From NCBI GenBank assembly GCA_944474755.1, contig OX104120.1:45612067-45676066 (forward strand): 64,000 nt of DNA, read 5' to 3'. The position numbers and the translations under genes are program-made. The notes under the pieces are model-generated. The model made no database searches and was not told where the DNA came from. It saw nothing but the letters and a program-made list of their open reading frames with translations. Source of the DNA: Limnoperna fortunei (Eukaryota > Mollusca > Bivalvia > Mytilida > Modiolidae). Each line of letters begins with the position of its first letter. Positions within the stretch are counted from its first letter, which is position 1. Positions 1 through 64,000 of this stretch are shown here, piece after piece.

Positions 1-893
1 AAACAGCCCACTGGAGGAATGCAGCCCAACGGAGGAATACAGCCCGCTGGACGGATACAGCCCACCGGAGGTATACAGCCCACTGGAGGAATGCAGCCCA
101 CCGGAGGGATACAGCCCGCTGGACGGATACAGCCCACCGGAAGTAAACAGCCCGCTGGAGGTATACAGCCCACTGGAGGGATACAGCCCACCGGATGGAT
201 ACAGCCGGCTGGAAGGATACAGCCCACTAGAGGGATACAGCCCACTAGAGGGATACAGCCCGCTGGAGGGATACAGCCCACTAGAGGGATACAGCCCACT
301 ATAAGGATACAGCCCACTGGACGGATACAGCCCGCTGGACGGATACAGCCCAATGAACGGAGACAGCCAACTGAAGGGATACAGCCCAATGAACGGAGAC
401 AGCCAACTGGAGGTATACAGCCCACTGGAGGGATACAGCCCACTGGACGGATACAGCCCGCTTGACGGATACAGCCCAATGAACGGAGACAGCCCACTGG
501 AGGTATATAGCCCACTGGAGGGATACAGCCCACTGGACGGATACAGCCCGCTGGACGGATACAGCCCAATGAACGGAGACAGCCCACTGGAGGTATATAG
601 CCCACTGGAGGGATACAGCCCACTGGACGGATACAGCCCGCTGGACGGATACAGCCCAATTAACGGAGACAGCCAACTGGAGGGATACAGCCCGCTGGAG
701 GGATACAGCCCAATGAACGGAGACAGCCAACTGGAGGGATACAGCCCGCTGGACGGATACAGCCCAATGAACGGAGACAGCCAACTGGAGGGATACAGCC
801 CGCTGGACGGATACAGCCCGCTGGACGAATACATCCCAATGAACGGAGACAGCCAACTGGAGGGATACAACCTGCTGAAGGGATACATGCACA
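1..893. repeat. 18-bp minisatellite with 90-bp higher-order units
   Basis: The stretch is a tandem array of an 18-bp unit of the type GGATACAGCCCGCTGGAC with point variants, and it runs off the left edge of the window. From about 350 the variants recur in blocks of five (90 bp), most clearly at 475-564 and 565-654. Because 18 is a multiple of three, several frames stay open: one + frame encodes IQPTGG-type hexapeptides, another GYSPLD-type hexapeptides, and a minus frame is open at 299-892. No single frame spans the array: one meets TAA at 302, the other a TGA at 463-465. I therefore call it a non-coding minisatellite, although it could be the end of a repetitive secreted protein whose start lies outside. 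Confidence 0.9.
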
Positions 894-1095
894 CTAATTG
901 ACCACGTATTCTAGAGGGGTATAAGACGCTAGATCTATACGAGTTGTGCTGTATATTATTATGACAACAGATAAACAGTCAAATTTTATTATGTTCACAA
1001 CACAAAGATGGCAAGGGACGACATGCTTTGATACAGCATAATTAATATTAACTGGACCACAAAAGCATTTTAGTGGTCCAGGTAATAAGACATAT
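894..1095. other. Flank of the retrotransposon, no gene seen
   Basis: Unique-looking sequence between the minisatellite and the LTR. A TGGTCCA pair around 1055-1080 forms a small stem. The last four bases (ATAT, 1092-1095) are the left copy of the target site duplication. Confidence 0.6.
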
Positions 1096-2598
1096 TGTAA
1101 CGCCGCGTCTCGGGTGCTAGAGTCAATCACCAGAGAATACTGCGATACATCAAAAGTCGGGATTACAATTATACGGGAAGTAAGGTTTTCTATAGATTGT
1201 TGGGTGTGGCGAGTTTTATACTTCACCAACCGAACACGCTATAGGATACAGGGATTTAAAATAGAATAATTTCAATCGAATATTTTATTAAATTATAAAT
1301 AGGGAAATCCGGAGAGAATGGCTGGAACGGCGCTGGTCTGGACATCTACTAGATCGGCTATTTCAAGTCTAACGTGTTTATTTGTTTTAAAGGGAATCCC
1401 TGACGTACTCAAAATAAAGAGATAATTTAATATGTATAAGCTAAAACGAGCCTATTTCTCAACATCGACATAACTAACGTTACTTGTACACTAAAATTAG
1501 ATAATGACGCTCATCTTTACTACTTTAGTTTCTTATCATCATTTGCACAAGCGAATTGCACCTAAACATTTGCACCAAACAAATTACACCTTAGAATTGC
1601 ACCAAACAAATTACACCTATGAATTGCACCAGACAAATTACACCTATGAATTGCACCAGACAAATTGCACCCGAATTTGCACCAAACAAATTGCACCTAT
1701 ATGAATTTGCACCAGACAAATTGCACCTCGAGAAACTCTACAAATTCTGTAATTATCTAATGTTTAAGTAAAACGGTGTAAATAATGCAATAGAATTAAT
1801 TATTACTAACTTTTGCCACTTCCGACATTTGATCCGACATGGTGAAAATTGATTCAAGTATATTTGAAGTTTGAATTTTTGCCGCTCTGTACACTTATTG
1901 AAATGTCAATGACGCAATTGGCATTTCCGGGACGAACCGCTACTTATATTCAGCAATTGACCAATCACAAAATAGCTAACAAGAACTTTCTTATTATTAG
2001 CCAATCAGATTTGACGGTTTATCAAAACGTCGGCTAACATTTGTCCTTGCCAATTGTAAACAATAACAGTTTGACTGAAATAAAATGTTTTCCAGTCTAT
2101 TTTCGATTATAACAAACATGCACCACTGCATAAAACATATAAACACAATCGCGGTGACATAAGAATTATTACAATTATTTCAAAGGATTACTTTTACGTA
2201 GGTATATAGAAATAGATCTACGTTTGTGAACAAGTTTGTTCAACTTTTCCGGACCTAAACATTCAAACCATGTCTAATTTGTTTTTACACACCTTTTCAT
2301 AATAAAAAGGAACTATGTATTGAATTATAATGCATCTTGTCCGGTTGATATAACAACAAAAACTCTTATTAGCAACTTCTTCAGAACCATATTATGCAAA
2401 CGGGACAATAACCATCTCGGACACAAATACCGAAATATGACATTTTACACTACCAAATAACGACTACCAACAATGTTTTGTAACAAATTAAGGGTTAAGG
2501 GACAGTTTCATTACAACTAATCCATTCAATAACACCAATAATAGTGGCTCCGCAATTCAACTCTACCAAATTAAAAGAAAAAGGGGGGCGGCATTACA
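1096..2598 (-). repeat. 3' LTR
   Basis: The 1503-bp direct repeat is offset from the other LTR by 8727 bp over most of its length. On the minus strand it starts TGTAATGCCGC and ends GGCGTTACA. A candidate poly(A) signal AATAAA lies on the minus strand at 1284-1289. Short frames inside (for example 894-1229 minus and 1504-1704 plus) recur in the other LTR and are not genes. Confidence 0.95.
1541..1728. repeat. Degenerate 22-25-bp array inside the LTR
   Basis: About eight imperfect copies of a unit containing TTGCACCAAACAAATT, with separators such as ACACCTATGAA. The same array is in the 5' LTR at 10268-10455. It lies in the half of the LTR nearer the CA end on the transcribed strand. Its role is not evident; it could bind a host factor or simply be slippage product. 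Confidence 0.85.
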
Positions 2599-2613
2599 TT
2601 GCCCCCTACCTAC
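2599..2613 (-). other. Polypurine tract
   Basis: On the minus strand, GTAGGTAGGGGGCAA abuts the first base of the 3' LTR. This is where plus-strand DNA synthesis is primed in LTR elements; the position and purine richness are what identify it. Confidence 0.8.
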
Positions 2614-2920
2614 AAGATTTGGTCCCCAAATTGGAGAGTTAGTGGCGAATCATTATAATAGGAAACAACAGTAAGATAAAACAATTTTTTAATATTTTCT
2701 CCATCTTCTCTGAAAATCAATCCTAAGTAAGTTCACAGTGTTCTCAGTACTTTGAATTCTATTCCATAATCTGCAGTATCGATATATCTTATAGACACAT
2801 CTTATTGCATTCTGCCTTGAAATGCAATATATATATAAAAAAACAAATGTAACAACAATATGCACAACTATCCACAGTTCATATTTTGTTTCAGCACAAA
2901 CACATATGATTTCACATCTT
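2614..2920 (-). other. 3' untranslated stretch of the retrotransposon
   Basis: Between the stop of the zinc-finger/KCTD frame and the polypurine tract. A short minus frame (2689-2946) overlaps it but resembles nothing I know. No further domain seen. Confidence 0.6.
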
Positions 2921-4102
2921 TCAACACACATTAAGTCGACATGCACATAGGTCAGCGAGTCTCTCCTCCACTACTGCCTTCAGCCCAAATAGTTTATAAA
3001 ATTTCGCCTCAAGTGCTATCTCATTTAAGTAGTGATGTTCTCTTGGAAGATACCTTTTCTCTATTAAACAGTTGTTTCTCAAATAATTTAGAATAATCTT
3101 GAAGTGTGCTGGATCTCTATCAAAAGTATATACATTTTTACACGGTCGGAAAGCGCTGTTATTGTTGAGCATTAAGGCAAAAACGGATGAGGGATCTGCT
3201 CTTAAGGTGTTTTTGCTAGTTTCGAACCGAACACCTCCGATATTCAGTACTACCATATTCTCCTGGCAATCCTGCAGATATTTAAGGTACGTATCCACTT
3301 CATCAGACATTGTCTGCGATTTTGCTACAACTATTGACGTATCCATGGTCTTGTTGGTAGAAGTAGATGAGGATGAAGAAGAGGAAGAGGAATCATCATC
3401 TGAATTGATATCAGTGCCATCTGGTTGTTCGGACCGGAATTCCTTGAATTCTTCTTCGCTAACATGGAGTTGTAGTTCCGAGGTCTCTGGTGGCTTATGA
3501 CTAGTCTCAAACGTTACACTCAAATTTTCTCCAAGTTCAGATGACAAATCTTGCAGCACTGACTTTATCTTCTCTAACTTCTCTGCTCTAGATTCTAACT
3601 TTGGCTTCTTTTTCTGGGGCTCATGCTCATTCAATGGTTTGTTTTCTTTATTCTCGCTAACTTCCCTCATCTTAACCGTTTCTTTTCTTCTACACTCTAT
3701 CAATTTTCTAGCGTCGTCTTTGTCTTTTTCGGTCATTAAAGTATGACTTATGGTGCTGCTCTTGGTGGATCTGTTCGTTAAGTAGTTCCTCCTTGGATTT
3801 ATAGGCACCTCCTTTCCCTCAGTATCTAGGTGTTTCATTTTCTTCCATACCTCATTGCGTTTAAATGCCTCCATCTCTTGTTCTGCTTTTTCTCCCCTGA
3901 CTCCACTATTATTATCGAAACAAATCATCTGATGACTTTCCACCTTGCATCCATGCTGTATGTTCTGGCGAGGGAACAGCTTCTTGCATACTGGACACTT
4001 GTACCCGAAAGGGCTGTGTCGTTCCATAATGTGCCTTTCTGCGCACCATCTTTTATCGAACTCTAGGTCATCACAAATTAGACAGACCCACTTATTCTCC
4101 AA
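2921..4102 (-). CDS. Extra 3' frame of the retrotransposon: zinc-finger plus KCTD/T1-type BTB protein
   Basis: A 393-codon frame in the same orientation as gag-pol, sited where env would be. Residues 7-29 form C-x2-C-x13-H-x4-H, a C2H2 finger; residues 36-57 give a second C-x2-C followed by H50, C52 and H57. A Lys/Glu-rich middle (about 85-210) and an acidic run then a Ser tract (about 235-255) follow. Residues about 280-375 match the T1/BTB_2 tetramerisation fold of KCTD proteins and Kv channels: NIGGVRFET, then FDRDPAHFKIILNYLR, then EAKFYKLFGL. No signal peptide or membrane segment is seen, so it is not an envelope protein. The frame opens at TTG (4100-4102), not ATG; the first in-frame ATG is codon 26, and the sequence just upstream looks like a splice acceptor (pyrimidine-rich, then GGAG), so a spliced mRNA is plausible. 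Likely a captured host gene. Function unknown; DNA or protein binding and self-assembly are inferences. Confidence 0.85.
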   Translation of the reverse strand: MENKWVCLICDDLEFDKRWCAERHIMERHSPFGYKCPVCKKLFPRQNIQHGCKVESHQMICFDNNSGVRGEKAEQEMEAFKRNEVWKKMKHLDTEGKEVPINPRRNYLTNRSTKSSTISHTLMTEKDKDDARKLIECRRKETVKMREVSENKENKPLNEHEPQKKKPKLESRAEKLEKIKSVLQDLSSELGENLSVTFETSHKPPETSELQLHVSEEEFKEFRSEQPDGTDINSDDDSSSSSSSSSTSTNKTMDTSIVVAKSQTMSDEVDTYLKYLQDCQENMVVLNIGGVRFETSKNTLRADPSSVFALMLNNNSAFRPCKNVYTFDRDPAHFKIILNYLRNNCLIEKRYLPREHHYLNEIALEAKFYKLFGLKAVVEERLADLCACRLNVC

Positions 4103-4484
4103 AAGTAAATAATAAAACCAATCATAAGTACCATCATAAAAACAAACACACTAATATTTTAACGTTACATGTTGAAAAGTGTGCGAAGATTAACTGACTA
4201 CAACTCTAAATTATGTAACCAATTATTTCAAAATCACGAGTTAAAGTCTTCCATACAACATTCAAATCGTAACTAGAATAAAACATTCATTCAGAACATT
4301 AAAAATCGTATCATATAGATGATATCAAAATGGCTCGGCCAAAATCATTTCTTTAGCCATATGCTAAAATGTCCAATACATTTATAAGATCGAACCAACA
4401 GTAGCTGCTACATAAACACAAAGCAACAACATCTGAGAATTGGTGCACCTGACTGAAATACTATATATGTATGTAACAGTAAAC
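4103..4484 (-). other. Spacer between pol and the extra frame
   Basis: A 382-bp non-coding stretch inside the element. A short minus frame with a hydrophobic start (MMVLMIGFIIYF) begins at about 4142 but stops within about 20 codons. Possible site of the intron end or subgenomic promoter for the extra frame. Confidence 0.5.
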
Positions 4485-7400
4485 TTAATTCAATGAAAAC
4501 CACGTGGGCTTATTCTCGCCCTCGTACAACTTCAATTTATCATGGTGAACCACTTTTGCTGTACCCTTTGGGCTCAACTTTATACGATAAAGCACATCGT
4601 TTAACTTGCTGACCACTATATAGGGACCATGCCAAGGCCTTTGTAATTTGGGGTTCTGGCCGACTTTTCGTTTATATTGGTAATACCAAACCGGATCTCC
4701 AATATCAAATTTATTCTGTTTAATTTTATGATCATAGACCTTTTTCATGGCATCGCTGGTCAGTTTAAGTTTTTGTCTAGCGCATTCATGAACTTTTTCC
4801 AATGTTTGGGCCAGAGCTTCAACATAGTCAATTTTATTTTGTGGTATACAACTTTCAGTTTCAGGTTTACCATATACAAGATCAACGGGTAAATTGACAT
4901 TCCGCCCAAACATCATTTGGTTAGGGGTCACTCCAGTGCTTTCATGGACAGAAGACCTATAGGCCATCATAACAAGAGGGATAAACTGATCCCAATCTTT
5001 TTGATGCTTTGATATAAAAGAAGCCAACATATTTAGAATGGTTCGCATATATCGTTTTACCATTCCATCAGATTGGGGTCTCATAACTGTTGTTCGAGTC
5101 TTGTCAATTTCCAACAATTTGCACATTTCCTGAAAAAGTATAGATTCAAAATTTGCTCCTTGGTCGGTATGCAATTGCATAGGAACCCCAAACAACGAAA
5201 CAAAATTATTTACAAAAGCTCGTGCTACGGTGTCAGCTTCCTGGTTCTGTATCGGTATGGCATGTACAAACTTAGTGAAATAGTCACCAATTACTAGAAG
5301 ATATTTGTTACCACTTTCTGTGGTAGTTAAAGGACCAAGAATATCTAATGCGACTCTTTCAAGACAAGCACCTACTTGATATTGACGCATTGGAGCTTTC
5401 GGTTTACATACAGGAGATTTTCTGCTTGCGCAAACGTCACATTTGCGGCACCAATTTTCCACAAATTTTCTAACTCCAAACCAAAAATAACGTTCCCTAA
5501 CTTTACTAAGGGTCTTTTTTACACCTAAATGACCACCCCCACTTGCATTATTATGCAAATGTATCAAAATAGAAACTTTTAAACTATCAGGTATAACAAT
5601 TAACCAGGAAAAGTTCTCCCCATTTTCACTTTCAAACTTTTTACACATTATCCTATCTCTTATTTGAAATGAATCAAGTCGATTCCAGTAATATTTTATT
5701 TCTGGACTATATTTTGAAATCTCTGACCATTCAGGTTTAATTGCTTTTTCTAACCATTCTCTAACTATTTTTAAGTTCTTATCATGTACTTGTTCTTTCT
5801 CCACATGGCCATAATTATCATGTTTTACATTAACAATTTTTGACTTTGTCCCCCTTTTTCCTCGCTTGGTCATAGCCCTTGTGGTAACTGTACTCACTTG
5901 AGTCTCATACTCACACTCGTTATCGGGTATTTTGCTCCTGTAAACATCGCGAGAGGTTTCTCTATTCAGTAGCTTTATACCCGAATCTGAGTTTACGCCA
6001 TCAAATGAGCCAATTGTGTTACCGCTTATAATACAAGTTTCATGTTCAGTGTCCCCTAAAATATCATCACTATACACGCACTTACTAACTGTAGCAAGTG
6101 CCCCTTTGTGTATATTATTGGATTTGTTTTCGGACTTCTCAACTGTTTGTTTGACAAAACCTATGGGTGTCACATGGACTGACTGCACTGAAGCTACTCG
6201 ATCTGAATTGTCAGTCGAAACATTAACTTCAGATCCTCCAGAGCAACTTAATAAAGTCTCTTTCCGAGAACAGTGCGAACAGTTGTCAGGACACGGGCGA
6301 CGACTAAGACCGTCAGCGTTTGCATGTATTCGACCCGCTCTGTGTAAAATGGTAAAATCATAACAACCTAGTACTTCAAGCCATCGAGCTAGCTGACCTT
6401 CTGGTTCTTTAAAATTCAATAACCATCGAAGGGACCCGTGGTCCGTTCGAACAGTAAATTTTCTAGCATACAGATAATGATGAAAATTTTTGATGGTCAT
6501 AACAATAGCTAGTAGCTCTTTACGTGTTACACAGTAATTAGTTTCACATTTAGAAAAGGTCTTACTGAAGAAAGCAATTGGCTTTTCAACACCATTTTGG
6601 TTTTGTGATAAAACTCCCCCCATTCCATAGAAACTAGCGTCACAGTCGACTATAAATTCCCCTTCATTTTGAGGATAACCTAAAACTGGAGCAGATACTA
6701 ACAATTCCTTCAATACATTAAATGATTTTTGACAAGAGTCATTCCAAACAAACTTTTTGCTCTTTTCGGTCAGTTGGTGGAGGGGTTTAGCAATCGTGGC
6801 AAAATCTTTAACAAATCGTCGATAATACGAACAGAAACCCACAAAACTTCGGGTCTCTTTCACATTTCTAGGTACCGGCCAATCCCGGACTGCTTCAATT
6901 TTGGTATCATCAGTACTTATACCATCTTTGGTCACTTTGTGCCCCAAGAAGGTAACTTCATTTTGCGCTAAAACACATTTATCAGGATGTAATTTTAAAT
7001 TGGACTGTCTTAACCGATCACATACTTCCCGTAAATTGTTTAGATGTTCATTGAAATCTTTAGAGTAAACTATTATATCGTCAAGATATACCAAGCAAAT
7101 TTTCCACGTTAAACCGGAAAATATCTTTTCTACAAGCCTCTCAAATGTGGCAGGGGCCCCACTCAGCCCGAAACATAACACCTTAAATTGCCAAAGTCCA
7201 CTACCGGGTATAGCAAAAGCAGTTTTTTCACGGTCTCTTTCTTCCAGACCACATTGCCAGTAACCCGAGCGCATATCAAGGGTGGAAAACCATTTATTAC
7301 CGCTCAATGCGTCTAAAGTATCATCTATTCTAGGTAGAGGTTGACAATCGTTTTGACTAACAGAGTTCAGTTTTCTGAAATCGCAACAGAATCGTATCTT

Positions 7401-8114
7401 TTGATCTGTTTTCTTAGTAACCATAACAACTGGGGAACACCAAGCAGAGTTTGAAGGCTCGATGATGCCTCGAGCTGCCATGTCTTCAATTTCTTTCATT
7501 GCGGCCTCGCGTTTAGCCAGAGGGAGCCTATAGGGCCTTTGTTTTATAGGTTTCGTATCACTTGTGTTAATTTTATGTTTAACTATCTCCGTATAACCTA
7601 TATCAAACGATGACTTTGAGAAAACATCCTGGTACGAGCATAAAAAATCTTTCAATTTGTCAACTTGATGTTTATCTAAAATTTTAGAACCCTTCTCTAA
7701 AACATTAACTAGATGTTCTGGCAACCTTTCATCAGTTACACTTACACAATTTATTCGAGTGGGAGGATTTTCATTTTGAACAATGTGTTCACTATCTATT
7801 GGTTCAAAAATTCCGGCAACAGTATTTTTATAAACTTTCACGGGTTTGTCACCAAAATTTGCAAGACGTAAAGGTATAACATTTGCATTATGTCTTACTA
7901 AAGCTCTAGCAACAAGTAAGCCAGTTTTTTCAGAAAAATCTTGTTTGGTTTCGACAATACCAATTGAGTCATATTTCAAAGGACCAAAGGCTTTACCATT
8001 TATTATCATTTCACAACAAGGCGGAATCTCTACATCTTCCGCTATTGACACCCTACAACAAGACACGTCGCCTTGATTTGTAAATATCGGAATAAATTCA
8101 TTTCCGATACTCAA
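4485..8114 (-). CDS. pol: Gypsy pol: reverse transcriptase, RNase H, integrase
   Basis: A 1209-codon frame that copies the RNA into DNA and inserts it. Domains in order: RT (about 170-400) with LDM and the YLDD active site near residue 340; RNase H (about 480-600) with DCDASFYGMGG and TDHGSLRWLL; a tether; integrase HHCC finger (about 850-890), catalytic core (about 915-1065) and a C-terminal GPY module (HGPYIVV, about 1163). The core has Asp in VALDILG and Asp in HTDQG. Exactly 35 residues after the second Asp, where DD35E enzymes have Glu, there is Lys (GMVKRYMRT, codon AAA at about 5059-5061). A Glu codon needs one base change, so this copy's integrase is probably dead. The frame opens at TTG and has a TAA nine bases upstream of it; it overlaps the end of the protease frame by four bases in the -1 phase. 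Confidence 0.95.
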   Translation of the reverse strand: MSIGNEFIPIFTNQGDVSCCRVSIAEDVEIPPCCEMIINGKAFGPLKYDSIGIVETKQDFSEKTGLLVARALVRHNANVIPLRLANFGDKPVKVYKNTVAGIFEPIDSEHIVQNENPPTRINCVSVTDERLPEHLVNVLEKGSKILDKHQVDKLKDFLCSYQDVFSKSSFDIGYTEIVKHKINTSDTKPIKQRPYRLPLAKREAAMKEIEDMAARGIIEPSNSAWCSPVVMVTKKTDQKIRFCCDFRKLNSVSQNDCQPLPRIDDTLDALSGNKWFSTLDMRSGYWQCGLEERDREKTAFAIPGSGLWQFKVLCFGLSGAPATFERLVEKIFSGLTWKICLVYLDDIIVYSKDFNEHLNNLREVCDRLRQSNLKLHPDKCVLAQNEVTFLGHKVTKDGISTDDTKIEAVRDWPVPRNVKETRSFVGFCSYYRRFVKDFATIAKPLHQLTEKSKKFVWNDSCQKSFNVLKELLVSAPVLGYPQNEGEFIVDCDASFYGMGGVLSQNQNGVEKPIAFFSKTFSKCETNYCVTRKELLAIVMTIKNFHHYLYARKFTVRTDHGSLRWLLNFKEPEGQLARWLEVLGCYDFTILHRAGRIHANADGLSRRPCPDNCSHCSRKETLLSCSGGSEVNVSTDNSDRVASVQSVHVTPIGFVKQTVEKSENKSNNIHKGALATVSKCVYSDDILGDTEHETCIISGNTIGSFDGVNSDSGIKLLNRETSRDVYRSKIPDNECEYETQVSTVTTRAMTKRGKRGTKSKIVNVKHDNYGHVEKEQVHDKNLKIVREWLEKAIKPEWSEISKYSPEIKYYWNRLDSFQIRDRIMCKKFESENGENFSWLIVIPDSLKVSILIHLHNNASGGGHLGVKKTLSKVRERYFWFGVRKFVENWCRKCDVCASRKSPVCKPKAPMRQYQVGACLERVALDILGPLTTTESGNKYLLVIGDYFTKFVHAIPIQNQEADTVARAFVNNFVSLFGVPMQLHTDQGANFESILFQEMCKLLEIDKTRTTVMRPQSDGMVKRYMRTILNMLASFISKHQKDWDQFIPLVMMAYRSSVHESTGVTPNQMMFGRNVNLPVDLVYGKPETESCIPQNKIDYVEALAQTLEKVHECARQKLKLTSDAMKKVYDHKIKQNKFDIGDPVWYYQYKRKVGQNPKLQRPWHGPYIVVSKLNDVLYRIKLSPKGTAKVVHHDKLKLYEGENKPTWFSLN

Positions 8115-8404
8115 GCAACCTTAGTAAAAAGTAAATCTACTTTAAATTTATAAATAAAATCGGTGCCTAAAATAACGGCGTCTTTAATATTAGCTAGTAA
8201 AAACTCGTGCTTACACAATCGATCACCCAACTTTATTTCTAAAGGTACACTTCCAATAAATTCGGATGCTTCTCCCGTTGCAGTTAAAAGATTCATTCTG
8301 ACAGGCGTAACTTGGGGTCTTTTATCTACGGGAATTGATTTAAAAATGTCATATCTTAAAATAGAAACACAAGCGCCAGAATCAACCAGCGTCGGGACTG
8401 ACAC
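8111..8404 (-). CDS. Retroviral-type aspartic protease frame
   Basis: Contains the active-site signature LVDSGACVS at residues 6-14 and ILGTDF near residue 77, typical of Gypsy proteases that cut the Gag-Pol polyprotein. The 97-codon stretch listed opens at GTG, but the frame is open further upstream and overlaps the end of gag; protease is in the -1 frame relative to gag, so -1 ribosomal frameshifting is the likely route of expression. The frame ends in TGA overlapping the first usable pol codon. In most Gypsy elements protease and RT share one frame, so the second break is either a second frameshift site or a one-base loss; I cannot tell which from one copy. Confidence 0.85.
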   Translation of the reverse strand: MSVPTLVDSGACVSILRYDIFKSIPVDKRPQVTPVRMNLLTATGEASEFIGSVPLEIKLGDRLCKHEFLLANIKDAVILGTDFIYKFKVDLLFTKVA

Positions 8405-8481
8405 TGAATTGATAGTTGACAGAACAAAACAACCATTGTCTTTACCCCAAGTTATATTTGCTATTATAGTGTTGGGTCTTT

Positions 8482-9720
8482 TTACTGCTGTCGAAAGTTG
8501 ACCCGTGCTCTCGACATCGGTCCGTTTTCCGACTGATTAAACGTTTGCCTACTCGTTCCGAAAGGTTTATTGAAGTTTCTTCTCGGTTCGTTTCTATTAA
8601 AGTTACCATTATTTTGATTTCTACTTATATTTTGAGGACCTTGATGGTACTGATTTTCATTACCCTTTTGATTTTGACAAATATTATGGGTCCTTTTCAT
8701 GTAACCCATGTCATTTTTAAGGGACTTCATTCCCTCTTTTAATTCATTGATGTCTTCTTTCAGACTGCCTTCATTGTTCGCGTCGTCACGAACACAATCA
8801 TTAAGCGACCTCGTGTCAGCAGTTCTTACGAATCTATCTTTTTGACGGTCAGCTAACCTTAGAGCTTCAAGTCTTACAGCAATATTTTCTGCCTCATTTA
8901 TTGTCTTTGGTCCAACTTCCCTCAAGCGAAGTCTAATAACTGTTTCTGGAATTGCGTCAATAAAATAGTCTAGCGCTAAAGTATCTCTTACTAAAGCGGA
9001 AATACCAGGGTATGCTTTTCTTGTCAGCTTTTTAATAGATTGCGCCAATTCTGGCAAGGTCTCATTTTTGTGTCTAATCCTAGATTGCAATTCGGCCCTA
9101 AACACATCCGCTCTATTAACGGAACCAAACCTATTTCTGAGAACCGAAATCAGACTATCAAAATCGTGCCTTTCAGTTTCAGTCATTTCATTTAAAATAG
9201 CCCTTGCGGCCCCAGTCAAACTACTTGCTAATAAAAGTGCTTTCGATCTAGTATTCCAACCATTTAATTCAGCTAACAAATTAAATTGTGTTAAATATTC
9301 CTCTAAATCATCATTACCATCATAAATTTGGGGTTTTATCTTACAGTTTATTTCAAACCGATCGTTTGAATTTGCATTTTGAACGGCGTGACTATTATTG
9401 CAATTGTTTCCATTATCTATTGTTTGTCTCGATGGACAATCTTTTCGCTTCCTTACGGCCCGCGCAGGGGTACTCATCGCCGAAACGGAAAGTTCATTTT
9501 GAAAAGAAGCCAACATATCATGCATTTTGTGGGAGAAATCATTCATACATTTTTCCATCATTCGATTCATTTCACTTGTAATTTCAACAGCCATTCTCTC
9601 CGCCGTTTCCAATCGTTTATTACGATCATCATCTGACAATTCTATGTTAGAAGGTAGCGTTTCCTCTGGGTCATCCCGACCATTTGTTACCGGACCGAAA
9701 CAAACTTCAGAATCATCCAT
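8482..9720 (-). CDS. gag: Gypsy Gag
   Basis: A 412-residue structural protein that packages element RNA, with a true ATG at 9718-9720. An acidic, partly coiled N-terminus leads to a retrotransposon Gag core (about 130-300) recognisable by KPQIYDGNDDLEEYLTQFNL, AARAILNEM and LRNRFGS. The C-terminus (about 330-412) is rich in Asn, Gln, Arg and Phe. No CCHC zinc knuckle is present in it, nor in the region read after a -1 shift, so RNA binding probably depends on the basic N/R-rich tail. It is the first gene after the primer binding site and overlaps the open protease frame at its 3' end. Confidence 0.9.
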   Translation of the reverse strand: MDDSEVCFGPVTNGRDDPEETLPSNIELSDDDRNKRLETAERMAVEITSEMNRMMEKCMNDFSHKMHDMLASFQNELSVSAMSTPARAVRKRKDCPSRQTIDNGNNCNNSHAVQNANSNDRFEINCKIKPQIYDGNDDLEEYLTQFNLLAELNGWNTRSKALLLASSLTGAARAILNEMTETERHDFDSLISVLRNRFGSVNRADVFRAELQSRIRHKNETLPELAQSIKKLTRKAYPGISALVRDTLALDYFIDAIPETVIRLRLREVGPKTINEAENIAVRLEALRLADRQKDRFVRTADTRSLNDCVRDDANNEGSLKEDINELKEGMKSLKNDMGYMKRTHNICQNQKGNENQYHQGPQNISRNQNNGNFNRNEPRRNFNKPFGTSRQTFNQSENGPMSRARVNFRQQ

Positions 9721-9800
9721 TTCCTTTATTTAAAATTCTATTAAAATTTTGACTTCTCCAAACTAATTTTTCAAAAATTAAAAGACTCTAGAAGCGACAA

Positions 9801-9818
9801 ATCCCACCGCTGCCACCA
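9801..9818 (-). other. Primer binding site, tRNA-Leu type
   Basis: On the plus strand ATCCCACCGCTGCCACCA equals the 3' end of tRNA-Leu(AAG), including CCA, as I recall that tRNA from animals. On the element strand it is TGGTGGCAGCGGTGGGAT, four bases (TTTA) after the end of the 5' LTR. Confidence 0.85.
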
Positions 9819-9822
9819 TAAA

Positions 9823-11320
9823 TGTAACGCCGCGTCTCGGGTGCTAGAGTCAATCACCAGAGAATACTGCGATACATCAAAAGTCGGGATTACAATTATA
9901 CGGGAAGTAAGGTTTTCTATAGATTGTTGGGTGTGGCGAGTTTTATACTTCACCAACCGAACACGCTATAGGATACAGGGATTTAAAATAGAATAATTTC
10001 AATCGAATATTTTATTAAATTATAAATAGGGAAATCCGGAGAGAATGGCTGGAACGGCGCTGGTCTGGACATCTACTAGATCGGCTATTTCAAGTCTAAC
10101 GTGTTTATTTGTTTTAAAGGGAATCCCTGACGTACTCAAAATAAAGAGATAATTTAATATGTATAAGCTAAAACGAGCCTATTTCTCAACATCGACATAA
10201 CTAACGTTACTTGTACACTAAAATTAGATAATGACGCTCATCTTTACTACTTTAGTTTCTTATCATCATTTGCACAAGCGAATTGCACCTAAACATTTGC
10301 ACCAAACAAATTACACCTTAGAATTGCACCAAACAAATTACACCTATGAATTGCACCAGACAAATTACACCTATGAATTGCACCAGACAAATTGCACCCG
10401 AATTTGCACCAAACAAATTGCACCTATATGAATTTGCACCAGACAAATTGCACCTCGAGAAACTCTACAAATTCTGTAATTATCTAATGTTTAAGTAAAA
10501 CGGTGTAAATAATGCAATAGAATTAATTATTACTAACTTTTGCCACTTCCGACATTTGATCCGACATGGTGAAAATTGATTCAAGTATATTTGAAGTTTG
10601 AATTTTTGCCGCTCTGTACACTTATTGAAATGTCAATGACGCAATTGGCATTTCCGGGACGAACCGCTACTTATATTCAGCAATTGACCAATCACAAAAT
10701 AGCTAACAAGAACTTTCTTATTATTAGCCAATCAGATTTGACGGTTTATCAAAACGTCGGCTAACATTTGTCCTTGCCAATTGTAAACAATAACAGTTTG
10801 ACTGAAATAAAATGTTTTCCAGTCTATTTTCGATTATAACAAACATGCACCACTGCATAAAACATATAAACACAATCGCGGTGACATAAGAATTATTACA
10901 ATTATTTCAAAGGATTACTTTTACGTAGGTATATAGAAATAGATCTACGTTTGTGAACAAGTTTGTTCAACTTTTCCGGACCTAAACATTCAAACCATGT
11001 CTAATTTGTTTTTACACACCTTTTCATAATAAAAAGGAACTATGTATTGAATTATAATGCATCTTGTCCGGTTGATATAACAACAAAAACTCTTATTAGC
11101 AACTTCTTCAGAACCATATTATGCAAACGGGACAATAACCATCTCGGACACAAATACCGAAATATGACATTTTACACTACCAAATAACGACTACCAACAA
11201 TGTTTTGTAACAAATTAAGGGACAGTTTCATTACAACTAATCCATTCAATAACACCAATAATAGTGGCTCCGCAATTAAACTCTACCAAATTAAAAGAAA
11301 AAGGGGGGGGCGGCATTACA
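9823..11320 (-). repeat. 5' LTR (promoter LTR)
   Basis: The 1498-bp partner of 1096-2598, same TG...CA ends. It should carry the promoter and the poly(A) site. It contains the GCACCAAACAAATT array at 10268-10455 and a candidate AATAAA on the minus strand at 10011-10016. Confidence 0.95.
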
Positions 11321-11324
11321 ATAT

Positions 11325-13351
11325 GTCTTGGTCATTTCTAGGCAGTTATATTAAACATTTATAGCTGTTATGTGCAGTAGCGGTTTACCTTAAGTCGTTT
11401 TTTTTTTACTTTGTTATATAGAAACTGTCACGTTTCTTGCATTATGTTACAAATTGTCGCCCTTTTATCTAAGACCCGGTAAACATATCTTTCAATGTCC
11501 ATTCAAGACTTTAGAACTATTTATATAAATAAAGTGAATTGCATGATATATCTTACATGTTTACCAGTGTTCCATTTCAGACGTATTGGGTACTAGCATA
11601 CACTATGTGCGCAAAGCATACGAGAACTTTCTGTTTATTTTTTTCCAGTTTTAGTTTAAAATACAAGCACTTGTTTTCAAGTGCGGGTGAGTGGATTTAG
11701 TAGCTGTACCGTTTCATGTAACGCTCTCAGTTCTTGACTTTTCGAAGAAATGATTACTGCTGAAGTACCAACAAACAAAATTCAGCTTTATTCCGGACAA
11801 GAAACGTCAACAAACATTTACTTACATGGGGAAAAATGCTGGTTGGCAAAAACAAATTTGCCTATTTTAGGTGCTACGCTTTCTCAACTGGCATGAACTG
11901 CCCGACTTCCTGAATACCTCAGTTCATTTTTTTCGATTTCATGCCACTTTGTGTGTTGTTTTAATCCGTGTTTTATATGCCCATGGTTATAAATTAATGT
12001 TTTCTTTCGTACCTGAAGATTTAATTTCTTAGGTTGTCTCCATATATGCAAAAGGGGTATTTATGAAACAAGTAGAGTGTCACTATTCAAACACTTTACT
12101 CACTATGTTCCGCGATCGGCTTTCTGTATTTTAACCTGACAATCCGCTATGAAAGCAATGCGTGCCGATGTTGCTTTTCCTAGAACCCACGTCTTTCCTC
12201 CACTTTGGTAACCTCCCTTCGACCATACGATATTGATCTCACAATTGTCCAATCAAATTCACATTATGTGGGATATACCTCCCATAGTTACCTTAATTTG
12301 AAGATTTATCAATAATTTTTTTGATTTATATAAGAACAAGAACTCTTTCGTTTGAAGTTATAAAAGTGATACCAGTTATGTTTTCTTACAATCAACAGTT
12401 TTATTACCGATGTCAAATACAGAGGTCATACACCATTCTCAACCAAATAACACCATCGACTTTATACTACCAAGCACGTCGTCATTTTTCTGATAAAACT
12501 GATACCTGATTGTGTCAACGTAATAAAAAAACGTGTTTTGTTTCAACTTTAAAAATAAAAACAAATAAAAAAACAGTAAATAGCATGTATCATAGATGAG
12601 TGACTCCTAGAGCGATATATTTACCTATTTTTTAACATGAATTTCATGTTTACAAGACTAACCCCTATACTTATTTCCTCTTCCGGTGTAAATTTTGAAT
12701 ATTAAAATAATTTATGGACTCTCAAGATTATCACACATGATCATAACTACATTTTGTAGTGTTTTTCTTGACTTTTCTTGAGTTTTCATTCATTAATCTC
12801 GAATAAGAAGTAAGCCGATGGTTTTGAAATGTTAATTTTATACATTGTATTTTTCCATCGGCTGGCTTACTTTAAAAAAAAAAATTTTACGTCATAGTTG
12901 TGACACGAACGGTAAGGTAGTTGAAAAAGCAATACGAAGTTTTTTTATTTAAGATGAAGTTTTTTTAAACTTTTATTAAGTACGAAATCTTGGCGCTTTT
13001 TGCTTATACGTCGTCATGTTTACGATAATTTAGGCCGAATTTTACTGCCGTTATAATCCGAAGTTAGCTTTGTGATTTGTCGGATTAACGGCAGAATTCA
13101 GTCCTATTGCTCGTAATGTAGCAAATAAAAAATTCTAAATGGTCTATTTATACAAAATTCAAACATAATATTCATCTTCTTTACGTTATTAAAGCTTTAG
13201 ACATTGCAAAACTAACAGGAAACGATCTTTATTGAAGAAATTTCTTTTTTCGTCTTGGAAGATGCACGTGGAAAATGCTATGTTGATCATTTTTCGGTAT
13301 ATGGATAATGTGACCTAATTTTGTCATAAACGTGCTAATTTGAATACTCTA
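11325..13351. other. No gene seen; two small hairpins
   Basis: AT-rich non-coding sequence. Stems are visible at 12810-12871 (arms AGTAAGCCGATGG and CCATCGGCTGGCTTACT) and 13037-13099 (arms with CTGCCGTTATAATCCG and CGGATTAACGGCAG). The stretch after the second hairpin recurs inverted near 14149-14190. Confidence 0.6.
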
Positions 13352-13355
13352 ACAA

Positions 13356-13823
13356 GGTGTAGGACCACCAAATACCGGGAACCAGTCCAGAGGTTGTACG
13401 TAAAAGTAGTACTAGTCAACAGACAGGTTCACTCTTGCATCATATAGAATTTGAACCGCACATGATACCAGAATAAATTTGGTATTTTTGGAAAGCTGAA
13501 TATTCTAGGAAACTTGAGGATAAAGTTTTATTGGTTTTAAATGAACATAAAAATGTTGAGAGTCAATTAGGGACAAGCACTATTTTTAGACTGAAATAGA
13601 AAGTGAAAGTAGATTTTTAGACCACATGGACTTCAGGTTGAGCGTTTTTTCTTATATGCAATGAAACATATTGTGAAATTTTAACAGAATGTTCGGCCAG
13701 TGCATTTTTATAGGGGACAGAAGTGTCACTTAATTTGAAACAAAGGTAAATTTTCTAGGATAAGTCAAAATTATCAAATTTTAATATAGCCGAAGAGTAA
13801 AAAATCTATGGTGGTCCTACACC
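13356..13823. mobile_element. 468-bp MITE with GGTGTAGGACCACCA ends
   Basis: Terminal inverted repeats GGTGTAGGACCACCA (13356) and TGGTGGTCCTACACC (ends 13823), flanked by ACAA on both sides. No coding capacity. A diverged second copy in opposite orientation lies at about 45845-46265. Confidence 0.8.
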
Positions 13824-13827
13824 ACAA

Positions 13828-15792
13828 CCATTCTGTAGTAAGAATCCAGTAATTTACATATGTATTACCCAAGATGCAACTGGCCATTCTTTTTCGGGTT
13901 TCTCAATGTTTTTCATGTAGTAAACGTAATTAAAAATAGGCACGAATGTCAATTAATACACAAAACACAGCGGGTTATTAAAAACGGTAATAAATATCAT
14001 TACGTATCAATAATGATCGATTTTAAACAAGAAACCGATGAAAAAATGATGTCACTGTCGAAAGATATCAAGATCGACCACGTCTGATTGTATATGCAAC
14101 TTCTTTTGGACATCAAACTGCCGGGAGTGATTCACTCCCGCTCTGCTACATTACGAGTAATGGGACTAAATTCGTTCCCTTGCCAAAAAAAAATTAAGCG
14201 AGGGTACTATTATTCGTTCTAACGATAATTATGGTGAAAGTCTGCCTTAAAAACAATAAGACTACTAACATATCATGATAAATAGACTTTTTTTAGTCTT
14301 CATTATAAATAATCAATATTTCGACATGGACATAACTGATTACAGTCAAATGACATAGACCGATTGTTTTGTGTAAGAGAAACCGTCAAATATTGCCACA
14401 CTTCGCAGAAAGAACAAGCACGGCAGCAATAATACATGTACCACGAAGATGCGAACAATACCCCAAGTTTGTAAAACACAAGATTTTATTCATACATTCA
14501 ATTTTACATCGAGTTAAAACGAAAATAGATTGCAACACGAAAACATTTAGCCAAAACATTTTATTGTTAATTTAAAGGTAGGTCTGGCTAATGTGATACA
14601 AAATATAATATTTATTATTTTGACATTTTTTTTTTAAACTGCATGAAATTTCGGGATTTTTTAACATTTAGCGAAGTTAGATCCAAGAGTTCGACAACAT
14701 TTCAAGGTTTCACACGGGATTGTAAATCTATCAAATGTCTTATTTTTATTATAAGTATCAAGACGTATCCAGGGTAACAAAATAAATCAGAACCGTTCTC
14801 ACGTTAATCTAGTACTACATGTATTACCTTATAAATATTAATTTATGAAAGAAGCAGCAAACTGAAAATCAGTAATAAAATATAAGCGGTGTGATATGCG
14901 CTCAGAATTTATCCCCACGGAACGTACTTCAGTTAGTAATGTAGTTTCTTTCCTATTATTCGCTTTGTTCTAGATTTTCTTGTCAACTTCAAACTTGAAG
15001 CATCGAAACTTTCGCAGAAACGTCATTTTGTGGCATTAAAATCAAAATTGTTAACGTCCTTCTGTAGGAAGGCTCGAGTCCGGCATTCGATCACTCCTTT
15101 AAGAATTGCACTTAAACAACCATTAAGCTCCTATCCAATGATCCGTGTGTAAAGAAGAGCGGTCTTTCTAGACCAATTTAATCATAATTTCATTTTCTTG
15201 TACTAAAAGACATTAAGCTTATTTTCATATCCCATTTTTAACAAAGACACGAGTGATTTTATTCAATTTCTGCTCAACTGGGTGAGACTTTTTGGTGGGC
15301 CAGTTTTGAAGGTTTTATGCTGATCAGAGTTACAAAAAGGGTCGCCACTAGATACTATTCTATCTGATACAGTGCAAATTGAAATGCAAACCACTGTGTA
15401 ACTGCATCATAAAAACCCTTTAAGAATTAATAGGTTCTTACATACATTTTTGGTAAAGACCGGTTTATCTTCAACTAGCGAAAATTTCTATCACAATCAC
15501 AAGTGGAAGATCACAAGGGATTTCCCGAAATCACATTAAAGTACTTATCTCTTTTGTTTCATGCGACTGATTGACGCAACAAGTACAGTGTGAGCTCATC
15601 TGTACTTGGTCATCTGTATCAGAAACCGGCTATTTACGGAAGTATTATCAGTTTATGCTGATCGAATTTCAAACATGGCTGGCACGAGGAAATTTACATT
15701 CTGCTTGAGTGAAATTTTAAATATCGTCTCGTTAGAAGCTACGCGTGTGGTATAACGTCACTTTTACCAATTTATCTATTTCGTGGCGTCCA
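13828..15792. other. No gene seen
   Basis: AT-rich intergenic DNA. Around 14149-14190 the sequence GCTACATTACGAGTAATGGG is the inverted partner of 13095-13130, suggesting a decayed element about 1.1 kb across. Short frames here have no recognisable product. Confidence 0.55.
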
Positions 15793-15900
15793 GGGTGCCG
15801 TTTCATAAAGCGATCGTTAGCTTAACGTGCACGTTATCCCATTTAAATTGCATGGAATAACGAGCACGTAAATTAGCGATCGCTTTATGAAACGACACCC
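15793..15900. mobile_element. 108-bp fold-back MITE
   Basis: Almost wholly two arms of about 50 bases: GGGTGCCGTTTCATAAAGCG at the left and CGCTTTATGAAACGACACCC at the right, with few mismatches and a short loop. No clear target duplication. Confidence 0.8.
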
Positions 15901-16689
15901 AGATTTCTTATAAAATCAATAATTCATGGATTCTTTCTACCTAAATTATATTTAATAGCCATGCGTTGCAAAGAAAACGGCATCTATTATTCAAAATATA
16001 AACTGCAAATATTCTTAGTACACGCGAGCAATGACAGATTCCTATTAACAGAATAAAATTATCGAGAAATTGCACTCTTCTTGATTTAGTTATTTTTTGT
16101 TCCCTGAATTTGAGATTTATATAATAATAATTAAAGACTTTAAAATGCAAGTAACCAAACAGTGGCCGGACACAGTGGCTTACAGTTTCTACCCTATCTT
16201 TCCATCGATTTCGCATGACAATCAAAAATTTTCCTAATACAGATCGATTTTATTTTATTGCATTTTCTTTATTTTTCAATACAAATAAATTTTCATCGCT
16301 TGTAATAATCTTGTTTTATATAAGCTCGTTGCATAAACAAAGAAAAATAAACCTACTTGTATATATAACTCATATTTGTTTTTCTTCTGTTCGAACATTG
16401 ACCCTAATAAACCATATAGTTACCACCAGTGGTTTATAAATGGAAAACAAATTATCATATTTTATGTGTCCCGGACACGTCACATATATCATTTGTAAAC
16501 AAAATAAACAAATTTTGTATACTTCTGTGAAAGAATTTTACGCATGTTAGTATTCCGAAATTGACACTGTAATTTAGTTTTCTGACCTTTGAACATTCAT
16601 GATATCGTTTTGATGTGCAACTGCCCGTCCAATGCACAACTGCATGTTGTATGTATCTCAGCGAGTAATATACCAACGTTTCGTTGTGA
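15901..16689. other. No gene seen
   Basis: AT-rich sequence with several short frames on both strands, none with a recognisable domain or a supported splice structure. Confidence 0.5.
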
Positions 16690-16910
16690 AAGTTTTAAAG
16701 GGTACTTAATGCAATTTCTAGCCATGTTAATGGCGTCCAGTTTTTATTTGGGGGAGGCCAGTGTACCTGACGAGGACACACCACCCCATCGACAGGACAA
16801 TTAAAAACCTTATCAGTTAATATCGAAGTCAAGAAAATTTTGCCCGAAGTCTGATTCGAACCTCAGGGTTGACACGGCTCTAACCAACAGTACATGGCTA
16901 ACTATAGGAA
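16690..16910 (-). mobile_element. Diverged tRNA-derived SINE
   Basis: The reverse complement carries the SINE 3' core (AAAAACTGGACGCCAT) and an upstream box-B-like GGTTCGAATCAGAC (about 16850-16865). The copy is old; tail and head are eroded. Confidence 0.65.
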
Positions 16911-17603
16911 TACATAAACCAAATGTAATACATGCAACACGCCACACTGGTTGTCAAATGAGCTACTGACTAAGAATTTAAAGTAGCCCAATCCAAATTT
17001 CGCACATGCTATTTTGGAACCATTGCCTGCAAACTATGGGTATTGTTTTAGCAAGTTTTGTCATTTATTCCACTGAGAGCTTATAATAGCCATAAGCAAG
17101 TACGGCCTGTGGTAGACGCAGGTCATGTGCAACATAATGGTCACTTATGAAAGCAAACAGTTCATCATAAAATTATATTCATGGGAAGGCGTGTTGCAGT
17201 TGGTCAATATTTCCATATTCTCCCAACCTTTATATACTTTATCAGATATAATTTGTATAGGCTTACTCTATTAATAGTTTTACAAAGCATTTTCCAGGAA
17301 ACAAAGATAAATTTGATACTACATAAATATGCCCAGTGTATTCAACCGGTGCGTTGGTCTCTATTTAAACCTAAACGGGGCATACACAAAACAAAATGTT
17401 TCTTACAATCATTTAGCTGCTAGTTTTTTTTATGATAAGAATTTACCATGACGTAATCTCAAGTACATATTACAAGGACGAAAGTACAAAAGTCAGGGCT
17501 TAAAGAAAACATACAGACACAACAAGCATAAAACATTTAATTAACAAAATATATAACATTAACACCTACAAGCGTGATAACTGGTGTTCTGTAATGGTGA
17601 TCA
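16911..17603. other. No gene seen
   Basis: Non-coding AT-rich sequence. A frame at 17181-17423 has no recognisable features. Confidence 0.5.
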
Positions 17604-17854
17604 TGTTTGTTTGTTTGTTTAAATCAGGTTACACGCCACAATTTTTCAGCTATGTCATGGCTCCGGTTTATATTGGAGAAGGAAGCCGTAGTATCCTGTA
17701 AAAACCCCGATTTAGGCAGGCAAACTGGTAATTCTGGTCAGTTTAATTTGGATTCGAGCACAAACTGCCCAAAGTAAAGCTTGAACCTACAATCCCAGTA
17801 GTGTTGACATTCATTTGATAAATGGTAGACTAACCACTCGGCCACCGAGGCCCC
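17604..17854 (-). mobile_element. Near full-length tRNA-derived SINE
   Basis: Reads on the minus strand from GGGGCCTCGGTGGCCGAGTG (tRNA-like head, box A) through the core to a (CAAA)n tail at 17604-17620. Same family as 38569-38823, more diverged. Confidence 0.8.
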
Positions 17855-18795
17855 TCTATCGTTAGTTGAACACCCACGATATTAAAATATACTTCATAAA
17901 AAAACTAATATGAGGTAAGTACAAAAATGTAAAACATAGTTCTGCACGAAACCTTCCACAGTAAATTCAGGCAATTGAAGCACAAACAAATTTCCTAAAC
18001 AACACTTTTAAGTAAATGTAAATTAATCGATTAATTCGACAAAAGCAGAAACTGCAAACTCATAGTTTTGTTGGTCAAATGTTGTTGTCTTTATTGAGAA
18101 CAAATGTATGAAAGACTTCATGTACTTGTAGACAAATACGCGATATCTGTCTACCAAATGAGTACAGGTTTTGTTGTAGAGTTTGTGTAGTATCGTCCTA
18201 TACAGGACTTAACTTGGATTGACTACCAACAACACAACTGATGTGTTGCAATAGGCAGGAGCTCCTTACTCATCCGGGGCATGCGAGTTCACTCATTTTC
18301 TTGAAAGTTCTGTCGCTCACTTTTGTATTTGTTTTTTTTTCGTGTTTGTTGTTGTGCATCCCACGGGTTTGTATAAGTTTCAATTTCTTCACTAAATAAA
18401 CTTTTGTCATCATATTTTCACTTTAGTACTTTTTTCGGTGATTGCTTATATGAAAGTAAAAACAACAAAAATACACACAGAAAATTATGAAAACACATAT
18501 GGTCATGTGTTTTCTACAACCGTACTCACTGACCGTGCCGAAAAACATCAGACCACACCGTATAGGTTATGTTGTGAGGTTGAAGGGTTATTTGGTACTT
18601 TCAGTTATGTCCGAAACATATTTTGTGATATATGTAGATGTTTGCAACTTAGGGATAAAAATAGCAATAGATAAAGCTTTGAAGGCATATATTGTTGTAT
18701 TCGCAGACAGCCGTTTAATGGCAAAAACAGTAAAAAAAAATTGCATAAAGCTCTTGTCCGAAAATACTTTATATAATGCTGTAATATTCTCACGG
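17855..18795. other. No gene seen
   Basis: Non-coding. Frames at 18438-18674, 18487-18798 and 18605-18883 overlap each other on both strands and have no recognisable domain. Confidence 0.5.
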
Positions 18796-19180
18796 TAGGT
18801 CGATTATATTCATAAGAGTAACGGGTTTGTCTGCTAGAAGACGAACTTTTTAAGCGGAAGGGCCTTGCCTGCAGGTAGACCAACTCTTTAAGAGGAACGA
18901 CCTTGTCTGCCCGTATACCAATTCTATAAAAGCAACTGCCTTGTCTGCCGGTAGACCAACACTTTAAGAGTAACGACCTTGTCTATCGATAGACGAACTA
19001 AGAATGAACTTGTCTGTCGGTAGACCAACTCTTTACGAGGATTTGCCTTGTCTGTCGGTAGACCTCTTTAAGAGTAACGGCCTTGTTTGTCGGTAAATGA
19101 ACTCTTCCAGAGGCACGGTCTTGTTTGCCAGTAGATCAGCTAAGAAAAAACTTGTCTGCCAGTAGACGAACTCCTTACGT
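18796..19180. repeat. Degenerate tandem array, period about 46 bp
   Basis: Eight to nine diverged units built on GACCTTGTCTGCCGGTAGAC and AACTCTTTAAGAG. Two units carry internal deletions. No frame is maintained. Confidence 0.85.
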
Positions 19181-19893
19181 AGCATTGGCACCTAGAACGC
19201 ATAATATGTAGAAGCTACTTGTCGTCTGAAATTTAATATGCGTTACAAAAAATGAAGGTGGTCAACCACAGACACCATATGATACAGATGGCGAATTTTA
19301 AAACATAATGACATAATGAATGAATAATATAATACTGTTTAATGGCAACGTTTGCAATGTTGATTTAATATTGTTTGTATGCTCAATGAATACGTTTAGT
19401 CATGCACTGTATAGTAAATTAATAGTTGATGCCACACGACGGTAAAGCTAAAACTTTCTTCATTCTACATTTGATTCAACTGGGATATATAGGATCTTAC
19501 ATTGGTTCGAGTGGATTATCGGATTTTTTCAAGTAAAGTATGGTATTAAGTCTGAGCCGTAAAATTCCATAATTTAACTATCGAGATTGGAGAAATCCAA
19601 GAACAGTACTAATATAAGATTCTGTTTCTATACTTTTAAAAAGCAGTAAATTTCGACTTTGTATACAAATTCTTCCGAACCCATTTTTATGCACATGACT
19701 TAAATACGCGGTAAATGGAATTTGTTTTGTTTATGGCGTCATTATTTCTGTTTATAGCCCTTTATGTCCTATATTTTACCCATGTGCATGGCCATAAAGG
19801 GCAAACCTGTGGTAAAATCAGTATATGTTCTTGCCCCTAATGAATTATTTCAGTTTTAAAAGGGCACATAAATTTACTTTTTTAACAACGCAT
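19181..19893. other. No gene seen; one small hairpin
   Basis: AT-rich. GCCCTTTATG (about 19757) and CATAAAGGGC (about 19793) form a short stem. Confidence 0.5.
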
Positions 19894-19958
19894 AGGCGTA
19901 GCAGCCGGTACCATTCCGCCGTACCAATATCAAATTCAAGGTATGGCATGCCGTACCA
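19894..19958. repeat. Short palindromic element, copy 1
   Basis: Starts AGGCGTAGCAGCCGGTACC and shares TTCCGCCGTACCAATATCAA with the copy at 20043; its right arm is lost. Confidence 0.7.
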
Positions 19959-20042
19959 ATAATTTTCAGAACGAAACAAAAATTGTTCATATTGTTCTAT
20001 TTTTATTGGTGTCTTTTGACTCTCCTCTCATCTCAAATACAT

Positions 20043-20107
20043 AGGCGTAGCAACCGGTACGGCAGGTACGCTTCCGCCGTACCAATATCAAATACGATGC
20101 TACGCCT
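20043..20107. repeat. Short palindromic element, copy 2
   Basis: A 65-bp unit with 10-base inverted ends AGGCGTAGCA and TGCTACGCCT and internal GGTACGG/CCGTACC matches. Too short to encode anything; a miniature fold-back element. Confidence 0.75.
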
Positions 20108-20771
20108 CTTTAACGTATCCATTTAGGATACAAATTTGATTGACACGTCGTTACTTACTACGACGTCGCCACAAGGTGTTAATCATTTATGACGTTGGTT
20201 ATAAATGTATACTCGTTTTTCACTTGGTGTTGACTTAAAGCGTTTTAGGCACGTTATATCCGAATTAAAATTAGTCGAAGAAACCTTTGAAACCCATCCA
20301 CCTACCAACCCGTCACAATTTTTAAGCTTTAATTTATAAACAATAGATGATAATAGACAGAAATAACACTATAATTCATCTGTCCTGTCTTTAAGGCTCC
20401 TATGAACATTCTTTGTTAAGTTCTGAAACAGTAACTGTCGTCAACGATTTATTAATTGCAACACAACAAGAATAAGAATGAAGTAAATATAGTTTGTTTT
20501 GTATGTTGTCTATTAAAATGTTAATTTCTGTCATTCAAAACAAAAACTCAGACAGTTTTAGCCAGCTGCAACTCTTCAAAAACTTAGCACTTAACATAAG
20601 GTTTAATGAACGTAACCCAGTTATTCAAATATCTTGTGGACGTTATCAAATTGTTATGTACTCGGGAGTTTGTAACAGGATAAATGTGTGTTAAAGAATG
20701 ACTTACACTTCCTCCCCAGTAAAGCCTAGACGCAAGGATATGGCTGAAAAAATGCTGAAAGATTTGTTGCT
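20108..20771. other. No gene seen
   Basis: Non-coding AT-rich sequence; short frame 20494-20694 unsupported. Confidence 0.5.
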
Positions 20772-21065
20772 TGATGGCTTGATTGGGTGTTTGCTTTATG
20801 TCCAGCGAGCAGTATTTCAGCTATATTCAGGACGAGAACAATTTAACAAACAATAATTTAACATGTATATGGATGGGATGGGACATACGGAAAAAAATTC
20901 TGACTGCCACAAGAAACTTTAGCCTTACAATGAGCATACTCTTTTCCAAATCTACAAAAGGGGTCTTTATCGTGCAAGGAGCGTGGCACTCTCCAAACAC
21001 GTGACCCACTACGATCAGCGCAATCCTTTTCGTATAATGACATGACAACCCACTAATGAGAGGGT
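20772..21065 (-). mobile_element. SINE family 2, partial copy
   Basis: Matches the longer copy at 51299-51842 at several blocks: the ATTTCAGCTATA tail region, TGGGATGGGACA, GACTGCCAC, GGAGCGTGGCA and GACAACCC. Minus orientation is assigned because the shared tail lies at the left. Confidence 0.7.
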
Positions 21066-21713
21066 CTGCACTGGGAATTTCTGCAAGTGATGTACAATTG
21101 AACACCATTAAACAATAAACACCAATTTAACAACAAACACTGTATACAACTTATACGCAGTACTGTATACGACATATTCTGTATTTTACTAAAACAGACT
21201 CATGTTAAGTGCAGGTAAACGCAGTACTCTGTATTTAACCAAAACAGACTCTAATACATGTTAATTGCTGGCCAAGACAACCACGCTACTGATTTTACAT
21301 ATCATTATAAAGATTTCTTGAAAGACACAATCTAAAGTAACACGTTAACATAATATAAAAAAAAAACGAACCATAAATAACAACCAAGAACCATGTTATC
21401 GGTAATATACTAAAACAAAAAAAGTAACTAAAAACCAAATAGTGTGTAAGCAAATCTTTAGCAGTCGCGCTGAGCCGAGAAACCAAACATAAACGGCATT
21501 GTAGTCGAAAATACTAAACATTACATAATGATATAAACATAAGATAAAGCAATTAAATTCTTAATTCGCCTTGGTTATACCCGATTGATTGTTTTAAATC
21601 GTACAACACTTATAACACTTTTTCAGATATAGGGGTCCAGTTTTATTGGGCGAAGAAGCAAAAAAGAAGCTGTCAATACACTTCATTTTCAGAGGACTCG
21701 ATGACGATTTGGT
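21066..21713. other. No gene seen
   Basis: Contains a roughly 80-bp direct duplication around 21140-21250 (ACTGTAT and AAAACAGACTC blocks). No coding evidence. Confidence 0.5.
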
Positions 21714-21905
21714 TTTGATTGATTGATTAGATGTCTGCTTTACGTCCAGCGAGCAGTATTTCAGCTATATTCAGGACGGGAACAAGTTAACAAATAATAA
21801 ATCAACGGAAATTGGGGCTGGGATGGGTCATAGGGAATACAATTTTGACTGCCACTGGAAAAACATGGAGTTTTGGGTAGGGGCGGTGGGGACGATTTGG
21901 TGTTG
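21714..21905 (-). mobile_element. SINE family 2, truncated copy
   Basis: Contains GTCCAGCGAGCAGTATTTCA and GACTGCCACTGG, as in 20772-21065, but ends before the head. Confidence 0.7.
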
Positions 21906-22934
21906 GGTATTAAAAATGAGGCAGTAAGTTCAAACCTCAAAGAGTTCTTGGCATTTCGTGTATCGTGGTGTCCATTTAGATTGAGCGACTTGGTGTAAAC
22001 ACCCGATTTTTGACAGGAAACAACACAAAAATAAATACCGAAAATAAATACGGGAATTGTCATTTTTAAGGAATGTATCAGATAAGGTTATTTTTAATTA
22101 GCAAAATTTTTTTATTTAATTGACGCTTCAATATATTGTTTTGGTCCAAACATTAGAATAATTGCAGTCGTTAAAAAATCGTAATGTTTCAACCATGTGA
22201 TAGACAGACAAGTTTACAAATGTTTACAATAATATTATTCAAAATATTTATTTTTGTATAGAATTTTTCTTGTCTTGTGCATTGTTGTATATGTCCTTTT
22301 GACATGTTAAAACGCGACATTTGACTTACCTTTAATCAATTATCTTTTTTATGTTCATTCATAAAATTATCACGGTTTTTTCACTTGATATTTATTTTGG
22401 AAAATGTACACAATAAGCAGATACGGTATAGAAATCAAAACAAAAACAAAGTCTATGACAATAGCAAACATGGAGAGGGGAGGGGGATGAAGGACCCACA
22501 ATGGCCTTAAAATTAGAAACTGCTGTAAAACAGAAAAATATCTTAATACAATAGTATCCTATGCCATATTTATCTACTTTATACATATAAGAGACTACAT
22601 GGCGTCATGAAATGGGGATCAAAATGAGGGTTTTGACACAAATCTTTAAATTTAAAAAAAACAAGCAAGTTTTTACAAAATAAAATACCTCCACATGCTT
22701 GGATCAAAACCATAATTTGAACAATATTTTTTCCTAATCATCAAGAATATATGAGGTAAATATTTGTTATTCTATGATGTGGGACATCTGTTTCTGAAGA
22801 TAAGTTATAAAAATCCCTGCATTTATTTTTAACATTTTGTGCCAAAATTGATGATTTAAACATGTGACTTTTTTACTGAAGTTAAACCGAGGAAGACATG
22901 ATTACAGAATATTTCTACTTATTCATTTTGGTAA
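21906..22934. other. No gene seen
   Basis: AT-rich non-coding sequence. A 100-codon minus frame (21761-22063) overlaps the SINE and is not supported. Confidence 0.5.
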
Positions 22935-22940
22935 GTTTAA

Positions 22941-23846
22941 TACGAAAGCCCATTAGGCTCATTTTGGTAGAGTAAACAAAAATTTTTTCGAGTAATAACG
23001 CGTAACTTTCGCGTAATGACGCGAAGCTGTCGCGTAATAACGCGAAACTATCGCGTAATTATGCGAAACTATCGCGTAATAACGCGAAACTTTCTTTATA
23101 TAATTAGGCTCATTTTGGTAGACTAAACAAATTTTTTTTTTCGCGTAATAACGCGTAACTTTCCCGTAATAACGCGACGCTGTCGCGTAATAACGCGAAA
23201 CTATCGCGTAATAACGCACGCGAAGCTATCGCGTAATAATGCGAAACTATCGGGTAATAACGCGAAAAATATCGTAATAACGCGAAACTTTCACGTTATT
23301 ACGCGAAAAATTCTTTATATAATATGTTGCGCAGAACTTTTTCTTCACAATGCGTAACTACATGTATATCTTAAAAGTTAGATAGGTATCTACGTTTTTG
23401 TTTTATAAAATGAAGTATGAAACCGAAAATCTTATACAGCTCTATTTTGAGGTTGGACTTGCAAACAATGAGATTTTAAGTTTTCTAGCAATTTTGAATA
23501 GAATCATAATAAGCAATTCAACACTAAAAAGACATTGAAAAAATTACGATTGACGAAAAGAAAAGATTACTCTGATGTTTGTGATGTTGCTTTGTTTATT
23601 TTAAACCTTTTCTCAAATCATTTTGTCCTTTACTTCATCTGACGAATGCTTAAAAAAAATGTATAAAAAATCCTTTTCCTTTTCCATTTTGTTAAAAATG
23701 ATTGAAAATAAATATAAACATTCATTATATAGTATGTTTTCGCGATATAACGCGATAAGTTTCGCGTTATTTTGCGATAATTTTCGCGTTATTACGCGAA
23801 AAAAAGTTTTTTTAGTCTACCAAAATGAGCCTAATGGGCTTTCGTA
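22941..23846. mobile_element. Fold-back-like element with inward CGCG arrays
   Basis: Ends TACGAAAGCCCATTAGGCTC (left) and its inverse (right), flanked by GTTTAA at 22935-22940 and 23847-23852. Inside each end lies an array of a 21-bp unit (CGCGTAATAACGCGAAACTAT) in opposite orientation, so the inverted ends are themselves tandem repeats, as in Drosophila FB elements. A second partial copy of the end motif sits at about 23104. The minus frame 22959-23219 (RYYAIVS heptapeptides) is just the array read in frame. No transposase. Confidence 0.85.
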
Positions 23847-23852
23847 GTTTAA

Positions 23853-24668
23853 CATTACAATTACAGTATTAATTGTTTGCTAAACGGTGTTACAAGTCAA
23901 GTTTACTTTTCGTTCCGTAATTTACGTTTTTTTAAGTTTCCGACACATTTTCAGTCTTCACCATTTGACATTTCTCCAAACATTTGTTTCTCTTAGACAA
24001 AATACACATTTCCAGGGTTGTGCGTATTAAGTGTAATACGGCTTCGTCAAAGCGGGGGGGGGGGATCATTTGTATCTTAGACACATAGTAAGTGCGCGGG
24101 GACACTACGTGACTTAATTATTTAATTTGATTTGTTTTCCTTTTTGTATTTTTTTCTTCTTTATTATTTTTTTTGTGGGTGAGGGGGCAAGGGATAATCA
24201 AAGAAAACCAGTTTTTACAACCTGTTTAACACGATGTATGTCAAAGTTATTTCAACTCGACAATTTCCCCGTTTTGCCAACTTTCTGAAAAGTTAAAAAA
24301 AGTGTCAAATAGTACAAACACAAAAATGTGGTTGAATGTGAGTTATTCATTCAGAGTGAATATTAAGATAGATATGTTTCACCTAAAAATAGCTCTCTGT
24401 GTCAAAACTAAAAGCAGGTGTTAACGCTCTGAACAATTACGGTAAAAGAACGCATAAATTTGGAGATTTTCAAGGCGACGTCTGCTGTCATTCTTGACAG
24501 CTGAAGTGGTGGCATTAATCTTGTTTTTCATTGTCCGTCGGTCAGTGAACAATATTTACAAAAACCTTTTCCGGTGGCCTTTGTGTAAAAGTTGTACTTC
24601 CACGCAACATTTAAAATCTAATAAATTGAGATTAACATGATAAATTTGTGCCAAGACGCGTTTTTTTT
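23853..24668. other. No gene seen
   Basis: Non-coding, with a run of about 11 G at 24053-24063. Confidence 0.5.
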
Positions 24669-24870
24669 AACACTGATATTGTGAGTTAGAGTCGCACTGC
24701 GGGCAGGGTGTGCTCGACTTCAATGGTAATTTACAAGGATTGCTAGGTTTCCTCCCGAAGGTCGCGGGTTTTGTCCGGCTTCCTCCCCAATACAAACTAG
24801 ATCAATGATATATAGCCGAAAATTTGCTGAAAGTAGCGTTAAACATCATTTTAAAAAAACAAAAAACACA
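24669..24870 (+). mobile_element. tRNA-derived SINE lacking its 5' end
   Basis: Starts in the box B region (GAGTTAGAGTCGCACTGCGG), continues through CTTCCTCCCCAATACAAACT to a tail of A-rich repeats. Confidence 0.75.
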
Positions 24871-24999
24871 GTGATATATTTGATAAAATCTTCGTTTTAG
24901 CATCCCACTCATTCTGTATGTATTTGGGTTAGTATAATAATACTTTGATGTAGATTTCTTTACCTTAGATTTAAAAAAAAAATATTTTTATTAAGATTG

Positions 25000-25262
25000 G
25001 CCTCCTTCTCCGAGTGTTTTAGGTAGTTATTCAACTAATGATCACGTACCTCTCAACACTAAGGTTGCGTGTTCGACTCTTACTGCGGGCGGGGTGTGCT
25101 TGACTCCATTCTTAATTAGAGTATCAAGGAGTGTCATTTGTCCTTTCGAAAGTCGGGTTTTTTTCCGGGTCCCCCGACATCCTTACCCAAAAATAGACTG
25201 GACGCTATGATATAGCTGAAAAATTGCTGAGAGAGGCTTTAAACATAATTCAATCAAACTAA
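25000..25262 (+). mobile_element. tRNA-derived SINE, near full length
   Basis: Head with GATCACGTACCTCTCAACAC, box B-like GTTCGACTCTTACTGCGGG, core AGACTGGACGCTATGATATA and tail. More diverged than 38569-38823. Confidence 0.75.
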
Positions 25263-28200
25263 CATTTGTTCAGAGGAAGAAAAAGTGATATTTTAACTCG
25301 GTAAAACAGCATATTCCTCGATTCTAAACAAGTTTTGTGTGCGTGTTGCATATTGCAATAATACTAGTATACAATTTAAACCGTTGAATGAGATTAAAAC
25401 ATGTTTTTATCTTATTTCAATTCGATCTTAGATTAACCGTACTGCATATGAAAGTACCCCTGACTGGCTGTTTCCAAAATAGAAATTCGATCAACTCATA
25501 TGAAAGGTTTGAGAAACAAATCTATATTTAGAAGTAGTTAAGTCTTCCAACTCCTTTACAGTTAAATCATGTGACATGTTTGTACCTATGCAATCTTTTA
25601 AATTATACAATAATAATAATAAAATGAGAACATGTTAAACATTGTTTTTTCCCAGTTAATATATACACTTTAAATAAAAAAATAATTAATTTTTAAATGT
25701 GAACTATACTGGGAGGGTTGCCATGGTAAGGAAGGTCGTCTAGTTGTCAGGTCATGATATGGAAAGTCTGACCGAGGACGGTGAATAATGTGTTGTTATA
25801 GTTTCACGATTCTTGCACGATTAAGACCCTTTATTAGAATATGAAAAATAGTAGACTCTGACATTGTTACCGCTACATTTCAAGGCAAACATTCAATCAC
25901 CATTCTATTAATTAACTACACGATGACGTTGTGTGATGGTAACCACATTTTCAGAAACATTCGCGATATTTTAATAATGCAAACCACCAGGCGTATTAAA
26001 AGTAAACCGTGTATAAACAACTTCATAGTTTTGTAATTTTGGCTTAGATAGCGTCAAACCTACTTATTTGTGGTTTTTTTTGTTCGTTAAAGACTCTTCA
26101 TAAATGTATGAGGAAAATCTTCTTCCACGACTAACACAGGGCTGACTAAAATAGGAAAAAGAAGATATAATTTCCTTACTTATATGTTAGAGTAAAATAA
26201 GAAAAGTTTGTAGCTTCTGTGGACTTCCACCCTGCATCCGCTCTCATGGTGCTGAAGGGGACACAGCGGTCCCCACATCCCTCGCCGTGAGGAAGAGCAC
26301 CCCAATCTGAAATCGTGACTCCGGCCCTGCAACACTACTACTTTATACAGTACTAACTTCATGGTAACTTCAGGCTGACCGAGTTGTAAAAACATACCCA
26401 ACTATATCGGTCATAATTAGGTTAGATAACTCTGTTTACACTCGATAATTGGTTCCCGAATTTACCTTTGACTGGTCCCAGATAATTACAGGGAGATAGC
26501 AAAATAGTAGAGGGTGACACTGACATTTCTGTTTCCTTAGTATGTAAAAGAAAACATTTTAAATTACAATTTTATGGCTTTTATTTAATTTGGTGAGCAT
26601 GTAGTTATGACCACAATTATTGTTAATGCAAACAAAAATGTTGATTGGAAGAATGTCCCTGTCAAAACAATTTCAAAATTATTTCTGTAAGAGAAAGGTT
26701 GTGAATAAATTTTAAGAAAATTTTTGTTTTGTCAAGAAAGAATAATTAAGATAACCTACTTAGAAGAGAAGAAATTCATTTGTTATTTAATTTTTGTTGT
26801 TTTTAATTTTGAGTTTGATTCTTTCTATATTATTTCTATTATTAAGTAAATTATACTCATATTTATTTTCATATCTTTATTTGTTATTTCTAACTTGCAA
26901 ATAGAGTGCAATTGATCTGATCAAATGGCATTTGTGGACAAAGTACATATACTTCATATAACTATTACTTATACATTGAATTTCGTCAATATTATCTCAA
27001 ATCAGAGTTGAAAAAATAATAGTGAAATGATTAATTTACACGATACACATACATGTATCTATGCACAATATGATGTCTACTTTAAATTAAAAATGTATTG
27101 TCTCAGTTTCTGATTTATCTTGTATCCTTCAGATGAATGGTACTACCTTTATTACCCTTGTACTGGCCTCAAAGGTATCTACCTGTTAACTCCTGGCTTT
27201 CATACCCCTGCTGATACAGGATGTTATTTGTATTGTATATTATATACAAAATAACAAAAGGAACATTATTATGACAAATCACTAGTTTTATGATCCAAAA
27301 GTATTATATAACAAAACCCGTATATTTATATATTTTGAATTTTACCGCCAAAACCACATCCGGTATCGCCATTTTTCTCGAAGTCATGTACAACTGAAAA
27401 ATTGGTCATTTTTAAATAAATTTGGAAGTGACTTACCGAATTCAATATCTCATTTGGTTGATAAAATCTTAAAGTTCCATATTTCAACATAATCAGATGG
27501 GCAGCACATTTTTATATATTAAGCAAAAAATTATTATGTTATTCTTGAACAAAGTGGGGTAGGTTGATTAAATTTTGACATTTTTCAACAGTATCAATAT
27601 AAAATTTTTCGGTAAAAATATCAATTTTTCAAATAAAATTGGAAGGGGTGTGCTCAATTCAATATCTATTTAAAATGGACTCAAAATATTGGTAATTGAT
27701 CATACTTTTACGAGATATAAGCACATTTTTTTGTTATCGATTAACTTTAATACAAATTGCAGAAATATATGACACGCCCGTGCATTTCTATTATAACTGG
27801 ACATCGCCATACTACGATCATAGCACAGGTGACCAAAGTCACGTGATGACCGATATAGTTGGACATGACACAGTTCTAAAGGTTCATATAATTATTCACA
27901 TGTTAAACTTCCACTTTGACTGATGAAGATGTCAAAAAATCCTTTTTTATAAATAAAAAACAGCCATAATGTCCATCAGAGTTATTTCGAACCAGTAGAC
28001 AGTTATTTTTTACCCCATATTATTTATGTCATTTCTAAAGCGTAATAACTATATTTCAAGGCTTCATGTCATAAAGCGAAGTAAGGACAAAGTAACGATA
28101 TCTCGAAACTGTTTTGTACCAAGTGTAGTGCAGCAGTGTTATTTCGAGCAGGTACCAGTGCATCGTACTTTCACGCCACCGTAAAGTTTTTTTTATTATG

Positions 28201-28288
28201 TTTAATTCAAGTGTGATAGATAATTATTATAAAATTGCTGCATTTAAACGAAAATGACGTTTTATGGAGCACGGTAGATAATAATATT
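25263..28288. other. 3-kb gene-free stretch
   Basis: AT-rich sequence without recognisable coding. A GC-richer island at about 26208-26335 (plus strand CATCCCTCGCCGTGAGGAAG) stands out in composition; the minus frame over it (26180-26401) shows no known domain. Sequence at 28255-28288 resembles one arm of the palindrome at 49107-49247 and forms the insertion target of the next element. Confidence 0.5.
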
Positions 28289-29056
28289 AGGTAACTTCCC
28301 ACTTGGTCTACTCCCATTTGGTCTATTCCCATTTGGTCTACTATTTGCCCATTCCCATTTGGTCTACTCCCATTTTGTCTACTCTTGAAAATTTATAATT
28401 CCCATTTCGTCTACTCAATAAAATATAACTAGGTTTAAACTTGGTTGTTACATAAAATTATGGTGTATTAGAGTTTGTGTATTTTTTATATGTTTATTTT
28501 GCATTTCACGAATGTATGTATTGCAAAAACAATTCAATTGCTAAATAAACATTTATATTTATTGTTGTTGTACCAATAATAATGTATGATGAGAAGTCAA
28601 CTAAATAATGAAAAACTAGAAAAAGTTTACATTTAATAACAATCAAATATAATTCCATATAACATAAAAAAAACCTCAGGTTTGTCTAAAAACATAAATA
28701 TCATTGTTTTATCGATGATCCATGCTTATGTTGTTGCCGAAGCCAATTGGCTGAACATAAATGTGTCCAAGCAACAAAATTATATCAGACAAGGATCAAA
28801 GTATCAAAAGTTGTTAATCACAGTATAAACAAACAACTTGCAACTTAATCATTTTCATTGTTAATGTAACAATTCCATAATACTAATTAGTAAACAATAA
28901 TAATTTATTCATATGCACACATTCTATTTAATTCATTCATTCTTTATTTCCTCTTAATAGAGATTCAGGTAATGAATACAATACATATTATAATAGTAGA
29001 CAAAATACAAACTATATCGCATAATATACATTTTTGTCAAGGAAAAAAAACCCAAC

Positions 29057-29058
<2 letters not shown>

Positions 29059-29107
<49 letters not shown>

Positions 29108-29228
29108 ATTAATTAATTAATTAATTAATTAATTAATTAATTAATTAATTAATTAATTAATTAATTAATTAATTAATTAATTAATTAATTAATTAATTAA
29201 TTAATTAATTAATTAATTAATTAATTAA
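29059..29228. repeat. (AAAT)n then (AATT)n microsatellite
   Basis: About 12 AAAT units grade into about 30 AATT units. It sits at the 3' end of the LINE and is probably its simple-sequence tail, later expanded. Confidence 0.95.
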
Positions 29229-29279
29229 CAGATGAATAATTAAAACTGGACATGGACATATAGCGTGAATTAGATTATC

Positions 29280-31325
29280 TTATCGGATGTTTCTACGATA
29301 TTTAGCCACACATTGGGCTACATGAGCATGACACAATTTTGTAAAGTTTATCAATTGGTCATCATTCAGTGTTGTGTTTGGTTCCCTCCCCAATAACACT
29401 TGAAATTGTTCCTCGTGATCATAACTGTCTAGTTCAATAAACAATTCGTGCGGATAATTGTCAATAACTATATCCCACCAAACATCCCGGAGGATCCAAG
29501 TTGACGGACAATTTAGACATGCATGAATATAGACATCTTCAAATGATCGATTGCAATACGCACATACGCCATTGGAAGAATATGGTATTTCGGCCCAAAC
29601 TTTTGTTATAAGGTAAGATCGTCTTATTTCCGTAAAAGTTAGTGAGTGTTTCCAGAAGTGTGCCAACTGGACACTATGGTGCAAGTTTCTAAATCTGGAA
29701 AAATCATTGTCATTGGTTATTCGACTATGCCAATCGGAAGTGTGTTTTTCAAAAATTGCATTGTTTACAATTTTTCTCCACGCATCTTTTTCAGGAAAAT
29801 AACCATCTAACATATAGTCCAAGATATATCTAGAGAGTCCATATTTAAAGAGAATATCTATTATGTCTGGAATGAAACCATAGTGTTGACGTCTTTTGTC
29901 TACCATAAACGAGAAAAGTCTTATAACGAAAATCTTTTTAGACAGATAGGTTTCGTTCATAACACACAGTTTATTTAGGAATAACAACTTCTTTTTATCA
30001 ATATAAGCGTCAATAGGATGCAGTCCAAGTACACTCTGACAAATATCGGATCTAGTTAGCGTTTTAAGGTTCAAAATATGTTTTATAATGAAGTGTTGAA
30101 ATTTGTTTAATGTCAACCAATCAGATGATTTCAAGTTAGTCCACATTTAACAACCATATAGGGCAGTTGGCAGGACAACGGTCTTATAAAGTTTAACAAA
30201 TATTGACGGGTTTGTAAATTGCGAGGAGATTCCGTTCAGTGCGAAGTATGCATTTCTTCCTTTTCTGCACGCATTCACAGTTCTATCGATCGACTTCAAT
30301 TTAGAGTTTATCTCAATTCCAAGATGACAGTAAGTTTCTGCTTTTGGAATAAGTTCATCACCGATATACCATAAATAATTTATATTACAGTCTCTTGAAT
30401 TTGCAGCAAATTGCAGAATACAAGATTTGTCCGCGTTAAAACAAAACCGCCACTTGTTAGAAAAATTTACACAAATATCAAGCATTTTTTGTAATTGACG
30501 TGGAGATGTGCTAACACACGCTATATCATCAGCCAAGGAAGGAGCACAAGAAGTTATATTGAAAATACCAGTGTTTCTATTCGCTTTTTCAAGACTAACA
30601 ATTAGGTCGTTTATAAAAATAAGATATAGCAAACCTGACAATACGCCGCCTTGGCGAACTCCCTCTTCAACAGTAAAATACATAGATTGACTCTGATTGA
30701 CTATTACAGCACTTTTAGTATCAGTATAACATTTATTTATTAAGTTCCAAATATTCCCTGTTATTCCTAATCTATACAATTTAACCATTAAACCCTTTCT
30801 CCATACGGTGTCAAATGCCTTACGGCTATCTAAGAAAGCTACAAACACATTGCTACATAGCTCTAAATTATGATAAATCGTTTCGTTAAGGTTAAAAGAA
30901 GCATTTACACAACCAAGATATCTCTGAAATCCCTGCTGTTGTTTGTTGGGAAAATGACAAGGGTCTAAAACATAGGACGAAAGTCTAGATTTAATAACAT
31001 GTTCAAACAATTTTAGCATGCAAGGAAGAAGACTAATAGGACGATAACTGTCCGGTGACACTTTTGGTTTATTGTTCCCTTTATATATTGGCACTATTAG
31101 ACCTAGTTTCCAACTTGCAGGAATTTGTCCTTTATAAATTATGAAGTTAAATATCTTTGTAACACATCTAACAACAGTTTGGCCTCCATATAACAAATGT
31201 TCATATTGTAGTTTATCGTGACCACTTGCTTTTCGTCGTTTTAAAGTTTTATATGTTTCAAGAATTTCCTGTTCAGTAATATCGCCTCCAGGAAGTTTTC
31301 TATCATTATTTGGAATACTATCCAA
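29280..31325 (-). pseudogene. LINE reverse transcriptase frame with one nonsense codon
   Basis: The frame copies LINE RNA at the target site. 30147-31325 holds the RT: KLGLIVPIYKGNNKP, SYRPISLLPCMLK, AFLDSRKAFDTVW, GVRQGGVLSGLLYLIFINDL and the catalytic LADDIACVS (ADD kept; the usual preceding aromatic is Leu). 29280-30146 is the C-terminal part with a C-x2-C-x9-H-x1-C-x2-C cluster (CAYCNRSF ... CLNC). The two halves are in the same frame and separated by a single TAA at 30147-30149, directly after ALYGC, where related LINEs usually have Glu (GAA), so one base change explains it. The frame continues upstream of 31325 to about 31415. Jockey/CR1-like group by overall layout; the exact clade is not assigned. 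Confidence 0.85.
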
Positions 31326-31628
31326 TAATTCACTATAGATGTCATCAATGTACTTTTTATGATGTTCATCAAAGCGCTTTATCTTTTTTGAAATACCAAT
31401 GTTATACTCCCTTCATATTTAAAACATTTAATAATTAAAAAAAATAACTATAAATTTTAAGGAAAAAAAATTGCATTAAACTTAGTTTCTCATATAAAAT
31501 TCATAGAGTAGACAAAATGGGACACTATAATTTTTTAGAGTAGACAAAATGGGAATAGACCAAATGGGAGTAGACCAAATGGGAGTAGACTAACTGGGAG
31601 TAGACCAAGTGGGAATGAACCTAATATT

Positions 31629-31985
31629 AAACGAGGGTGGTGCCTATTGACGCATTTTATAGATGCTGCTTTGTAAAGGGGGTCAGCCCGCCCCACCCCG
31701 GACTATCCTCCACTGAATGATGACCTTCTTATTTTTCCTTTCCAAATCAGTGTACTAATAAATAGGAGATTGACGTTAAACTTTAAAAGCTTAACAAGTT
31801 CATCTACCTCTTAAATATTTACGACAGATTTTGAAGCCTTTTATGTTTTAACAATATATCAATTGTAATAAAGATAAAACACGTGTTCAGGATTATCAAA
31901 GGCTGAGAAAACAAATATTTTTCCCAAAATATAAATCAATAAATAATGTATGCGAATATCATGTATTATTTAAAACAAGTGTGGA
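31629..31985. other. No gene seen
   Basis: Right flank of the fold-back element, non-coding. Confidence 0.5.
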
Positions 31986-31989
31986 TAGC

Positions 31990-32760
31990 ATCGCTCAGGC
32001 AATACTCCCCTACCGGAAAATATAATTTTCCATGTCCAAGGGCCATAATTTTGTATTAAAAAAATCATTCGACTGGAACAATATTTTAACTTGATCTGTA
32101 ACTAATCATGCTTGACTCATATACTAAATATCAGCTCAATATTTGCAAGCGTTTAGAAAAAAGTCTGATAAAATGTTATTTTGTAGAAATTTTCTGTCCA
32201 AGGGAAATAATTTTTTTTTTAAATCATTGGACCGGAACAATATTCGTTCTGTTTGTTTGTTCGATGGTGTTTAACGCCACTTTCAGCAATTTTTCAGCTA
32301 TATCATGGCGTCCAGTTTTTATTGGGGGAGGAAGCCGGAGTACCCGGAGAAAACCCCCGACCTGAACAATATTCGAACTTGATCTGTAACTCATCAGGTT
32401 GACTCACATACCAAATATCAGCTCAATATCTGCAAGCGTTTAGAAAAAAGTCTGGAAAACTGTTATTTTTTACACATTTTCAAGTCCAAAGGCGATAATT
32501 TCGTCAAAAATTTGACTGAAACGATATTCGAACTTGATCTGTAACACATCATGGATGACTCACATACCTAATATCAGCTCAATATCTGCAAGCGTTTAGA
32601 TTAAAAAGTCCTCCAAGGGCCATACTTTCGTCCAAAATTATTGAACTGGAACGATATTCAAACTTGATTTGTAACTCCACGTGCTTGAATTAAATATTAT
32701 ATATCAGCTACAGAAGTTTGAAAAAAGTCCGGAAAACTGTTATTTTTACACATTTTTATA
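31990..32760. repeat. Degenerate tandem array, units of about 150 bp
   Basis: About four diverged units, each with ATTCGAACTTGATCTGTAAC, ATATCAGCTCAATATCTGCA and AGCGTTTAGAAAAAAGTC. A SINE fragment interrupts the first unit. Confidence 0.85.
32247..32363 (-). mobile_element. 5'-truncated SINE with 12-bp target duplication
   Basis: 117 bp of SINE 3' part: minus strand from CAGGTCGGGGGTTTTCTCCG to a CAAA tail. Flanked by GAACAATATTCG at 32235-32246 and 32364-32375. Confidence 0.9.
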
Positions 32761-32763
32761 CAT

Positions 32764-34414
32764 TCCAATCATCCTAGAATATAATTGGATACTATGATCT
32801 TTCAACAAACCCGACACAATACCATAGTGACAATACAGTGACTGACCTCCAGTCGACTTTCATTACATGCACCTTCGTTATGGGAAACCAATCACCAATC
32901 AAGGCAAGCACCTTTAAGAAAAGATTTTTCATATTTAAAATATTGATATTTAAATATTTAAATATAGGGACAGTCGTTAAATCGTCAACGGGTGTCCATT
33001 TATCCTTAACTTCGATAAGGCGATTTACAGATTCCGCGCAATACTTGCGACAAAGCATTTCCCATGTCGTTAGTTTTTCTTCTTTATAATATATAACACA
33101 GTCGACAAGAAAAAAATTCTGTCTTTTATTCATCATATGAGCATACCATATTGTTGTTCTTATATACTTTCGGCTGTGATAAAAGAGCAAACTCTTTCAC
33201 ACGAATTTTTTTTCAGTTTTTCGCGAGTGGACAAAATTACCCAGTATTCCAAATCTACTGTTTCAAATTTTGGTACACGGCTTTTGTTTACAGACGTTTC
33301 CTGATTTTTCTTCTTTTTTCTTCTCCTTTAATTTGTCTTAAATGATTCTAACTTGTATGTTCTAATTTGAATAAATGTTATTGAAAAAAAGTCTCATTTT
33401 ATTTAGGCAGCCTTCGCGGCGAGAATAAATAAACTCTATATTGTATCGACTACAATCCCGCAACGCTAAAATACATTTTATACCAATGAAAAAATGAAAA
33501 CGTGCACTTTTAGACGATTTCTGTTTGAAATGTTTGGCGCATATTGTAGTGATAAATTGACGTCACAAACCAATATAGTCTTGAACAAAAAAAAATTTAC
33601 GAAATATCGTTAGAAGTGAGGACGATGGTACCAGGAGACTTTTTTCTGTCATTAACTAAATAAAGCAAATTATTTTTTCAGCTTTTTTTGAATGACTCCA
33701 GATTAAAATAAATATTGCTCACTGGACGTTAAGCAACAGCCAATCTATTTATATCCATTGTCCGGTTGTTTTTGTTATTTATTTTGTGTAAATTTTTTAA
33801 CATTTATTAGCAAAATGGGTCATAAAGGTACATGTACATTTGTGACGTCAGACGGAGAGAACGAAAGACAACACAAATATGCTTTATGTCAATTTTATTA
33901 CTTCCAAAGTAATAAATATATACTATATAATATATACACAATTATAAAAACAATATATACAATTATATAAATGGTATGAATATTTACAACCCAATAAGCA
34001 CAAAAATGTTGCTAATTAGCATAATGTATTATAAACAAAAGCACAATACGTCCGAATTATCAATAAGCTAGTTTGTAATTCAGTTTGATTTTTATTTCAG
34101 AATTGTTTATCTTGTTCAGATTGTTTCGCCTTAACAATTGTTCCTTGTTCAGTCTTCGTTTTCTTTTATCCTGTTTCGTTTCTTGCATAGTTCAGTTCCG
34201 GGTCTGTTTCGTTTATTCAGAATTCGCGAAGACTGTATCGATTCGAGAACACTTTTTTGTTCCCAGCTGACCTAAGCGACTGCTCAGTTATTTCAGAATT
34301 CCCGAAGTCTGTTTCCTTTCTTGTTCATGCAGTTTCGTTTCCGTAGACTCTTTCGTTCAAGTGTGACTTGAGCACCTGCGTTGAAGTCTTGTAGAATTGA
34401 TTCACTAGTGTTCA
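32764..34414. other. Gene-free stretch with one unexplained frame
   Basis: A 132-codon minus frame at 32792-33190 has protein-like composition (LTTWEMLCRKYCAESVNRLI) but no domain I recognise and no intron signals; it may be a gene relic. From about 34085 the plus strand becomes rich in TTGTTCAGTCTGTTTC-like words that also lie beside copies 2 and 3 of the paralogue array. Confidence 0.4.
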
Positions 34415-35075
34415 CTAGAGCAGTCTGTACAGTCCGTAACCTGCTAAAGCTCCAAGGATGGTACCGGTGATGATGATTATAGAAAACAACAATCCGTGCC
34501 ATACTGTCAGAGGCGTCATTTTTCTGTGTCTGGTCATCAAAGGTAGTGTCTACAATTATGATATACAATTAAAGTAGACATAAAACATCATAAAAAGTAC
34601 ATACAATTATACGATGGCATAGAAATATAAAGTTATGATGAAATGTGTTTGAATTAAAAATTAGAAAGACTGATTTTTTGTGGTAAAGATGCGCCTTATT
34701 GTTCATCTTGTCGCTATTCATTTATTAATTTTAGGTAAAACGTATACTTACAGTTTCTTCGTAATCAGGAGTGTTGTCAAAATATCTGAAACTACCGGCG
34801 GGAAGATTAAACACGGGTCTTTCTACATTTGGAACAACAATAGGTAAATTGTTTATCTTATTGTTCTCTTTAAAACCTGCTATGGTTACACAAGTGTTTT
34901 CCTTCTTCGGTTGCCATGGCAAGTCTTGCTCAGCAGACGACTGTTGTAAGTCTCGTGCTGCAAGAACATTACTCATCTTTATTTTGATTTCTTGCAAGTA
35001 GAACAGCGGATTTGATATCATATTGACACCGTTCTTTTTCTGGCTGTTGAAATTTGAGACAATATGTTGATTCAT
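34415..35075 (-). CDS. Tail-anchored membrane protein, array copy 1
   Basis: Two coding exons: 34752-35075 (ATG at 35073-35075) and 34415-34549 (stop TAG), with a 202-bp GTAAGT...AG intron in phase 0; 152 residues. A TTTCAG just before the ATG suggests a further 5' UTR exon. The N-terminal about 125 residues look soluble, with ARDLQQSSAEQDLPWQPK and FRYFDNTPDYEE conserved among copies. The last exon encodes TLPLMTR and then one hydrophobic helix (about 127-149) with GTILGALAGYG, a Gly-zipper-like pattern, and only three residues after it. This is tail-anchor topology: N-terminus in the cytosol, helix in ER, mitochondrial outer or other membrane (inference). No enzyme motif. Family unknown to me. 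Confidence 0.75.
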
Positions 35076-35422
35076 TCTGAAATATATGATATATGATTAA
35101 ATATATTTTTTTAATTATGTAATAAATGTCAATAAAATATATTACCAACATAGAAATCTAAAAGAAAATTGAAGGTTTATCTATCTACAATGCCGTAGCT
35201 CCTTTGACGATTTTCCATCGAGGCGGAGCTACATGTACAAAGAGGTCCCATTTACTCGTAATGGAACTCATTATTGTATCTGAGACTTATCGTTCATTCA
35301 GAAGGAGATATAATAATATATTTACCGTTGTAGAATAGAGAGTTTTTGTTTTCTACGAAAATAGCATAATTTTTTAAAAGTTCTCACCTTCAAAGGGTTT
35401 TAGTTTAATGGTGTAGTTTTTG

Positions 35423-35430
35423 CCTTTTAT
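35423..35430 (-). promoter_or_regulatory. TATA-like box of copy 1
   Basis: ATAAAAGG on the minus strand, about 350 bp upstream of the ATG. Equivalent words lie upstream of the other three copies, which is the main support. Confidence 0.45.
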
Positions 35431-35779
35431 CGGTTGTTCCGACTGACGTTTGCTTCTGTTGGTCAAATAAGACCATTATATATCTACATACATGTACAAG
35501 TGTGACAGTACGTAGAGCAGAACTTTGAGTAATTTATACTAATCTTGTGAGTAATTATCCTCTCCTAAAGGACTAATTAATAAATAACTAGAGTTATTTA
35601 ATGAATTTATAAGATTTAATTACTCTCAGTTTAATCTAATTGTATTTAATTTGAATTATGAATAATTAATTTATCAATTTATAGAAAACCCAACACAAAT
35701 TTGTAATCGGTAGGTAAAGAAAGGTAAATATACACTGGTTAAAAAATCACTGTGGAAAAATGCGATCTGCTAAAATAAT
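35431..35779. other. Upstream region of copy 1
   Basis: Contains GAGTAAT motifs (about 35527 and 35549); GAGTAATCAAGAAAA occurs at comparable places upstream of copies 2 and 3. No gene. Confidence 0.4.
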
Positions 35780-35784
35780 ATTAC

Positions 35785-36960
35785 TGTAACGAACTTCGGT
35801 TATTTGTATACTTGTAAAATAGGTAGGATATAAATTATAGGATAAATTTGTACTAACACCGGACAGTTTACCAGTCGAGCAGACCTTACTTGTATATCTC
35901 GTGATTAGGTACGTATTGAAATTTCACAGGTGAGTTGTAAATCAGTCGACACATGGTCATTGAGTAGAGCACACGTCTGCGGAGTAGCAGTTGGGTATTA
36001 TAATTGTCAGTTCAGGACATGGACACCCAAGGCTAGCGTGTGTTTGTTGCTGAGTTTAATTAAAATAGCAGTTAGGTGTTATAATTGTCAGTACAGGACA
36101 TGGATACCTTAGGCTATTGTTAACCACACTCAGGTAAGTCATTTCTATTTTATGGTTAATTTTACGGTCGAGTACGCCGTCGAGATGGTATTTCGGCTCG
36201 CGGTCTAGAATGGCCAGATTAGTTGTCATATGCATAAAGTATAGAAATGTAAGTAATTTGTAGATTGTTTATTTTGTAGGGGTTTTTTGTTTTTAGACCC
36301 GGTTTTGGTATGCTTGAAGCATACAGTAGTAATAAAGCGTCGACTTGGTTGATGGAAATGGAAACAGCGTGGTGGTTTCAATGATATTCAATTTGATGTA
36401 ACAACGTCTTTTATCGGTGGTAATATGTTCTGCTGTTGGATTAGTTTATTTGGAAATTTCCGTTGCTGTATATTTATAGTTTAAAGGTCCGTGTAAAATA
36501 TGTGTAGTTATATTAGTAAAAGCCCGTGCAGAAGTTGTGTAGTAAATTCGTCACAGTTAGCTGAACACATCAGTGAAGTGAAGTTAATTATCTAGTGTTC
36601 TCGTCACCAATGTAGAAATTGCAACTTGTATAGAATTTAATCCGTTGTCCGTTAAATATGTTAAAATTTCTAAGGAATTAATTTAATGGTTCATCAGTGT
36701 TACAGTACCAACGTTGTGGAGGACAACAGGGAGACGTAGTGCGAAGTCGGTGTGTGGAGGCTCAATTTGTGTTTATTTGTAACAGTACATTATATTTAGT
36801 TCAGTCTTGTGAATGTGTATTTATTTTATGTGTATTTATTCATTTCATTTTTCATTTATTGTGTATTGTCTTTATTTTGTTTTGTATATTAAATTTATAT
36901 GTTTGAGCTAGTTGTTATGACATTGACCATTTGACAATCCAAAGAACTTACTTCTTTACA
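35785..36960. mobile_element. Putative solo LTR
   Basis: Starts TGTAACG and ends TTTACA, flanked by ATTAC at 35780-35784 and 36961-36965. Inside are ATATAAATTATAGG (about 35827), AATAAA (about 36333) and an 82-bp-spaced duplication of about 51 bp (35984-36034, 36066-36116). No coding. Not homologous by eye to the Gypsy LTR at 1096. The 5-bp duplication plus inverted ends make the case; no second LTR is in the window. Confidence 0.6.
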
Positions 36961-37120
36961 ATTACCTAAAGTTTTATTCTCTGTGAAAAAGATTAAATTG
37001 GTTTCTTTCTGTGTATTTTTGTTTGTAAATTAAAAAGTTATAACTCTCAGTGTGCTTTCCAAAATTTAGTTGTTTTCTGTTTCATTTCAGCTGCAAAAAT
37101 TAGTATTACTTTTTATAATA

Positions 37121-37375
37121 GGTCCTGTTGGCCGAGTGGTTAAGGTATATCGCTTACGATTGATCATGTGGTCTGTCAAGACTGAGAATCATGTTCTAGT
37201 CTCACTGCGGGCAGGGTGCGTTCGACTCCATTCTTAATTGACAATGATTACCAGTTTTCCTAACGAAGTTCGGAGTTTCTCAGGGTACTCCAACTTCATC
37301 CCACAAAAAGAGCTGATATAGCTGAAAAACTTCTGACAGTGGCGTTAAACAACATTCAAACAAACAAACAAACAA
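37121..37375 (+). mobile_element. Full-length tRNA-derived SINE
   Basis: Head GGTCCTGTTGGCCGAGTGGT, box B-like region near 37195, core, and (CAAA)n tail. Flanked by TATAATA at 37114-37120 and 37376-37382. Confidence 0.85.
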
Positions 37376-37382
37376 TATAATA

Positions 37383-38557
37383 TGTCATCCTTTCCCTATT
37401 TAAACAAAGCCGTGTTAAAATTCCAATAAAATAGTTCGCACATGCGTAAATTGTCGGTTCCAATAAAAATGAATAGCTGACTTAACCAAACAGTTTTTTT
37501 ATTTCTTGTCAATAATAGTTGTTATTTTAAGTCTGAATTATGGTTATTTGCATGATTAAACATGTCGCCAAAAAAATTTCTCTCAACTCTACATTGTGAC
37601 ACGCGAGAGGTACGTGGAAAAGCCGTACACTAAGCACAAAATATTCACGAAATGGTAAAACGACAATAAAGTATGGTGTGCATAAATTATTTCTTACCTC
37701 ATTTATTTTATTTTTTTCTTTCAGGAATTAAAACTATTAATTTTTTATCTGTTAAACAGTTGTCAGAAATGTAACAAAAGTTGCATATTTCATTTTAATG
37801 TCTTGGTGACCGGGTGGGGTAAATAGATACATCCCTCTGGTTTTGAACGCCGGGTGTCAAAAATTGTGCTTGCAAGTTCGAAACCTATTTATCAAATTTC
37901 AGTTAGGAATAAAACATAGTATTAATCTAGTACATATTATTAATTTGGTTACAGCAAAGGTTCGTTATTATTGCTACAGAGTCATTAAGTGGTGAATAAA
38001 ACTATCGTTTCAGTACTGATGTGTACTTTTACTCCCAGGAAGTTTATTCTAGAACTGCTTGTTCCACCCAGATCAGTTTTCTCTGTGTAAACCAGACGCA
38101 ACACCACAATTCTGTTAACCACTAAAAGACAGAACACCAAACCAAAAAATTGACATAAAATATCAAATAACAAAAGGATTATTGCGAGGGCACACCATGC
38201 TGCTTTGGAACAGTGACAAAATACATTTTGTGGTTAGTTGAACCGGTTTAAGGGATTTTAAAGCCTCCCTTTTATTGTAATACACAAACAACACAGAAAT
38301 GCAGAATTAGAAACACAATATCTACCATTACAATACAGACCAACAAAATTGATCCTTTTTTCTAAAACCTATATAACAACACGAAAGCCTGTTTCAAAAG
38401 TCCAACAGAAACATCATTATTTAATTAGCATGTGGATGGATGAACATTTGAACTATTGGAACAGTTTTTTAAAATTTATTGTATGTTGTCCTGTGACCGT
38501 ATTTAATGTCACTTATTGAATCATTTATTTATGTCTGTGTATCTAGACATTGTGGTG
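37383..38557. other. No gene seen
   Basis: AT-rich sequence. Minus frame 37985-38173 is unsupported. Confidence 0.5.
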
Positions 38558-38568
38558 CATTTATGCTG

Positions 38569-38823
38569 GGGGCCTCGGTGGCCGAGTGGTTAAGGTAGTT
38601 CGTCTACTATTGATCACGTGGTCTGTCAACACTGAGATTGTGGGTTCGATTCTCACTCGACTCCAATCTTAATTGACAAGGATTGCCAGTTTTCCTATCG
38701 CAGGTAGGGGGTTCTCTCCTGGTACTCCGGCTTCCTCCTCCAATAAAAACTGGACGCCACGATATAGCTGAAAAATTGCTGAAAGTGGCGTTAAAACACC
38801 ATTCAAACAAACGAACAAACAAA
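38569..38823 (+). mobile_element. Full-length tRNA-derived SINE, best copy
   Basis: 255 bp with 11-bp target duplications CATTTATGCTG (38558-38568 and 38824-38834). Order: tRNA-like head with box A (TGGCCGAGTGGTTAAGG) and box B (GGGTTCGATTCTCAC), a middle, a core with CTCCGGCTTCCTCCTCCAAT and AAAACTGGACGCCACGATAT, then a CAAA tail. A Leu/Ser-type tRNA ancestry is suggested by the head. Confidence 0.9.
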
Positions 38824-38834
38824 CATTTATGCTG

Positions 38835-39983
38835 AACAACAAGTAATGTATCATCGTAATCTTTTATAAGTCCATTTAGGTAGTCATTTTTGTTTGAAAA
38901 CTAAGTACTCGGATCCCAAATGGTTATTGTGGGTAGACACGCAACTGACTAGCACGTATACGTACCCGATGGCGGAAATAATGGCCTCTCGATTGAGAAT
39001 ATGGAAAACATAGTTGTAGACTGTAGCATGTGCATGTTTGGTGTAAAAAGTGACAAGCTTCATTGTGTTTGAACAAACGACTTGTTTTGTAGATGTCGAA
39101 AATTAAAAGACACATCGTAGTTTTGACAAAAGAGAATTGGAACTCCATAAATGAGGACCTATCTATTCGTGTATGTGAACGAAGAATTGTGTGCAACAAT
39201 TTGTTTATACCGTGTATTTGATTGACGACTTCAATGACGTTTTTTGAATAAATAATGAATAAATGTCACGTGAACGCGAATAAGCCATCAAATTTACAAA
39301 TCAAAATTGATTATTTTCATTGCTAGTTAGTATTCTTTATACTTCAAACAGGTGAAAGACAACATACGCAAACCATCAAATTACATTCTAGTCAATGTGC
39401 ATTTTATTAAAAGTAAATCTTTTATAACGTTATATTACTTTGATCCGGAAACAAGGGAAGGTATTGAGGTTAGACACAAAAATAAGATTACTATAAAGCT
39501 TTATATCAGTTTTATAAATTAACTTAACCAAACTTTAACATTATTGCTAATTGTTAAAATAAGTCCTTGTTCTTATTCGTTTCTTTTTTATTCAGACTAT
39601 CGTTTCTTGGTACTTGTTAATTTCTGGTTTAGTTTTTAGTTCAGTCTGTTCCGTTTCTTGACAGATTGTTTCATGTCTTGTCAGTCAAACTGCTCTTTGT
39701 CTTGTTCAGCAAATTTGGTTTTTTGTTCATTTTCTTATTAAGCAAGTTTTTCTTTTTTGTACATACAGTCCCTTTTCTTGTTCAAAAAGCTTTGTTCCTT
39801 GTACTGACTGTTCGTTTTCTTGTTCAGCATGCTTCCTTACTTGTACAAACTGTTTTATTTCTTATTCAATCTGTTTCTGTTCGCTCATCAGTTACACACA
39901 AACGTGCGTCATTAATTCTAACTTCTTCATTCTTGTGACAAACGACTTCCATAATACTTAATAATAAATTACTGTAGAGATTA
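38835..39983. other. 3' flank of copy 2, no other gene seen
   Basis: From about 39565 to 39890 the plus strand is pyrimidine-rich with degenerate TTGTTCAGTCTGTTTCTTG words; in the direction of copy 2 transcription it is purine-rich. Frames at 38924-39199 and 39666-39938 are unsupported. Confidence 0.5.
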
Positions 39984-40611
39984 TTAGAGCATTTTGTATA
40001 TTCCGTAACCTGCAAAAGCTACAAGGATGGTACTAGAGACGATGATAACCGGAACCAGTAGTCTGTACCATACTGTAGGAGACATCAATTTCTTCTGTCT
40101 GGTTATCAATGGTAGTGTCTGAAATTATTTTAAAACGTTAAAAATCGCAACAAGACACAAATATTTAACAATAACTTTATTTTAAGTAGAAATGTGTGTG
40201 TGTTAGTTTTTTGTTTGAATAGTTTCAATGCCACTTACAACAGTTTTCAACTGTACCATTTTGTTTGGGTTTTAGTGGGGGATGAAATAAGTATCTCTTA
40301 AAAAAATAAACTGATTTTATGTGTATAAAATATCAAGGAATGTTAATCTTGTAGCTTATTTATTTCAATGATTTATATTAACTTACGGTGCCTTGGTAAA
40401 CAGGCATGCTGTCAAAATATCTAAAGTCAACAACAGGTATAATACACTTTGACATTTCTACATTTGGCACAATAAATACTAATTTCTGTGTACTGTGATT
40501 TTCCTGATATGCTGGTATGGTTACATGTGTGTTTTCTGTCTTTGATTGCCATGGCAAGGCTTGCTTAGCAGACGACGGTTGTAAGTCTCGTGCTACGAGA
40601 ACGTTGTTCAT
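39984..40611 (-). CDS. Tail-anchored membrane protein, array copy 2 (N-terminus damaged)
   Basis: Coding exons 40387-40611 and 39984-40118 (135 bp, stop TAA), joined across a 268-bp GTAAGT...AG intron in phase 0. The protein keeps VARDLQPSSAKQALPWQSK, VVDFRYFDSMPVYQG and a C-terminal helix with TILVAFAGYGIY. The region that encodes residues before KMNNV in the other copies is present but out of frame: a TAA and a one-base shift lie just upstream (about 40650-40660). The start used here is the first in-frame ATG (40609-40611), giving 119 residues; it may be a pseudogene or use another upstream exon. Confidence 0.6.
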
Positions 40612-40790
40612 TTTGGTTCGGGTTTCTGTTGGTAAGCAAAACAACTGATTTGATTAAAATATTGATGCACTCTGTTTTGTCTATTCGTATTCTGGCTTTC
40701 CTTAACTCGAACTATCGATTTCTGTTCAGTTCCATACAGTAGTTTGTTTTATTAACAAATATTTTTAGTAAATAGTCTGAAAACTAATAA

Positions 40791-40798
40791 CTTTTATA
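40791..40798 (-). promoter_or_regulatory. TATA-like box of copy 2
   Basis: TATAAAAG on the minus strand, 180 bp upstream of the first in-frame ATG of copy 2. Confidence 0.5.
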
Positions 40799-41891
40799 TC
40801 CAACAAATATGTTTACTTAGGACCAAGAGCACAACTTGAGTCGGTAAGTAATTCTCCTTATTGAGTAATCAAGAAAACAATTCAGCTGATTAGATCATAT
40901 TTAAATTGTGTTTGTAGCAGTCCGCTTTTATTTTATATTAATTATGAGTAACGATTACTTAATTTAAATTTGTCGTGATTTGGTAATGTCTAAAAAAACA
41001 ATGGCGTGTTGGAAAATACGACTAGCGCGGCAATGTTTTTTATTTTCTTAGAAAACAAGTTTTAAAAAAATCTTGTGTTTTATATTTGTTATGTTTATTA
41101 GTTTTCTAAAAATTAATATTACGAAATAGAAAAAGACCAGTATGAGTTTCGTCGTACAATACTTCTGAAATTAAAGTAGGAAACAATGTTATCTGTTTAA
41201 CTATTTTGAAAGATAATTAAGAACAATATTAGGTTTTCATAAAATGACCATATACTGAAAGCGTACAGATCCAGTGTTTTGACAACTTGGAACATTCCAT
41301 ATATTTTAAAAATAAAATTAAAATCGCCCATTTGGCTATTTTGTCAGACTGATCTTAAAGGAATTGATATTTATTCATTTTTTTCAACAGAATACGAATT
41401 AAAATTAAAATATTATTGTTTCATACATCTAGTAGAATGATTAGTTTATAATCTCCAATTGTCCTTCTACTATGAGTCTGAATTTCAGCATCGATAAATT
41501 TCATCTGTCATAGTTAAGAAGACTTCTTTACTTTCAAAATTTTTGTGTTAGGTTATTTAAGCAAAGATACGCGCTTGTAATTCGATTTAACACGTTGAAT
41601 TATAAAACAACTGACTTTCACTACATATTTATATTTAAGGAGAATACATTACTTAGTGAATACAACTTACCACTCTGGTCCAATTGACCATAAATTGATT
41701 GCTTACATGAACTCACGTTCGCTCTGAGAAAATACTTGTTAGTGCGTGAATACAACTCCTTGCGGTAAAAACGCAGGAGTTATATGAATCAAAAGTTCAC
41801 TCTTTCCTTGATATCAACTCAATGATACTTTCTTGTTATAAAGCAAGTGAACATTCAAAACTTTATAAAGGTGTACATCACGATCATATTT
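40799..41891. other. Upstream region of copy 2, no gene seen
   Basis: Contains GAGTAATCAAGAAAA (about 40863), shared with copy 3. Otherwise AT-rich and non-coding. Confidence 0.45.
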
Positions 41892-42140
41892 CTTTGTTTG
41901 TTTGTATGGTGTTTAACGCAACTTTCATTTTTCAGCAATATCATTGCGCCCAGTTTTTATTGGGGGAGGAAGCCAAGGTACACGGAGAAAACCCCATTTG
42001 CGGTAGGAAAAATGGCAATCCTTGTCAGTTAAGATAGGAGTTGAGTACGACCTGCTCGCAGTGAGACTCGCACCCGCAACCACAGTGTTGACAGACCACA
42101 TCGTCAATATTAAATTACTAACTACGCTAACAACTCGGAA
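41892..42140 (-). mobile_element. tRNA-derived SINE
   Basis: Minus strand: eroded head near 42140, box B region (GGGTGCGAGTCTCACTGCG at about 42060), core, CAAA tail at 41892. Confidence 0.8.
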
Positions 42141-42408
42141 GATTATTTTGTATTAAGTCTGCTAAAGAGATACAATTATTTATAAAACACATACATTTAA
42201 TTGTCTTGAACGGAAAAAAAATATTCACTGTAATTCACTAGAATGGGAATACATAATCAATTTAAAAAAAAACAGAAATTTTAGAATTGTCGTTGTTCAC
42301 CTAATTTATACTGTTTTAATTCTCTGTAAAAAATTTGATACTTGTGCGTAAAAACTAAATCTTTGCAGAAACAATAAATTGTTCATACATTTGTTGGAAT
42401 GACAGGGT

Positions 42409-43430
42409 GTGAACGAAAATTTATTAGAATGGTTTAAAAGCTATTTCAATAATAGGCAACACAGCGTATTTGTCAAGCAATCGTCGTCGGAGATTCGCAA
42501 TGTATATGCTGGGGTTCCTCAGGATCGGTACTAGGACCGTTATTATTTAATATTTATATAAATGATATACCTGAAAATATTGTTTCTCTTTGTGGACTTT
42601 TTGCTGACTACACGTCGTACAGCTATTCTAGCCGCGACGTTTCACAGATATAATCTGTGATAGATCTAGATTTAAGAGAGCTGTTCGAAAATGGTTAATG
42701 TCTTTTAACCCTGACAAAACAGAAATTATCTTATTCTCAAATATATTGACACCAGATATAAGGTTTATACTAAATGACACAGATATTCCAGTTACTAAAT
42801 TTCATAAACATCTAGGAGTAACTTTTAGCAGTGATGCTAAGTGAAACGTACACATTGAATATATTATATGTAGTGTTTCTAGGCACCCGAACTTAATCCG
42901 GAAACTTAAATATAAATTAAATAATAAAAATTGAGAAAAACTGTATTTAATCTTCATAAGACCACTTTTTTGATATGCCTGTGAAGTTTGGGATAACGTT
43001 GGTGTGGATTACTGCAATAAACTTGAGTAACTGCATCTAGAGGCTGCTCGAAGCGTCACAGGCCTACCAAATTTTACCAATTTAATTACTATTTATACCG
43101 AAACAGTGTGGGAGCCTTTGGCTGAGCGTAGAAAACGTAGTAAACTACAAATTTTTTATAATTTACAAAATAGTTCTGCACCAGCATATCTTTGTAATTT
43201 AATACCACCAACTATACAAAGCACGTTCGTGTATCCCTTGCGTAACGGCAATAACAATATAACCCATATTGTAGACTGTCCCTGACTAACGAATCTTTCA
43301 TATCGTCAACTATTCGACAGTGGAACAGCTTAAATATGTCAATCCGTAATGTCAAAAAAACCTGAACCCATATCGAAAGTTCTGAAGCATTATGAATATG
43401 GACAGCGCAAATTCAATATTGTCTCAACCT
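42409..43430 (+). pseudogene. Non-LTR reverse transcriptase relic
   Basis: Translating with shifts gives WFKSYFNNRQHSVFVK, then YAGVPQ next to SVLGPLLFNIYINDIPENIV, LFADYTSYSY (YADD box degraded to ADY), HKHLGVTFSSDAK and PLRNGNN. At least six stops and two shifts interrupt it. A jockey/CR1-like LINE, not the one at 29051. The 5' half and the 3' end are not visible. Confidence 0.8.
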
Positions 43431-43553
43431 AACTATAGTAAACATTACCGTGTCTGTCCGACGGGTTTTTGCATGACAAAATTGAAAACTGCTACCGTGT
43501 TTGGTCGAGTTTATGGTCCTTTTATAAATCTCAGATTCACTTTTTGAAATCAC

Positions 43554-43901
43554 CAATTATTTTCCACAGTTACACGGCATTTTGAAATGCGGCTGAATTT
43601 TCATTGTGATAGATCGAATTTCCATAGGAAGTCAGCCATTTGTGTTTCCAAAGGGGTCTAATGTTGTTTACGAACGTTCGTCTGCTTTCGTTACGTACAA
43701 TGGTATTCGGACAAACCGCGAGACTTTTCCCGCCTCAACTGCAGACGACATTACCCGAAGGATTTCGAAAAGACAACAATGGAATTTTCCTAACGTACAC
43801 TTCCGTTCAAAACAAGGTCAAAATTAAGTATGGAAAATCGCTGTATCAAAATGAAAATTCAGTCGCATTTTAGAACGCCGATTAACTGTGGAAAATAATT
43901 G
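43554..43901. mobile_element. Fold-back element with about 75-bp inverted ends
   Basis: Left arm CAATTATTTTCCACAGTTAC, right arm GTGGAAAATAATTG; the arms match imperfectly over about 75 bp, including CTGAATTTTCAT. The centre (about 43628-43825) recurs in direct orientation at 45350-45542. The + frame 43606-43827 covers the centre but no domain is recognised. Confidence 0.65.
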
Positions 43902-44284
43902 TAATAACTGCATGCTTGATGTAAACCAACCAACAAATCAATTTAAATTTTAATGAGTACATATATGCTTAATACAGTAGAAACGATTAACACTATGACA
44001 GGTATTATAACCAACTTCAAGCAATATTAAAAAATTAAAAAATAAACGAAAAGTATATTACCTTTATATCTAGCAGAACTTAAGTCTGCTCTTAAACGCT
44101 TTTCACCTCATTTATGCGGTCATGTTATATTGTTGCTGTTCGATTTGTTCTCCTGAAAACTTAAGAAGCTATAAGAGTGTCATTTTAACGCTATTTGGTT
44201 TGTATTTGTGTGTATTTGATATTATTCGAAATTAAATGTTTAATTTAACGGTTGTCTTTCTTAATCCATTACCTGCAGCCAATT

Positions 44285-44519
44285 CTAGACATCAAATCTG
44301 GTAGATTCTATCACTTCGTCTTTCTTAGTATTGAACACTTTCTTCAGTTTCTTCATTTTATTGACATGACTTCGCATGGTTGGTATCCAGATGAACATTT
44401 CTTCATCGATGCGAAAAACCAGACGCTGGACAATATCCACAATTTTATATATAGCATGTAGTTCCAGTGGTAAGCTGGGGAACCAGTTCTCTTTATTTTT
44501 AAGTAAACGACTTGTTGGC
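44285..44519 (-). CDS. Possible orphan terminal exon, unknown product
   Basis: A minus frame that follows a good acceptor (TTTAATTTACTTTCAG at about 44520-44535) and runs 78 codons to TAG. It has protein-like composition (LELHAIYKIVDIVQRLVFRI, then a Lys-rich stretch) but no recognised domain. No partner exon was found. It could be a relic. Confidence 0.3.
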
Positions 44520-44696
44520 TGAAAGTAAATTAAATAAATAGTTTTGAAACATAGTTTTTCCTGGTTTGTACTGTGCATTAATAATATTAATTCTGAGGTA
44601 CCTTAAACAAATTTATGATCAGACTTTTATATTAAGATTTTCTTACTTTAATCCAGATGGTGGTTGAAACATACATTTACCTAGCTTGTGTGTGTG

Positions 44697-44960
44697 TTTG
44701 GTTGTTTGTTTGAATGGTTGTTACGTCACTTTAAAGTAAGCAAGTTTTCAGGTTTATCTGGTTGTCCAGTTTTTATTAGGGGAGGAAGCCAGACTACCTG
44801 GACAAAAGTCCCCGATCGTCGGTGTGACCACTTTTACTTAAAATTGGAATCGAGGACATTAAGCCATAGTGAGACTCAAGCTCGCAACATCAGTGTTGGA
44901 AAACCACCTGATCACTAGTAGATGACTTACTACCTTAACCACTCTGCCAGCGAGTCCCCC
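44697..44960 (-). mobile_element. tRNA-derived SINE, diverged
   Basis: Minus strand: GGGGGACTCGCTGGCAGAGT head, box B-like GAGCTTGAGTCTCACTATGG, core and CAAA tail. Confidence 0.8.
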
Positions 44961-45125
44961 ATTACTTCGTCATAAAACTTACTCTCTATATCGGAAAAAT
45001 TCACGTTAAGTTGCCATCTGTGGTGTTACATAAGTTTTGTTACAAATTTCAACTCTAAAATGCAATTAAAATTGTAGAGATTATTCCGTGCATTATTTTA
45101 TTGTGCAACTCTGTTTTCAAAATGA

Positions 45126-45225
45126 ATCCTAATTGACAAGGATTGCCAGTTTTCATACCGATGGTCTGGGTGTTTTTCCAGGTACTACGGCTTACTCCCC
45201 AAATAAAAACTAGACGCCATATTTT
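45126..45225 (+). mobile_element. SINE fragment, core only
   Basis: TCCTAATTGACAAGGATTGC to AAAACTAGACGCCATAT; head and tail missing. Confidence 0.7.
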
Positions 45226-45349
45226 ACCTTTTTATTACGAAAATGCAGTAGAAAAAACTTAGTCACGATAACCTGTCCATGTTTCATACTTTTCCTCTGC
45301 TGTTTACTTCTCGCAAATTGTCCTTGACTTTTGCTACGAGAATTTTACA

Positions 45350-45542
45350 TAGTTGGTCAGCCATTTGTTTCTAAGGAGACCCTTATAGGTTTACAAAAGT
45401 TCGTCGGTTTTCGTCAATGTTAATCAGACAAACCGTGAGACTTTTCCCGCCTCAACTGCAGACGACGCTACCAGAAGGATTTCGAATAGACAACAATGTA
45501 ATGTTTCTAACCTACACTTCCGTTCACATTTAGGTCAAAGAT
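45350..45542. repeat. Diverged second copy of the 43628-43825 segment
   Basis: Shares GAGACTTTTCCCGCCTCAAC, TGCAGACGAC and CTACACTTCCGTTCA with the fold-back centre; its inverted ends are no longer clear. Confidence 0.7.
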
Positions 45543-45844
45543 AACTATAATTGAAAAAAGCTCTTCAATTAAAAAGTGAACTTTTAACTTTGGATCAAAT
45601 ACCTGCTCCGTGCGATTAACATCTGCGCACTCTACAGAATTGGAAGACTAATGCTCAATGTTGATCTATTTTCGAGAAGCAGAAACAGAATCGGAACAGT
45701 TAAAGGAATGCATATGCACGGTGAACAGTTATGTCCATTTACTTTTGTGTCTCATAGTAATTAATATGTCGATTGTCAGGTGTGCTCGATTTGTATTTGA
45801 TGACACCAATTCACGTTTTAAATCGTTTTATACATTATATTTGC

Positions 45845-46265
45845 TTTTACACAAAATTTTGAATTTTTCTGAACATTTTACTCTTGTTTCAAATAAGAAA
45901 TATTCCGGTCACATGACAACATGTAACCCCTGAGCATTCTGTCACAATTTTAACACCACTTTCATTGCATATAAGAAAGAACGACCAACGGGAAGTCAAC
46001 TCACTCAAAAAATCTACTTTCACTTTCAAGTTCAGTCCCAAAATAGTGCATCTAATGACTCGCATAACTTTTATCTTTAGTACACATCAATTTAACATTA
46101 TCCTCCTGTTTCCTGAATTATTTAGCTTTCCAAAAAATACCAAGTTTGATCCAATATCTATTAAGGTTCAAAAGTTATAATTATAACAGTGAGCAGCTAT
46201 TTTTAAATAGCACTACTTTAACGTACAACCTCAGACTGGTTCCCGGTATTTGGTAGTCCTACACC
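45845..46265. mobile_element. Second copy of the GGTGTAGGACCACCA MITE, inverted
   Basis: The right end GGTAGTCCTACACC (ends 46265) and the interior (GAACCAGTCTGAGGTTGTAC when reversed) match the element at 13356. The left end is eroded. Confidence 0.7.
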
Positions 46266-46502
46266 TTTAACATAATGTAAAAGTCTGACTCTGTCAAATG
46301 TTTTAAAATGATAGCATACGGGAACTTCACCGATGAGGTATATAATAAAGGAATAAACTGATCGATCGTGCGTTTTCAGCATTTTTATTGGTAGAACAAC
46401 AACATGAAAAAATATAATAACAATTTATATATAAATGAAGCACTAGTAACAAAATGAATATCACAGATTTCTTCCAGTATAGTACGACCTCACAGTATCG
46501 AT

Positions 46503-47023
46503 CTATTTATGAATCCACGTATTTTCGTCAACCATAAACAACATAATTCGGTAAGTGTCGATGACGTCACTGTACTTTCCTTTTATTAAATCTGCAACTG
46601 TTTGTGGTGTAATAGTTTTGAGATCATGATGTTTTCCCGCCACGGTTGGTAAAGTCAGCTTTCTACTGCCGTCTGCTAAGGGATCATTGTTGTCAGCTTT
46701 TATATTTACAAATGTCTTATATCGTCTGAGTTATTGAATCGATTGGTGGAGCGATTCACTTGTGCTTTTTCTTCACATGGCCTTTTGTTTGAAGATGGTT
46801 TCTTGAATAAACTGTTGGCCACTTGATCGCCCATCCCAAGACCCGAATCATCATTTTCTGGAAATATGTTTCGTTTGATAACGAAAGTCTCTAAGGACAT
46901 CGTGTAATCTGCCTGCTTTACATCGAGATCTAACTGAAGACGACCTTGTGTCACGTGTTCTAAGTCTTCAAAATCGTTAAATAACCTTTTTGATATCATT
47001 GTTCTTTGGTATTTGGATTGATT
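46503..47023 (-). pseudogene. Cdc25-like phosphatase fragment, frameshifted
   Basis: Cdc25 removes inhibitory phosphates from Cdk1. After an acceptor-like CGCTTTCAG (47024-47032) a frame encodes a Ser/Asp-rich regulatory stretch with ENDDSGLGMGDQ, then stops near 46706. One base off, the frame continues with LTLPTVAGKHHDLKTITPQT and VADLIKGKYSDVIDTYRI, closely resembling the start of the Cdc25 catalytic (rhodanese-like) domain just before the DCRYPYEY motif. It then ends in unrelated residues and TAG (46503-46505). The DCRYPYEY, HCxxxxxR active-site loop and everything after are absent from this window. A pseudogenised duplicate is the simplest reading; an exon of a real gene with a local sequence error is the alternative. 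Confidence 0.7.
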
Positions 47024-47145
47024 CTGAAAGCGAAGTGAATATGTTGAAAATGTGGTCCGCTTGCATTTATTATAATACTTTAAATTGACGTTAAGTGAAT
47101 TTTCTCTGTTTCCAGAGTCTTGCTCACTGTTTTACTCAAATAATG

Positions 47146-47602
47146 CAAATTTAGTAAGTGGAATATACGATTGGGTTGTCATTGCTTCTGTCAACTTAAT
47201 TAAGGATATGAAAGCTAAGCCTATGATTGATTGTAATAGCCAATCATTGATAATGTATACTTTTTATTACAACAATTTAAATAGGTAATGAATTTCATTA
47301 TCTGTTTATTGATATTATAAAGATATTATGAAAATGACTGCTTTTATCGTGCTTGTTAAGATAAAATGTGGATAGGTAGGTTACGCAATATCTTGGAATA
47401 TAGAAATCTCGCATTTTCATAATATCTTTATAATATCAATAAACAGATAATTAAATTCATTACCTATTTAAATTGTTGTAATAAAAAGTATACATTATCA
47501 ATGATTGGCTATTACAATCAATCATAGGCTTAGCTTTCATATCCTTAATTAAGTTGACAGAAGCAATGACAACCCAATCGTATATTCCACTTACTAAATT
47601 TG
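47146..47602. repeat. 191-bp near-perfect inverted repeat with 75-bp spacer
   Basis: Left arm 47146-47336 and right arm 47412-47602 are equal in length; by eye they differ at one position (AATTTCATT versus AATTTAATT). The spacer is unique-looking. The + frame 47085-47288 falls in the left arm and is a shadow. No target duplication evident. Confidence 0.95.
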
Positions 47603-48003
47603 GGTGTTACTAAAATGCGGAAACGGAACGCGGAACGGAAACGGAAAACGGAGAAATGAATAAATAGATAGATATTTCGACCTAATAAACATGACTCACT
47701 GTCTGATATTTTTATATAGGTATGTTATAAATACATTTTATTTTCCGTTACTTCGTTTCGTTCGCAATTGGTAAATATGCTTGTATACTGTGTAAGATCT
47801 AAAACCTGGTGATATTCATTAACCCACTTAATTTACATCAAAATTAACGGAAAAAAGGAAATATAATTTGAAATCTGTGATTTACATAACTTGTAACACT
47901 GATATTTTTAGTAACTCTTTGATCCTATTATCCTTGAGTACGACTGGTTTCCGCAGTTTAGCTTTTGATTATTTAAAATAACGCATGCAAGAGGGGAAAA
48001 AGA
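47603..48003. other. No gene seen
   Basis: Begins with a purine-rich GGAAACGGAACGCGGAACGG patch (about 47619-47655); otherwise AT-rich. Confidence 0.5.
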
Positions 48004-48141
48004 TTTTGTTTTGTTTGTTTGAATGGTGTTTTAACGCCACTTTCAGCGATTTTTTCAGCTATTTCATGGCGTCCAGTTTTTATTGGTGGAGGAAGCCGGA
48101 GTACCCGGAGAGAACCCCCGACCTGCGGTAGTAAAACTGAC
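48004..48141 (-). mobile_element. 5'-truncated SINE with 10-bp target duplication
   Basis: 138 bp, minus strand from GTCAGTTTTACTACCGCAGG to the CAAA tail. Flanked by GGGAAAAAGA at 47994-48003 and 48142-48151. Confidence 0.85.
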
Positions 48142-48393
48142 GGGAAAAAGAAGCATAAATTGGACCTTATGAGGTAAGCAGTTTTCATATGTCACACAGA
48201 AAAACCCTCACCAAAACACGGTGACGTGCAGTATATAGAATGTTTTAGAATGCAGAATTTCTGAATCACAAAACTTTTACACATCCGTCATCTTTTTTAT
48301 AACAGCAAAGTAATTTGTGCAAAACTGAAAGGTAAAACCAGCGATAAACCCGTTAGAACACATGGTATTTTAAATATTTTGCACCGGAAATCC

Positions 48394-48844
48394 ATTATGT
48401 CAATCTATATTATACTGTATAAGAAACATAAATATTTACCTTATAGTACAGAAAGCCTAACTTTGTAAAATCAAATATTTATCACTACTTGGTATTTCAG
48501 AAGTCAATGGATGACTTAGAAAACAATAGGATACAAACACATTAAAAAGACAAAGCAAGAGAGGAGCATTACGCCCTTTGCCTGCATCGCCATTTTGTTG
48601 TTACTATGTCACCAAGACAAACGGAACGTCATCTTGTTTGTGACGTTTCCTTATATCGACCTGCGGCTCGGTAAGTTCAGCCTTGGTGCGTAAAATGATA
48701 GGCGGAAATATCCGAGATGATCAGTTTGATTCGAACATTGAAAACTATGAAAATGTGAGGTGTGGAATGAAATTGGGGTCAAAATTCTTAAAAATTATAT
48801 TTCAATTTTATCCTGCATTAACGGCATTTTCTGACAAATACTGT
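48394..48844. repeat. Local duplication, copy A
   Basis: About 450 bp matching 52160-52615 in direct orientation, 3.77 kb away. Shared blocks include CACTACTTGGTATTTC, AGCATTACGCCC, TTGTTTGTGACGTTT and AATTGGGGTCAAA. On the minus strand it has TATAAGG and an ATGGCGATGCAGGC start-like context, so it could be a duplicated promoter region. No conserved frame. Confidence 0.75.
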
Positions 48845-49106
48845 AAAACCTCTCTAAATCGGCCAACGATCGGACTAAGCAATATGGAAGGTTTATTGTA
48901 ATTACTTTGAAGAATTTTTTTCACATGTAATTTTATCCTATTGTTTCTTTCCTTTTTCTATTTTTGAAATAGTCATGTTTTGATGTACTGGAAAGCGTTG
49001 TTAAATGTTCTTATTTATGTTTTTAAATAAAAAAGGTAAACTCAAATGTATGCGATTTGTTTATTTGTAATAAACTGTATGAATAAGCAATTCCGTGAAT
49101 AATATA

Positions 49107-49247
49107 CAATTACTGCACTTGAACGAGATCAATATGAGGTTTTATGGAGCAGGGTAGAATAATATTGAACGAGGCGAAGCCAAGTTCAATATTATTCTAC
49201 CCTGCTCCATAAAACCTCATATTGATCGAGTTCGAGTGTAGTAATTG
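49107..49247. mobile_element. 141-bp palindromic fold-back element
   Basis: Arms of about 64 bp (left CAATTACTGCACTTGAACGA, right ending GAGTGTAGTAATTG) around a loop CGAGGCGAAGCCAA. The inner part TTTTATGGAGCAGGGTAGA recurs at about 28259, where another element inserted. Confidence 0.85.
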
Positions 49248-50111
49248 TTTTATTACATAATTCATTGAGTCATGAAATGGAATATACAAGTTTTTTATTT
49301 ATTCCTGAAAGTATCTGTCTTTCATAATATTTATTTCTCAAAATCGGTAATATATCGACATAATCCATGACGAAATGTTTGCATTGATTATTTCTTGTAT
49401 AATGTCCCATCCTCAGACCTTGCTAATGCATAAAATTTACAAAGATATGAGTCTAATTCCTGAGGGTCCGCCATTTCCAAACTAACTGACATATCCGTTT
49501 CACGTAAATATTTGAAAAAAAAATAATCGCTTGCTCTTTCGATTTGCGAGTGTTGACAGGATCTTTTTTCTTAATGATTTCATTAATTTCCAAGTTAGTA
49601 ATATCTGCAAATCTTCGCTTATTAGCACCAGAACTATCCGCATTACGTTCACTCGATGACGTTACAACGTTACCATGTTTACAAACAACAATATAATCCG
49701 AACCTCAGTCAGAACGATAATTTTGATTGGTTTAGGGGATTAAAAAAAGAAGATTTGATTGGCTATCGTATTTCCGTTGGGGGAAACAGCACGTGCTAGG
49801 TATTTTCATTCATAAATTTCTCACGAGAGTGCAATATGGTTTTTTATTGAGTAGAATGAGTTTTTGCAAACCAATATGATAGGAAATAGAAAGTGACGTG
49901 TATTGGTTTAGGCCAATAGGAAAAAGGCAAAAATATATATTATGTAATAATGATAATAACAGACCTAAACAATGGGCCAATCAATATTCACATACACATC
50001 AAATACACGCATGTGTTAAAGTTAAAATTAATACTCTTATTGATATATAAAGGTTTAAATGCTGTCTAAAAAGATCTGTCTCGTGTGGTCTGCTTTTTCT
50101 GACACTTTTTT
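49248..50111. other. No gene seen
   Basis: ATTACATAATTC near 49252 and TATTATGTAATAATG near 49936 are inverted matches and may bound a decayed element of about 0.7 kb adjoining the palindrome. Confidence 0.45.
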
Positions 50112-50947
50112 TCACAACCATTGCTTCCAAGTGGTGATAATGTCTAGAATTTGCATGAGTATCGAAGAAATGGTGGTTCTCTTGTAGATCTCTCGCAGCT
50201 TTGCTAAGGTTTCCTCCAGTGACATGGTCTGTTTCAATTCCTCACCAGGTGGGTCAGTATCGTCGACCTACCGCAGGTCGGGGGTTCTCTCAGGGTACTC
50301 CGGCTTCCTCCCCCAATAAAAACTGGACGCCATGAAATAGCTGAAAAATTGCTGAAAATGGCGTTAAAACACATTCAAACAAACTAACAGTATCGTCGAC
50401 AGTTTGGTGGCTGCAGACAAGGTCTTTCTTTCCGCCACAATTCAAGTTGTCTGATGATCCACAGTCTTTTGTGATCTCACGTAATCTGTTGCGATAGTCT
50501 TCTACTGTTGTCAGATCAACATTAAAGGCGTGAACTGAGTAACGTGATCTCCATCTTTCCAAGCAGCCATTCGATACCGAAGTCCGGTATCTGTAACTCT
50601 GTAGCAAACTGAAGTGCTTTTTCTTGGATTATAGGGCCCGAGATGGTTTTGCCTTCCGCTCTTGCTGTATTAAACCATTTCCATACAACGTCGTTGATAT
50701 ACAAAAATTTGCATTCGGTATTGAATCTCTGCTTAGTATCGCTGGCATTCTGTCCATATTGCTGCAGGTAAGTGTCTTTTTTCCACAGGATGTCGCCAAC
50801 TGTTGATTTTTCCACGTTGTACTTAGCAGCAAGCTCTCTTTGGGACAGTTTTGGTACGGAATCATTGTCCTTGATAAGTATAACCTTATCACCTAGTGTA
50901 AGCTCTACACGTTGTCGTTTTGATGGATGAGACATTTTTGATACCAT
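50112..50947 (-). pseudogene. pogo/Tigger-type DNA-binding-domain gene, broken
   Basis: ATG at 50945-50947. The first 125 codons carry the CENP-B/pogo N-terminal double helix-turn-helix: KRQRVELTLGDKVILIKDND, LSQRELAAKYNVEKSTVGDI, then a Tc5-type second helix set (VWKWFNTARAEGKTISGPII). A frameshift near 50565-50580 moves the continuation (SNGCLERWRSRYSV) to another frame. A SINE fragment plus its 13-bp target duplication (133 bp) then interrupts the gene; the two sides would meet in frame if it were absent, running to TGA at 50112-50114. No DDE catalytic domain follows, so it was a DNA-binding-only derivative or an already truncated transposon. Confidence 0.75.
50268..50387 (+). mobile_element. 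5'-truncated SINE inside the pogo-type pseudogene
   Basis: 120 bp from CTACCGCAGGTCGGGGGTTC to a CAAA tail, flanked by the 13-bp direct repeat CAGTATCGTCGAC at 50255-50267 and 50388-50400. Confidence 0.95.
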
Positions 50948-51298
50948 CTCAAAATGAAACCCATATTTATTCTGTTATACAGCTTGGATCATTATTAATC
51001 CATTGCAACATCAAATAAATTACGGAAAATCGTGCTCAGTACAAGCGTTAAGAATAACTATGTAATTAACAAAGATCAAAGAAACAATCACATTTAATTA
51101 TTAAAACGACTGTTAATTTTATTTACTGCACATGTACATGTAAGCTTGGATCAAGATCATAAACCTGTCAACAGCTGATTGAAATTGTTGAAGCGTGATT
51201 AACAATAGAAAACACACGGCCTGATCTGTTTTTGTAACAATTACCTGCGCGCTTGATTGGCCGGGATAATGAGGTCACATTACATGGTAAATTGCCGA
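50948..51298. other. No gene seen
   Basis: 5' flank of the pogo-type pseudogene; non-coding. Confidence 0.5.
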
Positions 51299-51842
51299 TG
51301 ATTGATTGATTGATTAATGGTGTTTAACGCCCGAGCAGCAATATTTCAGCTATAATCAGGCGATGAACATGAAATGGATGATAAAATGAACATGAAATGA
51401 TGATGAATGAAAATGGGATGGGACACAAGGAAAAAAGGGGTAACGGATTTTAGATTGCCACTGGCAAATGGGAGGATGGATAGGGTCGGGCAATTTAGCC
51501 TCCTGTAGCGGGATCGAAATCCCTACTCATAGCGAATACTACAGCAGCGTTCCTTAACGTGCGAGGAACGTGGCATTTTTCCCAACACGGTGCACTAATA
51601 TGGTTTGCGGTCAGGATTTCCATATTATGGCCTGACAACCCCAGCTTGCCAGGGGTACCCCATTCAACCACCTGGGGCACACATCCCAGTCGGTCTTTAG
51701 GCAAACCGATCTGACACGCCAGTCAGGGTACTGGGCGCTATTTATTCGCCTTTTACGACAAGCTAGCGCGACTGCGGTCTATTCTTTTAGCCACCCGGAT
51801 CCCGCACGGCCGATGTACGGTTTTACCGGGTGGCCGGTATAG
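51299..51842 (-). mobile_element. SINE family 2, longest copy
   Basis: About 540 bp. On the minus strand it begins near GGCCACCCGGTAAAACCGTA, passes GTGCCCCAGGTGGTTGAATG, and ends with the ATAGCTGAAATATTGCTG and GGGCGTTAAACACCATT tail and an (ATCA)n run. It is GC-richer than its surroundings. Other copies: 20772-21065, 21714-21905 and a fragment at 56935-56975. The head origin is not clear. The minus frame 51495-51704 is a shadow. Confidence 0.75.
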
Positions 51843-51880
51843 ATGTTTAAGGTCATTGTTTTCAATAGAGTATAGCTAGA

Positions 51881-52155
51881 CACATATTAACGTATGACAC
51901 CGAACAAGGGACAACATACAAGTGAACAAATGACAGAACTAATGACAACAAACATAAAACAAGTGATAAAACTACAAATGAACGCATGGCACAGAACTAA
52001 TGACTACAAACACAAATGAGCATAACAACAAGCACAAATGAAAGTATGACGTATGACAGAGAACCAAGGACAACAAACACAAATGAACGCATGAGACAGA
52101 AAAAAAACCAAATTAACGCATGATAAAGAACTAGTGACAACAAACACAAATGAAA
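51881..52155. repeat. Degenerate tandem array around ACAAACACAAATGAACGCATG
   Basis: About seven diverged units of 35-40 bp with words ACAGAACTAATGACAACAAA and CACAAATGAACGCATGA. No coding. Confidence 0.8.
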
Positions 52156-52159
52156 TTAT

Positions 52160-52615
52160 ATTATGTCAATCTGTGTTACGAAGTACAAGGAACATTAATA
52201 TTTACCTTATATTACAAACAGCCTCATTTTGAATAATCAAATATTGATCACTACTTGGTATTTCGGAAGTCCATAGATGACTCATAAAGCAATAGGACAC
52301 AAACACAAAACTTAAAATAAGACAAAGCAGAAAAGAAGCATTACGCCCAACTGCCTGCTTCGCTATTTTGTGGTTACTATGCAGCTACTACAAAAGAAAC
52401 GTCATGTTGTTTGTGACGTTTACTGATATCGACCACCTACTACATCTCTCGGCCATTTCCGCCTTTGGCCGCAAAAATGATAAGCGGAAACAGCCGAGAT
52501 GTTCAGTTTTGATATTGAAAACTATCACGATAATACGAGGTACGGAATGCAATTGGGGTCAAAGTTTATCACATTATTTTATCCTGCAATGACGGAATTT
52601 TCTGATGAATATAAA
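52160..52615. repeat. Local duplication, copy B
   Basis: Direct, diverged copy of 48394-48844. Copy B has lost the ATGGCG and TATAAGG words noted in copy A. Confidence 0.75.
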
Positions 52616-53925
52616 CGATATTTTTTCTGATATTTGTCGATTATTGTTAGCTGGATGTCCCGCCAAGAAACTGCCCAAAAATAGAAGTTAAGTGATTTCT
52701 CTAACTTTTAAACAGTATTTAGGCGTTACAGTAAAACATGTCACTCCAAGTAAATGCACATCCGGAAACATTATTTTGGTTTACAACCCCACGATCTGGA
52801 GGATAACATGTTACTCCACTTGCCACATTCCGACTACAAAACGGAAGACGTGTTACTCAGACAAATACATTCCTACTACATGCCTACAGTTTGCAGTGGC
52901 CACCATGCCGCCACCTGAATTATTACAATTATTAGCAATTACGTTTTAAAGAAAGATTACGTTTCTGACGTATAATTGTAGGAATCAATAAATAAACTTG
53001 TCTACTTAATTACAAGGGCATATTTTTATGCCAAAGACTCGTTACTTTATATTGGTATTTGCGTACATTTTATTGACTCAACAACATTTCATGCCGTAAG
53101 TGTTTTCATGAATCGCGCCCTTGGACGGTCCAGTCAGTGCGGCCGTCACTTTTGAGCGGGCATAAATTTATACGGCACAATTTTAGTACCGATATTCGTT
53201 TGTGACCTTGTATATTTAGAAGCAAAATTAACGCAGTCGCTTATCGTAGATCTATTTACATGCATGCGAATAAAAACATTGACTAACGTCACAGAAATTG
53301 CAAATGTCTGACAAATATAATTAAAAACTTTTATAGAAATAAATAATACAAATATTTACTAATTTAATAGGCACCAAATAATCTAACCGATAATCATAGC
53401 TAATTATGCACGACAAAGTTGTTTTTAATTTATATACAATACATATTATAGCTATGCGTCGTTGTTTGGTTCATTTTGTTTTTTTTTTTTTTTTTGTTCA
53501 TATTTAGTTCCTTGTTTATTTAATCTTTTTCATTTTCTGTTTCGTGTTTTGTTCCTTGCAAAGATGTAATGACCTGTTCGTTTCTGTTACAGGCGGCTCT
53601 TTTCACGTTTAAACATTTTTTTTTCTTGTTCAGACTGTTTTTTATTTGTTTCGCCTGTTCGGTTTGCTTCTTAATATTTAGTCTGTTTATTTTCATGTCG
53701 ACTCTGTTTTGTTTCTTGTTCATACTGTTAAATTTCTCATTTTTTTCTTTGTCTTTACGTGTTCCTCCTGTTTCGCTTGTTTATCTTGTTATGTATTTAC
53801 AATCTGTGTCACGTTTCTTGAGCAGTTTGAAGTGATGACGTCAAACGATGACGTGAGCAGCTGCTTCATTAATTCTAAAAACTAGAAGCTTGTGGCTATA
53901 GGCTCGTTATATTTTGTAGATTTCA
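52616..53925. other. 3' flank of copy 3, no other gene seen
   Basis: Non-coding. From about 53460 to 53830 the plus strand is pyrimidine-rich with TGTTTCTTGTTCAGTCTG-like words and a run of 19 T, similar to the 3' flanks of copies 1 and 2. Confidence 0.5.
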
Positions 53926-54605
53926 TTAGAGCAGTTTGTACATTCCGTAGCCTGCGAAAGCCACCAGGATGGTACCAGTGATGACAATGGTAGAAAACAG
54001 CAACACCTGCACAACTGTAACAGGCGTCATTTTGTTTTCTCTGGTCAACAAGGGTAGAGTCTGAAAAGAACAACAATTAAGTCAGCATAACAAAATTACA
54101 AAAGAAACAAATATTTTACAGAGCATCGCCGATTTAAAGAAGAAGTATAAAGTTTTTACGTTTGGTTGAGTTCAAGACATCTTTCTAAAACTTATTTTTT
54201 TTTGTTCAAAATCTTGCAGCTAATTAATTTCATTTGAATTTATGGTAACGCAGATGTACTTACAGTTTCTTGGTATACAGGTCTGGTTTCAAAATATCTG
54301 AAGTCAACAACAGGAATGTTAAACTTTGACCTTTCAACATTTGGTGAAATAAACGGTAAATTGTACATCTTATGAGCTTCTTCAAAGGCTGCTATGGTTA
54401 TTTTAGTGTTCTCCGGCTTAGGTTGCCATAGCAAGTCTTGCAAAGCAGACGACATATGAGAGTCTCGTGCTACATGAATGTTGTTTCTCTTGGTTTTAGT
54501 TTCTGGTACGCAGACCAATGGATTGGATATAATATTAATACCGATCTGTTTTTGTCCAATCGCATTCTGGCTCTGAGAATTTGATATAGTGTTTGAATAG
54601 TTCAT
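53926..54605 (-). CDS. Tail-anchored membrane protein, array copy 3
   Basis: Exons 54264-54605 (ATG at 54603-54605, preceded by TTTTCAG) and 53926-54060 (135 bp, stop TAA); 203-bp intron with GTAAGT donor and CAG acceptor, phase 0; 158 residues. Conserved blocks are VARDSHMSSALQDLLWQPK, SPNVERSKFNIPVVDFRYFE and RPVYQET. The last exon gives TLPLLTREN, then a helix (about 133-155) with GTILVAFAGYGMY and three residues after it. Intact by every test I can apply; closest by eye to copies 1 and 2. Function unknown; a cytosolic domain anchored by its C-terminus is inferred. Confidence 0.75.
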
Positions 54606-54939
54606 CCTGAAAATATACGATTATTATTGCATAAGAATAATATACAATTACAAATATATACTTGTGGTTCAAAGTTTATTAAATGTCTTGAACATGTGTC
54701 CAAAAGTGTACAAAAACTGATTTGACTAAATTTTTATCTTTAATTTTTACCTTTTTAAATGGATTTTCTTAGTTTTAAGGAAAATATATATTTTAAATAC
54801 GTCACCTGATGTTGGTTTTTTATTCCAAATGATAGATTAAGTCAAATAATACTGTTGAAATCTCGTTCTCCGTTCACCTGTGCTGACTAGCTTGTTTTAT
54901 TGAAAATTTGTCTTGAATAAGTTAGCAGTAAATTTAGAA

Positions 54940-54950
54940 CCTTTTAAATA
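54940..54950 (-). promoter_or_regulatory. TATA-like box of copy 3
   Basis: TATTTAAAAGG on the minus strand, about 335 bp upstream of the ATG. A GTGAAC donor-like site follows at about 54874-54879, consistent with a short 5' UTR exon. Confidence 0.45.
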
Positions 54951-55615
54951 TAACCCATTTGTTTTCTTAGAGCTAAGAGTAGGACTAGCATCTTGAGTAG
55001 TTTAGTAATAATCCTCAAAGAGTAATCAAGAAAATTAACTCAGCAAATCAGTAAGAATACGTTAAATTATGTTTGGAGCAATTAAATTAAATTTAATTTT
55101 TCATTATAAATAATGACTCAATAACTTTTTTATACTCTGTGAAACGTTAAAAGTTGTTTATTTTTTGTATATTCATTGTGTTCTATTAACAAAAATAACT
55201 GTCAAATGTGATTTCTCAAAATTTCCTAAAAAACACCTCAACAATATTTTAGTCCATTATTTCAGAAAAAATAGGTAAATTTTATCAGTTAAACTGTAAT
55301 GAAAGATAATAAAAACTTAGTTCAATATAATCATAAATTTCCAAGAAGACTTTAGATCTTGTTGGTTAGCTAATTGTGGGCAAGTTTAGTTCCCTTTGGC
55401 TATGAAAATATCCAGTTAGTCTATAATACTTCCATGCATCGGCTAAGCGGTTTATTTCAAGAATTTTCGAATTCGATTGGTTTGTGACAATCATTGAAGT
55501 ACAATTCATATATAACATTGCAACAGTGTATAGTAGCGGCAACTGTGGTAAACCACACTAAAAAGGAACGCGGGTGCAGACTATACCCCTTCACGTTATT
55601 ACTACAATGTTACAT
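54951..55615. other. Upstream region of copy 3, no gene seen
   Basis: Holds AGAGTAATCAAGAAAA (about 55019), shared with copy 2 (about 40862). Otherwise AT-rich. Confidence 0.45.
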
Positions 55616-55872
55616 GGTCCTCGGTGGCGGTATGGTTAAGGTAGTTCGTTTACTATTTATCACGTGTTATGTCAACACCGAGGTTGCGGGTGCGAGTCTG
55701 GCTGCGTACAGGCTGCGCTCGACTCCAATCTTAATTGTAAAGGATTGCAAGTTTTCATACCGAAGGTTGGGGATTTCCCGGGGGTACTCAAAAACAACTG
55801 GACGACATGGTATAGATGAACAAATTGCTGCAAATGGCGTTAAACACCATTCAAACAAACAAACAAACAAAA
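55616..55872 (+). mobile_element. tRNA-derived SINE, near full length
   Basis: Head GTCCTCGGTGGCGGTATGGT, box B-like GGGTGCGAGTCTGGCTGCG, core with a small deletion, and a long CAAA tail. Confidence 0.85.
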
Positions 55873-56339
55873 TACAGTATTACAGTTAAGTGTTGCAAGG
55901 TACTTTCAAATACATGTCATGCCAACTCGAACAAGTATTGACTTGTGGTGCTAGAAATGAAAAAAAACTTTGTTTAGGACTTAAGTTTTACAAGCTCTTA
56001 AAGTTTCGCGGGATATATTTTGTTTTACGAAATCTCCTTGGAAATTTGCAGCAGACAAGGAATCTTTGAAGCAGAACTCATACTTGATTTCTGCAAAGTT
56101 TAGCCTCAATTTGGGACAAACGCTTCCTGTTTAAAACATACATCTCACGTTGTACCAGTAAGCTAATAAGTATGACCAAGACTGTAACTACCAGTTAAAA
56201 TTCGCTTTTAAATTTATTTTTGCAAGGAATTGAAATCGAAATTGAAGTAAGAAGCCGATTGTAGTTTGTCTCGAACATTTTTGTCATTTAAAATCCAAGA
56301 AGTCTGATCTTCTATTATTTCAAGAAGCTTAGTTTTGTT
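55873..56339. other. No gene seen
   Basis: AT-rich, non-coding. Confidence 0.5.
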
Positions 56340-56690
56340 TGTCTCTTCTTGCATGTGATCATGCCGCGATGACTGTAAGCAGTATCAACTGCAAAGCAAG
56401 TCCTCCAATGTTGTAGATTCTTTTTTTTTCCCTGGCTTGTCTTCGTTTTCATTACCCAGTAATATAGCAATTGCATTACCCCTGCGCTTACTGTTAACCA
56501 ATCAGTCTCTTTGTTGCTTAGCAAGACGGAACATTCAAACTGTAAGTAGAAACATCTAATGAGATTTACTACTATATATTGTCTGGCACTCCGTTTAATC
56601 TTAAAATTTGCCATATGGTGTCTCTATGAATGTTGTCAAAGGCATTCTTGAAGTCTACTAAGTTGACGAATAGTGGTGGTTTAGCAAGTT
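56340..56690 (-). pseudogene. LINE reverse transcriptase fragment
   Basis: The minus strand encodes VDFKNAFDNIHRDTIWQIL (RT motif A, FxxAFD type) followed, after stops, by VNLIRCFYLQFECSVLLSNK and TDWLTVSAGV, where an RT would continue into its GVRQGC motif. The rest is lost. A third LINE lineage, distinct from 29051 and 42409. Confidence 0.75.
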
Positions 56691-56741
56691 ATTTCAAATT
56701 AAATTTGCAGAGGGGACCTCTAATCAGATATTAGGCTGTCA

Positions 56742-56843
56742 GGACAGACATGGGAACAACTGGAACTAACAGCAAAGAACAGGAAGCGCTGGAGGACTAT
56801 CGTCGATGGCCTGTGCACCAGGAGGAGCGAAGGGCCAAAGTAA
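56742..56843 (+). pseudogene. C-terminal end of a LINE polyprotein
   Basis: A 33-codon frame to TAA: GQTWEQLELTAKNRKRWRTI then VDGLCTRRSEGPK. This W-x(n)-A-x-N-R-x-x-W-R-x-x-V-x-x-L-C pattern is a common LINE C-terminus in animals. It is in opposite orientation to the RT fragment beside it, so the two are separate or rearranged. Confidence 0.7.
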
Positions 56844-56934
56844 GTAAGCATTTATGAAATTAACATACACCAAAAACGTTTATTATCAATGCTTTATTGT
56901 CATATAAACATATAAACAGCTTCAGCTTGTGACA

Positions 56935-56975
56935 ATTGATTGGATGTCTGCTTTACGTCCAGCGATCAGCTTGTG
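56935..56975 (-). mobile_element. SINE family 2 tail fragment
   Basis: ATTGATTGGATGTCTGCTTT and ACGTCCAGCGATCAGC match the left end of 21714-21905. Confidence 0.6.
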
Positions 56976-57202
56976 ACAAAAACGCATACATAAAATAAAC
57001 AAGAAAAATGTATATGAACGTAAATAAACATATAATGAGTTAGTAAACCTCAGAAAATAAAAATAGCTTAGCACCCTCCATTCCACATTAAATCATCATT
57101 GATATGAAATTAAAAATGAGGTTTGACGATTTAATCGGAATGATTGAGCATTGTTTTCAAATTCTTAAACAGTGGCTGAGTGTTATTTACATGTATTCGT
57201 TT

Positions 57203-57303
57203 ATAGTATTTATCACGTGGTCTATCAAGTCTGAGGATTGGGGTTCGAGTCTCACTGCGGGCAGAGTGTGTTCAAGTTCAATGTTAATTAGCAAGGATCA
57301 GGA
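57203..57303 (+). mobile_element. SINE head fragment
   Basis: TATTTATCACGTGGTCTATC and box B GGGTTCGAGTCTCACTGCGG are clear; the core and tail are missing. Confidence 0.75.
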
Positions 57304-57671
57304 TTCATGTTTTAATAACAAGTATAATCGGTTTACCTTTTTAGGTAAAACTGGTCGCCAATATGCCATGTAACACTATTGCTATTTCCAATCTCCAGAA
57401 TGTAAAAAGAACGATAACTCATCGAATAGCACAAGAGATTTTATTTTTCAAAACCAACTGATGAACCACTAACATATATATTACTATCTGTTTATAAATT
57501 ACTATCCGGTATAATCACTTGTTCTAACAGAACGAACAAGTCACTTTCTTTTCATGTTAAGTCGTTCTAAAAGGTATTGACAACGGCTTGGTTAGTCACC
57601 TTAAGTTGTGCAGTCAGTAGATGACGTTAGCACCCAACTTCACCATAGCAATGAATACTGACTAAGATTCG

Positions 57672-58512
57672 TCAGATAAGTTTGTACAGTCCGTATCCTG
57701 CGAAAGCTCCCAGAATAATACCAGCAATGATGATCAGGGACACTAGCAATCCATCCCATGTAATAACAGGTTCTTGTTTGTTGTGGGAGGTTGTCAGTGG
57801 AAGAGTCTGAAATTATACAAATAGATTATTAACTGAAAACTTATCAATACAAAATCATTAAATATATACTAATGTCGACACACAAAAACACAAAAAGATT
57901 AACGTATGGCTGACAATGTTGTCTTCAAATCGTCTGAAAACTAGTTTTAACCAAGGACTTCCAGGTTCCTGTTTCAACTAGGGCTGGCATAACAAGCCAG
58001 GGAAATAAGCTTCACTAGTGTAGTATTGTTTAGACTGTCTCTGAACAAGATGATTTATATGTTCCGTCTTTTAATAAAGAAAATGCATATTTTTGCTGAT
58101 GTCAATTTCAAAGTCAACTTAAAGATGAAATAATTTTTTTTCGATCTTATTTGTATTTCTATTGAAAAATACTTACTGTTCCTTCATATACAGGTCTAAT
58201 GTTAAAATATCTGAAGTCAACAACGGGTAGTATTAACTTTTGATCTTCTGACATTGGTACAACATACGGCAAATTAATTGACTTGTGTTCATTTACGTAA
58301 GCCGGTATAAAAACACACATTTCCTCAGTTTTGGGTTGCAATTGTAATTCTTGCTCAGCAGACGATTCTTGTAAGTCTCGTGTAGCAAGAATGTTGGTAA
58401 TTTCTTGTTGGTTCGGTAAGGAGAACAGTGTATTAGATATATGTATGCTATTCTTGTAATGCTTAATCATATCTTGGCTTTGTGAAGCTGTGACAATGTT
58501 TGAATAAAACAT
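57672..58512 (-). CDS. Tail-anchored membrane protein, array copy 4
   Basis: Exons 58177-58512 (ATG at 58510-58512, directly after TTTCAG) and 57672-57806 (135 bp, stop TGA); 370-bp intron, GTAAGT donor, phase 0; 156 residues. It is the most diverged copy: ATRDLQESSAEQELQLQPK (the Trp of LPWQ is replaced by Leu), LPVVDFRYFNIRPVYEGT, then TLPLTTSHNK and a helix (about 131-153) with IAGIILGAFAGYGLY. Three residues follow the helix. Same orientation as the other three, and most upstream in the direction of transcription. Function unknown. Confidence 0.75.
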
Positions 58513-58868
58513 CTGAAATAAATTTTTAACATATAATATATACGCAAAAAGGTTACATCAGCAATCAATCAAATCAAATACCAGGATGTATAATCTTTTG
58601 TATATTTCGGAGAACAACAATGTATGTGAAATTGTATAAATCAAAAAAAGAATAAATTTGGATGAATAAGATCTCGATAACTACGTGTTGAAATCAAAAT
58701 TTTCTCGATAAGTTCAGTATTATAACCAACCAGGTAGTAATGCAGAATATATATATATATGTCTCACCTTATTCGCCTGTGTTCGAATTTTAAATAAAAC
58801 TTCTTATTCAAAATGCTTGTCTTGTTTAGTTCTGACTTTCTTGAATATTCATTGTGGACCAAATGGTA

Positions 58869-58877
58869 CCTTTTATA
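58869..58877 (-). promoter_or_regulatory. TATA box of copy 4
   Basis: TATAAAAGG on the minus strand, about 360 bp upstream of the ATG. A good donor (AAGGTGAGA, about 58766-58774) lies between, so the first intron would be about 255 bp. Confidence 0.55.
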
Positions 58878-59250
58878 TTATTAAATTGAGAAATTGAGCA
58901 CAACTTTATGACTTCCTCAATTAGAGTAATTGTAGATTGACAAGCCCAAGTAGTTCTGCATAGGGACTTATTAAACAATAAGGTATTATATTGGTAAAAT
59001 TGTAATTGTAATTAAAATAGATCCAATTCTATTTCATTCTTTACTACAAAAGACAAATTGACAACATTTTAGTTCAGTTTACAAGTTGTCTGGAGGACAA
59101 ATAAAAAAACCCAGTTTTTTCGACACGGTGTTTGTCACCGCAAAACGTGGTAAAGATACTGATTTTTTAAATATTAGGTATTACATTTACTTTTTAAACA
59201 ACAAATATAAAACTTTTTGAGACAACTGGTTTCCTTTTCGGGCAAAGACC
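58878..59250. other. Upstream region of copy 4, no gene seen
   Basis: Contains TTAGAGTAATTG (about 58921), a loose match to the GAGTAAT motif of the other copies. Confidence 0.4.
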
Positions 59251-59325
59251 ACACAACCTCAGTGTTGACCGACCACGTGATCAATAGTAGACGAACTACC
59301 ATCACCACTCGACCACCGAGGTTCA
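59251..59325 (-). mobile_element. SINE head fragment
   Basis: Minus strand CTCGGTGGTCGAGTGG-like head followed by AGTTCGTCTACTATTGATCA; stops before the core. Confidence 0.75.
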
Positions 59326-59971
59326 CCTATAAGTACCATTCCGTTTTGCCGATTCACAGTTTTCGCGTCCACTTGTTGATTCCATTTTATCCACAATTAT
59401 GGATGCTTAGAAAAATTATGTAAATTATCACCAATATTTTTAGTGATCTTTTAATTATAAATTATCAGCTTGGACCGATATTTAATATATATGATATCGG
59501 GAAATCGGCAAACTGGTATTAAATCACCATTTAGTTCATATAATAAGGTCTTGTGCCGAGCTCGCCTTGCACATGTAAATATAACCGAAAAGAAAAGTGA
59601 CATTAAAGAATGACATCGACCTAATATTACGACCATACTAAATTTTGATTACAAAATAATCTGCTAAATTGATGACTTTAAGTTAATTTGTATGTATACT
59701 CGCATTGATTACACAGATACCGCTTATTGAGTAAAATATTTTAAAACTTTAAAACGGATATGGCTTCAGATGCAATCAATTCATTATAATTTAGACAATA
59801 AAACTGCATAGTTTTTCAATTTAATTTTAATGAAAGAGTTGCTGTTTGTTCAATAATGTTATATTTAATACTTTACATTTGCCATATGCCATACAATAAT
59901 ACACATCTTTAGTGTATTAGACATATATATATTCTACATTACTTAAAAAAAACTGTATTTATACAATAGTA
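59326..59971. other. No gene seen
   Basis: AT-rich; minus frame 59451-59636 is unsupported. Confidence 0.5.
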
Positions 59972-59973
59972 TA

Positions 59974-61495
59974 CACCTCGCCATAAGTTAAGCAACACCC
60001 TATTATTTTCCAAGTATTCATTTAAGATTTTATATATTTTAATATTTTTCAAAGAAATGCCAATTTATTGAAAATTAATGACAAATGAAACATACAAACA
60101 ACATGTTTACAGTCGCTTTACTTATTGTTTGATGAAAAAATGTTCAAAGCAAAGACAAAAACAGTGCAAATATAAGTTTGATTGCATACTTCAATTTCAT
60201 GAACTTAAAGCAAACACATCATCACAGGTCAACGTTCAGGGAAAGAAAAGTCACTTTGAAATAAGTCGTGTAACCACCATGCTTGCGGTACAGTTCATTA
60301 ACTCTCCTCCTCGCGCTGTTGACTAAACGACGAAGTGTAGCATGTGGTAAATTCTGCCATTCATTTTGAATGGCAACACGTAGTTCTTGAACATTTTGAC
60401 AAGCAGGTGCTCTGTTATTGATGATATCCCACAAATGTTCAATTGAATTCATATCGGGTGACATGGATGGCCATGAAAGATGCTCAATAGCTTCCCCTTC
60501 GATAACATCACGTACAATTGCAGCTCGTTGAGGTCTTGTGTTGTCATCCATAAAGATGGGTCTGTTACCAAGTGCATGATTGTCAAAATGTGGCGCAATA
60601 ATAGCGTTAATGACGTCATTTCGATATTTCTGCCCTGTCATTGTCCCATCAACCACATACAGATTCAGTTTGCAGTCGTATAAAAAGCCTCCCCACACTG
60701 TTACACAACCGCCGCCAAACGCTGTAGTGCCTAAGGTGTTGTTCTGGTTGTAAGTAGTGCCTCGTTGTCTCCAAACGCGCATGCGCCCATCAATATGACG
60801 AAGAAGGAATCTGCTTTCGTCGGTCAAGTGTACTCGTCGCCAGCTTCAAATATTCCAATGGCGGTGATATAGTACCCACTCTAACGTGCTTGGCGATGTC
60901 TCTGTGTCAACAGAGGACGTTTCAAGTTACGACGAGATTTTAACCTTGTATTGTTAGGGCGCCTTTTAACTGTTCTAACGGCGACTCTGGTTTGCAATAT
61001 TCCAATCGTCACGAAGCTATCTTGCAGTGGCAAACGGTTGGCGTTTTGGCTACACGAACGAGTGCTCTATCCTCCCTTTCAGATGTTTTTGGTGGTCGAC
61101 CTGACCTAGGACGTTCCTGGATAGTTCCATCATCTCGATGACGTTTCAGTAGCCGGGATACAATACTGAAGTGAATGCCAAAGTGTTGTGTTATCTGACG
61201 CAAGCTCTGTCCACTATTACGAATTCCAACGATCTGCCACTTCTCTCAGCTTCACTAAATTTCTGTCTAGGCATTGTAAAAATGTAAAGATGAAGTCGAA
61301 AAAGACCAGAAGATGAACATTTAATCGTTAAGGAAAACAATGCTTTTAGGCGTGCTCGACTACTGTATGACAAGCTGGTTTTGCTATTTAAAGATTTACC
61401 TGAGGAGTTAATTAAAGTAACTTTCCTGTTAATATTTATTCAGATTTTTGAAGTTATAACACAATTGTAGGTGTTGCTTAACTTACGGCTAGGTG
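59974..61495 (-). mobile_element. Tc1-type DNA transposon, dead
   Basis: 1522 bp with inverted ends CACCTCGCCATAAGTTAAGC (left) and GCTTAACTTACGGCTAGGTG (right), flanked by TA at 59972-59973 and 61496-61497. TA target, a single transposase gene and DD34E spacing fit Tc1. Ends are well kept although the gene is broken. Confidence 0.9.
60222..61274 (-). pseudogene. Tc1-type transposase, frameshifted
   Basis: The enzyme cuts and pastes the element. ATG at 61272-61274 (MPRQKFSEAER). The N-terminal helix-turn-helix pair is split between two frames (61191-61274; then 61009-61203 with ITQHFGIHFSIVSRLLKRHR and the GRPPKT hook). 60828-61008 is disrupted by a further shift and a stop. 60222-60827 is open and holds the catalytic part: DESRF, FMDDNTRPQRA and SIEHLWD, with 34 residues between the second Asp and the Glu. 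So the triad is intact but the reading frame is not. Confidence 0.9.
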
Positions 61496-61497
61496 TA

Positions 61498-63135
61498 AAG
61501 TTAAATGATAGGTTTTCTTTAGCTAAAAATTATCTCCCGATCGCATATTTCTACAACTCATATTTCAAAAATATTTTATATGTCGTAACGCATTTTTGTG
61601 GAAAAATAAATGCTTCAGTCTAGCATGCATTTAAAAAATATTTATCGGAGTTATAATTATACAAGTTAACAAGTACTATCTTTAAAAAAGATAACCGACG
61701 CAGTAAAGATATAAATTGAGTTATGCATTGAACTACGCATCGCCTTTATTGTCATACAAATTCCCCGTTTCAATAGACCAGAAATGTTTCATGGAAATTT
61801 GTTGGGGGAAGTACTGACGGACAATTATTACTACGTGAATGAAATCATGAACCTATAAATTAACACTAGTCTCAGATTAAACGAGTTTGAAATTATTCAT
61901 TTATACACGTGTGCCCCCTTTTATTTACGTGTTTTCGATATTAACAGATTTACCAAGCATACAGTTAACCTAAAATTGATAATGTACATACAACTACATG
62001 TACTTTGCTGTACATGTACATGTATTCCAGAAAGTTTATTGCTATTATGTATTGAAACCCAATGCCTAAGATATAGAAATGAAGTTTTTCTGCGAGCACC
62101 AAAGCAGTTATACAATAATGTAAACAAATTGAATATTAGAAATTTTGTAATAAAATGTTTATAGTTTAAAATTTACTGAATAAGCAGAGCCACAACTCTC
62201 TATCTGTGTACTACGACGGACGCCCAAGAACAATAATACATTTAATTTAATATCAACATGAATATAAAATGATTGTTAATTTGTATTTAGAAATTAATTA
62301 AAATTTCGTCTTTTCGTCTTTTTTATCCTCCATATAAGCCCGCTAAAATCCAGCGTGTTAATATGCATTTAATTTGCGCTGTACTTCAAATAAAAAATAT
62401 TTAACATTTTTGTACAAGTTGTTTGATATAAAATTTTACAAACTGCAGGCCATCTCTATCGTTCTTTATACTTAAATTGCACTATGAAATAATTTTATAA
62501 ACAAACAGACGGTAAAATCTAATAATAATAGTACACAATTTGAAAGGTGAATTACCACCCTGTTCCGAGCCCCTGGCCAATTTACCACCCTGTTTCGAAC
62601 CCCCGTCCAATTGGTTTTTAACCAATCAAGAAACAGAATTACGAGAGGTGAAGTGTCATGAGGTCAAAGGGTAAAAAGTGAATATAATACCGACTGCGTC
62701 GGAAAAACATAAACTATACACGGTACCTATAGGGCACAGAGGAATGATGATTTATTTATAATTAAAGAAAAAGGGGCGGACAAACAAAATAAATTCTTAA
62801 TTGTATAGATATTGTCGCTTGAGCTAACAACCATTGCACATTAGAAACTTCTGACATCTTCAACTTGATTTTTAAATGCACGTGGAATTTCTTTACATGA
62901 AAAGGCGAGTTATTACCGCGAGAACGACAAAAAATTTCACTTTTTTGTGTTAATAATTCAATTTTTCGCTTTTCGCGTTAAATATTTCAACATTTTGCCT
63001 GCCCTTTGTCTCCCTGTGAGCATAATTGGAACTGCCAGTACTTACGTTATTTTGATTTTCCACCATAAAGGGAATCACATGGTCGTCAAAATCTACAAAA
63101 ATATTGACGATTATTTTTATTTTCTTGTTGATAAA
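61498..63135. other. No gene seen
   Basis: AT-rich. Small items: repeated ACATGTA words at 61980-62025 and a 31-bp unit twice at about 62550-62612 (AATTACCACCCTGTTCCGAG). No coding evidence. Confidence 0.5.
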
Positions 63136-63300
63136 TGTTTGTCGGTTTGTTCGCATTGCTATTTACGTCACTTTCATGGCGTCCAGGTTTCATAGGGGGA
63201 GTAAGTCGGAGTATCCGATGAAAACAATCCACCATTGCCAGAAAAAAGACAATCCTTGTCAATTAATGTTAGAAACGAGTACGCCATTACCGCAAGAAGA
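63136..63300 (-). mobile_element. Diverged SINE
   Basis: Core on the minus strand (CATGAAAGTGACG-type end near 63175, ACAAGGATTGTC near 63250); box B region near 63290 is eroded. Confidence 0.65.
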
Positions 63301-63313
63301 CTCCGCAAATGCA

Positions 63314-63500
63314 TTGTTAACTGGCACGTGATTATTTTAAGGCCAGGATTTTCTAACATTGACAATTGCGTTTTTTCGAAACCTTCAGTTAGAAATTGCG
63401 TTTTGTCGAAACCTTCAGTTAGAAATTGCGTTTTGTCGAGAAAATCGTGGCCTTAAGGTAGTCGTCACTATTAATCACGTGCCTGTTAACACTGCCTTTG
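63314..63500. repeat. Inverted SINE heads around a small fold-back
   Basis: TTAACTGGCACGTGATTA (about 63316) is inverted at TAATCACGTGCCTGTTAA (about 63473). Between them AAGGCCAGGATTTTCT and AGAAAATCGTGGCCTT form an inner stem enclosing a 33-bp tandem unit (GAAATTGCGTTTTGTCGA, about 2.5 copies). Confidence 0.75.
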
Positions 63501-63960
63501 TTTTTATTTTAGTCTTTTATGGTTGTTAAAATGTTCCCGTGCTTTCTATTTTTTTTTTATGAAACTTGTTTGGTAAATATAAGAATCGTCACAGGAAATG
63601 TGCAAACATGTCCGTGTTTGATATTTTTTAAATAAGAATAGATTTGATCACAGCCCTGGTTGTAGAAAGTAGCACATTTATGTCACTATCAGTGAAAGAA
63701 TCTTATCAATGTTCTAAAAATAGCACAAGTTTTATTCACTGGAATCCCCGGGGTAGTATACCGTTCCGAGTGTACCGTCAAGAATGAACTATCTCCGTTT
63801 AATATGCTTTGATAACTACCACTTAACTTCACTGTCGTAGTTAATTCAAAATCGGTGTTTTCTTCTATCTAAGCGAACCACAATTTGACTCTGGACGAAA
63901 ATTTCTTTCAAGTACCTATGGTTAGGAGTAATAAAATATATTAAACATTCGACAGGAAAC
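63501..63960. other. No gene seen
   Basis: AT-rich, non-coding. Confidence 0.5.
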
Positions 63961-64000
63961 TGGAAATCCCTGCCAATTTAGGTTGGAGTCAAGCACACCC
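63961..64000 (-). mobile_element. SINE fragment running off the window
   Basis: GGTTGGAGTCAAGCACACCC matches the middle of the SINE in minus orientation. Confidence 0.6.

What the first reader, a model, noticed from the sequence alone, without database searches (positions are those of the whole stretch)
2921..4102. Gypsy retrotransposon carrying a zinc-finger plus KCTD/T1 BTB gene in the env position
The frame is co-oriented with gag-pol and lies between pol and the polypurine tract, so it is part of the element, not a neighbour. T1/BTB hallmarks (NIGGVRFET; FDRDPAHFKIILNYLR) and a C2H2 finger are readable. I know of no described Gypsy lineage with a KCTD-type protein. A tetramerising adaptor could act in silencing escape, nuclear entry, ubiquitin ligase recruitment or promoter control; all of these are inference.
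Basis: partly seen in the sequence, partly recalled or inferred. Interest (0 to 1): 0.88.

Follow-up and report, generated by a model that had tools for sequence, protein, structure and literature searches.

The report
Retrotransposon with spliced zinc-finger KCTD gene
A family of virus-like jumping genes in this genome carries, besides the usual replication genes, an extra gene for a zinc-finger protein ending in a KCTD-type adaptor domain; natural selection has kept it across several divergent families, and it looks as if it is made from its own spliced message.

The parts
9823..11320 (-). 5' LTR, 1498 nt, TG...CA ends
   Evidence: 1 mismatch and 9 gap columns in 1505 aligned columns against the 3' LTR
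1096..2598 (-). 3' LTR, 1503 nt
11321..11324 (.). target-site duplication ATAT, 5' side
1092..1095 (.). target-site duplication ATAT, 3' side
10670..10677 (-). TATA-like site in 5' LTR (copy at about 1943-1950 in the 3' LTR)
   Evidence: by eye
10538..10567 (-). predicted first coding exon in the LTR, MSDQMSEVAK, followed by donor-like GT at 10536-10537; same sequence in the 3' LTR from 1840
   Evidence: counterparts in five other families
9802..9818 (-). primer-binding site TGGTGGCAGCGGTGGGA (tRNA-Leu type by recall, not tested)
8482..9720 (-). gag, 412 aa
   Evidence: Retrotrans_gag E 9.4e-4, below the curated cut-off
8111..8536 (-). protease frame with DSG motif (motif by recall), different frame from gag and, in this copy, from pol
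4485..8120 (-). pol: RT, RNase H, H2C2, integrase
4097..4098 (-). acceptor-like AG in front of ORF3
2921..4096 (-). ORF3 main exon: 391 aa plus stop
3947..4084 (-). two zinc fingers (C2H2, then C2HC); all eight ligands invariant in 10 sequences of six families
3254..3946 (-). charged, Ser-rich linker, mostly of low model confidence (its first about 50 residues are modelled with confidence)
2987..3253 (-). KCTD-type BTB domain
2599..2613 (-). purine-rich tract next to the 3' LTR

Best explanation
A lineage of Ty3/Gypsy-type LTR retrotransposons gained, probably once and long ago, a third gene that is now fixed in it. Shown by sequence: it sits inside the element, is inherited with pol and is under purifying selection. 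Suggested by sequence: it is translated from a spliced mRNA whose start codon and first 4-14 codons lie in the LTR and whose intron removes gag-pol. Inferred: the protein is a modular adaptor. The KCTD-type BTB oligomerises and recruits Cullin-3, while the paired zinc fingers bind a target (a host silencing or restriction protein, or element nucleic acid). The element thus brings its own E3-ligase adaptor, in the manner of lentiviral Vif or Vpx but with Cullin-3. My probabilities: integral selected gene 0.97; spliced 0.85; Cullin-3 adaptor as the main activity 0.45.
Against: No RNA, protein or binding data. KCTD16 did not bind Cul3, and KCTD1 is described as a transcriptional repressor (PMC7618933, abstract start in listing). 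Donor-like sites match GTRAGT at 5 of 6 positions only; family A's scores below the cut of 1.0 and was found by eye. In D one of two copies lacks the phase-0 GT, and D has an in-frame Met before the fingers, so an unspliced start is possible there. In A another ATG lies about 30 nt after the TATA-like site, taken to be at or before the start of transcription. The window copy has a one-base departure at its acceptor-like site and a pro/pol frame break. In B linker dN/dS is 0.87-1.12, and neutral simulation reached the observed count in 220 of 2000 runs for L014/L016. D, E and F have one pair each with few differences (dN/dS 0.52, 0.68, undefined). The BTB tree does not make ORF3 BTBs monophyletic against host KCTD-type domains (B with the host group, support 88), so two captures are not excluded by BTB alone. 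Trees disagree on D/E at low support.
Confidence: 0.5

Rival explanations
1. ORF3 is a nuclear transcription or chromatin regulator: the fingers bind the LTR or host DNA and the BTB oligomerises it, so it drives or tunes the element's own promoter (as KCTD1-type repressors or complex-retrovirus transactivators do), without Cullin-3.
Against: 11-68% of shuffled linkers have such a cluster, so it is weak evidence; only two fingers, the second of C2HC form, which can equally bind protein or RNA; fold matches are weak (Foldseek E 0.6 or worse).
Confidence: 0.3
2. ORF3 acts on the element's RNA or particle (packaging, nuclear export of unspliced RNA, co-assembly with Gag), with the BTB giving oligomer valency.
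For: The zinc-finger module is co-inherited with pol; a spliced gene beside an unspliced genomic RNA creates a need for export of unspliced RNA (general retrovirus knowledge); family F has an Arg/Ser-rich linker.
Against: RNA binding was not tested; related elements without a detected ORF3 (0 of 60 rows) have multiplied too.
Confidence: 0.15
3. Passive cargo: a captured host KCTD fragment carried along, with the open frame kept by recency alone.
For: Many copies are young (paired repeats 96-100% alike in the 14 loci where seen), so frames would look open anyway; loci were chosen for long open frames.
Against: Domain-wise purifying selection, retention across families with dS saturated or undefined, 56 of 60 co-occurrence, shared splice-like signals.
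Confidence: 0.03

Closest known systems
Bdelloid rotifer LTR retrotransposons Juno and Vesta with non-envelope ORF3 (DEDDy exonuclease, GDSL esterase); PMC5408684, passages read
   Same: A captured non-env ORF3 in the env position of LTR elements, missing from the earliest branches.
   Different: Other domains ('btb' and 'kctd' have no occurrence in that text); that paper reports no significant departure from neutrality within genomes, while here the fingers and BTB are under strong constraint.
Orchid Ty3/Gypsy elements with an AlkB m6A demethylase ORF; PMC9289625, abstract read
   Same: A host-type regulatory domain fixed in a Gypsy lineage, proposed to reflect host surveillance against the element.
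   Different: An enzyme with activity shown in vitro, in plants, a recent acquisition; here an adaptor-type protein in six or seven divergent families, with a predicted LTR-borne first exon.
Lentiviral Vpx and Vif accessory proteins; Vpx: PMC8570500 abstract read; Vif: abstract starts in listing
   Same: Accessory gene beside gag-pol; the proposed mechanism is bridging a host target to a cullin ligase.
   Different: DCAF1 (Cullin-4) or Cullin-5 ligases and, by recall, unrelated folds; here Cullin-3 recruitment is only predicted from the BTB fold.
KCTD proteins (KCTD5, 10, 13, 17)
   Same: BTB fold and sequence of KCTD type.
   Different: The BTB is C-terminal, behind two zinc fingers and a long linker; KCTDs are described with an N-terminal BTB and a C-terminal domain (PMC5664961, passages).
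ZBTB transcription factors
   Same: Zinc fingers and a BTB domain in one protein.
   Different: Reverse order (ZBTB order by recall) and a BTB_2 (PF02214) rather than BTB (PF00651) domain: PF00651 matches the window copy only at E 0.099 and L023 at 0.027, below its cut-off.

Membership tests
Ty3/Gypsy (Metaviridae-type) LTR retrotransposon | LTRs, short target duplication, PBS and PPT | tested here: met
   (PBS and PPT by position and eye)
Ty3/Gypsy (Metaviridae-type) LTR retrotransposon | RT-RNase H before integrase in pol | tested here: met
   RVT_1 236-396, RNase H 459-587, H2C2 843-902, rve 934-1015
Ty3/Gypsy (Metaviridae-type) LTR retrotransposon | Placement in a named clade (Mag/C-clade, MolGy and so on) | not tested
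   No reference RT sequences at hand; clade names seen in PMC6238403, passages
env-bearing Gypsy elements (errantivirus type) | Third ORF is a fusion glycoprotein | tested here: not met
   ORF3 is zinc fingers plus BTB_2, no env family in the rows; transmembrane prediction not run
env-bearing Gypsy elements (errantivirus type) | Third ORF expressed from a spliced subgenomic RNA | tested here: inconclusive
   splice-like signals in phase in six families, chance control for five; no RNA
KCTD protein family | BTB domain of the T1/KCTD type | tested here: met
   BTB_2 in 10 of 10 members of A1; KCTD structures rank first
KCTD protein family | N-terminal BTB followed by a C-terminal domain | tested here: not met
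   BTB_2 match ends 21 residues before the C-terminus in the window copy
Cullin-3 substrate adaptor | Binds Cullin-3 | not testable with these tools
   single-chain prediction only
ZBTB family | N-terminal PF00651 BTB with C-terminal C2H2 array | tested here: not met

The most novel reading that the evidence does not exclude
An LTR retrotransposon lineage has, like a complex retrovirus, a spliced accessory gene whose start exon is encoded in its own LTR, and the product is a self-assembling Cullin-3 adaptor that the element uses to remove a host silencing or restriction factor caught by its zinc fingers.
Probability: 0.3. Interest if true: 0.92.

Novelty: new variant of a known kind. Interest (0 to 1): 0.74.

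Why it matters
Captured non-envelope ORFs in LTR elements are known, but among the rows listed by my paper searches (titles and abstract starts; open-access library only) I saw no LTR element with a KCTD- or BTB-type ORF. A fixed, selected adaptor gene across several divergent families gives a handle on how retrotransposons meet host control, a question mostly studied through lentiviral accessory proteins. An LTR-borne first coding exon spliced over gag-pol would be a compact design, and it predicts one junction that any long-read RNA set can test. Such copies also inflate KCTD/BTB gene counts in annotation: dozens of the 133 PF02214 matches in this genome sit behind an integrase of this clade.

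Tried and rejected
Nested host gene or insertion: rejected. ORF3 as a frameshift or read-through product of pol: rejected for most families, since over 300 bases with stops lie between pol and ORF3 and an in-frame stop stands one or two codons before the exon in B, C and E. ORF3 starting at TTG or an internal Met: unlikely in five of six families, which have no in-frame Met before the fingers; D has one upstream of the AG. The donor search near gag's start with a stricter cut gave no site shared by the families; sites were then found in the LTR with a lower cut and by eye, so the splice claim is partly post hoc. One search's control covers five families (D's promoter-like site was not found in L022), and the starting points were chosen by eye, 35 nt after each promoter-like site; product of the five chance frequencies 7.6e-6, but exons of A, D and E look alike, so the families are not independent. 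Kv-channel T1 origin: phmmer ranks Shaw T1 first (E 1.1e-8) and KCTD5 next (3.5e-8), but the tree puts ORF3 BTBs with 8 host domains that I class as KCTD-type (97), apart from 15 that I class as Kv-type (100) (class names from motifs by recall). Host donor gene of the KCTD part: not found. No relative in viral contigs. The stretch after the fingers (residues 55-100) had no convincing structural match (inconclusive). L034, a decayed probable seventh family, has remnants of fingers and BTB with pol at 42% identity; its integrase is not among the 120 rows, so the 52/53% boundary holds for the rows scored only. The 3' regions of the related elements without a detected ORF3 could not be read, so a very divergent third frame there is not excluded.

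Dropped rows: one search used 71 of the 133 BTB places and 34 of the 116 ORF3 rows; one search rechecked the 61 rows without ORF3 (60 low-identity ones and C8:52232440) against all 133 BTB places (1 had a neighbour within 15 kb, a separate family E element). One search used 38 sequences, leaving out close duplicates and partial domains. Domain-wise dN/dS was run for 5 of 6 C pairs and 2 of 6 B pairs. Paper listings showed 20 of 65, 20 of 143, 20 of 1184, 7 of 7, 15 of 18, 11 of 11, 1 of 1 and 12 of 24 papers; of the papers that hold both KCTD and LTR retrotransposon I opened only PMC9004415.

Full report
WHAT IS THERE. The LTRs are 1498 and 1503 nt, with 1 mismatch and 9 gap columns in 1505 aligned columns, ends TGTAA...TTACA and a 4-bp duplication ATAT. 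So this copy is young. gag is at 8482-9720, a protease frame with DSG at 8111-8536, pol at 4485-8120 with RT, RNase H, H2C2 and integrase in the Ty3/Gypsy order. The primer site TGGTGGCAGCGGTGGGA is of tRNA-Leu type by recall. In this copy pro and pol are in different frames, although other copies have them joined.

IT BELONGS TO THE ELEMENT. PF02214 has 133 matches in the genome (150 of 172 candidates scored) and the ORF3 protein 116 (102 of 325 scored), from intact to heavily broken. I fetched 20 loci with long open frames. 19 have gag and/or pol upstream in the same order; the last, L015, has an integrase about 8 kb up, outside the fetched stretch. Outside family A the pol of copies with more than 1000 aligned residues is 46-65% identical to the window's. 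The reverse test starts from integrase (120 rows, 119 of 4151 candidates scored). ORF3 or BTB lies within 4.5 kb downstream on the same strand in 16 of 18 rows at 90% identity or more, 3 of 3 at 70-89, 17 of 17 at 60-69 and 20 of 22 at 53-59; and in 0 of 8 at 51-52, 0 of 42 at 45-50 and 0 of 10 below. Of the four rows without it in the upper bands, three are two places whose ORF3 lies about 8 kb on and one has none. Checked against all 133 BTB places, the low rows have none nearby except one, whose neighbour within 15 kb belongs to a separate family E element. Pol and ORF3 trees both separate A, D and E from F, B and C (support 100 and 96), and both join B with C (pol 64, with L034 inside; ORF3 94). 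They differ on whether D pairs with E (pol, 67) or with A (ORF3, 74). I read this as one gain followed by co-inheritance.

SELECTION. In family A the window differs from six close copies by 5-10 synonymous and 1-4 nonsynonymous changes; whole-frame dN/dS is below 1 in 35 of 36 within-family pairs and undefined in one. Family C (dS 0.06-0.31) has 0.16-0.21. By domain in 5 of 6 C pairs: fingers 0-0.04, BTB 0.04-0.21, linker 0.21-0.28. In 2 of 6 B pairs: fingers 0.12, BTB 0.11-0.13, linker 0.87-1.12. Neutral simulations reached the observed synonymous counts in 0 of 2000 runs for L018/L019, 0 of 2000 for window/L013 and 220 of 2000 for L014/L016. D, E and F have one pair each, with few differences. 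Between families dS is saturated or undefined.

HOW IT IS PROBABLY EXPRESSED. In five of six families no in-frame Met precedes the first zinc ligand (D has one, upstream of the AG), and in B, C and E an in-frame stop stands one or two codons before the exon. In all six families the conserved part begins right after an AG in phase 0, mostly behind a T-rich run. In the LTRs, beyond a TATA-like or other promoter-like site, the first ATG more than 35 nt on opens a short frame that meets a donor-like GT in phase 0 (tested by script for A, B, C, E and F; D by eye): A MSDQMSEVAK, B MSQAQINLKSQIAM, C MRCEEKFGSSISL, D MSDIPS (copy L022; L023 lacks the phase-0 GT), E MSENLSKADK, F MFTK. Unspliced, each meets a stop 3-21 codons later. 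Each GT matches GTRAGT at 5 of 6 positions, which is moderate. Shuffles reproduce the property in 5-16% per family (A 258, B 151, C 187, E 326, F 102 of 2000). The phases fit one open frame across the junction. This resembles env or accessory-gene splicing in retroviruses, but without RNA it is a prediction, and the search was partly post hoc.

WHAT IT MAY DO. The KCTD BTBs tested by others bound Cullin-3 except KCTD16, in 5:5 assemblies (PMC5664961, section 8 and passages). With fingers as the target-binding end, the plainest reading is a ligase adaptor carried by the element, comparable in logic to Vpx (PMC8570500 abstract). A DNA-binding regulator is the main rival. I put 0.45 and 0.30 on these.

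NOVELTY. Captured ORF3s exist in rotifer elements (PMC5408684, passages) and in orchid Gypsy elements (PMC9289625, abstract). In the rows listed by eight paper searches (titles and abstract starts) I saw no LTR element with a KCTD or BTB frame; the library is open-access only and Repbase was not at hand. The KCTD passage in PMC9004415 concerns KCTD1 and Cryptons, a different story; PMC3212892 on Cryptons was seen in listings only.

LIMITS.

Mended on review: the Met statement (family D is an exception), the tree disagreement on D and E, the basic-cluster control, the confidence ranges and the scope of the paper searches.

Noticed in passing
1543-1728 and 10270-10455: 27-bp tandem repeats (about 7 copies, TTGCACCAAACAAATTACACC...) in both LTRs, just downstream of the predicted donor; by eye, other GGTG-rich short repeats stand at a like place in the LTRs of families B, D and E. 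Possible splicing or packaging signal.
   Followed up: no
L026:6271-7437, L027:2468-3634: The ORF3 linker of family F is rich in Arg-Ser dipeptides, like SR proteins; other families have charged or Ser-rich linkers.
   Followed up: no
L011 and L031 (C11:38.30 and 38.31 Mb): Two family A copies lie about 10 kb apart on the same strand.
   Followed up: no
L034 (C3:71155709-71160939): A decayed, very divergent element with remnants of the same zinc fingers and BTB, a probable seventh family.
   Followed up: partly
1-895: 90-bp/18-bp minisatellite open in several frames on both strands next to the element.
   Followed up: no
29280-31325 and 60222-60827: Reverse-transcriptase frame (RVT_1 E 1.8e-30), possibly non-LTR (not tested), and a DDE_3 transposase fragment.
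   Followed up: no
22986-23799: Arrays of a self-complementary unit TTTCGCGTAATAACGCGAAAC.
   Followed up: no
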